From an uncultured Candidatus Melainabacteria bacterium (GTDB taxonomy: Bacteria > Cyanobacteriota > Vampirovibrionia > Gastranaerophilales > Gastranaerophilaceae), in assembly GCA_947361615.1 (NCBI GenBank), contig CANAJP010000010.1, positions 1 to 42,021 of the forward strand: 42,021 nt of DNA, in the 5' to 3' direction. The number at the start of each line of letters is the position of its first letter. Positions within the stretch are counted from its first letter, which is position 1. Position numbers and translations under genes: made by a program. The notes under the pieces were generated by a model that made no database searches, was not told the DNA's origin, and was given only the letters and a program-made list of their open reading frames with translations. Below are positions 1-42,021 of this stretch, piece by piece.

Positions 1-2
1 AG

Positions 3-443
3 TACTTCGTTGATCTTGCTATGAAATTGAAGAATTCTGACGCTGTTGGAAATGGTCAACGTCCTTGGGTTGTTATTAACCCGCTTGTTGAGTCTTATCT
101 GTTGCAAAGTTCAGAGTTTATCGGCGCTCATAATGTTGCAGATCAAACTCTTAGAGATGGCGCAATCGGTAGAATTGCAGGTATGGATGTACTTGTAACA
201 ACTAACCTTACTGATACTGATGGCAAAATTTATGTTCTTGCAGGTACTAATGAAGCAATTACATTCGCTTCTCAACTTTCAAAAATCGAAACTTTACGCG
301 ATAAAGATTCATTCTCAGATTTGGTAAGAGGCTTGTATTTATACGGTGCGAAAACTGTTCAGCCTGCAGCATTAGCAAAAATGGTTATTACAACCGGTGC
401 CGTTGTTGAAGTCCCGGAAGAGGAATCCGGTACTGATTCGTAA
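3..443 (+). CDS. Phage major capsid (coat) protein, C-terminal part, cut by window edge
   Basis: The reading frame is open from the first bases of the window (codons tac ttc gtt gat ctt gct precede the ATG at 21), so this is the end of a longer gene and the ATG at 21 is internal. The visible ~147 residues have the pattern of the C-terminal part of P22-type coat proteins with the HK97 fold: a PWVVINPLVESYLL stretch, then GAIGRIAGMDVLVTTNL and a strand-rich AGTNEAITFA segment, ending in an acidic tail (EVPEEESGTD). The protein would form the procapsid shell. It is the first gene of a + strand phage block, and the next gene starts 15 bases downstream after a good ribosome site (aaaggagag). The family call rests on remembered patterns and the portion seen is short. 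Confidence 0.7.
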   Translation, partial: YFVDLAMKLKNSDAVGNGQRPWVVINPLVESYLLQSSEFIGAHNVADQTLRDGAIGRIAGMDVLVTTNLTDTDGKIYVLAGTNEAITFASQLSKIETLRDKDSFSDLVRGLYLYGAKTVQPAALAKMVITTGAVVEVPEEESGTDS

Positions 444-458
444 TAAAAGGAGAGAATA

Positions 459-704
459 ATGCTTGAAAGTTTTAGAAACAAGGTTTTGGAGCTTGCTGGA
501 CAGGCTGTTGCAACAGCAGAGGAAACTTTGGCCGGTGAGAGCGGAAAACAAAAGAAAATCGCCGCTGTAAAATATGTTGTAACCCACCTGCCTGTTCCCA
601 CTCCAATTCGATACGTACTCGGCGTTGTTCTGTCAGTATTTATCGACAGTGCTGTAGAAATAGCAGTGGCTTATATGAATAGCCGCAAAAAAGTTGAGGG
701 ATAA
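459..704 (+). CDS. Small phage protein, possibly holin-like
   Basis: This 81-residue protein follows the coat gene and is preceded by aaaggagag. The N-terminal half is helical and charged (residues 1-40). The C-terminal half has a hydrophobic stretch around residues 50-72 (RYVLGVVLSVFIDSAVEIAV) that could cross or lie on the membrane, followed by a basic tail. The arrangement, a charged helix, a KKIAAVKYV segment and a terminal hydrophobic helix, recalls small LLH-type phage holins, but the resemblance is weak. It sits between coat and scaffold-like genes, where a small structural protein would be equally plausible. It was not recognised with confidence. Confidence 0.55.
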   Translation: MLESFRNKVLELAGQAVATAEETLAGESGKQKKIAAVKYVVTHLPVPTPIRYVLGVVLSVFIDSAVEIAVAYMNSRKKVEG

Positions 705-707
705 CAA

Positions 708-1385
708 ATGAATGAACAAAATATAAATAACTTTTTAACAAGGGATTCATCCGCTGCCGTGACTCAAAACGGCGCTGGATTGCAAACAGAAAACGCGGCT
801 GCAGCAGGCATTGCACAGCAGGATTCCGCAAGAGTAGAACAGTTGGCTGAAAATGACCTGAAAGTCATCAGAAGCCTTATGGGTATGGGTGTTGTAACTC
901 GTGAACAAGGACAAAATTTAATGAAACAAGTTATACAAAATGCGTACAATAGTATTACACAACAACGCGAAGTTCAACAACCGGCCCCTGTCGCTCAAAG
1001 CGCTCCTGCGCTGGATGCTTTTGCAGAATTTAATCTTTCAAATCCGGATTTCTTCAAAAGAGCCGGAAGAGAAGATGTTCTTGCATATCTGAAAAACTCT
1101 AACGCTAATTTTGACAAAGATGAACTCTTGCAAATATCTAGACTCGTTGAGTCTTTAGAGCAAAACGCTGTTGACAGATATTTGAAAAAAATTGAGTACG
1201 GAAAAACATTAAATGACGAAAACGCAATCGCTAAGCAAAGGCTGACGGCTAACGCTCAGAATTCCAATGCAGCTGATAACAACATGGTTTTTACCCGTGC
1301 TCAAATCGGCAAAATGAGTGGTGATGAATTTACCAGATATGAGTCCGCGATTATGGACCAGCTCAGAAAAGGGCTGATTAAATAG
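708..1385 (+). CDS. Phage scaffold-like protein
   Basis: This 225-residue protein starts 3 bases after the preceding stop. It is rich in Gln, Asn and Ala, with low-complexity disordered stretches at residues 15-45 and 85-105 and helical charged segments between them. The C-terminus carries FTRAQIGKMS followed by a helix ending MDQLRKGLIK, a tail often seen in small phage scaffolding or head-assembly proteins. Position next to the coat gene supports a capsid-assembly role, although scaffolds normally precede the coat gene. There are no catalytic motifs and no signal peptide. An internal virion protein is the main alternative. Confidence 0.5.
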   Translation: MNEQNINNFLTRDSSAAVTQNGAGLQTENAAAAGIAQQDSARVEQLAENDLKVIRSLMGMGVVTREQGQNLMKQVIQNAYNSITQQREVQQPAPVAQSAPALDAFAEFNLSNPDFFKRAGREDVLAYLKNSNANFDKDELLQISRLVESLEQNAVDRYLKKIEYGKTLNDENAIAKQRLTANAQNSNAADNNMVFTRAQIGKMSGDEFTRYESAIMDQLRKGLIK

Positions 1386-1410
1386 CTGGTAGTTTCATCG
1401 GTGAAGTTGT

Positions 1411-1428
1411 GAGGGGAATTTTCCCCTC
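1411..1428 (+). other. Perfect hairpin between phage genes
   Basis: The sequence gaggggaattttcccctc is an 18-base perfect palindrome in the 68-base gap between the scaffold-like and adaptor-like genes. No T tract follows, so it is not a typical intrinsic terminator. It may be an RNA processing or attenuation element. Confidence 0.5.
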
Positions 1429-1453
1429 AGGCTTCATAATCAAAGGAGTATCT

Positions 1454-2098
1454 ATGAAATTTTTGGAAATTGTTAACAAATGTCTGGTTGAATTAAACTA
1501 CAAACCTGTCAATGCTTTTGCAGAACTTACAAAAAATGAACATAAAAAGATTATGAACATTTTGAATGTGCTTAACTCTGAAATCTGTCAGTATGCAAAG
1601 TGGAATTTTTTGATTAGAAAAGCAAACATCCCTCTTCCTGCTGGCTGTGCCGAGGTTGATAACAAGATTAACGGAAGAATTTCGCAACTGCTTATTGATT
1701 CAACTAATTTTGAATATTGTGAAAATGCCGGTGAAATTCTCAACGGACGACATAAGGGCAAAAATCTTTATTCAAATTATGCAAACAAAATCATACTTGC
1801 AAAAACTTTTGACGAACCTAAGAATATCGAAGTTATTTATTACACTAAAAATAATACGATTGACTCAACAGGCATGGAAAAAGATAGTTTTGAACAGGAG
1901 GACGATGAAACTCTTTTACCTATGCCGTTTGCAGAGCCAATTCTGGTTTACGGTACCTGTATGAGGTTGAAAGGAAATCCGCAGCACATAAGGTTTAACT
2001 ACTGGGTAAGTATGTATAGGGATGCGCTTGCGAATATGGTTTCGCGCTGTTCAATTGATTCGGGCTTTGAACCGCGGGTGAGGTTGGAGAGAAGTTAA
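1454..2098 (+). CDS. Phage head-tail adaptor-like protein
   Basis: The start is set at the ATG preceded by caaaggagtatct; an upstream in-frame ATG at 1409 lies before the ribosome site and is unlikely. The product has 214 residues. It begins with a helical region containing a conserved-looking EICQYAKWNFLIRK segment, then a strand-rich middle (NKIILAKTFDEPKNIEVIYYTK) and an acidic patch, and ends with a helix-rich portion (ILVYGTCMRLKGNPQ). This layout resembles podovirus adaptor proteins of the T7 gp11 / P22 gp4 type that bind the portal ring. The family assignment is an inference from pattern and from the position with coat and portal genes. Confidence 0.5.
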   Translation: MKFLEIVNKCLVELNYKPVNAFAELTKNEHKKIMNILNVLNSEICQYAKWNFLIRKANIPLPAGCAEVDNKINGRISQLLIDSTNFEYCENAGEILNGRHKGKNLYSNYANKIILAKTFDEPKNIEVIYYTKNNTIDSTGMEKDSFEQEDDETLLPMPFAEPILVYGTCMRLKGNPQHIRFNYWVSMYRDALANMVSRCSIDSGFEPRVRLERS

Positions 2099-2106
2099 TT
2101 TATATT

Positions 2107-2275
2107 GTCATCCTGAACTTGTTTCAGGATCTGGCCGGCGTTACACCAGGCGAAGCCATAGCGCCTCGCGATGAACGCCACCGCTCGCGTTTGCGGCCAA
2201 GAACGCGGTCTTGCCCGTCGCACGCTCGTCTCTACGATTGCTTCGCAATCTCCGTGGCTCCGCTCGGCGCGCAAA
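2107..2275. repeat. GC-rich palindromic repeat insert in phage intergenic gap
   Basis: The 299-base gap between the adaptor-like gene and the small terminase contains a GC-rich block in otherwise AT-rich DNA. It opens with tgtcatcctgaacttgtttc and its matching arm (8-base arms at 2110-2117 and 2123-2130), the same repeat type found inside two pilin-like genes at 13529 and 29762. The rest holds short GC-rich palindromes such as gattgcttcgcaatc. The closing inverted copy (atgaca end) seen in the pilin genes is absent here, so this looks like a solo or decayed copy. The remaining ~120 bases to the next gene show only AT-rich sequence. Confidence 0.6.
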
Positions 2276-2397
2276 AAAAACAGGAAGTTTGTATTCCCCC
2301 TGTTAAGATTTACACTAGCCGAAATATAAATAGCATGCTTATTATACTACTTATATAGAAAAATATCAAATTATGTAAAGAAATTGAAATAAAAAAG

Positions 2398-2829
2398 ATG
2401 AAAAACGTTACAATTCAACAGAAAAAGTTTATAGAGGAATATGTCAAAACCCTTGATGGAGAGGCTTCTTGCAGGTACGCAGGGTATAAAACCCAAAATC
2501 TTAAAGAATTGTCAAATAAGATGCTTGCTGATAAGAAAATTATCAATGCTATCAAAAAAGAATTGATTTCGCGTATTCCATCGCTCAGAGTTGAAAAAGG
2601 GTATATTGTTCAAAAACTTCTGCAAATTATTGAGTTTTCGTTAGAGGAAGAGGACATTTTGGATAAGGAGGGTTCTGTTACAGGTAAAAGGAAACTTCGT
2701 GACACTTCAACAGGTCTTAAAGCGCTTGAAAATCTTTGCAAACATCTTGGATTTGGCTCTGCGCAAGACGATGCACACAAAGAGGCCAAAATTATTACAA
2801 TCTCAAATCTCGATGAAAACAAACTATAA
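2398..2829 (+). CDS. Phage terminase small subunit
   Basis: This 143-residue protein begins MKNVTIQQKKFIEEYV, with the T-x-Q-x-x-F-x-x-x-Y pattern of Terminase_2-type small subunits, followed by a DNA-binding helix-turn-helix region (GEASCRYAGYKTQNLKELSNK) and a charged helical middle. Small terminases recognise the packaging site and load the large terminase. No strong Shine-Dalgarno precedes the ATG. A hypothetical gene, a GNAT-like gene and the portal gene lie between it and the large terminase, an atypical separation. Confidence 0.75.
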   Translation: MKNVTIQQKKFIEEYVKTLDGEASCRYAGYKTQNLKELSNKMLADKKIINAIKKELISRIPSLRVEKGYIVQKLLQIIEFSLEEEDILDKEGSVTGKRKLRDTSTGLKALENLCKHLGFGSAQDDAHKEAKIITISNLDENKL

Positions 2830-2841
2830 GAAAGGTTAAAA

Positions 2842-3207
2842 ATGAAAGATATAAATAATTCAGATATGGAAAAAATGCTGCTTACCGGAAAATCTATTGA
2901 TGAATTAATTCAAATGAAAATTCAGGAGGATTATAAATCAATTCAGAAAGAAGCGAAGAAAAAGCATAAAGTTGAGAAAATTGTTGATATCGCAAAAGTT
3001 CCGCGCACGCTGATTTTTTCAAAAGCAAGTATTTACAAAGTGTTTAACAAAAACACACGTGTGGAAAGTTTAATCAACGGTGTTCAGGCAGAAGCAATGA
3101 TAGGACTTCAGGAAACGGTCAGGGATGCGCTATTTAACGGCAAAATAAAAGCTTTTGTTGCCGGTGATGTTTATGTGGAATTTATGTATGCACGAGCAGT
3201 TGTTTAG
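2842..3207 (+). CDS. Hypothetical phage protein
   Basis: This 121-residue protein is preceded by aagaaaggttaaaa. The N-terminal half is strongly charged and helical (residues 10-50, Lys/Glu rich, possible coiled coil). The C-terminal half is more globular (TLIFSKASIYKVFN, then GVQAEAMIGLQETVRDAL). The family was not recognised. Its 3' end overlaps the start of the next gene by 20 bases, implying translational coupling inside the packaging cluster. Confidence 0.6.
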   Translation: MKDINNSDMEKMLLTGKSIDELIQMKIQEDYKSIQKEAKKKHKVEKIVDIAKVPRTLIFSKASIYKVFNKNTRVESLINGVQAEAMIGLQETVRDALFNGKIKAFVAGDVYVEFMYARAVV

Positions 3208-3733
3208 ATTTGAAAGACTCGTTATAAACCGTCAGCGTGGAATTTTTGATAATATCAAATATTTTCCGCAGGTGATGAGGCTCTATATAAAATACTTGCG
3301 GCATCTGGAGGATGATTTTTCACCCTTGCGCGGGAATGCACTTGAAGGAATGGTCGAATTTATCGAAAGAACATCGCCGCATTTTTATCTGGTACTTTCA
3401 GGCGAAGAGGTTTGCGGATTCTTTTGTTTAGAACATCTGATTGGCTCGCCGAACAAAATTCACTCAGCCGAGGTCGTAACATGTTTTGATAGAAAATACT
3501 GGGGTGTTTTTACAAAGTGTGCAGGACGAATTTTTGAGGATTTTTGTTTCAATGTCCTCGGACTTTGTAAGCTAAAGGCCCTTATATATCCGGATAATTC
3601 ACGTGTTAAGGCGATTTTAAGGGCTTGCGGTTTTAAAAAAGAGGCCGGGTTGAAAGCTGAAACCAGAAAAGACGGACGCTTACAGGATATTGATGTATAT
3701 TCTGTTATAAATAAGGAGAAGTTATGCAATTAG
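3188..3733 (+). CDS. GNAT-like acetyltransferase in phage packaging cluster
   Basis: The start is placed at the second of two ATGs inside the end of the upstream gene; the frame is open from 3155 but that would overlap further. The product is ~181 residues. Residues 50-165 show a GNAT-like order: a strand pair around FYLVLSGEEVCGFFCLEH, a mixed region, then NSRVKAILRACGFKKE, resembling the motif B helix and GF turn of N-acetyltransferases. The glycine-rich acetyl-CoA loop is not obvious. Its stop overlaps the portal start by 10 bases. Small acetyltransferase-like proteins occur in some phage packaging clusters; the substrate cannot be inferred. Confidence 0.6.
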   Translation: MHEQLFRFERLVINRQRGIFDNIKYFPQVMRLYIKYLRHLEDDFSPLRGNALEGMVEFIERTSPHFYLVLSGEEVCGFFCLEHLIGSPNKIHSAEVVTCFDRKYWGVFTKCAGRIFEDFCFNVLGLCKLKALIYPDNSRVKAILRACGFKKEAGLKAETRKDGRLQDIDVYSVINKEKLCN

Positions 3734-5376
3734 AAATGGAAGATTTAACTATTAAAATTAACGATCTTGAAGAAAACTATCTAGTGGATAGGATTACAAG
3801 AAAGTTTGATAATTACGAAAATGGAAGAAGTTCACAGTTGTCGGACTTGGCGGCAGTGAGAAACGCTATTTATGAAGTGAAAACGCCGCTTCATGGCGCG
3901 TGGGATTCTAAGGTTGAACTACCTAATATGTACGAGTTAGCGCAGACTTTGAAAGCGCATATTACGCAAAATGTTTACTCGCATCCCGAAACGATGTTTG
4001 ATGTTTCCGGTACAAATGAACAATCGCAGGAGTTCGCAAATAAGCAAAAGGCTATGCTTGTTAAGACATTTGAAGAAATGGATTTCGAGGGAGAGCTTGA
4101 AAAAATTGTTGATGGAATTGTAGAAGCCGGTGAAGCAACGCTTTTTGTCGGCTGGGAAACCAAACTTAAACGTACCCGCAGAGCGCAGACTTTTGAAGAA
4201 AAACTTTTGGATTTGAATAATAAGGGGTTTGTTATAGAAGAAAAAGTTGTCTATGACAATGCGAAAGTTAAGTTTATTTGTCCTGAGGATTTTGTTTTCG
4301 ACAAGTACGATGCTGATAATTGGGATAGTTGTTCTAAGATTTATCGTACGTTTAAGACGCTTGATGAAATTCGTTCTGATAAATCAAATAATTATTTGAA
4401 CGATATGAAACTGGAAGATTTGAAAGGAGTGGTGGCTAAAAACAGTAAACGGCCGACGTCGTTTGATAATAATAAGTTAGAAGTATTTGAGTTTCTGGGG
4501 GATATTGAACTGCCGGATGGTAAAATGTTGAAAAATTGGTTTATAACAGTTGCCGGCAGAAAACATATTATCAGATTTGAGAGCAATCCGTTTGTTATAA
4601 ATCCGTTTATCCACGCAAATATTATCGAAAACCCTGCGACCGGACGCGGAATTTCGCCGATTAGAGTGGCGCTTGTTTTGAACGAAATATCATCTGAAAT
4701 TTTAAACAAACAGCTTGACGCACTGGCCTTAACAATGAACCCTCCGTATCTTGCGCCGAAAGGTTGTTTTCGCGGTCAGCAAAATATTAGCCCCGGAAAA
4801 ATTGTTGAATACGATGCGGCTTTAATGCCAACAGCACCTACTCCGTTGAATTTTGATAAAGCGATGGTTGGCTGGGATTTTTTGAACTACTTTAAAACAA
4901 CTATTGAAAGCGCAACAGGTGTGTTTAAGAATATGTCAGGAAACCTGCAGGCACAGGCTAGAACCGCAACAGAACTTAATTATTCTGCAAGCGGTCAGGA
5001 ATCACGTTTGAATATGATTCTTGAAGCGATAAATCGAAAAATTATTATTCCTGTTGTTGAGAGAACTGCTGATATTATTGCGAATTTCAAACTTGGAAAA
5101 GAAACTATTTCTGTGAACGAGCATGGTAAAACTGCATTTATTGAGATTGACGATGAAATTCGCAATGCTAATTATATTTACCGTTACGGGGATAGAAAAG
5201 CTATTTTTGAGCGTAAGAACAGGTTTAAAGAACTGTTTGAAGTTGTTCAATCCTTTGCGCAGGTCGATGTAGTTGCGCAGAATATCAACTGGATAGAATG
5301 CTTTAAATTTGCGCTGGAACAGTACGGAATTGAAAACGTAAACAATTTCTTGCTGGAAAAAGATATAATTTCTTAA
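3724..5376 (+). CDS. Phage portal protein
   Basis: This 550-residue protein is preceded by aaggagaagtt. Size and layout match podovirus-type portal proteins: an N-terminal helical region (TRKFDNYENGRSSQLSDLAA), a clip/stem region with PPYLAPKGCFRG around residue 340, and a long helical C-terminal region with TATELNYSASGQESRLN and EAINRKIIIPVVERTADII. Portals form the dodecameric ring through which DNA enters the capsid and to which the large terminase docks. It lies directly upstream of the large terminase rather than downstream, the reverse of the common order. Confidence 0.75.
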   Translation: MQLEMEDLTIKINDLEENYLVDRITRKFDNYENGRSSQLSDLAAVRNAIYEVKTPLHGAWDSKVELPNMYELAQTLKAHITQNVYSHPETMFDVSGTNEQSQEFANKQKAMLVKTFEEMDFEGELEKIVDGIVEAGEATLFVGWETKLKRTRRAQTFEEKLLDLNNKGFVIEEKVVYDNAKVKFICPEDFVFDKYDADNWDSCSKIYRTFKTLDEIRSDKSNNYLNDMKLEDLKGVVAKNSKRPTSFDNNKLEVFEFLGDIELPDGKMLKNWFITVAGRKHIIRFESNPFVINPFIHANIIENPATGRGISPIRVALVLNEISSEILNKQLDALALTMNPPYLAPKGCFRGQQNISPGKIVEYDAALMPTAPTPLNFDKAMVGWDFLNYFKTTIESATGVFKNMSGNLQAQARTATELNYSASGQESRLNMILEAINRKIIIPVVERTADIIANFKLGKETISVNEHGKTAFIEIDDEIRNANYIYRYGDRKAIFERKNRFKELFEVVQSFAQVDVVAQNINWIECFKFALEQYGIENVNNFLLEKDIIS

Positions 5377-5387
5377 TCTGCTTATCT

Positions 5388-5442
5388 GCCGCTGCGACCC
5401 TTTTTTGTTACTCTTCTCGTCTTAATTCCTTAATGCAGCGGC
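5388..5442 (+). promoter_or_regulatory. Inverted repeat in large terminase leader
   Basis: The arms gccgctgc (5388-5395) and gcagcggc (5435-5442) are perfect complements separated by 39 pyrimidine-rich bases in the 86-base gap between portal and large terminase. The second arm covers an in-frame upstream ATG at 5433 and ends 9 bases before the likely Shine-Dalgarno (tggaggg). A leader stem could affect terminase translation; this is inferred from position only. Confidence 0.4.
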
Positions 5443-5462
5443 TTTTCCTTTGGAGGGTTAGA

Positions 5463-6752
5463 ATGGAGTATAATTTGCTAAAATCACAGCGGGAGTTTTT
5501 GGAAATCCCGCATTCACATAGTCTTGATGTCGCAGTATATCAGGGTGGGTATGGCTCGGGGAAAACTTTTGCTGGTTCGCTTCTGGGGATACTTCTTGCA
5601 TTAAGATTTCCCGGAATTCGCGGACTGGTAGGTGCGCAAACTTATACACTTGTACGCGACACGACTTTGCACACATATTTTGAACACCTCGATAATATGG
5701 GCTTTATTGAGGGAAAGGATTATGAATGGTCTTCATCTTTGCAAAAACTTATTTTCCCAAATGGGTCTGAAATCCTTTTCAGGCACTTTGAAGAACCCAA
5801 TAAACTCAAATCTTTAAACCTTGGTTTCGTTGAGATTGAGGAGATGTCAGATATTCCTTATGATACATTTAAAATGCTTTTGAGCCGTATGCGACAGAAA
5901 ATTCGCAAAAGCTGGAAGAATTTTAAATACAGAATTTTCGGGCATACAAACCCAGAAATGCAGCGGGGGTGGGTTTATAAAACCTTTGTTGAAAATCCGC
6001 CGCCTAATTACAGGTTGATTTCTGCGCCTACTACTCAGAACATTTATCTGCCTGAGGGCTACTGCGAAGAACTCAAAAAGCTTTACGACGAAAATTATTA
6101 TAATATTTTTGTGCTGGCGCAGAACGGCGAATACAGTAAAGCGCTTGTTATAAAAGATTTTACCGACGACAATATTATGGAAATTAAATACCGCCCCGAA
6201 TTGGATTTGCACCTTTCTTGTGACTTTAACGTTGACCCTATGGCGTGGGTACTGGCGCATAAAACAGAGGATAAAGTATTTTATTTTGATGAACTTGTGC
6301 TTGAAAATACGACAACTGCCAAGGCTTGTGAGGAATTTTGCAGACGCTATCCCGCGCATAAAGGCAAGATTATTGTTAATGGCGACGCGTCAGGTGACAA
6401 TAGAAGCTGTACGAGTGAGTATACAAATTACGTTATTATTAAGAAAAAATTACTTGAATACGGGTATGATGTTGATATAAAAATAAAACCTTATAATCCG
6501 CCTATAAAAAATAGGATTATGGCATTTAATGCGAAAATTCGCAGTGCTGATGGGCAGGTATGCCTTTTTGTTGATAAAAAGTGTGAAAAGCTTCTCTATA
6601 ATATCTATAACCTTAAATACAAAGAGGGTTCGTCAAAAATAGATATTCCGACGTATCACCAAATAAAACAGACACGGGAATTGAAATTCCTCTCTCACCC
6701 GATAGATGCGGCCTCATATCTGGTGGATTTTTACTGGCCGATTACACTATAA
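5463..6752 (+). CDS. Phage terminase large subunit
   Basis: The start is the ATG preceded by ttggagggttaga; the frame also opens at 5433, but that ATG lies in a stem and lacks a ribosome site. The 429-residue protein has the Walker A motif GGYGSGKT at residues 28-35, a Walker B-like strand LGFVEIEEM near residue 125, and a C-terminal RNase H-fold nuclease with acidic positions in SCDFNVDP (~250), NGDASGDN (~305) and HPIDAASYLVDF (~415). It would power DNA packaging and cut the concatemer. It appears intact, as both ATPase and nuclease motifs are present. Confidence 0.9.
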   Translation: MEYNLLKSQREFLEIPHSHSLDVAVYQGGYGSGKTFAGSLLGILLALRFPGIRGLVGAQTYTLVRDTTLHTYFEHLDNMGFIEGKDYEWSSSLQKLIFPNGSEILFRHFEEPNKLKSLNLGFVEIEEMSDIPYDTFKMLLSRMRQKIRKSWKNFKYRIFGHTNPEMQRGWVYKTFVENPPPNYRLISAPTTQNIYLPEGYCEELKKLYDENYYNIFVLAQNGEYSKALVIKDFTDDNIMEIKYRPELDLHLSCDFNVDPMAWVLAHKTEDKVFYFDELVLENTTTAKACEEFCRRYPAHKGKIIVNGDASGDNRSCTSEYTNYVIIKKKLLEYGYDVDIKIKPYNPPIKNRIMAFNAKIRSADGQVCLFVDKKCEKLLYNIYNLKYKEGSSKIDIPTYHQIKQTRELKFLSHPIDAASYLVDFYWPITL

Positions 6753-6761
6753 GGAGCAACA

Positions 6762-6992
6762 ATGCAAGAACTTATTCAATATTCGCCGCTGATTGTGGCT
6801 GTTATGATATTTTTTATTCAACAAAAAATTTTTGTTACGCCTGAACAACTCGAAAAAAAACACAGAGAGATTATCGAAAGCGTTGAAGCGCATTTCGTTT
6901 CGCTCCATAGCTTTAACGATTTAAAAGATGGCGTCGACGATATGAAAGATAAAATCGACAAAATTTATGATTGTTTAATTACGTTCAAGTGA
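6762..6992 (+). CDS. Small membrane/coiled-coil phage protein
   Basis: This 76-residue protein is preceded by aaggagcaaca. Residues 6-22 form one hydrophobic helix (SPLIVAVMIFFI) and the rest is charged and heptad-like (FNDLKDGVDDMKDKIDKIYD), giving a membrane anchor plus coiled coil. That layout is shared by XhlA/BhlA-type lysis accessory proteins, but also by many short phage membrane proteins. It is the last + strand gene of the phage block, and its last 18 bases overlap the end of the convergent DUF475 gene. Confidence 0.6.
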   Translation: MQELIQYSPLIVAVMIFFIQQKIFVTPEQLEKKHREIIESVEAHFVSLHSFNDLKDGVDDMKDKIDKIYDCLITFK

Positions 6993-8015
6993 TTTTTTGT
7001 TGTGCAGAATTGAGGAGATTAAGGACAGAACAATAAATACAAGTCCTATCAAGCCGGTAACAACTTCCGGCACCTCAATTTCTGTAGAAATAAGCATAAT
7101 CACCGCGAGCGCACCGATTGCCCAGTGTGCGCCGTGTTCAAGAAAAAGAAATTGCGCGAGCGTCTTTTTCTCAACAAGCATTACGGTAAGTGAACGCACA
7201 AACATTGCACCGATGGCAAGCCCGATTGAGATAATTATGATATCTTTACTTAGTGCAAATGCGCCCAAAACCCCGTCAAGCGAGAACGACGCGTCAATTA
7301 ATTCAAGATACATAAAAGCTACAAAGCCACCACACGCCGCGTCTTTACAAAGCGCGAGTTTTTTCTGTTCGCGTTTTTCGAGATAATGTGAAAGTCCGTC
7401 GACCGCAAGGTATGTAATAATCCCGCTTATTCCGGCGATAATTATTTGAAGTTTTACATCTGGTGTTGCCGCAAAGCTTTGTGTTACTAAAATTGCTGCG
7501 AGTGAAATAATTATTTCAATCCCGCGAACATCATCGAGATGTGAAAGCCATTGTTCCAGCGGTTTTAACCAGTGCACTGTCTTTTCGTGGTTGAAGAAAT
7601 AATGTAAGAAAAGCATTAGTAAGAAAATTCCGCCAAATGATACGATTGGAGCGTGCGTAAGGTGCAGGTAGTGCGCGTATTTGTCCGCGTCGTTTACAGC
7701 AATTTTAGCGACTTCTGCCATGCTGATGTTAGCAAAAATCGAAACAACCAGTATCGGGAATAGAAATCTCATCCCGAAAACAGCTATTGCAATCCCCCAC
7801 GTCAAAAATCTGTGGCGCCAGATATGGCTCATTTTTTCTAGTTTCATCGCGTTAACAACAGCGTTATCGAAAGACAAACTTACTTCTAAAATTGCCAGAA
7901 TAAAGACGATAAAAACACTTGCCAGACCGCTTCCGGCATGGTTATGTTCCGCCCAGAGGTACGCTGTAATTACGCCTAAAATGGTAACTATATATGAGCC
8001 TAAAAAGTATTGCAT
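6975..8015 (-). CDS. DUF475 / TerC-superfamily integral membrane protein
   Basis: This 346-residue protein has about eight hydrophobic helices. Characteristic pieces are EVSLSFDNAVVNAMKL near residue 45 and ELIDASFSLDGVLGAFALS near residue 235, the paired acidic FDNA and SLDG motifs of the TerC/DUF475 group, thought to handle metal ions or metal stress at the membrane. The start overlaps the miaB stop by one base (TAATG), so it is translationally coupled and is the last gene of an MgtC-like-miaB-DUF475 operon. Its 3' end overlaps the phage block by 18 bases, so the phage/host junction runs into this gene's end. Confidence 0.85.
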   Translation of the reverse strand: MQYFLGSYIVTILGVITAYLWAEHNHAGSGLASVFIVFILAILEVSLSFDNAVVNAMKLEKMSHIWRHRFLTWGIAIAVFGMRFLFPILVVSIFANISMAEVAKIAVNDADKYAHYLHLTHAPIVSFGGIFLLMLFLHYFFNHEKTVHWLKPLEQWLSHLDDVRGIEIIISLAAILVTQSFAATPDVKLQIIIAGISGIITYLAVDGLSHYLEKREQKKLALCKDAACGGFVAFMYLELIDASFSLDGVLGAFALSKDIIIISIGLAIGAMFVRSLTVMLVEKKTLAQFLFLEHGAHWAIGALAVIMLISTEIEVPEVVTGLIGLVFIVLSLISSILHNKKSLERN

Positions 8016-9334
8016 TAGATTAATTCTCCGTTAATATACCAGGTTTTTGCACCAACGATTTTTACGTTTAGAAATTCCCCTGTACGGTCTGTATCGCAAG
8101 GTATATGAACAATTTTGTTGTTGCGTGTCCGGCCTGTAATGACGTTTTTACCTTTATGGTTTTCAAAGTTTTCGATTAATACTTCCATTTCGCGGCCGAT
8201 GAATTTCTTGTTTGATTTGAGGCAGTTTTCCTTGACCTTGTCATTCAATCGTTTAAGACGTTCAAATTTTGTTTCTTCATCGATGTATTTATCAACCCAT
8301 TTGGCAGCAACAGTTTTTTCGCGCGGAGAGTAAGCGGCTGTGTTTGAATAATCAAGTTCAAATTCATCAATTGCAGTAAGAGTTTCGACGAATTGTTCTT
8401 CTGTTTCTCCCGGGAAACCTGCGATAAAGTCGCTTGTAATCGTAACGTCTTTTACATTATCGCGAACTTTTTGAACAATTTTTGCATAAGTTTCGCGGTC
8501 ATATCTGCGGTTCATTTTTTTGAGAACTTCGCTTGAACCCGATTGCATTGGGATGTGGAAGTATTCACAAACTTTGTCTAATTTCGGCACAATATCGATG
8601 AGTTCATCTGATATATCAGTCGGGTAAGAAGTTACAAATCTTATGCGGAATTTGCCTTCAATTGCGTTCAAATCCTGTAATAATTGCGCTAAACGGTAGT
8701 GCTTATCAGTGAAATCTTTTCCGTAACTGTCAACATTTTGTCCTAGAAGTGTAATTTCTTTATACCCTTGCACGAGAGCGTCTTTTGCTTCTTTGAGGAT
8801 TACTTCAGGAAGTCTTGAGCGTTCGCGGCCACGGGTGTATGGAACGATACAATATGTGCAGAAATTGTTGCAGCCTTCTGTAATCGGAATCCACGCGTTA
8901 ACACTTTTTACACGTTTAATCGGATAATCTTTTGTATCTTCTACACAGTGTGTTTCTTCGCATTCGCAAACCTTTTCGCCCTCGTTTACCTTTTGAATAA
9001 TTTCAGGAAGTTTATAGATATGGTGTGTGCCGAGAACGAAATCAATATAATGTGCGCGTTTAAAAAGTTCTTCGCCTTTTTGCTGCGCTACACAACCGCA
9101 AAAACCGATTTTAATGTCGGGTCTGTTTTTCTTCCATTTCCCCCATAAACCGATTGCGCTGTATGCTTTATCCTCGCTCAACTGGCGGATTGAGCAGGTA
9201 TTAATCATTAATAAATCCGCTTCTTTAGGCTCTTTTGTTTCTACATAGTCAAAATGGGAAAGCATTCCGAGCATTCTTTCCGTGTCGGATTTGTTCATTT
9301 GACAGCCCATTGTTTCAATATATACTTTTTTCAT
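8015..9334 (-). CDS. miaB: tRNA-2-methylthio-N6-dimethylallyladenosine synthase MiaB
   Basis: This 439-residue radical SAM methylthiotransferase adds a methylthio group to i6A37 of tRNAs reading U-starting codons. It has the N-terminal cluster cysteines (ETMGCQMN near 11, INTCSIR near 47, GFCGCVAQQ near 80), the radical SAM motif GCNNFCTYCIVPYTRGRERSR-like CxxxCxxC near residue 155, and a C-terminal TRAM region. Length and motifs match MiaB; the MNKSD and YCIVPYTRG signatures separate it from RimO and MtaB. It sits 2 bases after an MgtC-like gene and is coupled to DUF475 downstream. Confidence 0.93.
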   Translation of the reverse strand: MKKVYIETMGCQMNKSDTERMLGMLSHFDYVETKEPKEADLLMINTCSIRQLSEDKAYSAIGLWGKWKKNRPDIKIGFCGCVAQQKGEELFKRAHYIDFVLGTHHIYKLPEIIQKVNEGEKVCECEETHCVEDTKDYPIKRVKSVNAWIPITEGCNNFCTYCIVPYTRGRERSRLPEVILKEAKDALVQGYKEITLLGQNVDSYGKDFTDKHYRLAQLLQDLNAIEGKFRIRFVTSYPTDISDELIDIVPKLDKVCEYFHIPMQSGSSEVLKKMNRRYDRETYAKIVQKVRDNVKDVTITSDFIAGFPGETEEQFVETLTAIDEFELDYSNTAAYSPREKTVAAKWVDKYIDEETKFERLKRLNDKVKENCLKSNKKFIGREMEVLIENFENHKGKNVITGRTRNNKIVHIPCDTDRTGEFLNVKIVGAKTWYINGELI

Positions 9335-9336
9335 TT

Positions 9337-10041
9337 CTATTCCTTAAATTCCTGTACTGAGAGCGACTCTATGCCGTCTATTTTGTTAAAAACTTTGTAT
9401 GTAGATTCGATAGGGTTTCGGCCAACTACTTCTATGACAACGATGATTTTGGTTCTTTCGCTGTCAGGTTTTTGAATTTTCTTAGTTATTTCAAAAAGCT
9501 TTGGATATTTGTCAATAATCATTTCGTAAATATCGTCCGCACTTTCTGTAGGGCAAGTGAGGTTTACGCTGAGCCTGCGTGTGTTTTTGGTACTTTTGAT
9601 AAGCATAGATTTTTCAAAGACTCTTACGGACACGAGGATTATAATTGAGATTATTGTTGAAATTATTGCAATGGTATAAAGCCCTGCGCCGCATGCCATC
9701 CCGATACTTGCAACCATCCACAATGTCGCAGCGGTTGTAAGCCCGAAAACGGTTGCGCCATGACGAAGAACGGTTCCGCCGCCTATGAAACCGATACCGG
9801 TTACGACCTGAGCGGCAACACGGGCAGTGTCGCGAATTCCGTTTGCGTGTTCGTCAGTTACGACCGTTGGAAATCCGTAGATTGAAATAATTGTAAACAG
9901 ACATGCTCCAAGGCACACGAGAATATTTGTTCTCAATCCTGCGTATTTGTTTGTCATTTCGCGCTCTAAACCTACGGCAAACCCGAGCATACAAGCGCTA
10001 AATACCCTTAGTAAAATATCTAAAGTTGAACCTATTTCCAT
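9337..10041 (-). CDS. MgtC/SapB family membrane protein
   Basis: This 234-residue protein has four to five N-terminal hydrophobic helices in residues 1-140 and a soluble C-terminal domain that looks ACT-like. MgtC signatures are visible: GFAVGLEREMTNKYAGLRTN near residue 20, VVTGIGFIGGGTVLR near 85 and GLTTAATLWMVASIGMACGAG near 105. MgtC proteins act in magnesium-limited growth and modulate ATP synthase in pathogens; the role here is unknown. It is first in the MgtC-miaB-DUF475 operon, with an aaaaggg ribosome site before the ATG, divergent from folE2. Confidence 0.87.
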   Translation of the reverse strand: MEIGSTLDILLRVFSACMLGFAVGLEREMTNKYAGLRTNILVCLGACLFTIISIYGFPTVVTDEHANGIRDTARVAAQVVTGIGFIGGGTVLRHGATVFGLTTAATLWMVASIGMACGAGLYTIAIISTIISIIILVSVRVFEKSMLIKSTKNTRRLSVNLTCPTESADDIYEMIIDKYPKLFEITKKIQKPDSERTKIIVVIEVVGRNPIESTYKVFNKIDGIESLSVQEFKE

Positions 10042-10094
10042 TTTCTATCCCTTTTCTTATCTGATATTAACATTAAAAAAATGTTTGGGCAAGT

Positions 10095-10122
10095 TTGCAC
10101 CGTTGCTTTTTTATGTTAAGAT
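10095..10122 (+). promoter_or_regulatory. Promoter of folE2, apparently leaderless
   Basis: The -35 is TTGCAC (10095-10100), the spacer is 16 bases, and the -10 is TAAGAT (10117-10122) with an extended TGT before it. The -10 ends only 6 bases before the folE2 ATG at 10129, so transcription would begin at or near the start codon. No Shine-Dalgarno is present. Confidence 0.55.
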
Positions 10123-10128
10123 TGTCCT

Positions 10129-10923
10129 ATGAAAGATGTACAAAAATTCAAAGATAATAGAGAAGTTGATATTCAAAAAGTCGGGATTAAGAATTTTGAA
10201 CTTCCGCTTTTAATTCAACGTAAAGATAGCCCTGAACCTCAGGTTGTGTTCGGTAAAGCCAGAGTTAATGTTTCATTGCCGCGTGATTATAAGGGTACAC
10301 ACATGTCACGTTTTGTTGAGGTTTTGACTGAATGGCAGACGAAAAATTTGCAAGGATTTGACATTAAACACTGTCTTGAAAAAATCGTTAAATACCTTGA
10401 GGCTGAAAGCGGTGACTTAGAATTTAAGTTTAAATATTTTATCAATAAGAAAGCGCCTGTGACCTCTAATGTTGCGACGATGGGTTATGATTGCTCTTTT
10501 GAGGGGCATATTGAAAACGATAAGTTTAAGTTTACTCTCGGAACAGTTGTTCCTGTGACTACGCTTTGCCCTTGCTCAAAAGAAATTTCAGATAACGGCG
10601 CACACAATCAGCGCGCAATGATTTCTGTAAAAGTTTCTTATGATGAAGAAGCACAAAGTATCTGGCTTGAAGATTTGATTGCAGTTGTCGAATCCTGCGC
10701 GTCGTGTGAGGTTTATCCGCTTTTAAAACGCGAAGATGAAAAGTTCGTGACCGAAAAAGCGTGGAATAACCCTAAATTTGTAGAGGATGTTTTGCGTGAT
10801 GTGGTTACGGCACTTCGCAAATCTCCGCTTGTTAAAGAATTTGAAGTTGATTGTGAAGCGTTTGAAAGTATTCATAACCACTCGGCATGGGCTTATCAGA
10901 AAGAAAGTAAGGAGATTAAGTGA
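10129..10923 (+). CDS. folE2: GTP cyclohydrolase FolE2 (type IB)
   Basis: This 264-residue enzyme converts GTP to 7,8-dihydroneopterin triphosphate, the first step of folate (or queuosine precursor) synthesis. Family marks are the N-terminal QKVGIKNFELPL, GTHMSRFVE near residue 60, the catalytic cysteine in TLCPCSKEISD near 147, and the following GAHNQR. Length and the CPCSKE motif fit FolE2 rather than FolE1 or QueF. Its stop overlaps the rpiB start (TGATG), so the two are coupled. Confidence 0.92.
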   Translation: MKDVQKFKDNREVDIQKVGIKNFELPLLIQRKDSPEPQVVFGKARVNVSLPRDYKGTHMSRFVEVLTEWQTKNLQGFDIKHCLEKIVKYLEAESGDLEFKFKYFINKKAPVTSNVATMGYDCSFEGHIENDKFKFTLGTVVPVTTLCPCSKEISDNGAHNQRAMISVKVSYDEEAQSIWLEDLIAVVESCASCEVYPLLKREDEKFVTEKAWNNPKFVEDVLRDVVTALRKSPLVKEFEVDCEAFESIHNHSAWAYQKESKEIK

Positions 10924-11354
10924 TGAAAATCGCAATCGGCTCCGATCACGGCGGGTTTAATTACAAGAATAAAATTAAAGAATATTTGACGTCAAGCGGA
11001 ATTGTGTTTGTGGACGCCGGAACCTACTCATTAGCGGCCTGTGATTACCCAGAAATCGCGCACAAGGTTGCCGGAATGGTCGTAGCAGGTGAAGTCGATA
11101 GAGGCATTTTGATTTGCGGAACAGGTATCGGAATGTCAATCGCGGCTAATAAAACCGTTGGAATACGCGCAGCGCTTTGTTCTGACACGTTTTCAGCTAG
11201 AGCTACCCGTGAACATAATGATTCAAATATCCTTTGCCTTGGCGAACGTGTTCTCGGTGAAGGGCTTATGCTTGATATTGTAAAAATATGGCTTGAAACT
11301 CCGTTTTCTCAGGGGGAACGCCATCAAAAACGTATTAGTATGATAGAAAAATAG
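10923..11354 (+). CDS. rpiB: Ribose-5-phosphate isomerase B
   Basis: The start is the ATG overlapping the folE2 stop; a GTG at 10920 is also in frame but unlikely. The 143-residue protein interconverts ribose-5-phosphate and ribulose-5-phosphate. RpiB/LacAB signatures are IGSDHGGFNYK at the N-terminus, DYPEIAHKVA near 42, GILICGTGIGMSIAANK near 62 and HNDSNILCLGERVLG near 98. It would feed ribose-5-phosphate to the PRPP synthase encoded at 28.6 kb. Confidence 0.92.
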   Translation: MKIAIGSDHGGFNYKNKIKEYLTSSGIVFVDAGTYSLAACDYPEIAHKVAGMVVAGEVDRGILICGTGIGMSIAANKTVGIRAALCSDTFSARATREHNDSNILCLGERVLGEGLMLDIVKIWLETPFSQGERHQKRISMIEK

Positions 11355-11363
11355 GAAAGAATA

Positions 11364-11753
11364 ATGGAAAACTTAGATTCAAAAATGCTGGCTTGCGTCA
11401 TTGCAAGAACTCTTGATGACAATTTAGGAAAAAATATTTCAGTTTTAAATATCAGTAATGTTTCATCACTTGCAGATTATTTCGTTATTGTAACCGGTGA
11501 TTCAACTCCGCAGGTTCGCGCACTCACCGAAAATACATCTTTACGAGTAAAAGAACTTTTCCACAGACTTCCGCTAAAAGTTGAAAATGACGCGAAAAAT
11601 CGTTGGAATTTAATTGATTACGGTGACGTAGTTGTCCACGTTTTGCACAAAGATGAACGCGACGCTTATGCAATCGAAAAATTCTGGAGCAACTCATTCT
11701 CTGTTGACGAAAATGAATGGATGGAAATTTCTAAACAATATTCTAAATATTAA
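11364..11753 (+). CDS. rsfS: Ribosomal silencing factor RsfS
   Basis: This 129-residue Iojap-family protein binds ribosomal protein L14 on the 50S subunit and blocks subunit joining in stationary phase. The fold is recognised from VLNISNVSSLADYFVIVTG at residues 24-42, KVENDAKNRWNLIDYGDVVVHV near 74-95 and DAYAIEKFW near 105. The start follows ataggaaagaata, and the gene lies 9 bases after rpiB in the same transcript. Confidence 0.92.
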   Translation: MENLDSKMLACVIARTLDDNLGKNISVLNISNVSSLADYFVIVTGDSTPQVRALTENTSLRVKELFHRLPLKVENDAKNRWNLIDYGDVVVHVLHKDERDAYAIEKFWSNSFSVDENEWMEISKQYSKY

Positions 11754-11758
11754 TGAAG

Positions 11759-11786
11759 TTGCAATTTTCTTAAAATAATGTATAAT
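11759..11786 (+). promoter_or_regulatory. Sigma-70-type promoter of the PilZ gene
   Basis: TTGCAA (11759-11764) and TATAAT (11781-11786) are separated by 16 bases, just after the rsfS stop. Here the ATG is 20 bases further and has a proper aaaaaaggaag ribosome site, so this is a conventional leader. Confidence 0.65.
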
Positions 11787-11805
11787 AATCAAAAAAGGAA
11801 GAATT

Positions 11806-12390
11806 ATGAGAGAATTATTGGAAAAAGGTAAAAGAATAACAGTTGTTCCGACTGATTTCAGAAACGCGAACAAAGGCACTATCACTGAGGTTTCATCAGA
11901 AGGTTTCATCGTAGAACTCGATTATGAGCCAAAAGGAATGCTGAAACGCAACTACTGTGAATTTTTTACCAATAACCAGTACGGAACTCTTTATTTCACA
12001 TCGTTCCCGCACGAAATCAACGGTAAAACTTTGAGAATTGCAAATCCGTCAAAACATAAATATCTACAACGCCGTCAATACACACGTGTCAAATATAATC
12101 ACGATTTAGATATTTTAAACGGTGACGACAAACATAATATCCACACTTTTGACGTTTCTGCCGGCGGTATGAAGTTTAAATGTAATGAAGCTATCAATAT
12201 TGACGCTGAATACAAAGTCGTTCTTCCGCTATCTTCTGTTCAAAACGTTGAATGCTTATTTATTCCGATAAGAATTGAAAAAGGTGACGGCTACACTGTT
12301 TCAGGTAAATTCTCATATATTACAGAGAGAGATAGAATGGTTCTAACTCAATTCTGCGCTAAAAGAAGTATAGAAATTAGAAACAAATGA
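11806..12390 (+). CDS. PilZ-domain protein, probable cyclic-di-GMP receptor
   Basis: This 194-residue protein has an N-terminal ~85-residue region resembling the YcgR-like flagellar brake domain (VPTDFRNANKGTITEVSSEG) and a C-terminal PilZ domain. The ligand motifs are both present: RRQYTRVKYN near residue 88 (RxxxR) and FDVSAGGMKFK near 115 (D/NxSxxG). PilZ proteins bind cyclic-di-GMP and often control pili or motility, of note given the pilin-like genes nearby, though no direct link is shown. It overlaps the next gene by 4 bases. Confidence 0.85.
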   Translation: MRELLEKGKRITVVPTDFRNANKGTITEVSSEGFIVELDYEPKGMLKRNYCEFFTNNQYGTLYFTSFPHEINGKTLRIANPSKHKYLQRRQYTRVKYNHDLDILNGDDKHNIHTFDVSAGGMKFKCNEAINIDAEYKVVLPLSSVQNVECLFIPIRIEKGDGYTVSGKFSYITERDRMVLTQFCAKRSIEIRNK

Positions 12391-13406
12391 GCCTAGTTAA
12401 GTTATATAAACATAAAAATAGAAAAGTTCTGTTTACGACTCCGTCGCATAGCCAGAGCTTTTTTATTGTACATAAATTTTTGCAGTTCTACAAACATGAT
12501 ATTTCAGAAACAGATGCACACGATCCCGTGACAGCTCTGGAACAGGCTGAAAAGCGGGCGGCAACGATTTATGGCTCTAAATATACAAAATTTCTTACGA
12601 ATGGCTCTACTTCAGGTATAATCGCGGCCGTCCTTGCCTCTGTGAAACGCGGAGATAAGGTTTTGGTGTGGAAGCACGCGCACCCATGTCACTTGAATGC
12701 AATTAAACTTGCCGGTGCTGAACCCGTATTTTATGATTTGCCTTTTATCAAAGATTGGGGTGTTTATGGTAAATTTGACATTTCGACACTGTCTGGTGAC
12801 GGAATAGCGGCAATTATCATCGCATCGCCTAGTTATGAGGGAATTGTTTCCGATATTCCACTCGTTAGTGACATTTGCCATCAGAAAAATATTAAATTAA
12901 TTGTTGATGAAGCGCACGGAGCTTTGTATCCGTTTTCCGAAAGACTTCCAAAATCATCTGTTGGAATTGCTGATTTTACGGTTCAATCCTTGCATAAAAC
13001 TGCTGGCGGATTAAACCCGACTGCGTTATTGCATTCTAAAGAAATTGATCCTACAGATGCGCTTGCAATGATTAATACAACGTCGCCATCTTATCCGTTG
13101 CTGATGACTATTGAGGCAAATATTAATTTCTTGAATTCTCAACGTGGCCGTAAAAAACTGGAAAATCTTATTGATTTGATTGAAGAGTTGCGCCAAACTT
13201 GTAAAAATGTCCAGTTTTACGGTGATGATGTTACAAAAATCCTTATAAAAAAAGACGAAATGAACGGTTTCGAACTTTCTGAATACCTTTTTGAAGAATG
13301 TGGAATTGAGGATGAGAAAACAAATTCTATATCAACAATGCTTTTGACTGGAATCGGCACATCAACGAAAAAAATAAAACTCTTGAATAAAGTCTTGACT
13401 AAATAG
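12387..13406 (+). CDS. Short Orn/Lys/Arg decarboxylase-family PLP protein
   Basis: This 339-residue protein has the major PLP domain of the fold-type I Orn/Lys/Arg decarboxylase family: FLTNGSTSGIIAAVLA near residue 70, IASPSYEGIVSDI near 145, IVDEAHGALYPF near 170 and the PLP lysine in VQSLHKTAGGLNPTALL near 195. Family members are usually over 450 residues; this one ends soon after the large domain, with only a short C-terminal segment. It may be a minimal family form or a shortened gene. Its substrate cannot be deduced. The start overlaps the PilZ stop by 4 bases. Its last bases contain the promoter of the next gene. Confidence 0.8.
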   Translation: MSLVKLYKHKNRKVLFTTPSHSQSFFIVHKFLQFYKHDISETDAHDPVTALEQAEKRAATIYGSKYTKFLTNGSTSGIIAAVLASVKRGDKVLVWKHAHPCHLNAIKLAGAEPVFYDLPFIKDWGVYGKFDISTLSGDGIAAIIIASPSYEGIVSDIPLVSDICHQKNIKLIVDEAHGALYPFSERLPKSSVGIADFTVQSLHKTAGGLNPTALLHSKEIDPTDALAMINTTSPSYPLLMTIEANINFLNSQRGRKKLENLIDLIEELRQTCKNVQFYGDDVTKILIKKDEMNGFELSEYLFEECGIEDEKTNSISTMLLTGIGTSTKKIKLLNKVLTK

Positions 13407-13423
13407 CAAACATGCTCCATAAT
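13395..13423 (+). promoter_or_regulatory. Promoter of pilin-like gene 1
   Basis: TTGACT (13395-13400), a 17-base spacer and CATAAT (13418-13423). The -35 lies inside the last codons of the upstream PLP gene. The same TTGACTAAATA start and spacing recur before pilin-like genes 2 and 3. The mRNA would carry gaaaggatgg as ribosome site before the ATG at 13448. Confidence 0.7.
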
Positions 13424-13447
13424 AATATAGAAAGGATGGAAATTATT

Positions 13448-14599
13448 ATGAAAAACAAGATTGACTTAACATGTGCAGGGGGGGGGGGGCCTCTCTTAGG
13501 TATAAGTAGTGAGGCGTTCACACCCTCCTGTCATGCTGAACTTGTTTCAGCATCTGTCACATGTAGCGAACCATTGGGATTGAAAAACGTTGAACATACG
13601 TCAGTAACGTTGGACAGCTCCCGAAACGAGTTCGGGATGACAGTCACTGAGCGGCATCCATACGTTACCCTGCGGGCTGTCGCCTTCACCATGGCGGAAA
13701 TACTCTTATCCCTAACAATCATCGGTGTGGTCGCGGCGATAACGTTACCGTCATTGACAGGAAACATTAACGAGCGGACTTGGAACACCCAGCGCAAAGC
13801 GCTTTATGCCCGTATGTCGCAGGCGATTTCGCTAATGCCGGCATTGAATGGATACGGGGCAAATATAGAAGATGCTGCTGAAACTTTCATAACGGCCGGA
13901 CTTTCAAAAGTTTTTAAAATTAATAATATATGTGATAATAGCCATCTAAATGATTGTGGTTTACCTGACGAATTTATTGACGGAGGAGGCTCAAAACAAA
14001 GTTTACCAATTCAAGTTCAAGATTTAAATTCTGGTATTATAACAGTTCTTGGTACGATTTCTGTTAAAAATACGAAAGCAGCAGCATTTGAGACAGCAAA
14101 TGGAGAATCAATTTTAACGTTTTATAACCCGAATTGTAGCGCTGAAAATAATGAAGTCGTACTTAATGATGGTTCTCAGCCAGGTTGGGTAGTAAAACAA
14201 CAAGTTTGTGTCAATTTTGTATATGATTTAAATGGTAACAAAGGTCCCAATACTTTAGGAAAAGATATTGGCACCATGTCTGTTATGTATTCATCAGATT
14301 CCAAAGTAGTTATGCCGGTGGCTCCAAGAGCTGTTACTGGTAGTATGACTCAAGCATTAGCTACCGCTGCGTGTAGAAAACTTGATGATGGTCAGTATAG
14401 GCTGCCAAATATTGAAGAGGTTTTAGCGGTATATTATAACAGATTGATCTATTCTAATTCAGCGTTCGGCTCAAATAGTAAAGTTTGGACATCAACTACA
14501 ATCGATGCTAATAATGTTTATACCTTTGGCTATGATTGGGGACGGAAATTTGCTGCCGCTAAGGGTAGTTCCGCGGGTGTATTCTGCTTAAAACGTTAA
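13448..14599 (+). CDS. Phase-variable pilin-like protein 1, frame intact
   Basis: The start is the ATG preceded by gaaaggatggaaattatt; an in-frame ATG at 13412 precedes this ribosome site. The 383-residue protein has an unusually long leader (79 residues) with MKNKIDLTCA, four glycines from a 12-G tract, PLLGI and a palindromic insert. The prepilin-type segment AFTMAEILLSLTIIGVVAAITLPS follows, with E5 and a hydrophobic helix. The conserved middle holds NERTWNTQRKALYAR, INNICDNSHLNDCG, KAAAFETANGESI and CVNFVYDLNGNKGPNT. The end (YRLPNIEEVLAVYYN, then WTSTT, ending GVFCLKR) resembles DUF1566/Lcl_C lectin-like domains. The residue before F is Ala rather than Gly, so processing may be less efficient. 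A shared terminator follows. Confidence 0.85.
   Translation: MKNKIDLTCAGGGGPLLGISSEAFTPSCHAELVSASVTCSEPLGLKNVEHTSVTLDSSRNEFGMTVTERHPYVTLRAVAFTMAEILLSLTIIGVVAAITLPSLTGNINERTWNTQRKALYARMSQAISLMPALNGYGANIEDAAETFITAGLSKVFKINNICDNSHLNDCGLPDEFIDGGGSKQSLPIQVQDLNSGIITVLGTISVKNTKAAAFETANGESILTFYNPNCSAENNEVVLNDGSQPGWVVKQQVCVNFVYDLNGNKGPNTLGKDIGTMSVMYSSDSKVVMPVAPRAVTGSMTQALATAACRKLDDGQYRLPNIEEVLAVYYNRLIYSNSAFGSNSKVWTSTTIDANNVYTFGYDWGRKFAAAKGSSAGVFCLKR
13478..13489 (+). repeat. 12-base G tract, probable phase-variation switch, in frame
   Basis: A run of 12 G starts 10 codons after the ATG at 13448. At this length it encodes four glycines and joins the ATG to the pilin frame. Gain or loss of one G would cause early termination. 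Confidence 0.8.
13529..13642. repeat. Inverted-repeat-bounded palindromic insert in pilin-like gene 1
   Basis: The block opens tgtcatgctgaacttgtttc (with matching tcagcat arm) and closes with the reverse form ending gttcgggatgaca. It is 114 bases, a multiple of three, and reads through as CHAELVSAS at its start. It lies in the leader between the G tract and the prepilin motif. A related block is at 29762-29848 and a single arm at 2107. Confidence 0.7.
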
Positions 14600-14600
14600 T

Positions 14601-14632
14601 AAAAAATCCCGCTCTTGAGCGGGATTTTTTAT
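14601..14632. terminator. Bidirectional terminator, pilin-like gene 1 / accC
   Basis: The stem tcccgct-cttg-agcggga has an A run before and a T run after it, so it would work on both strands. It lies between the stop of pilin-like gene 1 and the convergent accC stop. Confidence 0.85.
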
Positions 14633-14634
14633 TT

Positions 14635-15984
14635 TTATTTACCTTTTCTTTTGTAATAGTCTTCAATGAAGCCTGTGTTGAAGTTTCCACTGATGAAAAC
14701 TTCGTCTTCAATAATGTCCTGATGGAATGGAAGAGTTGTTTCAATACCGGTGATAACATACTCTTTCAATGCACGGTACATTCTTCTTCTTGCTTCATTT
14801 CTGTTTCTGCCCCAGCATATTAACTTACCAATCATAGAATCGTATGTTGGTGGGATTGTGTAATCCTGATATGCGTGGGAGTCAACTCTGACACCAAATC
14901 CGCCAGGGGTTACATAGCCTGTAATTTTACCTGGGTTTGGCATGAAGTTTTTGTCGGGGTTTTCTGCGTTAATACGGCACTCGATTGCGTGGCCGCGAAG
15001 AACAATGTCTTCTTGTTTGAAATCAAGTTTTTCGCCTGCAGCAACAAGGATTTGTTCTCTTACAAGGTCGATGTTTGAAATCATTTCCGTAACACAGTGT
15101 TCAACCTGAATACGTGTGTTCATTTCCATGAAGTACCATTTACCGTCGTGGTCAAGCAAGAATTCGCAGGTTCCAACACCTTCGTAATTGATTGCTTTAG
15201 CCGCGCGAACTGCTGCTGCTCCCATTTCCTGACGTGTTTTTTCGTCAATTGCAGGGGATGGAGCTTCTTCTATTAATTTTTGGTGACGTCTTTGGATAGA
15301 ACAGTCACGTTCGCCTAGGTGAACAACATTTCCGTACTGGTCAGCGAGAATTTGAACCTCTATGTGACGTGGATTTTCAAGGTATTTTTCAGCGTAAACA
15401 TCAGGATTCCCGAAGAAGTTTTGAGCTTCAGTCTGACAAAGGTTCATGTTTGTTTCTACTTCGTCGTCATTGCGAACGATTCTCATACCTTTTCCGCCTC
15501 CGCCTGCGGTTGCTTTCAGGATAATCGGATATCCTGCTTTTTTAGCAAATTCTTTAACTTCTTCCGCTGTTTTAACGATTCCTGTACCAGGGGTAACTGG
15601 AACGTTATTTTCAATCATTGTTTTTCTGGCAGTTGCTTTATCGCCCATTTTTCTCATAGATTCTGCGGATGGACCGATAAATTTAATACCGGATTGTGTG
15701 CAGATATCAACGAAATCGGCTCTTTCTGACATAAAACCGTATCCAGGGTGAATCGCGTCAGCGCCTGAAACTTCAGCAGCTGCGATTATTGCCGGAATGC
15801 TCAAATAGCTTTTTGCGCTAGGTGCCGGCCCGATGCAGTATGCTTCTGTTGCAAGTCTAACGTGGAGTGAATTCGCGTCAGCCTGTGAGTATATCGCAAC
15901 GGTTGGTATTCCTAATTCTCTGCAAGCGCGGATAATTCTTACAGCGATTTCGCCGCGGTTTGCAATTAAAACTTTTCTAAACAT
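14635..15984 (-). CDS. accC: Acetyl-CoA carboxylase, biotin carboxylase subunit
   Basis: This 449-residue subunit carboxylates the biotin on BCCP with ATP and bicarbonate for fatty acid synthesis. Visible motifs are [17 protein letters not shown] at the N-terminus, the glycine-rich ATP-grasp loop [14 protein letters not shown] near residue 160, [21 protein letters not shown] near 235, [12 protein letters not shown] near 287 and [13 protein letters not shown] near 335. It ends the efp-accB-accC group. Confidence 0.95.
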
Positions 15985-16036
15985 ATTCTATTCCTTGTTC
16001 CCGCACGAGCAAAAGGCAGGGGCGGGACTTCCTTTC

Positions 16037-16480
16037 CTATTCAACGTACATTAGAACTTGACCGAATTCGACAGGTTGACCGTTTTCAACGCAAACTTCA
16101 ACGATTTTACCTGAAACTTCTGAGTCGATTTCGTTCATCAATTTCATAGCCTCAACGATACAAACAACGTCACCTTCTTTAACTGTGTCGCCAATTTGAA
16201 CGAAAGGTTTAGCATCAGGTGATGGAGATGTATAGAATGTACCTACCATTGGAGATGTAATAGTTTTTCTGTTGTCAGCTTTTGGAGCTGCCGGAGCAGC
16301 AGCTTGAGCCGGTGCAGGTGCTGCTTGTGCAACAGGAGCTGCTGCAACTGTTTGAACAACGCCTGTAATTTCTTTTCTCAAAGAAACAGCGCAATTTTCA
16401 TCTTCAAGAGTAATTTCTGTCAAGTTATTGTCAGAAAGTATTTTAGCTAATTTTTCAATATAATTTGTATCAATTTTCAT
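16037..16480 (-). CDS. accB: Acetyl-CoA carboxylase biotin carboxyl carrier protein
   Basis: This 147-residue BCCP has an N-terminal helical domain (residues 1-45), an Ala/Pro-rich linker (about 45-70) and a C-terminal biotinyl domain with the biotinylated lysine in [10 protein letters not shown] near residue 113. The MKLMNEI form and the [21 protein letters not shown] thumb segment fit the acetyl-CoA carboxylase carrier. It lies 52 bases upstream of accC on the same strand. Confidence 0.95.
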
Positions 16481-16542
16481 TTTCTTCTCCCTAATACATT
16501 AAGAAGAGAAGGCAAAAATGCCTTCTCTGTAAATTTATAATT

Positions 16543-17100
16543 CTAGCATCTGTCTAGGTATTCGTTTGTGCGGGTGTCTATTCTAATCATATCACCGTTA
16601 GCAACGAAGAATGGAACGTTAACGACAGCGCCGGTTTCAACTTTAGCAGGTTTAGTACCGCCTTGAGCAGTGTTACCCTTTTCAGCCGGTGGAGTATCAA
16701 CAACTTCAAGCTCAACGTGAGCAGGAAGGTCAACGCCGATAACTCGGTTGTTGTGAAGCAATACTTGAACAATCATGTTTTCTTTCAAGTATTTAATTCC
16801 GTCGCCTACTTGAATTTCTGTTAACGGTAATTGTTCGTATGATTCCATATCCATCATAACGAAGTCAGCGCCTTCTTTGTAAAGGTATTGCATTTCGCGT
16901 CTGTCGAGAGTTGCTTTACCAACTTTTTCACCGGCTCTGAAAGTTTTTTCAAGAACGTTACCGGTTTCAACGTTTTTAAGTTTAGTTCTTACAAACGCTG
17001 CACCTTTACCCGGTTTAACGTGTAAAAATTCTACAACCGACCATAAGCCGTTGTCTAATTCAAGCGTCAAGCCTGTTTTTAAATCGTTTACAGAAATCAT
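16543..17100 (-). CDS. efp: Translation elongation factor P
   Basis: This 185-residue three-domain factor relieves ribosome stalling at polyproline. The loop that enters the peptidyl-transferase centre is HVKPGKGAAFVRTKLKN with a lysine at residue 32. The C-terminus ends GDMIRIDTRTNEYLDRC, the usual EF-P signature. No lysine-modifying epmA/epmB gene is in the window. It is first in the efp-accB-accC group, and its ATG follows aaaaggggaaaaat. Confidence 0.95.
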   Translation of the reverse strand: MISVNDLKTGLTLELDNGLWSVVEFLHVKPGKGAAFVRTKLKNVETGNVLEKTFRAGEKVGKATLDRREMQYLYKEGADFVMMDMESYEQLPLTEIQVGDGIKYLKENMIVQVLLHNNRVIGVDLPAHVELEVVDTPPAEKGNTAQGGTKPAKVETGAVVNVPFFVANGDMIRIDTRTNEYLDRC

Positions 17101-17141
17101 ATTTTTCCCCTTTTTTGATTATAATATCTCTTTTATATCCA

Positions 17142-17169
17142 ATTCTAGCATAAAAATTTGAATTTACAA
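17142..17169 (-). promoter_or_regulatory. Possible promoter of efp-accB-accC
   Basis: On the minus strand TTGTAA (17164-17169) and TAGAAT (17142-17147) are separated by 16 bases, with an extended TGC before the -10. A second TATAAT lies closer to efp at about 17119-17124 without a clear -35. Confidence 0.45.
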
Positions 17170-17185
17170 ACTTTATTAACTTTCC

Positions 17186-17214
17186 TTTACGAAAACGGCT
17201 TTTTTGTGTATTAT
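17186..17214 (+). promoter_or_regulatory. Promoter of rsgA, apparently leaderless
   Basis: TTTACG (17186-17191), a 17-base spacer and TATTAT (17209-17214). The -10 ends 6 bases before the rsgA ATG at 17221, so the transcript would start about at the A of the ATG. There is no ribosome site. Confidence 0.6.
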
Positions 17215-17220
17215 TAAATT

Positions 17221-18213
17221 ATGCAAAACGGGCAAGTTTACAAGATTCATTCGGATTTCTACTATGTGACCTCAGGAGAGGAACATTTTGAATGTAAAGT
17301 TCGTGAAGTTTTGAAAAAGCAGCAGGAAAAAATTCTTGTTGGGGATTTGGTAGAGTTTGAAAACGGATTTATTAACAGAATTTGTGAGCGCAAGTCATAT
17401 ATTCCAAGGCCAAGTGTGGCTAATGTTGACCAGATTGTTGTTGTTTCGGCTCTGAAATCGCCTGATTTGGATTTTAATCAGCTTGACAGATATATTGCCT
17501 TTGCAAAATATTACGGACTTGAGGTTAAACTTTGTTTTAATAAAGAGGATTTGGATATTGAGGACGGACTTCTTGAACTTATTAAATCTATCTATGAGCC
17601 GCTGGGGTTTCAGATTTTTTTCACCTCTGCCAAAGAGCATTGGGGAGTAAAGGTTTTTGAGAAGGTTCTAGAGGGTAAAACTAGCGTTCTGTGCGGAAGT
17701 TCCGGTGTTGGAAAATCAAGTTTGATTAACGCTATTAATCCTGAGTTTCATCTGAAAACCAGAGATGTTAGTGAGAAAACAGGCCGTGGTACGCACACAA
17801 CTCGCCATTGCGAGATTATGAAAATAAATTCTAATACAAAAATTATCGACACTCCCGGCTTTAGCAACTTAAAATTTGATTTTATTCTTCCAACGGATGT
17901 AGATTTGCTTTTTGATGAAATTGCGGTTTACAAGGGGCAATGTAAATTTGCAGATTGTCTGCACCATTTAGAAAGCGGCTGTGCGGTGCTTGATAATATG
18001 GATAAAATTCCGTATTCAAGATATACAAGTTACCTTGCATTTATTGAGGAAGCCAGAGAGTACAAAGAAAAAGTTAAGTATGAGGGCAGAAAAGTCGAAA
18101 CTGCCAAAAAGAAAATTAATAATAAAACAGCGGTAAAAATTAGTGAACGTAAACGTCAGTCTGCCCGAAATACTTTAAAACAAAATATTTATAAGGATGT
18201 AGAGCATGAATAA
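17221..18213 (+). CDS. rsgA: Ribosome small subunit GTPase RsgA
   Basis: This 330-residue circularly permuted GTPase acts in late 30S subunit maturation. The order is an N-terminal OB-fold (residues 1-70), the G4 motif FNKED near residue 102, G1 GSSGVGKSS near 160, a G2 region with KTGRGTHTTRH near 188, G3 DTPGF near 213, and a C-terminal zinc knuckle CKFADCLHHLESGC near 238-253. A basic tail after residue 290 (KKKINNKTAVK) probably contacts rRNA. It overlaps ispA by 8 bases. Confidence 0.93.
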   Translation: MQNGQVYKIHSDFYYVTSGEEHFECKVREVLKKQQEKILVGDLVEFENGFINRICERKSYIPRPSVANVDQIVVVSALKSPDLDFNQLDRYIAFAKYYGLEVKLCFNKEDLDIEDGLLELIKSIYEPLGFQIFFTSAKEHWGVKVFEKVLEGKTSVLCGSSGVGKSSLINAINPEFHLKTRDVSEKTGRGTHTTRHCEIMKINSNTKIIDTPGFSNLKFDFILPTDVDLLFDEIAVYKGQCKFADCLHHLESGCAVLDNMDKIPYSRYTSYLAFIEEAREYKEKVKYEGRKVETAKKKINNKTAVKISERKRQSARNTLKQNIYKDVEHE

Positions 18214-19069
18214 TTTAATAAAACTTGTTGATGAGAGTTTAGAAAAGTTTTTACCCGTTGAATATCCTGAAAACCTCTTTAAATCAATGCGTTATACGGT
18301 TCTTCTTGAGGGAAAAAGGTTAAGACCCGTTTTGTGCCTTGAGTTTTGCCGTGCGCTTGGCGGAAAACTTGAAGATGCGCTCCCGACTGCTTGCGCAATA
18401 GAAATGCTTCATGCCCAAACGCTTATTCACGATGATTTGCCGTGTATGGATAACGATGATTTCAGGCGTGGAAAGCCCTCTAATCATAAGGTTTTTGGTG
18501 AAGCAACGGCGGTTTTGGCAGGTGACGCCTTGATATCTTGGGCGCCGCAGGTGATTTTAAGAAACTCAAAAAATCTTCCGGCTGATGTACTTTTACAGGT
18601 TCTGGACGATTTCTTTACGGCAGCCGGTGCGCGCGGGGTTATCGCAGGGCAAGTGGTTGATATTGAATCCGAAGGCCACCCTGAAAACCACAGCGTTGAA
18701 AAGCTTAATTTTATTCATGACCACAAAACTGCTGATTTGTTCAGGCTTGCCATTGTTTCAGGGGCAAGAATTGCGGGGTCGTCCTGTGAACAGCTTGCAG
18801 AAGCGCGAGAATTTGCTAAAAACTTTGGATTAGCGTTCCAAATAGCTGACGATATCCTTGATGTTGTATCTGATTTTGAAACTATGGGCAAAACGCTTGG
18901 CAAAGATGAAAATTCCGGAAAACTTACTTATGTTTCTATGTATGGTCTGGATAATGCGAAATGTAAACTTACTTGCCTTTTAGATGAATGTAATGTTATA
19001 ATCGACAAATACAATTCCGTAATTCTTAGAGAGATAGTAAAAGGGATTAGAAAGCGAACAGGAGTATAG
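18206..19069 (+). CDS. ispA: Farnesyl/geranyl diphosphate synthase
   Basis: This 287-residue trans-prenyltransferase condenses isopentenyl diphosphate with allylic diphosphates. The first aspartate-rich motif is HDDLPCMDNDDFRRGKPSNH near residue 73 and the second is FQIADDILDV near 210; GKRLRPVLCLE lies near 36. The DDxxxxD spacing and length fit bacterial type farnesyl diphosphate synthase. The product could serve undecaprenyl and quinone synthesis. It overlaps rsgA by 8 bases and abuts the next gene. Confidence 0.9.
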   Translation: MNNLIKLVDESLEKFLPVEYPENLFKSMRYTVLLEGKRLRPVLCLEFCRALGGKLEDALPTACAIEMLHAQTLIHDDLPCMDNDDFRRGKPSNHKVFGEATAVLAGDALISWAPQVILRNSKNLPADVLLQVLDDFFTAAGARGVIAGQVVDIESEGHPENHSVEKLNFIHDHKTADLFRLAIVSGARIAGSSCEQLAEAREFAKNFGLAFQIADDILDVVSDFETMGKTLGKDENSGKLTYVSMYGLDNAKCKLTCLLDECNVIIDKYNSVILREIVKGIRKRTGV

Positions 19070-19534
19070 ATGTTTATTGAATTTATGAGAAATAACGGCC
19101 TAGAGGTTCTATTTTTAGGACTAACAGCCGCATTCTGCGCACAGGTCTTGAAGTTATTTACTTTTGCTTTTGTTGATAAAAAGTTTAATTTTAAAATTTT
19201 TACAACAACAGGTGGTATGCCAAGCGCACACTCAGCTGGTGTAATGGCTGTAACAACAACTGTAGGGTTAATCGATGGTTTTACATCAACAATCTTTGCA
19301 GTATCAAGCGCTTTTGCACTTGTTACAATGTATGATGCGGCAGGGTTAAGACGTGCAGCGGGTAAAACTGCGGCATGCTTAAACAGAATGATGGATGATT
19401 TTTATAACCATGATGTGCAGGCAATAGGCGGCAAACTTAAAGAACTTTTAGGCCACACGCCGTTTGAGGTTTTTGTTGGCGCGGCACTTGGTATTGTTTA
19501 TTCGTTCGTAATGCATACATATTTATTTAACTAA
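19070..19534 (+). CDS. Divergent PAP2-family (DUF212) membrane protein
   Basis: This 154-residue protein has about four hydrophobic helices and the divergent PAP2 phosphatase signature GGMPSAHSAGVMAVTTTVG near residue 45, then FALVTMYDAAGLRRAAGKTA near 82 and HTPFEVFVGAALG near 130. DUF212 proteins are related to lipid phosphate phosphatases. Its location directly after ispA with no gap suggests handling of a prenyl or lipid phosphate, an inference from context. Confidence 0.85.
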   Translation: MFIEFMRNNGLEVLFLGLTAAFCAQVLKLFTFAFVDKKFNFKIFTTTGGMPSAHSAGVMAVTTTVGLIDGFTSTIFAVSSAFALVTMYDAAGLRRAAGKTAACLNRMMDDFYNHDVQAIGGKLKELLGHTPFEVFVGAALGIVYSFVMHTYLFN

Positions 19535-19568
19535 AAATAAGGATGCCGCTCAGCGGCATCCTTATTTT
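19534..19568 (+). terminator. Terminator after the rsgA-ispA-PAP2 group
   Basis: A long stem, aaaataaggatgccgct and its complement with a tiny loop, is followed by a T-rich tail. It separates this operon from pilin-like gene 2. Confidence 0.85.
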
Positions 19569-19583
19569 AAATCTGCGCTATCG

Positions 19584-19625
19584 GTCTTGACTAGTCTTGA
19601 CTAAATATAAAACATGATTTAAACT
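19584..19625 (+). promoter_or_regulatory. Promoter of pilin-like gene 2 with duplicated -35
   Basis: The 10-mer gtcttgacta occurs twice in tandem (19584-19593 and 19594-19603). The second TTGACT (19597-19602) is 17 bases from TAAACT (19620-19625). The rest of the leader (aagaaaggatg) matches genes 1 and 3. The duplication would give a spare, poorly spaced -35. Confidence 0.6.
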
Positions 19626-19675
19626 GACTATATAAGAAAGGATGTAAACTATGAAAAACAAAGTTGTAAACATGT

Positions 19676-20812
19676 ATGCAGGGGGGGGGGGGGAGCCCTG
19701 AGCAGAGCCAGGAAGTAGTTTCAGACTATGAAATAGTCAGAAACTACGAGCAGTCGAGCGCGCGACGCGGCAAACCGCGCTTTGGCGCGCAAGCGCGAGC
19801 GTTGGCGTTTAACGCGAAGGGCGGAGAGCCGGCTGAGCAGGCCTTCACTATGGCCGAAATCCTGTTATCTCTCACAATCATCGGTGTGGTCGCAGCGATA
19901 ACGTTACCGTCGCTTACTGGTAACATTAACGAGCGGACTTGGAACACCCAGCGCAAAGCGCTTTATGCAAGGTTCTCGCAAGCAATATCGTTAATGCCGG
20001 CATTGAATGGTTATGGTACCTTGACCGAGGGCAATTCATCAACGGCTGCAGAAGATACAGCTGCTGAAACATTTCTTGCTGATGGGCTTTCAAAAGTTTT
20101 AAAGATAAACAATATTTGCGCCAGCGATCATTTAGATGACTGTGGAATACCTCAAAAAATGACTGATTTCAGAGGTAACCTAATTTCTTCTTTTCCTACC
20201 ACATTAGCTGATTATAACAGTCAATTTAGTGGTACCACAATCGATGCTAAAAGCAATGTTTTTACTTATCACCAGACAAATACGAAAGCCGCAGCTTTTG
20301 AAACCGCAAATGGTGAAAGTATTGTAGTATTTTACAACCCGAATTGTCGTGGAAATACGGAAACTCAAGAATATCATTGGTCACAACCTTATATGTGTGC
20401 CAATTTTGTATATGATTTAAACGGAGCAAAGGGGCCTAATACAGTTGGGAAAGATATTGGCTTTATAACTGCATTATATCCATCAGATCCTGTAGTTGTC
20501 GCGCCTGTGTTGATGAGTGGTAAAGGCATATCTTCCGGAAATAAAAATCAGATAGAAGCCGGGGCATATTGCAACTCTCTTGATAATCAATTGCGTCTAC
20601 CAAATATAGATGAAGCCTCTTCAATGTTTTATAACAGATTGTTAGTCGGATATGCCACAGAAAATGCTGCGTTTTGGTCTTCTACAGTTTTATCAAAAAA
20701 TGGTGGTATGTATGCTTGGCGGCAATCATTTCTTACTGGTTCACGAAATCCTTTACTAAGAACCAGTACGACCGGTGATGGATTTAATCAAATATTTTGT
20801 ATCGCGCGGTAA
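19676..20812 (+). CDS. Phase-variable pilin-like protein 2, out of frame from the conserved ATG
   Basis: By comparison with genes 1 and 3 the real start is the ATG at 19651 (after aagaaaggatgtaaact), giving MKNKVVNMYA. With 13 G that frame hits TGA at 19699-19701 after 16 codons. The intact frame here begins at an internal ATG at 19676 that has no ribosome site; 12 G would join 19651 to it. The product has AFTMAEILLSLTIIGVVAA, NERTWNTQRKALYARFSQ, KINNICASDHLDDCG, KAAAFETANGESI and CANFVYDLNGAKGPNT. The C-terminus diverges (LRLPNIDEASSMFYN, FWSSTV, ending QIFCIAR) in DUF1566-like style. The leader has a hairpin and GC-rich palindromes unrelated to those in genes 1 and 3. Confidence 0.8.
   Translation: MQGGGGSPEQSQEVVSDYEIVRNYEQSSARRGKPRFGAQARALAFNAKGGEPAEQAFTMAEILLSLTIIGVVAAITLPSLTGNINERTWNTQRKALYARFSQAISLMPALNGYGTLTEGNSSTAAEDTAAETFLADGLSKVLKINNICASDHLDDCGIPQKMTDFRGNLISSFPTTLADYNSQFSGTTIDAKSNVFTYHQTNTKAAAFETANGESIVVFYNPNCRGNTETQEYHWSQPYMCANFVYDLNGAKGPNTVGKDIGFITALYPSDPVVVAPVLMSGKGISSGNKNQIEAGAYCNSLDNQLRLPNIDEASSMFYNRLLVGYATENAAFWSSTVLSKNGGMYAWRQSFLTGSRNPLLRTSTTGDGFNQIFCIAR
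19681..19693 (+). repeat. 13-base G tract, probable phase-variation switch, out of frame
   Basis: Thirteen G follow the tenth codon (GCA) of the conserved ATG at 19651. At this length translation stops at 19699-19701; 12 G would open the full reading frame. Confidence 0.8.
19715..19747. repeat. Hairpin repeat in pilin-like gene 2 leader
   Basis: Arms of 15 bases (19715-19729 and 19733-19747) match at 14 positions around a 3-base loop. Downstream to about 19830 are further GC-rich palindromes (gcggcaaaccgc, gcgcgcaagcgcg). This is a different repeat family from that in genes 1 and 3, at the equivalent place. Confidence 0.6.
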
Positions 20813-20837
20813 AAAAGGAGCCATACGGCTCCTTTTT
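20811..20837. terminator. Bidirectional terminator, pilin-like gene 2 / isochorismatase
   Basis: aaaaaaggagcc-atac-ggctccttttt lies between two convergent stops, with A and T runs on each side. Confidence 0.8.
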
Positions 20838-21372
20838 ATTTGATTAATGCTTGGATTGGTTTGAAGTTCGGATTACGTGAGGTTCGAAGCAATTCAAAAA
20901 GAACTATTTCAAGACAGGTTATTTTTGCACCGTTTTGTTTCATTGCGTCAATTCCAGCCTTAAATTCAGCCTTATTACGGCTTGCACAGGCGTCTTTTAC
21001 AACGTAAACTTCATAGCCTGCCTCAATTAATTCTGCGACTGTCTGGTGTACGCAAATGTGAGTTTCTATTCCGCCAATGATGATTTGTTTCTTGCCGCTG
21101 GCTTCTATTGCTGTCTTAAATTCTTCCTGTTGCATAGCTGAAAAAGCTGTTTTTTCTATAACAGACGCTTCCGAAATGTCAATATTGGCAACGGTTTTGC
21201 CCAGTCCTTGAGGGTATTGTTCTGTAATAATTGTTGGTATCTTCAGGATACCGGCTGCGGTGATTAATTTTTCCATTTTTACAGCACAGTCAGGCTTTTC
21301 TAGCATGCCCACAAGTCTTTCCTGAAAATCTATTGCCACAAGCAGGCAGTTGTCTACGTTTAATAAACTCAT
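20836..21372 (-). CDS. Isochorismatase-family cysteine hydrolase
   Basis: This 178-residue protein has the family fold and catalytic triad pattern: Asp in LLVAIDFQERLVG near residue 15, Lys in VIEKTAFSA near 92 or nearby, and Cys in IIGGIETHICVHQTVAELI near 115. TEQYPQGLGKTV near 62 is typical of the YcaC-like and hydrolase subgroup. The natural substrate cannot be told from sequence. Its start overlaps the upstream stop by one base, making it the last gene of the tkt-ftsE-ftsX operon. Confidence 0.87.
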   Translation of the reverse strand: MSLLNVDNCLLVAIDFQERLVGMLEKPDCAVKMEKLITAAGILKIPTIITEQYPQGLGKTVANIDISEASVIEKTAFSAMQQEEFKTAIEASGKKQIIIGGIETHICVHQTVAELIEAGYEVYVVKDACASRNKAEFKAGIDAMKQNGAKITCLEIVLFELLRTSRNPNFKPIQALIK

Positions 21373-22547
21373 TATTTGGCTCCTATATTAATAAATCTTT
21401 CTAAAAGATCACACAGTCCTCTTATATTTAATTTTGAAAACGGAAGTTCAAAAGTTTCATTCTCCGGTGCGTCAAGTCCGCTGTACTGCATTTTTATCCC
21501 GACTTTTGCGCTATTTTTATAGACAATCTGAAATGAATTCGTCCGGTCAAAATTTATCAAAAGAAATTCTGCTCTGTTTTTATCTGTGTAATATTTTATT
21601 TTCGTGTTTTGAAAATTCTTTTCATATTTTTGTTTGGTTCTGTAAAACGCCGGTTCTATAACGTTTTCACTTTTATTATTATAAATATTTTGGAAAAGTT
21701 TGAAATTTCTGCTTTCTGTCTTTTCATCGTTTAACCAATCGGATTCAGTTTCTTCGAGTTCGTTTTTTTCATCAAGTAAAAGCGGCAGTTTGTTTTCTTC
21801 TTGTTGTATTTCCAAACGCTTAATTTTTGATTGAAGTTCTTTGGCCGATTCTTCGTTATATTTGAATAAAATTCCTTTTATATCGGCGCCGAGTCTTTTG
21901 TTAAGTTTTTCAAATACTCTTTCACCATTTTTTAACTCAGTATCAGGTAAAATTAACAGGTATTTAAAATCGTCATAGTTAATAATAAAATCAGATGCGC
22001 GAAGCAGTGTTTGAAGCCGATGTTCTATATCAGTGTTATCTTCTATTCTTATGGCTAAAACTGTCGCATTAAGAATTTCTGCATAAAAATTTGCGTTTAC
22101 AACTTCGTTTATATGAGTGTAGATATCAGAATTCTGTTTCATAACACCTTTGTCGCGAAGTTGCTTTTTGTAACGCTCAATTGTTTTTGCATATTTTAAT
22201 GTTTTCTTAGCGTTGATAATTTTTATCAGAAGTTCAAAATTTGTGACGGATGTCGGACAAAAATCGGTTGCGCCTGTATCGTAAGCGTTCAATAATGATT
22301 TTGAATCCATTTCATCTGATATTAAGATTAAAGCGTTATTTGGCTTTTTGAGGTTTGATATAGCTGTCAGGGTTATATCATCAATTTTATCAGTGTGAAA
22401 CAATATAATGTCACAAGTCGAAGAGCGTTTGTACATTTCTGCAGTATTGCATTTTACTACAGAATCATTTTCGCGAAGTAAAACTAATTTGGCCTCTAGC
22501 GAGGTTAAAACTTCTGCTTTTTCTGATATTATTACAATTTTACTCAT
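21372..22547 (-). CDS. Receiver-like regulatory protein, family not recognised
   Basis: This 391-residue protein starts with a response-regulator-like fold (residues 1-115): KIVIISEKAEV, DIILFHTDKI at the phospho-acceptor position, ALILISDEMDSKSLL, and DTGATDFCPTSVTNFELLIKI resembling the output-face helix. A middle region (about 130-240) recalls a degenerate GGDEF domain without the signature. A charged segment (about 240-285) follows, and a C-terminal beta-rich domain ends the protein. The ancestral lysine near strand 5 seems absent, so phosphorylation is uncertain. It lies between ftsX and an isochorismatase gene with gaps under 10 bases. Confidence 0.7.
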   Translation of the reverse strand: MSKIVIISEKAEVLTSLEAKLVLLRENDSVVKCNTAEMYKRSSTCDIILFHTDKIDDITLTAISNLKKPNNALILISDEMDSKSLLNAYDTGATDFCPTSVTNFELLIKIINAKKTLKYAKTIERYKKQLRDKGVMKQNSDIYTHINEVVNANFYAEILNATVLAIRIEDNTDIEHRLQTLLRASDFIINYDDFKYLLILPDTELKNGERVFEKLNKRLGADIKGILFKYNEESAKELQSKIKRLEIQQEENKLPLLLDEKNELEETESDWLNDEKTESRNFKLFQNIYNNKSENVIEPAFYRTKQKYEKNFQNTKIKYYTDKNRAEFLLINFDRTNSFQIVYKNSAKVGIKMQYSGLDAPENETFELPFSKLNIRGLCDLLERFINIGAK

Positions 22548-22553
22548 GGAATT

Positions 22554-23465
22554 TTATACCTGAAGATGTTTTTTGATACAAATAAAACTTCCGCCTGCAC
22601 CAAATACAATACCAACGAGGAAAACTGTTAATATAACAAGGTTCAGGGCATAGTCTGCGCTAGGTACAAAGAAGAAATTATGGACAGTCATAAGGTGTTT
22701 ATGAACCATATAAACAGGTATAATTGAGATTAAAGCTCCCATAAAGCCGTAGTATGCACCTTGAAGCAGCAACGGAAATCTTATATACCAGTTACTTACG
22801 CCCATTAGTCGCATAATTTCGATTTCATCTTTGCGTGATTGGATTACGAGTAAAATTGTGTTGTTGATAATCGTAATCGTTAAAATTCCAATAATAGCAA
22901 CGACAAAAAACATTAAGTGGGAAAGAATATTGTTTGCTGTACTGATTTTTTCTGCTAAATCTTTTGCATAATTTACATCTTCAACGTATGAAAGTTTTTT
23001 TACCGAATCACATACAGCTTCGACGTTTGCTGGTTTATCAATTCTGACGTGAAGCGTGTCAGGAAGCGGGTTTGTGATATCCGGTAAATCAAGTTCTTTT
23101 TTTAATGATGTCCATGAAACCTGTTTTGGAATAAGTGTTATTTTAGTTACATGGTCAATTTCTTCGATTTGTTTTGTTGCGTAATCGATGTTAGAATCGT
23201 TTTTAAGATAAACAGAAACCTCAAGAACTTTGCCGAGTTCTTTTGCAAAAGAAGAAATAGACAATGTTGAGCGGAAAAATACGCCGAAAATCGTTAAAAT
23301 TGCTGTCATTGTCGTGATAATTACGATATTAACAAGAAGCCCTGTTCCTTTAAGGTCGTTAATTGCTTCTTTTACGAGTCTGTATAAAATTCTGACTTCG
23401 CACATTTTATCGCTTGAAACATGTTTTTTAGCGGTGTGTCTTATTCTCATTTTACTATTGTTCAT
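22554..23465 (-). CDS. ftsX: Cell division protein FtsX
   Basis: This 303-residue membrane partner of FtsE controls cell-wall hydrolases during division. It has an N-terminal cytoplasmic segment, a first hydrophobic helix near residues 42-66, a periplasmic loop with LEVSVYLKNDSNIDYA near 80, then three more helices (MFFVVAIIGILTITIINNTIL near 190, and two beyond 230). DEIEIMRLMGVSNWYIRFPLL near 215 is the typical FtsX loop. It overlaps ftsE by 11 bases. Met6 is an alternative start. Confidence 0.9.
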   Translation of the reverse strand: MNNSKMRIRHTAKKHVSSDKMCEVRILYRLVKEAINDLKGTGLLVNIVIITTMTAILTIFGVFFRSTLSISSFAKELGKVLEVSVYLKNDSNIDYATKQIEEIDHVTKITLIPKQVSWTSLKKELDLPDITNPLPDTLHVRIDKPANVEAVCDSVKKLSYVEDVNYAKDLAEKISTANNILSHLMFFVVAIIGILTITIINNTILLVIQSRKDEIEIMRLMGVSNWYIRFPLLLQGAYYGFMGALISIIPVYMVHKHLMTVHNFFFVPSADYALNLVILTVFLVGIVFGAGGSFICIKKHLQV

Positions 23466-24135
23466 AGGTACCTGCTTGTTTATCTCTTATAATTTCACCG
23501 AAACCGAGTGTAATAACGCGTTTTCTCATATAGTTAACCATTACTTCGTCGTGAGTTGAAACGATAACGGTAATACCTCTCTGGTTAATTTGATCAAGAA
23601 TTTGCATAATTTCCATTGAGTTTGTCGGGTCGAGGTTTCCTGTCGGTTCGTCCGCAATGAGTAATCTAGGACCGCTTACGAGTGCTCTTGCAATCCCGAC
23701 TCTTTGCTGTTCACCGCCTGAAAGTTCACCGGGGTAAGCAGTTAACTTATCACTCAATCCTACAACGCTTAACGCACTGGTAACACGGGAGCGAATTTCT
23801 TTTGTGCTAATTCCGAGTGTTCTGATAACGTATGCAACATTGTCATATACGGTTTTGTTTTGCAAAAGTTTATAGTCCTGAAAAACGATGCCCATCTGTC
23901 TTCTTAAAATTGGAACTTCGTCGTTTTTTAATTGTCCGATATCTTTGCCACAGATTGTTACAAAGCCTGATGTCGGAACTTCTTCGTGATAAAGAAGTTT
24001 CATCAATGTTGATTTGCCTGCTCCTGAAGCGCCTACGACAAAAACAAATTCACCCGGAGCAATATCAAGATTAATATTATTTAGGGCGTATTTGCCGTTT
24101 TTATATTTTTTCGTTACGTTTCTGAATTGAATCAT
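23455..24135 (-). CDS. ftsE: Cell division ATP-binding protein FtsE
   Basis: This 226-residue ABC ATPase couples with FtsX. The Walker A is VGASGAGKSTLMK near residue 34, the Q-loop region is MGIVFQDYKLLQNKTVYDNVA near 85, the signature is ELSGGEQQRVGIARALV near 137 and the Walker B is LLIADEPTGNLDP near 160. DYKLL and TVYDNVA are typical of FtsE. The start lies one base after the transketolase stop. Confidence 0.93.
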   Translation of the reverse strand: MIQFRNVTKKYKNGKYALNNINLDIAPGEFVFVVGASGAGKSTLMKLLYHEEVPTSGFVTICGKDIGQLKNDEVPILRRQMGIVFQDYKLLQNKTVYDNVAYVIRTLGISTKEIRSRVTSALSVVGLSDKLTAYPGELSGGEQQRVGIARALVSGPRLLIADEPTGNLDPTNSMEIMQILDQINQRGITVIVSTHDEVMVNYMRKRVITLGFGEIIRDKQAGTYEQ

Positions 24136-24136
24136 G

Positions 24137-25084
24137 TTATTTCCTTAGTTCTTCTATTTGTAAAGCTATTTTTTCAGCGGTAAGTCCGTAATGAGCCATA
24201 AGTTCAGCCCACTTGCCGCTTTGGCCGAATTCATCGTGAACGCCTATTCTGTGTACGCGGGTCGGGAGTTTTTCTGATAAAACTTCGCAAACAGCGCTTC
24301 CAAGACCATTTATTACGGAATGATTTTCAACTGTTACGACATAACCTGTTTTTTCTGCACTTTTAATGATTGTATTTGTATCAATAGGTTTGATTACAGG
24401 CATGCTTATAATTTCTAATTCAATGCCCTTTTCTTTTAAAATATCTGCGGCCATAATTACTTCTGCAAGGGTTTCACCATTGGAAATTACTGTAAAATCT
24501 TTGCCTTCTCTCAAAACAGAAGCTGTGTACGGGCTGAATTTATAATTTTCGTCAAAAAGATCTATCAGGTTTGTACGTGCAAGTCTTATGTACATAGGTC
24601 CTTTGTATTCCGTAGCGAATTTGATAACTTCTTCACATTCTTTGCAATCAGACGGAACGATTACCATCATATTAGGAATTGAGCGCATGAGAGCGACATC
24701 TTCAAGGGCCTGATGGCTTGCACCGTCTTCGCCGACTGTTACGCCGCCATGGGTTCCGACAATTTTAACATTAAGTTTCGGGTATGCAACAGAGTTCCTA
24801 ATCTGGTCATAAGTTCTTCCTGTCGCAAATATTGCAAAAGTCGCGGCAAAAGGGATTTTTCCTGCTGCAGCCAAACCTGCTGCGGTTGCTACCATATCTT
24901 GTTCTGCAATTCCTGTGTCAAAAAATCTTTCAGGAAACTTTTTCCCGAAAATTTGAGTTTGTGTAGAGCATGCCAGATCCGCGTCTAAAACAACAATATC
25001 TTTATTTGTTTCACCCAATTTAGCTAAAGTTTCACCAAAAACATTACGTATTGAGCGTCTTTCTTTCGTGTTTACGGACATCAT
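24137..25084 (-). CDS. Transketolase, C-terminal subunit
   Basis: The start is set at the first of two adjacent ATGs (MMSVNTKERRS); 25081 and an ATG at 25093 are alternatives, while an upstream GTG at 25123 overlaps the promoter. The ~315-residue protein has the pyrimidine-binding domain with the TPP glutamate in FDTGIAEQDMVATAAGLA near residue 50 and GGVTVGEDGASHQALEDVALM near 115, and the C-terminal transketolase domain (VVTVENHSVINGLGSAV). It matches split transketolases, where the N-terminal TPP diphosphate-binding half is a separate protein. No N-terminal subunit gene is in this window. It is first in the operon running to the isochorismatase. Confidence 0.88.
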   Translation of the reverse strand: MMSVNTKERRSIRNVFGETLAKLGETNKDIVVLDADLACSTQTQIFGKKFPERFFDTGIAEQDMVATAAGLAAAGKIPFAATFAIFATGRTYDQIRNSVAYPKLNVKIVGTHGGVTVGEDGASHQALEDVALMRSIPNMMVIVPSDCKECEEVIKFATEYKGPMYIRLARTNLIDLFDENYKFSPYTASVLREGKDFTVISNGETLAEVIMAADILKEKGIELEIISMPVIKPIDTNTIIKSAEKTGYVVTVENHSVINGLGSAVCEVLSEKLPTRVHRIGVHDEFGQSGKWAELMAHYGLTAEKIALQIEELRK

Positions 25085-25123
25085 ACCCCCCATTAATTTG
25101 TAAAACAATGTAACAACAATCAC

Positions 25124-25153
25124 ATTATATCATAAAAATAAGTTTTATTGTAA
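25124..25153 (-). promoter_or_regulatory. Promoter of the transketolase-ftsEX operon
   Basis: On the minus strand TTACAA (25148-25153) and TATAAT (25124-25129) are 18 bases apart. It lies in the divergent gap before the HEAT-repeat gene, and excludes the GTG at 25123 as a start. Confidence 0.6.
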
Positions 25154-25195
25154 TACAATAAAGTTATGTAAATATATCTATTTTATTTCTTTTAG

Positions 25196-25224
25196 TTGAC
25201 TCAGGGACATTGTTAAGAATTATT
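25196..25224 (+). promoter_or_regulatory. Possible promoter of the HEAT-repeat gene
   Basis: TTGACT (25196-25201) is followed after 17 bases by ATTATT (25219-25224), a weak -10. It lies about 60 bases before the aaaggag ribosome site. Confidence 0.4.
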
Positions 25225-25281
25225 AAAAAATACGATAAATTTAGCAATTTTTTTTCTTGAGGGATATTAAAGGAGTAGAAA

Positions 25282-26460
25282 GTGAATATAAGTTATCTGA
25301 AAGGAACAAATTATATGATTCAAGTACCAAGTATTCAAAATCCGTATCACTTGCAGCAACAACAGTATATGCAAAACCCTATGTATATGCCGCAGCAAGC
25401 ACCTCAAGCGGATTACAATGCCGTAAAAATTGCAATTAACGGCGCATCAGTACAGGCTCCTGGCGCTCAGCAACCGCAAATGGGTGGCTATGCAGCACCA
25501 ACTATGCCTTACTATTCTTACCCGCAAGCAGATTTATATAATTACCCGCAAGCGGCGCAACAACCTTACTACATGCCTGCACAAACAATGCCTTGCACAT
25601 GCCCTGTATGCACAGCGCAAGCAGCTCAACCGCAAGCAGTAGCTCCACAACCAGCACCAGCTCCGATGATGGAACAACCTGTTCAACCGGCAGTTCAACC
25701 GCAGGTTATTCAACAAAACTTCAACGCTCCATCAGCAGTTGCGGTTCCGGAACCTGCAATCACTCAAGCAGTTGCTCAAGACGTTAAACCGCAAGAAGAT
25801 GTAAAAGCTCAAGATGCTAAACCTGCTGTTGAAGTTAAACAACCTGAAGAACTTAAACCTCAAGTTGATATCAATGCCTTCATCGCAGAATTAACAAACC
25901 CTGATTATGAAAAACAAGCAACAGCTATGGAAAACATCGCAATGATGGTTAACCAAGATCCTCAAAAAGCTACAGAGTTGTTAGACGAAAGAGTTGTTAA
26001 ATCATTAACAGATATCTTGGGCGCTGATACAAAAGATTTAGTCGGTCCTTCTAAAGAACAAATGGAAGCAAGACAAAAAATTATGACCGGTAAAGAAGTT
26101 TCTGATGCTGAAAAAGAACTCGCAAATACAATGACACCGAAAGAACAAGCTGAAAGAAACAAAAGCTATGCGCTTTTCACAATGGCAATTATGCAAAAAC
26201 TCTTCGGTGATGAAGTAGAAAAATTATCAGGTCAAGTAGTACCGATTACTGAATTACCAGGTGCAGTTTCAGTTGTTGAACAATTGAAATCAAACCCTAA
26301 CCCGATGGTTAGAGCGTCAGCAATCGAATCATTAAGCTATATTGAACGCCCTGAATACAAAGAAGATTTGAATACAATCTTCACAATCGCTAAAAACGAT
26401 CAGGACAAAAACGTTCAAGAAACAGCAACAGCAGCTTTGGCTAAATTAAACAAAGCATAA
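25282..26460 (+). CDS. Pro/Gln-rich protein with C-terminal HEAT repeats
   Basis: The start is the GTG 6 bases after a strong aaaggag; an ATG at 25315 preceded by gaaagga is also possible. The N-terminal ~190 residues are low complexity, rich in Gln, Pro, Ala, Met and Tyr (YMPQQAPQ, QPQAVAPQPAPAP), with one MPCTCPVCTAQ cysteine cluster. The C-terminal ~190 residues are helical HEAT-like repeats (NPDYEKQATAMENIAMMV, NPMVRASAIESLSYI, DKNVQETATAALAKL). There is no signal peptide. Such a layout suggests a scaffold or surface-associated binding protein; its function is not known. Confidence 0.75.
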   Translation: MNISYLKGTNYMIQVPSIQNPYHLQQQQYMQNPMYMPQQAPQADYNAVKIAINGASVQAPGAQQPQMGGYAAPTMPYYSYPQADLYNYPQAAQQPYYMPAQTMPCTCPVCTAQAAQPQAVAPQPAPAPMMEQPVQPAVQPQVIQQNFNAPSAVAVPEPAITQAVAQDVKPQEDVKAQDAKPAVEVKQPEELKPQVDINAFIAELTNPDYEKQATAMENIAMMVNQDPQKATELLDERVVKSLTDILGADTKDLVGPSKEQMEARQKIMTGKEVSDAEKELANTMTPKEQAERNKSYALFTMAIMQKLFGDEVEKLSGQVVPITELPGAVSVVEQLKSNPNPMVRASAIESLSYIERPEYKEDLNTIFTIAKNDQDKNVQETATAALAKLNKA

Positions 26461-26502
26461 TTTATAAGAATTATATAATTTAATATCCTTTCTGTTGACT
26501 AT

Positions 26503-26530
26503 GAGGAGGTTAAACAACCTCCTCTTTCTC
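26503..26530. terminator. Terminator between HEAT gene and convergent hypothetical
   Basis: gaggaggtt-aaac-aacctcctc is followed by a pyrimidine tail. The minus-strand hypothetical gene ends inside the stem. Confidence 0.55.
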
Positions 26531-27145
26531 TTTTGCAACAGAAGTTAAATCTGGCGTAGCAGTAACAAATGGATTTCTGTCTGGTTCCGGTGGAATTGTT
26601 GGCGGCCCTGCTTTTTTTAAATCTTCCAACTTTTGCATTTGTTCAATGGCTTCCGATTCATCAAAAATGTCTTCGTAATCGGTTTTTGTTTCAATTTCGC
26701 CGTCCGACCGATACCGTACCTCCTTGAATTGCCGCCCTGTATCAGGTGTATAATATTTACACACGACAGGATTGTCGCTGTCGAATTCGGGTTTGTTAAA
26801 GATGACGCGTTTTGTGACCTCTTTGTACGAATTTATCTCCGAAATTTCATAGCCTTTGTCGGTTTGCCTGTATTTGAAATGTTTGTCAGGAACCTGCCCC
26901 TGCTTTATTAAAATATTTATATATTCTTTTGGTGTCATGTCGGCTCGCAGCACATTTCCTGAATGAATTTTAGCCATAGCATTAGCCCGCGTGCAGGCTG
27001 CATACGGCCTGCTCGCAAAGTCTTTTGCGGCCACATAACCTTCTAAATCTCCGCGTTTGAACGGCAGATTTGGACCTATCGTTTCGTGTTCCCCGCGTCG
27101 CGATGTACGCATATTCGGGTACACGTATGGATACACATTGTACAT
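26510..27145 (-). CDS. Hypothetical protein
   Basis: This 211-residue protein starts MYNVYPYVYPNMRTSRRGE and is preceded by aaaaaaggttagttatattt. It is hydrophilic, rich in charged residues, with a Tyr/Pro-rich N-terminus, a middle with DMTPKEYINILIKQGQVP and beta-prone segments, and a Pro-rich C-terminus (GPPTIPPEPDRNP). There is no membrane segment or signal peptide. The family was not recognised. It converges with the HEAT-repeat gene, and its 3' end forms part of the terminator stem. Confidence 0.6.
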   Translation of the reverse strand: MYNVYPYVYPNMRTSRRGEHETIGPNLPFKRGDLEGYVAAKDFASRPYAACTRANAMAKIHSGNVLRADMTPKEYINILIKQGQVPDKHFKYRQTDKGYEISEINSYKEVTKRVIFNKPEFDSDNPVVCKYYTPDTGRQFKEVRYRSDGEIETKTDYEDIFDESEAIEQMQKLEDLKKAGPPTIPPEPDRNPFVTATPDLTSVAKEKEEVV

Positions 27146-27263
27146 AAATATAACTAACCTTTTTTATATTCCTGCCATTAGACAGAGAACTACATTTTCC
27201 TAACCTTATTTATATAAAGTGTTTAGCAGTTGCAAAATTGCGTAAACGTAACAAAACTTAACA

Positions 27264-27289
27264 TACAACTTAATATGAATTGTGTTGTA
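27264..27289. repeat. Palindrome, upstream copy of a divergent pair
   Basis: A near-perfect hairpin, tacaacttaat-atga-attgtgttgta, with one mismatch and one G-T pair. Its right arm matches the inverted strand of the palindrome at 27408-27437, including a loop that is the complement of the other. Both lie in the 316-base gap between two hypothetical genes. Confidence 0.6.
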
Positions 27290-27407
27290 GGGTTCGGAAA
27301 AAGTGTGTCAGAACTTTAAGAAATCCATTTAGAAATTTGTACTTTTTTAGTTTTATAATGTGAGATACTTGCATAAAAAGCCTTTTGTTTCTTGGTTTTG
27401 AACCATT

Positions 27408-27437
27408 CGTACAACACAATTCATATTGTGTTGTACG
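27408..27437. promoter_or_regulatory. 13-base-arm perfect palindrome upstream of 27462 gene
   Basis: cgtacaacacaat-tcat-attgtgttgtacg has 13 perfect base pairs around a 4-base loop and ends 24 bases before the ATG of the next gene. A TATAAT at 27354-27359 lies upstream, so the palindrome would be in the transcript leader or act as an operator. The 118 bases between it and the 27264 copy hold no gene. Confidence 0.6.
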
Positions 27438-27461
27438 AGATGAAAAAGAAAGGAAGGTCTT

Positions 27462-28415
27462 ATGAGTGATGAATTATCAATTGGCAATGTGCGTTTCAAC
27501 AAGAATGATGTAGCCGGTCAAAAAGTATCAACAACGGACGCTGGGGACAGATTGTATTCGGTATTTTTGAAAAACGGAACCAAGGTGCATTTTTATGACC
27601 AGGATGCCGATTCAAATGCTAGTGTAAAAGTAGGTTACGATTCGGGTAACCAAAATAAATATGGAACAGCGTTCAATGGTATTCGAGGTATGACAATAGA
27701 GGGTTCAAACAAGGACGATTATTACCATTTAATGAACTGTGATTACTATGAGGTTGAAACACGGGGCGGTGGTAAGGATGAAGTCCGCATTGTAAATACC
27801 AAAGGAAATCCAACATCAGCGACTACCCGTAAAGATACTTTAGATAATGTTTATACTGTAGATACTTCTAATGGTATTTCAATGAGTGAGGGTGTGTTTG
27901 TACGTGAACAGAAACCAATTAATACAACGTCCCCTAAACCTAATCCAAATAATGGTGTGACAACTATTAAGGATAATTTGAAGGGCTTGACTCCAGAGGC
28001 AACATTAGTAACATCGCAAAATTGTGAACTTCGTTCATATAAAGATGCAAATGGTAATACCGTTGTAAGAGTTGATTATAACAATGATGATCCTGAAGAA
28101 TTATTTGCAGAAGAAGAAGTTATTTCTCCGGATGGTAAGTTGATTTCATTTACCGAACGATCTTCAGATGGAAATGGGGTGAACGGCTATGTTTATTTTG
28201 ATAAGTATGTATATGATGAAAATGAAGATTTAGTTAAGCTTGTAACTACCGAATATGAGAATGGTAAACTTGTATCTACAAAAGAGGTGTCTGCCGAGGA
28301 ATTTGAAGAAAATTCAGTACTGGTTGGGTCAGTGATGCCTGGTATAGTTATTGAAGATACAGAAAGGAAAAATTTCTTGGAAGCAAGAGGAGCCAAGATG
28401 GCTGGAAGAAGATAG
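27462..28415 (+). CDS. Hypothetical protein
   Basis: This 317-residue protein is preceded by aagaaaggaaggtctt. It is acidic, rich in Asp, Asn, Gly and Val, with short repeated beta-type segments (LKNGTKVHFYDQDADSN, KDANGNTVVRVDYNNDD, YDENEDLVKLVTTEYENG) similar to surface or calcium-binding beta proteins. No signal peptide or anchor is visible. A Pro/Asn-rich linker (about 150-165) separates two halves. The family was not recognised. A strong terminator follows and a palindrome precedes, making it an isolated monocistron. Confidence 0.65.
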   Translation: MSDELSIGNVRFNKNDVAGQKVSTTDAGDRLYSVFLKNGTKVHFYDQDADSNASVKVGYDSGNQNKYGTAFNGIRGMTIEGSNKDDYYHLMNCDYYEVETRGGGKDEVRIVNTKGNPTSATTRKDTLDNVYTVDTSNGISMSEGVFVREQKPINTTSPKPNPNNGVTTIKDNLKGLTPEATLVTSQNCELRSYKDANGNTVVRVDYNNDDPEELFAEEEVISPDGKLISFTERSSDGNGVNGYVYFDKYVYDENEDLVKLVTTEYENGKLVSTKEVSAEEFEENSVLVGSVMPGIVIEDTERKNFLEARGAKMAGRR

Positions 28416-28422
28416 GTAATTC

Positions 28423-28446
28423 AACGCGGGGCTTCCCCGCGTTTTT
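28423..28446 (+). terminator. Intrinsic terminator
   Basis: aacgcgggg-ctt-ccccgcgttttt immediately follows the hypothetical gene ending at 28415. Confidence 0.85.
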
Positions 28447-28511
28447 GTTACGAAAATTTAATATAAACGCAAAAACTTTTCTTGAGCACCTTTATAAAAC
28501 TTAAAATTCAC

Positions 28512-28540
28512 TTGTAGATATAAGTTGTAAGACTTATAAT
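28512..28540 (+). promoter_or_regulatory. Promoter of prs
   Basis: TTGTAG (28512-28517), a 17-base spacer and TATAAT (28535-28540). The spacer contains an inverted repeat (tataagt and acttata), a possible regulator site. The ATG is 37 bases downstream, after aaagggttataaagaaa. Confidence 0.6.
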
Positions 28541-28577
28541 TATTAGTGCTGAAAATTATGAAAGGGTTATAAAGAAA

Positions 28578-29588
28578 ATGGTTTTACAAGAAACTTTGAA
28601 ACAATTAGAACGCTCAATTAATCCGACACATGATATAAAACTTTTTGCAGGTCGTTCTAATGCTAAATTGGCTCAGGAAATCGCTGATTATCTTGGCACA
28701 ACAATTGGACCTATGCTGGTTAAAAACTTTGCAGACGGTGAAATTTATGTTCAGGTTAAGGAAAGTGTTCGTGGGGACGATGTTTTTATTATCCAACCGC
28801 TTTGTAATCCGGTAAATGAAAATTTGATGGAATTGCTTATTATCATCGATGCATTCAAACGTGCAAGCGCTAAGACAATTACAGCAGTTATTCCATATTA
28901 TGGCTATGCAAGACAGGACAGAAAAACTTCCGGCCGTGAAGCTATTACTGCAAAACTTGTTGCAGATCTTTTGACTACAGCCGGTGCAGACAGAGTTCTT
29001 GCAATGGACTTGCACACAGGTCAAATTCAAGGTTTCTTCAATATTCTTGTTGACCACATTTATGCAACACCTATTCTTGTAAATTATATTAAAAGTTTGA
29101 ATATCAATCCTGATGATATGGTTGCCGTTAGCCCTGACACCGGTGGAGTTCAACGTACAAGACACTTCGCAAAAGATATTGGCTGCTCACTTGCAATTAT
29201 TGATAAACGCCGTGATAAGCACAACGAAGCTATTGCAAATTACGTAATTGGTGACGTAAAAGGCAAGGTTTGCGTGATGTATGACGATATGATTGATACC
29301 GCGGGAACTATTTGTGAAGCTTCAAAACTCCTTATGAAAGAGGGAGCAAAAGAAGTATATGTTTGTGCGGTTCACCCTGTATTCTCAGGGCCTGCGCTAG
29401 AAAGACTTGCGAACGCACCTATAAAACAGTGTATCGTAACGAATACAATTCCGCTTGATATGTCAAAAATGCCTGAGAACGTAAAACAATTGTCAGTAGC
29501 ACCGCTTCTCGGACAGGCTATTTCAAGAATACACGATGATGAATCAGTAAGTTCGTTATTTGGATTTGAAAAAGAAATGACAGTATAG
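28578..29588 (+). CDS. prs: Ribose-phosphate pyrophosphokinase (PRPP synthetase)
   Basis: This 336-residue enzyme makes PRPP from ribose-5-phosphate and ATP for nucleotide, His and Trp synthesis. Motifs include IKLFAGRSNAKLAQEIAD near residue 20, YYGYARQDRKTSGREAITAK near 107, the MDLHTGQIQGFF metal/ATP region near 142, the flexible loop PDTGGVQRTRHFAKD near 182 and the PRPP-binding loop CVMYDDMIDTAGTI near 232. The length is standard and no truncation is seen. A terminator follows. Confidence 0.95.
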   Translation: MVLQETLKQLERSINPTHDIKLFAGRSNAKLAQEIADYLGTTIGPMLVKNFADGEIYVQVKESVRGDDVFIIQPLCNPVNENLMELLIIIDAFKRASAKTITAVIPYYGYARQDRKTSGREAITAKLVADLLTTAGADRVLAMDLHTGQIQGFFNILVDHIYATPILVNYIKSLNINPDDMVAVSPDTGGVQRTRHFAKDIGCSLAIIDKRRDKHNEAIANYVIGDVKGKVCVMYDDMIDTAGTICEASKLLMKEGAKEVYVCAVHPVFSGPALERLANAPIKQCIVTNTIPLDMSKMPENVKQLSVAPLLGQAISRIHDDESVSSLFGFEKEMTV

Positions 29589-29594
29589 TATATT

Positions 29595-29620
29595 AAAAGG
29601 CGGGGAAACCCGCCTTTATA
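29595..29620 (+). terminator. Terminator after prs
   Basis: aaaggcggg-gaaa-cccgccttta lies 7 bases after the prs stop and directly before the promoter of pilin-like gene 3. Confidence 0.8.
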
Positions 29621-29621
29621 C

Positions 29622-29650
29622 TTGACTAAATATAAAAAATAATACATAAT
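29622..29650 (+). promoter_or_regulatory. Promoter of pilin-like gene 3
   Basis: TTGACT (29622-29627), a 17-base spacer and CATAAT (29645-29650), the same spacing and boxes as gene 1. The ribosome site agaaaggatgg precedes the conserved ATG at 29679. Confidence 0.7.
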
Positions 29651-29703
29651 AAATATAAAAGAAAGGATGGAAAAATATATGAAAAAACGAATTGTAAACA
29701 TTT

Positions 29704-30795
29704 GTGCAGGGGGGGGGGGGGCCTCTCTTAGGTATAACTAGTGGAGCGTTCTATTCCCACTTGTCATCCCGAACTTGTTTCGGGATCTGGCAAACGTTAC
29801 GTGTAGAATGCAACGCTGGCCAGATGCTGAAACGAGTTCAGCATGACAGAAAAGGTTTCACGATGGCAGAGATATTATTATCCCTGACAATTATCGGCGT
29901 AGTTGCTGCGATAACATTGCCGTCACTGACAGGCAATATTAACGAGCGTACATGGAATACACAGCGAAAAGCGCTTTATGCAAGATTTTCACAAGCTATA
30001 TCATTAATGCCGGCGTTGAATGGTTATGGAACCTTGACGGAAGATAGTTCGTCCGGTGCAAGTGACGCTGTCGATACTGTTGCAGAAACCTTTATCACAG
30101 ATGGACTTTCAAAAGTTCTCAAGATTAATAATATTTGTGATAGCGAACATCTGGCTGATTGTGGAATACCGGCAAAAATTATCGGCTTAAATGGCGATAT
30201 TCATGATACACCTGATACATTACTTGCTTTGAACAGTAATGCAGTCTCGGCAGTGCACGGCTCTTATACTTATAGTACGCTAAATACCAAGGCCGCGGCG
30301 TTTGAAACCCAAAACGGTGAAAGCATTCTATTGTTTTACAATCCAAATTGTGTTTCAAATATGGGGGAAACCAGCTGGTATATGGTTCAACCTAAAATCT
30401 GTGCAAATATGATATTTGATTTAAATGGCAATAAAGGGCCTAATACAATGGGTAAAGATATTGGAATAATGACAGTTTTGTATCCGACAGACAGCGCTGT
30501 CGTCGCACCGGAAGTTTATCGTGAGCGATTAAATGATATTTCAGCAAATGATGCCCCTGCTGCTTGTACCAATAAGGTCGGAAGTGAATACCGAATAGCA
30601 ACTAAAGACGAACTTGCCGCAATTTTTATTAATAAAAATTTATTAGGAGTTGTAGGTAGTCCGTTGATTTCATCTTCATCAAAAGTAGTTCTCTCTGGTG
30701 GTAGAATTTCGCGTTGGGGGTTAAATGTGGGTACCGGACTTTATCAGACACCATTTCCGGATGACCCTTGGTCAATGATGTGTGTAAAACGTTAA
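29704..30795 (+). CDS. Phase-variable pilin-like protein 3, out of frame from the conserved ATG
   Basis: The conserved start is the ATG at 29679 (MKKRIVNICA), but with 13 G that frame ends at TAG 29739-29741 after 20 codons. The open frame begins only at a GTG at 29704, without a ribosome site. With 12 G the ATG would join it. The product has KGFTMAEILLSLTIIGVVAA with a canonical Gly before Phe, a conserved middle (NERTWNTQRKALYARFSQ, KINNICDSEHLADCG, KAAAFETQNGESI, CANMIFDLNGNKGPNT) and a C-terminus (YRIATKDELAAIF, ending MMCVKR) diverged from genes 1 and 2. The leader has an 87-base palindromic insert. Confidence 0.8.
   Translation: MQGGGGPLLGITSGAFYSHLSSRTCFGIWQTLRVECNAGQMLKRVQHDRKGFTMAEILLSLTIIGVVAAITLPSLTGNINERTWNTQRKALYARFSQAISLMPALNGYGTLTEDSSSGASDAVDTVAETFITDGLSKVLKINNICDSEHLADCGIPAKIIGLNGDIHDTPDTLLALNSNAVSAVHGSYTYSTLNTKAAAFETQNGESILLFYNPNCVSNMGETSWYMVQPKICANMIFDLNGNKGPNTMGKDIGIMTVLYPTDSAVVAPEVYRERLNDISANDAPAACTNKVGSEYRIATKDELAAIFINKNLLGVVGSPLISSSSKVVLSGGRISRWGLNVGTGLYQTPFPDDPWSMMCVKR
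29709..29721 (+). repeat. 13-base G tract, probable phase-variation switch, out of frame
   Basis: Thirteen G follow the codon GCA of the frame from 29679. Loss of one G would restore the same GGGGPLLGI reading seen in gene 1. Confidence 0.8.
29762..29848. repeat. Inverted-repeat-bounded palindromic insert in pilin-like gene 3
   Basis: The block opens tgtcatcccgaacttgtttc and closes with gctgaaacgagttcagc then atgaca. Inner arms atctgg and ccagat also pair. It is 87 bases, a multiple of three, but is read in a different frame from the insert in gene 1 (here as SSRTCFGIW). Confidence 0.7.
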
Positions 30796-30820
30796 AAAAA
30801 GCGCCCATCGGGCGCTTTTT
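30794..30820. terminator. Bidirectional terminator, pilin-like gene 3 / typA
   Basis: aaaaagcgccc-atc-gggcgcttttt lies between the convergent stops. Confidence 0.85.
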
Positions 30821-32618
30821 AGTTATATATTTTTTTGTTTAAATCAGCTTTTCTTATTCTAACGTTTTCCGGTGTGATTTCAACCAGTTCGTCGTCGCCG
30901 ATATATTCCAAGCTGTCTTCCAGTGACATGATTTTCGGCGCTTGAAGCGTTACCATAACGTCTGCTGTTGCACTGCGCATGTTTGTTAATTTTTTAGTTT
31001 TACAGATGTTTACAGAAATGTCTTGCGGTTTGTTGCATTCACCGATAATCATACCTTTGTAAACTTTAGTTTTTGGAACAACGAAGAATACACCACGGTC
31101 TTCAAACTGGGCCAAAGCGTAAGGAATAGCTTCACCTTGTTCCCACGCGATAATTGAACCGTTGCGTTGGCGTGGAATATCGCCTGCGTATGGACGGTAA
31201 TCAAGGAATGTATGGTACATAATTCCTTCGCCGCGTGTCATACGGATGAATTCGCTTCTGAAACCGATTAAGCCGCGTGCAGGAATGTGGAATGTTAAAG
31301 TTGTTCTGCCTTTTGCGTTGTTCATTTCTTTCATTTCGCCTTTGCGACCTGAAAGTTTTTCGATTGCAGAACCCGCGTAGCCTTCAGGAACATCTACGAT
31401 TAAGTTTTCATAAGGTTCGCATTGTTGACCGTCGATTTCTTTGTAGATAACTTCCGGTTTTGATACCTGAAATTCATAACCCTCACGGCGCATAGTTTCG
31501 ATTAAAATACCTAAGTGAAGTTCCCCACGGCCTGAAACCTTAAATACATCAGTGTTTTCCGTATCTTCAACACGTAAACTTACGTTTTTTTCAAGTTCGT
31601 TGTATAAACGTTTTCTTATTTGTCTTGAAGTTACGAATTTGCCTTCTGTACCGGCAAATGGGCTATCATTAACCGAGAAGTTCATTTGCAGAGTCGGTTC
31701 ATCGACTTTGATTAAAGGTAACGGGTTAGGGTTATTAAGTTCGCAGATTGTTTCACCTATTTGAATATCTGCAAAACCTGCAATACCAACGATATCACCA
31801 GCTGTTGCATCTTCAATCTCAACACGACCGAGGTCTTTGAACCCGAAAAGTTTTGTGATTTTTCCACGTTCTTGAGTTCCGTCAGCCTTTACAACACAAA
31901 CTTGTTCTTGAGATTTAACTTTACCGTTAACGATACGTCCGATTACAATGCGGCCCACATAGTCGTTGTAGTCAAGAGTTGTTGCCTGAAATTGGAGCGG
32001 TAAGTCTACGTTAGCAACAGGCGGTTTAATATTTTCCATAATGCAATCAAGAAGTGGAACCATATCTTTGCGTTCGTCTTCTAAATCGTTGATAGCAAAA
32101 CCGTTCAAACTGCTTGCGAATATATAAGGGAAGTCGATAAGGTCTTCGCGGTCTGTAAGTTCAGTGAAGAGGTCAAAAACTTTATCAAGTGCATTATGCG
32201 GATCCGCGGCCGGTTTATCAATTTTGTTAATAACAACGACTATTCTCAAACCTAATTCAAGAGCTTTAGAAAGAACAAAGCGTGTTTGCGGCATCGGGCC
32301 TTCTGCAGCGTCTACGATTAAAAGTGCACCATCTACCATGCCCAACACCCGTTCAACTTCACCACCGAAATCTGCGTGGCCAGGGGTGTCAACAACATTG
32401 ATTTTGCAACCTTTGTAATCAATAGAAATGTTTTTGGAAAGGATAGTAATTCCTCTTTCTTTTTCTATATCGTTACTGTCAAGTACGCGTTCCTGCACTT
32501 GTTGGTTATCGCGGAAAACACCTGCTTGTTTAAGCAAACAGTCAACCAGAGTTGTTTTACCGTGGTCAACGTGTGCTATAATTGCGATATTTCTAATATT
32601 TTCATTATATTTCGTCAT
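30819..32618 (-). CDS. typA: Translational GTPase TypA/BipA
   Basis: This 599-residue GTPase binds the 70S ribosome and assists 50S assembly and stress translation. The G domain has [19 protein letters not shown] near residue 15, [10 protein letters not shown] near 53, [15 protein letters not shown] near 75 and VVINKIDKP near 129. The EF-G-like domain [23 protein letters not shown] near 375, and the TypA-specific C-terminal domain ([20 protein letters not shown] near 440) follow. The leader has a TATAAT at about 32661-32666 and ggtgga before the ATG. Confidence 0.95.
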
Positions 32619-32697
32619 AAAAATCCACCATTCTTGTGTTTAAAGTGTAAATCTTACGTTAATTATAAATTAATGAAAAAAATTTTTCAAGTAAAGA

Positions 32698-32726
32698 TTG
32701 CGTTTTTTGTATGTCTGTGTTAGCAT
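32698..32726 (+). promoter_or_regulatory. Promoter of tRNA-Leu
   Basis: TTGCGT (32698-32703), a 17-base spacer and TAGCAT (32721-32726), 27 bases before the tRNA start. Confidence 0.5.
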
Positions 32727-32753
32727 GTTTTTAAAAATTAAATAAAATTTTAA

Positions 32754-32835
32754 GTCGATGTGGCGGAATCGGTATACGCGCACGTTTGAGGGGCGTGTGG
32801 AGAAATCCTTGGGGGTTCAAGTCCCCCCATCGACA
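32754..32835 (+). tRNA. tRNA-Leu (anticodon GAG)
   Basis: The 82-base gene folds as a class II tRNA: acceptor arms gtcgatg and catcgac, a D-arm with ggtatacgc, an anticodon stem cacgt/gcgtg with loop TTGAGGG giving anticodon GAG, a long variable arm (tggagaaatcctt region) and a T arm gggggttcaagtccccc. The discriminator is A. The 3' CCA is not encoded, since the next bases are ttta. Confidence 0.93.
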
Positions 32836-32846
32836 TTTATTTTATT

Positions 32847-32877
32847 TAGAGCCTTCGTGATGAGGCTCTATTTTTAG
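32847..32877 (+). terminator. Terminator after tRNA-Leu
   Basis: tagagcct and aggctcta form an 8-base-pair stem with an 8-base loop, followed by tttttag. Confidence 0.75.
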
Positions 32878-32901
32878 ATTCCCTTATATGCCTCTTTGCA
32901 G

Positions 32902-33573
32902 TCATTTCTTCAAATAACGATGCACTATGTTGCTTATGTCAGCTATTGTTTTAGCATTGTTATTATATGATTCTCGAGAATCTTTAATTAGTACTGCAAT
33001 GTAATATTTATCTCCGTTGGGAAGATAAACAACACCGATGTCAGCATCACTTATTTGTACATTTTCAGCTGTACGGTCTGAATGACCTGTTTTGTGTTCG
33101 ATCCTAACCTTTTTAGGTAAGCCCGCTATTAATTTGTGTTGACCTGATGAACAATTATGCATTGCCGTTTTTAAAAAAGTAAAATGTTCATCATTCAAGA
33201 CATTTTCCGTATAAAATTTTTTTAAAAATTGGGCAAGAGCCAGAGGTGTACTCCAATTATTATAACATTTCATAATGTCTGTATGCATATCTTCCTCTGA
33301 TTCGATAAGATTCAAATCTTTTATTCCAAGTGATTTGATATAAGAATCCACTTTATCAATTCCTCCAACAAACCTGATTAACCAATCGCAAGTATTATTA
33401 TCACTATGCGACACGGTGTATTTTAAAATGTCTCGATACGATATGTAAATTCGTTGATTAGGATATTTATCTCTTAGCGGACTATATGTATTTTCAAGGA
33501 TTTCTTCCTTTTCTATATAAACCATTCTATCCAACGGAATATTTTCAGCTTCCATTTTTTTTAGGGCAGTCAC
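32902..33573 (-). pseudogene. Class A beta-lactamase, 5'-truncated
   Basis: The 223-residue frame matches the C-terminal three quarters of subclass A2 (CfxA/CblA-like) beta-lactamases: the SDN motif in VSHSDNNTCDWLIRF near residue 55, an omega-loop glutamate in ESEEDMH near 92, and the KTG triad in VRIEHKTGHSDRT near 162. No signal peptide or SxxK serine is present. The frame can be followed upstream a few codons (QLYSIVIAVTAL, aligning just after the SxxK site) and then meets TAA next to a 9-base A run and the end of the SMR gene. Without the nucleophile serine the product cannot hydrolyse beta-lactams. The start listed is a GTG and may not be used. Confidence 0.8.
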
Positions 33574-33647
33574 TGCAATAACAATAGAATATAATTGATA
33601 GTATTATTTTTTTTTATTACTCAAAAGTGGACTCCTGTGAGCAGAAT

Positions 33648-33962
33648 TTAGTTAACTAACTTTAGACCTACTGTTCCTATAACTATAAGTAGTATAAATA
33701 TTATTTTTGCTAAATTAATTGGTTCGTGAAACACAAAAATTCCTATAATAGCTACAAGTAGAATTCCAACAGCACCCCATACAGCATAAGCAACACTCAT
33801 ATCTATTGTTTTTAAGGCATGAGATAAAAATAAGAAGCACAATATATATGAAATCGTTGTACCAATTGATGGTAACATTATAGAAAAACCGTTTGACAAT
33901 TTTAATAATGACGTTCCAATTGTTTCAAATAAAACCGCGGCTACTAAATAAATCCATCCCAT
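33648..33962 (-). CDS. Small multidrug resistance (SMR) family transporter
   Basis: This 104-residue protein has four hydrophobic helices. The essential membrane glutamate lies in AAVLFETIGTSLLKLSNGF near residue 13, and the family segment DMSVAYAVWGAVGILLVAIIG near 54 is clear. Such EmrE/Qac-type proton antiporters expel cationic dyes and biocides, though some move guanidinium or other small compounds. A 14-base palindrome lies 4 bases before the ATG. The gene ends 75 bases before the truncated beta-lactamase on the same strand. Confidence 0.88.
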   Translation of the reverse strand: MGWIYLVAAVLFETIGTSLLKLSNGFSIMLPSIGTTISYILCFLFLSHALKTIDMSVAYAVWGAVGILLVAIIGIFVFHEPINLAKIIFILLIVIGTVGLKLVN

Positions 33963-33965
33963 TTT

Positions 33966-33979
33966 GTTGTTATAACAAC
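33966..33979. promoter_or_regulatory. Palindrome upstream of the SMR gene
   Basis: gttgttataacaac is a perfect 14-base palindrome just upstream of the SMR ATG, between a gaaagg ribosome-like site and the start. It may be an operator for a repressor or a leader hairpin. Confidence 0.45.
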
Positions 33980-33994
33980 CTTTCTTGTTCTTTT

Positions 33995-34333
33995 TTATAT
34001 ATTAGTATCTAAATTTTGCCCGAGTTTGGCTTTTTGTTCGTTAAAACGATTAATTTTTATCTGCCGAATTGCTTCATGTGCCATATTAATTCGATATTGT
34101 ATTCTAATGATCTCATCAGTTAAAAAGGTTGATTTAGGCGAACTAGATGATGTTTTCTTGTACGCTTTTTCTATCTGCATAAGCTCAAATGTATATTGAG
34201 TTATCGCTTTTTGAAACTGTTCAATGCGCTGCTTATCGGCGTCCGTAAGTTTTAAGATTATGCCTTTGTAATCTTTAAGAGGTTTTAAATTCCCTCGTAT
34301 ATTTATATTTGATTGTGCGATTGTAATGTTCAT
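33995..34333 (-). CDS. Hypothetical coiled-coil protein
   Basis: This 112-residue protein starts MNITIAQSNINIRGNLKPLK. It is helical and charged, with heptad-like patches around residues 30-60 (DADKQRIEQFQKAITQYTFEL) and 75-100 (IRIQYRINMAHEAIRQIKI). There is no membrane segment and no recognised family. It lies upstream of the SMR gene on the same strand with a 32-base gap, and may be co-transcribed. Confidence 0.55.
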   Translation of the reverse strand: MNITIAQSNINIRGNLKPLKDYKGIILKLTDADKQRIEQFQKAITQYTFELMQIEKAYKKTSSSSPKSTFLTDEIIRIQYRINMAHEAIRQIKINRFNEQKAKLGQNLDTNI

Positions 34334-34364
34334 ACAATTATAAAGCCTATAAAAATATTTTTTG

Positions 34365-34997
34365 CTATCTTATGAAGTTTGTATAAATAGTTTCTTCATT
34401 CGCAGGCGGTGTTATTCCCGCTTTTTCTGCGGCTTCTTGACATTTCAAATGCCAGGCCATATTACGCGCCAGAATTCGCATATTTTGCATGCCTTCTTTA
34501 TCTTCTTCTACTTGCTGTGCATTTGAGCCGTGTACCATGTTCCAGTAACGTCCTGAAATTATCGGCATTTGAGAAATAGTAAAGTATTTATTTAGCTGGT
34601 CAAGAGTTGTGGTTGTTCCTGCGCGACGTGCGCTGGCGATAGCACTGCCTGGTTTATGCAAAAATATATTTCTTCCAGAGCGCGCCGCCGCGTAAAAAGC
34701 TCTATCTAAAAATACAGTGATAATACCTGTTGCAGATGCGTAATGAACAGGTGAGCCAATAATGTAACCGTCACATTTTTCTGCAATATCTATAAATTCA
34801 TTAACTTTATCATTTATTATGCATTTCCCCAATTTTGAACACGCACCGCAGGCGCGGCAAGGTGCAATCGGGTCAAGCCCAATGTAAAAGATTTCGGAGT
34901 CAATACCTTCTTCTTTAAGGGTTTTGGCTATTTCTTCCAACGCTCTATTTGTGCATCCGGTTTTGTTTGGTGAACCATTTACTAGTAAAACTTTCAT
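34365..34997 (-). CDS. Flavodoxin-fold FMN reductase / iron-sulfur flavoprotein-like
   Basis: The start is the ATG preceded by aaaaaggggcaaaat; the frame extends upstream to 35060 but without a ribosome site. The 210-residue protein has the flavodoxin-like FMN loop MKVLLVNGSPNKTGCTNRAL at the N-terminus and a compact cysteine motif CRACGACSKLGKC near residue 50 (CX2CX2CX5C) like the 4Fe-4S motif of iron-sulfur flavoproteins, then GYIIGSPVHYASATGIITVFLDRAF near 80. It could use a cluster and FMN for redox reactions; the partner is unknown. It is the last gene of the lptC-aroE cluster, 16 bases after aroE. Confidence 0.8.
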   Translation of the reverse strand: MKVLLVNGSPNKTGCTNRALEEIAKTLKEEGIDSEIFYIGLDPIAPCRACGACSKLGKCIINDKVNEFIDIAEKCDGYIIGSPVHYASATGIITVFLDRAFYAAARSGRNIFLHKPGSAIASARRAGTTTTLDQLNKYFTISQMPIISGRYWNMVHGSNAQQVEEDKEGMQNMRILARNMAWHLKCQEAAEKAGITPPANEETIYTNFIR

Positions 34998-35013
34998 ATT
35001 TTGCCCCTTTTTA

Positions 35014-35871
35014 TTACATATAATCAATTTTATAGCTTGATAGCGCGCGCTCGCCGGCAAGTTTCATTTTTTCAAAGTCAGGTGTTCTGCCAAACCAGAT
35101 TTTTTGTGCCGCAACGGCCTGAGCCACAAGCATATCTAGTCCACTTATTGTTTGTAATCCTAAGTGATGTGCGTCCTGTAATAAAACGGTTTCTGTCGGG
35201 TTGTAAACGATATCATAAACAATTGCGTCGTTTGGAAGCGTTGCCAAAACTTTTTTATCCACAGGCGTTGAGTCCGCAGAATGTCCTTTCATACCGATTG
35301 GTGTTGTGTTCACAAGCAGGTCGGTTGTTGAAAGGTCTTTTAGGGTTTCAATCTGATTAAGTGTAAATTCTGTTTGCGGGACAAGTTCGCGGAAGAATTT
35401 TACAAACTCCAAAGCATTCGGGATGTTGCGTGTGTAGAAATTAACTTTTTTTACGCCTAGCTGGGTGCAGGCAACGGTGACTGCGCGTGAAGCCCCACCT
35501 GTTCCGAGAATTGTAACTTCTTTTCCTTCTAAAGATGGTGGAAGAGGGGACTTGAACCCGATAATGTCGGTGTTATAACCGCTAATTGTTTTGTCAGCAT
35601 TGATTTTAATCGTGTTTATTGCGCCTGCAAGGTCTGCGTTTTGGTCAACTTCGTCAACAAACATTGCGATTTTGACTTTTAGAGGAATAGTTACGTTTAC
35701 GCCAGCATAATCGTTAATTTTCAGGTAGCGAATTCGGTCAACAAGGTTTTCAGGGGCTGTTTCAAGTATTTCATATTCAGCATTAATGCCAAGGCTTTCA
35801 AATCCCGCTTTGTGGATTTGCGGTGAAATTGAATGGCCTATCGGATAGCCCAAAATCGCGAATTTAAGCAT
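35014..35871 (-). CDS. aroE: Shikimate dehydrogenase
   Basis: The start is the ATG 8 bases inside the topA end, preceded by ggagcagaagaaa; an upstream in-frame ATG at 35898 is less likely. The ~285-residue enzyme reduces 3-dehydroshikimate with NADPH. Motifs are GYPIGHSISPQIHK at the N-terminus, GVNVTIPLKVKIA near 58 with the catalytic lysine, the nucleotide loop LGTGGASRAVT near 125, VNTTPIGMKGHS near 182 and GLDMLVAQAV near 240. Confidence 0.92.
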   Translation of the reverse strand: MLKFAILGYPIGHSISPQIHKAGFESLGINAEYEILETAPENLVDRIRYLKINDYAGVNVTIPLKVKIAMFVDEVDQNADLAGAINTIKINADKTISGYNTDIIGFKSPLPPSLEGKEVTILGTGGASRAVTVACTQLGVKKVNFYTRNIPNALEFVKFFRELVPQTEFTLNQIETLKDLSTTDLLVNTTPIGMKGHSADSTPVDKKVLATLPNDAIVYDIVYNPTETVLLQDAHHLGLQTISGLDMLVAQAVAAQKIWFGRTPDFEKMKLAGERALSSYKIDYM

Positions 35872-38176
35872 TTTCTTCTGCTCCTTCTTCTGTTTCATTA
35901 GGGATAAGTTCCGGTTTATGCATACATTCTTTGTTAGAGCAGGAAATTACTGTGCCTTTTTTAGACGCTTTTTTAACCAGAAGCGCGCCGCAATCAGGAC
36001 AGATGTCACCCGTTGGTTCATTCCAGAGTGTGAAATCGCAGTTTGGATATTTGTTGCAGCCGTAGAAGATAAGTCCGCGTTTAGATTTCTTTTCAATGAT
36101 TTCGCCCTCGCCGCATTTAGGACATTTGACGCCTGTAGATTTGCGGAAAGGTTTGCGGTCTTTGCATTCTGTGCATTCTGTGTACTTGCCGTAAGGGCCG
36201 GTTTTGAGAATAAGACTTCCGCCGCACTTTTCACATTTTTGTTCTAATGTTGTCGGCTCGTTTGTCGGTTGGGCGCCGCCTTGTGCTTCCATTTCGGTCA
36301 TTGCGTTGAGCGAAAGAATAGTTTTACATTCTGGATAGCCTGTGCAGCCGAGGAATTGCTGGCCAAAACGGCTTGTACGCAGTGCCATCGGGCGTCCGCA
36401 GTTCGGGCAGTTGACTTTTGTTTCGATTGTAATTCTGCCTGTATCTTTTTGTGCTTCTGCAACAACTGGCATGAAGCCGTCGTAAAATTCTTGCAGAACT
36501 TTGTTCCAGATAGCTTTTTTCTCGGCAATTTTATCCAGTTTTGTTTCCATGCCGGCAGTGAATTTGTAGTCCATAACCTCGGTGAACTGTTGGACTAACT
36601 GCTTGCATACTGTTCGGCCTAATAGAGTTGGAGCAAGCGCTTTTTCAAGCTTTTCAACATAACCGCGGGTTTGGATTTTTGTAATAATTGATGCATAAGT
36701 TGAAGGACGTCCGATTCCGTGTTCTTCAAGCGCTTTAACAAGTGTAGCTTCTGAATATCTTGGAGGCGGCTGGGTGAAGTGTTGTTTCGGGTTGAGTTTT
36801 TTAAGCGTTAATTTGTCGCCTTTGTTCAAGTCAGGCATTTTGTTTTTAGAATCACCGTCTTCTTCTTCCGCTTCATTGTACAGCTTTAAGAAACCGTCAA
36901 ACATGATTTTGCTGGTGCTGGTTCTGAGTGTATAGTCACCTGCAGAAATCTCTACGGCTTTGTTTGCAACGACGGCGTTAGACATCTGGGAGGACATAAA
37001 TTTGTTCCAGATGAGTTTGTAAAGTCGGTATTGCTCGTTTGAAAGATATTGTTTAATGCTGTCAGGTGTGCGTTCAGGATATGATGGACGGATTGCTTCG
37101 TGGGCGTCCTGTACGTTTTGTTTCCCTTTAACATAGCTGTTCGGCGTTTCAGGGTAATATTTTTCACCATAGTTGTTCAGAATAAAATCTTTCGCTGCTG
37201 CTTGTGCGTCATCTGAAATACGGACACTATCAGTTCTCATATAGGTGATAAGACCGACGGCGCCGTTTTCAAGTTCAATACCTTCATAAAGTTTTTGTGC
37301 AATCTGCATGGTTTTTTGAACGCCATAGCCGAGTTTAGAGCTGGCTTCACGCTGCAAAGTTGAGGTTATAAAAGGTGCGGTTGGTTTGCGTTTTGTTTCT
37401 TTGTTGGTAACCTTTGAAACCTCATAACCTTGATAGTTTGTTAAGTATTCAACTATCGCATCAGCGGCTTCTTTGTTAGGAATTTCAACTTTTTTATCTT
37501 TGTATTTTGTGAGTTCTGCGCTGAAAAGTTCGCCTGATTCTTTTGCCAAATCCGCTGCGATTGTCCAGTATTCAACAGGCACGAAAGCTTCGATTTCTTC
37601 TTCGCGCTCGCAAATCATTCTGAGCGCTACTGATTGAACACGGCCTGCTGAAAGGTGGCGGTTGCCAAGCTTTTGCCACAGAATCGGGCTTAATTTATAA
37701 CCTACGAGCTTGTCCAGAATTTGACGTGTTTGCTGTGCTTGAACCATGTCCATATTGATTGTTCGGAAGTTTTCAACCGCGTGTTTAACGGCTTTTGGAG
37801 TGATTTCGTTAAACTCTATGCGGAAAATTTTATCTTCCGGAACTTCTAACAACTGGCGAACATGCCATGCAATAGCTTCTCCCTCGCGGTCAGGGTCGGA
37901 TGCAAGGTAGACTTTGTCGGCACGTTTTGCAAGGTCGTTTAATTTTTTTACAACGGCTTTTTTCTCAGGAATGATTTCAAAAGTCGGTTTGAAGTTGTTG
38001 TTAACATCAAAACCGAGCGTGTTTGTCGGGAGGTTGCGAACATGCCCGTAACTCGCCTCAATCTGAAAACTATCGCCCAAAATCTTTTTAATAGTTTTTG
38101 ATTTTGCAGGAGACTCGACTATTAATAACGCCTTTTCTTTCTTTGTTGTTTTCTTTTCCGCCGTTTTTTCTGCCAC
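35864..38176 (-). CDS. topA: DNA topoisomerase I
   Basis: This 770-residue type IA topoisomerase relaxes negative supercoils. It has a TOPRIM domain (LLIVESPAKSKTIKKIL near residue 15 and LASDPDREGEAIAWH near 100), RHLSAGRVQSVALRMICERE near 180, the catalytic tyrosine in LITYMRTDSVRISDDA near 313, and four C-terminal zinc ribbons (CPNCGRPMAL, CEKCGGSLIL, CPKCGEGEII, CPDCGALLVK). The first 17 residues are a Lys-rich extension. It overlaps aroE by 8 bases and follows dprA by 2 bases. Confidence 0.95.
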   Translation of the reverse strand: MAEKTAEKKTTKKEKALLIVESPAKSKTIKKILGDSFQIEASYGHVRNLPTNTLGFDVNNNFKPTFEIIPEKKAVVKKLNDLAKRADKVYLASDPDREGEAIAWHVRQLLEVPEDKIFRIEFNEITPKAVKHAVENFRTINMDMVQAQQTRQILDKLVGYKLSPILWQKLGNRHLSAGRVQSVALRMICEREEEIEAFVPVEYWTIAADLAKESGELFSAELTKYKDKKVEIPNKEAADAIVEYLTNYQGYEVSKVTNKETKRKPTAPFITSTLQREASSKLGYGVQKTMQIAQKLYEGIELENGAVGLITYMRTDSVRISDDAQAAAKDFILNNYGEKYYPETPNSYVKGKQNVQDAHEAIRPSYPERTPDSIKQYLSNEQYRLYKLIWNKFMSSQMSNAVVANKAVEISAGDYTLRTSTSKIMFDGFLKLYNEAEEEDGDSKNKMPDLNKGDKLTLKKLNPKQHFTQPPPRYSEATLVKALEEHGIGRPSTYASIITKIQTRGYVEKLEKALAPTLLGRTVCKQLVQQFTEVMDYKFTAGMETKLDKIAEKKAIWNKVLQEFYDGFMPVVAEAQKDTGRITIETKVNCPNCGRPMALRTSRFGQQFLGCTGYPECKTILSLNAMTEMEAQGGAQPTNEPTTLEQKCEKCGGSLILKTGPYGKYTECTECKDRKPFRKSTGVKCPKCGEGEIIEKKSKRGLIFYGCNKYPNCDFTLWNEPTGDICPDCGALLVKKASKKGTVISCSNKECMHKPELIPNETEEGAEENA

Positions 38177-38178
38177 CT

Positions 38179-39273
38179 TTAGACCTCTCTTTTGTATCTG
38201 TCGCCGTCGACTTTTTTAATTATCCCTTTAAGTTCAAGTAAAGTCAAATTCGTTAAAAGTGTTTCAATATCCAGTTTTGTTAGCTGCTGTAATTCATCAA
38301 AATTCTTTTCTTCAACCTCAAGAAATGATAAAATATTAGTTTCTTCGTCGGCTAAATCAAGTGTTGAGGTTAAATTTAGTTGTTCCTGTTTTTCAACTTG
38401 CCAGTTTAAAACGTTAAGAATATCGTCAGTGCATGTTACTAATGAGGCGCCGTTTTTAAGCAGATGATAAATTCCTTGAGTGTTCGGGTTTGTAATCAGA
38501 CCAGGAATGCACATCAAATCTCTGCCCTGTTCAAGCGTTAGGTTTGCAGTAATCAATGCTCCGCTTTTTAGTGATGCTTCTGCAACAACTGTGCCATATG
38601 AAAGCCCTGACACAATTCTGTTTCTTTGAGGAAAACGATATTTTAACGGTTCAAATGTCGGGTAGTATTCGGTAAAAATTACCCCGTGTTCACGTTCAAT
38701 GGCATCATAAAGGTGTTTGTTTCCAGCCGGATATGTGTAATCGAAACCGCTTGCGATAACGCCGATTGTTTTAAGCCCATTTTCGATTGCGGTGTTGTGG
38801 GCTGTGGTATCTATACCGGACGCTAAGCCTGAAACGATGGTAATATCTGTATTTTGTAAATCTTTTAATACAAGTTTCAAAGCGTCTTTTGCGTAAGTTG
38901 AAGCGCGTCTTGAACCTACGACTGCAAGCGTCTTATTGAAGTTTATCCGTGACAAATCTCCCTTGTAATAAAGAACAGCAGGTGGATTGAATATTTGTTT
39001 CAGCATAAACGGGTAATTTTCATCCTCAAATGTCAAGAATTTTACACCGCGCTCCTGAACAAGTGCGGACACCTTTTCTATATCAAGATTTTTGCGTGCG
39101 GCAAGAAAATTTTCGGCCTTTTTTACGCTCAGCCCGTCAATGTTCTGGAATTCCCGCTCGTTTGCTTTGAACGCAGTTTCAATGTCGCCAAAATAATTAT
39201 ACAGCCGCAAAATAAATGCGCTGTCTATACTTTCGATTGATGAAAATGCTATCCAGTATTTATTTTTCAACAT
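38179..39273 (-). CDS. dprA: DNA-processing protein DprA
   Basis: This 364-residue protein loads RecA on incoming single-stranded DNA in natural transformation. The N-terminal region has a helix-hairpin-helix-like segment (EREFQNIDGLSVKKAENFL near 38), the Rossmann-like fold has VVGSRRASTYAKDALK near 115, IVSGLASGIDTTAHNTAIENG near 145 and RFPQRNRIVSGLSYGTVVAEA near 212, and the C-terminus has a winged-helix segment. Competence pilus genes are not in the window. It overlaps the TPR gene by 14 bases. Confidence 0.93.
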   Translation of the reverse strand: MLKNKYWIAFSSIESIDSAFILRLYNYFGDIETAFKANEREFQNIDGLSVKKAENFLAARKNLDIEKVSALVQERGVKFLTFEDENYPFMLKQIFNPPAVLYYKGDLSRINFNKTLAVVGSRRASTYAKDALKLVLKDLQNTDITIVSGLASGIDTTAHNTAIENGLKTIGVIASGFDYTYPAGNKHLYDAIEREHGVIFTEYYPTFEPLKYRFPQRNRIVSGLSYGTVVAEASLKSGALITANLTLEQGRDLMCIPGLITNPNTQGIYHLLKNGASLVTCTDDILNVLNWQVEKQEQLNLTSTLDLADEETNILSFLEVEEKNFDELQQLTKLDIETLLTNLTLLELKGIIKKVDGDRYKREV

Positions 39274-40033
39274 GCGTTTTTTTAATTCTTTCTACAAGTG
39301 CGCTGATTTTTTCTTTTTCCTCGTCAGAAATTTCCATAGTCAGGTAGTCTTCAAAATACTCGATTGCGTCTTCATAATCGCCGCGTGCAAGGAATAAAAT
39401 CGCTACTTTTTTATATGGCGGAATAAAATCTGATTTAAGCGCAATAGCTTTCAGATAGTTTGACATTGCCTTGTCAATTTCATTGTTTGCCTCATATGCT
39501 TCACCAAGATAGAAATGAACCCATTCGTTGTCTTTGTAGTTCAAAACATTTTCAAAGTTTTCGATTGCAACATCGTAGTTGCCGAGTTCAAAATTAACTT
39601 TTGCAAGGTCATAATACGCGTCGTAATTGTCAGGCTGTTCGTCGAGAATTTTGTATAATTCGTCTATTGCAAGGTCAAGTCGCGCATCTTCCATGTAAAA
39701 TCTTGCCAGGTAGTGACGAAGAACCATATTATCAGGAATTTCGTAAATCCCTTGTGAAATCAATTGAATTCCGCTGTCGATATCGTTTTGTTTGAAGTAA
39801 ATATCTGCAAGGTTTACGTAAACCTGTGGAATTTTAGGGTTCAAGGATTGGGCTTTGAGATAATTCTTTTCAGCCTTTTCAAGGTCGCCCAGTTGAAGAT
39901 AACAGGTCGCAATATTGTTATAAATTTCTGCGTTGTCTTCGGTTGTTTCAAGTATTGATGAGAAGATATCAAGTGCTTTTTGATATTCTTTTTCGTTATA
40001 AAGTTTTAATGCCTCTTCTATTTTCTTTTCCAT
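39260..40033 (-). CDS. Tetratricopeptide repeat protein
   Basis: This 257-residue protein is built of about six TPR units with the W-L-G-Y-A-F-A-P style pattern: EEALKLYNEKEYQKALDIF, AEIYNNIATCYLQLGDLEKA, PQVYVNLADIYFKQNDIDSG, DAYYDLAKVNFELGNYDVA, WVHFYLGEAYEANNEIDKA and PPYKKVAILFLARGDYEDA. No signal peptide is seen. TPR proteins serve as binding scaffolds; partners cannot be inferred. It lies between lptA and dprA with a 9-base gap on the upstream side. Confidence 0.88.
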   Translation of the reverse strand: MEKKIEEALKLYNEKEYQKALDIFSSILETTEDNAEIYNNIATCYLQLGDLEKAEKNYLKAQSLNPKIPQVYVNLADIYFKQNDIDSGIQLISQGIYEIPDNMVLRHYLARFYMEDARLDLAIDELYKILDEQPDNYDAYYDLAKVNFELGNYDVAIENFENVLNYKDNEWVHFYLGEAYEANNEIDKAMSNYLKAIALKSDFIPPYKKVAILFLARGDYEDAIEYFEDYLTMEISDEEKEKISALVERIKKTHVEK

Positions 40034-40042
40034 AGTTTATCC

Positions 40043-41029
40043 TTATAGTCCTAATCCCATATCAGAATCGTGGCTTTCGTTTATGTTTTTAATAACAGTT
40101 CTTGTGTTGCCCTCAGCTTTGAAGTTTTTCGGGTTTGTTGTCATCATAATCTTATCCGCGAAAATGGTTCTCATCCCCTGTGTAATGCTAGAACGGCCGA
40201 CAAAATAAATCTGCCCCGGTTTTTTCGTTACTTTATCAGGATAAATAACGATTTTCGGGCCTTGTGCGAAATAGTCTTCATAATAAACTTTTACACGGCC
40301 TGTTGCGTTGAAAAAGTTTGTAAGCTGGTTAAATTCCTGACGGTCTGAGTAAAGATTTAGAACTTTACCGTCTTTGTTAACCGCTTTTGTATTAGTTCTG
40401 CCTGTCGCAACAAAGTAGTTTGTTGAGGCGTTGTATGTGATTTTGTCAGCATGAACTTCGTTTTCTTCGCTTTTAACAATAGCGTTGCCGTTAAGTTTGA
40501 TGTCTTTTAAATCGCCGTTTTTATCTGTTTTGAACTCTGCATCATCGGAAAAAGCTTTAATATCTTTATAATCGATAGTAACATTTCCTTCTGCGACCAT
40601 AACGCCGGTCTTTGTGTTGTATTCCTGCATATCTGCGTTAACAACTGCGATTGGGGTTTGTCCGTCAAAAATTATTGTTTGCGTGTCGCCCTCTGCTCTT
40701 ACTGTTTTTTTGATAAGTGAAACTTTAAGAATGTTGGCTTTAACTTCACGTTTTTTGTTAGCTTTGTTTTCATATGCATAAGGTTTATCGTAGAAAGTTG
40801 CAGTGTCGAGCTTTTCATTGTTAATGACCGTAACATCCGCGGTTTCGCCGACAATATGCAAATCATCAATCGTTACGTTTACATCACCGTCAAATTTTAT
40901 TTTGCTTTCTTGCTCTGAATATGATTGGTTTTTGGATTCGATTACCAGATCAGACGCAAAGCAAACGAGCGAGGTAAGCCCGAAAACTGCTGTTATGATT
41001 ATTGCTGTCAGGAATTTTTTATTTGCCAT
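40043..41029 (-). CDS. lptA: LptA/OstA-like periplasmic protein
   Basis: This 328-residue protein has a signal peptide (residues 1-25, KKFLTAIIITAVFGLTSLVCFAS) and repeated OstA-like beta segments: VIESKNQSYSEQESKIKFDGDV, DADMQEYNTKTGVMVAEGNV-like strands, HADKITYNASTNYFVATGR and NLYSDRQEFNQLTNFFNATGR. OstA/LptA proteins bridge lipopolysaccharide across the periplasm. It is longer than E. coli LptA (185), so it may carry extra repeats. It overlaps lptC by 11 bases, which supports the LPS-export assignment. The symbol is by homology of fold and neighbourhood. Confidence 0.82.
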   Translation of the reverse strand: MANKKFLTAIIITAVFGLTSLVCFASDLVIESKNQSYSEQESKIKFDGDVNVTIDDLHIVGETADVTVINNEKLDTATFYDKPYAYENKANKKREVKANILKVSLIKKTVRAEGDTQTIIFDGQTPIAVVNADMQEYNTKTGVMVAEGNVTIDYKDIKAFSDDAEFKTDKNGDLKDIKLNGNAIVKSEENEVHADKITYNASTNYFVATGRTNTKAVNKDGKVLNLYSDRQEFNQLTNFFNATGRVKVYYEDYFAQGPKIVIYPDKVTKKPGQIYFVGRSSITQGMRTIFADKIMMTTNPKNFKAEGNTRTVIKNINESHDSDMGLGL

Positions 41030-41609
41030 TTTTTCTCCTGTCGTATATTTTTGAAGTTGTGTGTCCTTTAATTTTTATGTCTGAATAGTCCGCACTGATT
41101 TCGATTTCATCAGCACTGGCCATTAAAGAGTTGTCTTTTGTTAGTAAAACATTACCGTATGCGAAAATAGGTTCATCGTTTCCGCTCCAGACTAGTTTGT
41201 CAGCGTTAAGCGTTAACCCCTCTTTTATTACAAGATATGTGTCTTCAAAAAGGGTGATGGTCTTTTCTTTAGCGTTGTATGTGCCTTTAGAGGATGTAAT
41301 ACTCATTGAAACCTGGTTTTCTTTGTAGAAGTTTGCCAGAACTCCGTTGAGAGTTGCGATTTCCTGTTTACTGTCGTAAACGCCTGTATCGCCGTAGATT
41401 TCCCAGTATTTTTCTTCATCTTTTGTTTCGGTCAGAATAATTCCCTCAACGACTGCCTGCTGGCTGTCTTCTCCCTGAGCGATTGCTTTTCTGTTAAGCC
41501 CTGAGGTTAAAATTTTTGCTGAAAAAAACGACCACAATAGTATAAAAGTTATTACACCGGCTGCGATAATATATATTTTTTGTTTGTTAGTAAAACTCTG
41601 CCACTTCAT
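41019..41609 (-). CDS. lptC: LptC-like inner-membrane LPS export protein
   Basis: This 196-residue protein has one N-terminal transmembrane helix (residues 11-31, KIYIIAAGVITFILLWSFFSA) and a beta-jellyroll periplasmic domain (VEGIILTETKDEEKYWEIYGD, GTYNAKEKTITLFEDTYLVI, KLVWSGNDEPIFAYGNVLL), the usual LptC layout. It would hand LPS from the inner-membrane ABC transporter to LptA. It is first in the minus-strand cluster. A -10 box lies only 8 bases before its ATG, with no ribosome site. Confidence 0.85.
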   Translation of the reverse strand: MKWQSFTNKQKIYIIAAGVITFILLWSFFSAKILTSGLNRKAIAQGEDSQQAVVEGIILTETKDEEKYWEIYGDTGVYDSKQEIATLNGVLANFYKENQVSMSITSSKGTYNAKEKTITLFEDTYLVIKEGLTLNADKLVWSGNDEPIFAYGNVLLTKDNSLMASADEIEISADYSDIKIKGHTTSKIYDRRKNGK

Positions 41610-41617
41610 AATAAAAT

Positions 41618-41626
41618 ATTATAGCA
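41618..41626 (-). promoter_or_regulatory. Extended -10 promoter of lptC, near-leaderless
   Basis: On the minus strand TGCTATAAT ends at 41618, 8 bases before the lptC ATG (first base 41609). No good -35 was found; the extended -10 could suffice. Confidence 0.5.
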
Positions 41627-41691
41627 TAAACCCTTTTTATGAATCACGGGCTTTTTAATTCTTTACATTTCGACTCGTGGAAATTTGTACG

Positions 41692-41700
41692 TGTTATCAT
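41692..41700 (+). promoter_or_regulatory. Extended -10 promoter of dnaE, apparently leaderless
   Basis: TGTTATCAT ends 6 bases before the dnaE ATG at 41707. No -35 or ribosome site is evident. Confidence 0.5.
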
Positions 41701-41706
41701 GTAAGC

Positions 41707-41835
41707 ATGGCTGATATGAAATATGTACCTTTGCATGTCCACAGTGAATACTCGCTTTTGGATGGTGCTATAAGAGTTAAAGATTTATGTAACTTCGCAA
41801 AAGAGCATGAAATGCCGGCGGTTGCAATATGCTAA
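41707..41835 (+). pseudogene. dnaE: DNA polymerase III alpha subunit, first 41 codons, cut by a chimeric join
   Basis: The frame begins ADMKYVPLHVHSEYSLLDGA and runs to HEMPAVAI, the start of the PHP domain of DnaE, where the family continues with TDHGN. Instead, after GTTGCAATA the sequence becomes tgctaaacaagcac and the frame ends at TAA 41833-41835. The change coincides with the start of DNA of a different character, so the gene was probably intact in the organism and only the contig is cut. It should be divergent from lptC. Confidence 0.85.
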
Positions 41836-42021
41836 ACAAGCACATTGCTACCTAGCTATGTCCCACGAACCTCTTGAAGCTCTTCTTACATAGTCTCCAT
41901 GGTTGTTTTGAAATAGGATCTCACCGTGTCTTATAGGCTGGCACTCCTAGAATTCTCTTTTCTGTCAGGCTGGCCTCCACCTCACCACAATCCTTCTGTC
42001 TCTGCCTCTCAAGTAAGTGCT
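41830..42021. other. Rodent-like SINE DNA joined to the bacterial contig
   Basis: This block resembles antisense rodent short interspersed elements. The first part (41830-41866, gctaaacaagcacattgcta) is like a reversed tRNA-derived ID/B4 element, and the rest (from about 41907, ggatctcaccgtgt, ggctggcctccacctcacc, ctgcctctcaagtaagtgct) is like antisense B1. There is no open frame, and the composition differs from the bacterial side. Probable host DNA from a gut sample, joined by chimeric assembly or library formation. The identification is from remembered SINE consensus and not checked by a search. Confidence 0.85.

What the first reader, a model, noticed from the sequence alone, without database searches (positions are those of the whole stretch)
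19651..19701. Pilin-like gene 2 is out of frame with 13 G
From the conserved ATG at 19651 the frame stops at TGA 19699-19701 after 16 codons. Twelve G would join it to the 1.1 kb frame. The remaining start (ATG 19676) has no ribosome site, so the locus is likely OFF in the consensus.
Basis: seen in the sequence. Interest (0 to 1): 0.7.

Follow-up and report, generated by a model that had tools for sequence, protein, structure and literature searches.

The report
Gut bacterium pilin genes, one-base-off G-tracts
This gene is one of about 90 nearly interchangeable pilus-adhesin genes in a tiny gut bacterium; most of them carry a run of G's that is exactly one base too long for the protein to be made, which suggests a very large on/off switchboard for surface proteins whose off setting follows an unexplained strict rule.

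Summary
In detail: from ATG 19651 the frame stops at TGA 19699-19701, and 12 G instead of 13 would join it to the prepilin frame ending at 20812. The locus is not special. The genome (unnamed MAG, genus of Candidatus Gastranaerophilus) holds about 90 copies of this pilin; most have SD, ATG, 9-16 translated codons, a G-tract, a variable in-frame spacer and FTMAEILL. In four same-genus MAGs, 135 of 175 readable loci are exactly one G too long, 28 are in frame and 12 are -1. Tract length follows architecture (G13, G12, or G11/G14) so that the +1 offset is kept: 26 of 30 non-standard loci, permutation maximum 15. Six of six intact loci in another genus are also +1; two further species show no preference. 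This cannot be a length-calling artefact. Best reading: slipped-strand phase variation of a prepilin/lectin-adhesin repertoire that is mostly OFF, with OFF reached almost always by +1. Leaky or programmed slippage on the G run is a serious rival that sequence alone cannot exclude. ATG 19676 is not a conserved rescue start. New variant of a known kind.

The parts
19635..19642 (+). Shine-Dalgarno AGAAAGGA, conserved in the family
   Evidence: sequence; seen before nearly all tract leaders
19651..19680 (+). start codon and translated leader MKNKVVNMYA
   Evidence: leader lengths in four genomes are 27, 30 or 33 nt in 144 of 175 loci
19681..19693 (+). poly-G tract, 13 G (in-frame length is 12)
19699..19701 (+). 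TGA that ends the 13-G reading frame after 16 codons
19676..19678 (+). alternative ATG in the pilin frame, no SD; not conserved as a start
19694..19843 (+). in-frame spacer (50 codons, SPEQSQ...EPAEQA) between tract and prepilin cleavage site; contains a repeated element (19752-19817) found in other spacers in both orientations
19844..20809 (+). mature pilin-like protein FTMAEILLSLTIIGVVAAITLPSL..., 322 aa, stop at 20810-20812
   Evidence: (IV_pilin_GFxxxE over its cut-off)
20444..20809 (+). C-terminal C-type-lectin-like / Lcl_C-like domain (mature residues about 201-322)
13448..14599 (+). paralogue in the window with G12 (13478-13489): in frame
29679..30795 (+). paralogue in the window with G13 (29709-29721): +1, stop at 29739

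Best explanation
A poly-G phase-variable repertoire of type IV prepilin-like adhesins. Each of about 90 genes makes a membrane-targeting prepilin whose leader carries a Gly4 run encoded by the tract, and whose mature part has a conserved pilin helix and a variable C-type-lectin-like head. Insertion or deletion of one G by replication slippage switches the gene. Most copies are OFF at any time, and OFF is almost always one G longer than the in-frame length; a one-base deletion would turn the window gene ON. Shown: the anatomy, the +1 rule, selection on frame, the size of the repertoire. Inferred: that tract length changes in living cells, that +1 is silent, and that loci toggle between ON and +1 under fluctuating selection with insertion-biased slippage.
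For: G tract in the leader of a surface protein, the usual place for contingency loci. About 96 strong N-terminal hits in the 1.83-Mb genome, none with an internal stop. Leader and spacer are both in translated registers: leaders mostly 27/30/33 nt, and only 9 of 237 loci have a stop between tract and pilin although other frames hold about one stop per 17 codons. Mixed states exist within one genome (G000: 6 in frame, 39 +1, 3 -1), with one in-frame copy in this window (G12 at 13478). Mature proteins share an almost invariant N-terminus but have variable heads. A model in which loci start in frame, the in-frame state is disfavoured and slippage is about 90 percent insertions reproduces the length tables.
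Against: No reads and no second strain of one species were available, so variation in vivo is not shown. A stationary phase-variation model (tract kernel plus ON disfavoured) is rejected against one in which +1 itself is favoured (p about 2e-11). The fit needs about 9:1 insertion bias at lengths 8-15, while C. jejuni is reported to be deletion-biased from G10 (PMC4085013). MutS is intact in the genus, so hypermutation is not a given.
Confidence: 0.55

Rival explanations
1. Leaky or programmed recoding: the +1 state is itself the functional configuration. A small fraction of ribosomes (net +1 slip on GGG codons) or of transcripts (one G lost, or two gained, by RNA polymerase) restores the frame, so all copies are made at a low, set level; selection therefore holds the total at exactly +1 whatever the tract length.
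For: The offset, not the tract length, is conserved: G13, G12 and G11/G14 in different architectures all give +1 (26 of 30 non-standard loci, permutation mean 6.5, maximum 15). +1 is favoured about 11-fold over -1 although both would be silent under pure phase variation. 6 of 6 intact loci of another genus (G018) with different leaders are +1, including CA+G12 versus C+G13 variants that keep the same sum. No tRNA-Gly(CCC) gene was found, only UCC and GCC. Precedent: an extra G in a G7 run of herpes thymidine kinase is partly rescued by net +1 frameshifting (PMC5009743, its reference 5).
Against: 28 in-frame and 12 -1 loci coexist; two other species of the genus (G003, G005) show no +1 preference (24 in frame, 17 +1, 16 -1); ribosomes can slip either way on G runs (PMC5009743, references 5 and 6); transcriptional slippage is said to favour A/T runs (PMC5084427); no conserved stimulator was looked for beyond the tract.
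Confidence: 0.3
2. Translation of the 13-G locus starts at ATG 19676, giving a constitutive 378-aa protein.
For: The ATG is in the pilin frame, and 40 of 135 +1 loci have ATGCAG at the tract edge.
Against: No SD; ATGCAG has the same frequency in in-frame, +1 and -1 loci, so it is a by-product of common leader codons; 30 +1 loci have no start codon at all in the pilin frame; the new N-terminus would lack the positively charged leader residues.
Confidence: 0.05
3. Silent donor cassettes that recombine into a few tract-free expressed genes.
For: Tract-free copies with ordinary short leaders exist (MKKAFTMAEILL in L323, MSRQGFTMAEILL in L325), and N-termini are near-identical across about 90 copies.
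Against: The tract copies keep their own SD, start and leader, and 117 of 144 class-1 copies have a promoter-like element upstream against 38 in a shuffled control; donors would not need an in-frame spacer.
Confidence: 0.06
4. Assembly or sequencing artefact, or decayed genes.
For: All genomes are MAGs; contigs often end at these tracts; G005 has NN inside many tracts.
Against: Length-calling errors do not know the reading frame, yet the frame offset is conserved across architectures; ORFs are intact.
Confidence: 0.04

Closest known systems
Neisseria pilC1/pilC2 (poly-G tract in the signal-peptide region of a type IV pilus tip protein; cited in PMC5084427 as Jonsson 1991; detail from own knowledge)
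   Same: G run in the secretion-leader coding region of a pilus-associated adhesin, ON/OFF by frame
   Different: two genes, not about 90; not a prepilin; no fixed +1 offset known to me
Campylobacter jejuni poly-G/C contingency loci (29 loci of seven or more repeats in NCTC11168, PMC4965091)
   Same: many G-tract genes for surface traits in a small genome
   Different: unrelated genes; ON lengths differ by locus and no family-wide +1 offset is reported; bias turns to deletion from G10 (PMC4085013)
Neisseria opa family (about 11 genes, PMC3745409)
   Same: paralogous surface adhesins switched independently by a repeat near the start of the gene (repeat type from own knowledge)
   Different: CTCTT repeats (own knowledge); an outer-membrane protein family; far fewer copies
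Herpes thymidine kinase G-string mutants (PMC5009743)
   Same: one extra G in a G run, with low-level rescue by net +1 frameshifting
   Different: a viral resistance mutation, not a maintained gene-family design
Legionella Lcl C-terminal domain (8q4e) and Bdellovibrio Bd2740 C-terminal domain (8oks)
   Same: fold of the C-terminal head (VIA-align Z 6.1 over 93 residues at 1.9 A, and Z 7.5 over 104 residues at 3.1 A)
   Different: not on a pilin; low sequence identity (14-18 percent); function not transferable

Membership tests
SSR (homopolymer) phase-variable gene | long homopolymer inside or just before the ORF that decides the frame | tested here: met
SSR (homopolymer) phase-variable gene | both in-frame and out-of-frame copies in the family | tested here: met
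   28 in frame, 135 +1, 12 -1 in four genomes
SSR (homopolymer) phase-variable gene | tract length varies among cells or strains of one species and expression follows it | not testable with these tools
   one assembly per species, no reads
SSR (homopolymer) phase-variable gene | OFF states distributed as mutation alone would place them (an expectation rather than a strict defining feature) | tested here: inconclusive
   not met for a stationary model in four genomes: +1 far exceeds -1 and follows architecture, p about 2e-11; met in G003+G005 and nearly met by the non-stationary, insertion-biased model
Type IV prepilin-like protein | G/A-F-T-x-x-E cleavage/methylation motif followed by a hydrophobic helix | tested here: met
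   TIGR02532 17.2 bits against cut-off 16.3; PF07963 18.0 against 21.2, below cut-off
Type IV prepilin-like protein | short basic leader before the motif | tested here: inconclusive
   basic N-terminus, but 19 to over 100 residues before the motif because of spacers
Programmed frameshift gene | conserved offset between two frames at a slippery run | tested here: met
   for four species and one other genus; not for G003/G005
Programmed frameshift gene | trans-frame product made from an unaltered template | not testable with these tools
   needs RNA, ribosome or peptide data
C-type-lectin-like / Lcl_C domain | fold match of the C-terminal head | tested here: inconclusive
   Foldseek best E 0.012, TMt about 0.5; VIA Z 7.5 and 6.1; Pfam Lcl_C below cut-off

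The most novel reading that the evidence does not exclude
A genome-wide family of pilus adhesins is deliberately encoded one base out of frame at poly-G runs and is expressed through directional slippage (net +1 translation or loss of one G in transcription), a recoding-based dosage control maintained across species and genera by compensating indels.
Probability: 0.27. Interest if true: 0.88.

Novelty: new variant of a known kind. Interest (0 to 1): 0.62.

Why it matters
If the ordinary reading holds, an uncultured, non-pathogenic gut lineage of the cyanobacterial phylum carries one of the largest single-family phase-variable repertoires I know of (about 90 copies in 1.8 Mb), with lectin-like heads suited to varying host-glycan or phage contacts. 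The +1 rule gives a rare quantitative handle: tract lengths alone show selection for a particular wrong frame, which is unexpected for simple ON/OFF switching. It makes the question 'silent, or leaky by slippage?' directly testable in existing gut metagenomes, metatranscriptomes and metaproteomes.

Tried and rejected
Mutational equilibrium length as the cause of G13: rejected, because length follows architecture. Stationary phase variation with ON merely disfavoured: rejected against +1-favoured. A first attempt at the recency model overflowed numerically and was redone with bounded parameters, where it fits nearly as well as the +1-favoured model, so I do not claim phase variation is excluded. 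Alternative start at 19676: no enrichment. Counting a stop in the pilin frame of the leader is uninformative, because ATGA gives TGA in every locus. The count of zero stops in spacers is partly by construction, since loci with a stop had been set aside; the honest figure is 9 of 237. Mismatch-repair loss as cause of hypermutation: MutS is intact in all seven genomes of the genus. Rfam: nothing above gathering threshold at these loci. No paper on tract-controlled pilins in Gastranaerophilales/Melainabacteria was found in the held library. The pattern used for the second genus overlapped itself, so only eight distinct tract loci with a pilin-type downstream ORF were read there, two of them with broken spacers.

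Full report
OBSERVATION. Twelve G would fuse the leader to a spacer of 50 codons and a 322-residue pilin-like protein starting FTMAEILLSLTIIGVVAAI at 19844 and ending at 20812. Two sister loci lie in the window: 13448-14599 with 12 G, in frame, and 29679-30795 with 13 G, out of frame.

CONTEXT. The window is contig C10 of a 1.83-Mb MAG. Its same-genus relatives in the GTDB collection include Candidatus Gastranaerophilus phascolarctosicola Zag_221 (contig lengths identify it with G005) and other Gastranaerophilales/Melainabacteria MAGs (compare). The conserved first 60 residues of the mature protein hit 103 places in the own genome; about 96 of these are strong, none of those has an internal stop, and a few may be halves of genes cut by contig ends. 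There are 68 CA+G9 tracts, and many contigs end at them. Some copies have no tract and an ordinary short prepilin leader, e.g. MKKAFTMAEILL (L323) and MSRQGFTMAEILL (L325).

ANATOMY. Almost all tract copies share SD, ATG, a short leader, the G run, a variable spacer, and the pilin. In 175 readable loci of four genomes the leader is 27, 30 or 33 nt in 144, and 46-52 nt in 26. The spacer is open in the pilin frame from the tract onward; only 9 of 237 loci have a stop there, while the two other frames carry about one stop per 17 codons. Spacers contain repeated elements in both orientations. So the ribosome is meant to pass from the leader through the G run and spacer into the pilin, and the in-frame product is a prepilin with an oversized leader that ends at the A/G-F cleavage site. 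The cleaved leader would remove the spacer, which may be why insertions there are tolerated (inference).

THE +1 RULE. In the four MAGs G000, G001, G002 and G004 the offsets are +1 in 135, in frame in 28, -1 in 12. Most loci have the standard architecture, for which in frame means G12 and the usual tract is G13 (108 of 145). Thirty loci have other leader lengths or post-tract registers. Where in frame means G11 (or G8), the tract is usually G12 (17 of 21; two more are G9). Where it means G10 or G13, the tract is G11 or G14 (7 of 9). Overall 26 of these 30 are +1, against a permutation mean of 6.5 and a maximum of 15 in 20,000 shuffles of the tract lengths. A model with one tract-length distribution plus a penalty on the in-frame state is rejected in favour of one where +1 itself is favoured (2 delta lnL 44.8, p about 2e-11). 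These p-values treat loci as independent, although some are recent paralogues. Errors in calling homopolymer lengths cannot know the frame, so artefact is excluded as the cause of the rule. In another genus of the family (G018), six of six intact tract-pilin loci with unrelated leaders are also +1, including CA+G12 and C+G13 versions that keep the same sum. Against generality, G003 and G005 of the own genus show 24 in frame, 17 +1 and 16 -1. G005 has NN inside many tracts and G003 is a scaffolded assembly with runs of N, so their lengths are less certain, but I cannot show that they are wrong.

MECHANISM. Reading 1 is ordinary slipped-strand phase variation. A non-stationary or selection-driven version (loci start in frame, the in-frame state is left about 25 times faster, about 90 percent of slips are insertions) fits the tables nearly as well as the +1-favoured model (negative lnL 161.5 against 155.0). 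It needs insertion bias at 8-15 G; published work reports insertion bias for G8-G9 and deletion bias for G10-G11 in C. jejuni, and possible insertion bias up to G10 in N. meningitidis (PMC4085013). MutS is present. Reading 2 is that +1 is held because it is leaky: ribosomes or RNA polymerase slip on the G run and make some product. Precedent is the herpes thymidine kinase G run, where an extra G is partly rescued by net +1 frameshifting (PMC5009743), although rescue in the -1 direction is also reported there. Only tRNA-Gly UCC and GCC genes were found in the tRNA loci scanned, no CCC; a few tRNA matches of the 95.6-percent-complete assembly were not scanned with ARAGORN. I place reading 1 at 0.55 and reading 2 at 0.30; DNA alone does not separate them.

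THE ALTERNATIVE START. ATGCAG at the tract edge occurs in 8 of 28 in-frame, 40 of 135 +1 and 4 of 12 -1 loci. It is not associated with +1, has no SD, and 30 of the +1 loci have no start codon at all in the pilin frame. It is not the general route to expression.

PROTEIN. TIGR02532 (prepilin cleavage motif) is over its cut-off, while Pfam N_methyl and Lcl_C are below theirs. AlphaFold2 on 60 family members gives mean pLDDT 88.8. The C-terminal 120 residues match C-type-lectin-like folds: Foldseek best hits are snake C-type lectins, E 0.012; VIA-align gives Bdellovibrio Bd2740 C-terminal domain Z 7.5, Legionella Lcl Z 6.1 and intimin Z 5.2. Z below 8 is only suggestive. Sequence variation is near zero in residues 1-40 and highest in the head and middle loops. 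A variable adhesive head on a conserved pilin stem is the natural inference; glycan binding was not tested.

WHAT IS NEW. Poly-G switching of a pilus protein leader is a known kind (Neisseria pilC). New here are the size of the repertoire, its host lineage, and a conserved one-base offset that tract lengths track across architectures, species and one further genus. I found no paper on it in the held library, which does not cover all literature.

Noticed in passing
19752-19817 and other spacers (e.g. C2, C7 and C44 copies): A GC-rich repeated element sits in the spacer in either orientation and stays open in the pilin frame; other spacers carry REP-like repeats (CHAELVSAS..., SSRTRFGIC...QMLKQVQHD). 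In-frame repeat insertion into cleavable prepilin leaders resembles Rickettsia palindromic elements (own knowledge).
   Followed up: partly
L072 (own genome C15:17084 region, minus strand) and L230 of G003: An unrelated exported-looking protein with DTIYI repeats also has a G11 tract after a short start region; in G000 the downstream ORF is +1, in G003 it is -1.
   Followed up: partly
G006 (same genus) and most other genera of the family: G006 has no CA+G9 tract at all; in the family, genera g4, g13 and g2 are also rich in tracts while most others have few or none, so the system was gained or lost repeatedly.
   Followed up: no
   Followed up: no
L026, L045, L071, L106: Contigs of this MAG end in G runs of about 49-54 or G-rich junk, a likely two-colour-sequencing artefact at broken repeats.
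   Followed up: no
G005 contigs C1, C3, C8, C9, C10: Tract-bearing pilin genes all point the same way along each of these long contigs, as if co-oriented with replication.
   Followed up: no
L020, L053, L031 against L018, L030, L228: Spacer length between tract and cleavage site runs from about 5 codons to more than 180 within one gene family.
   Followed up: partly
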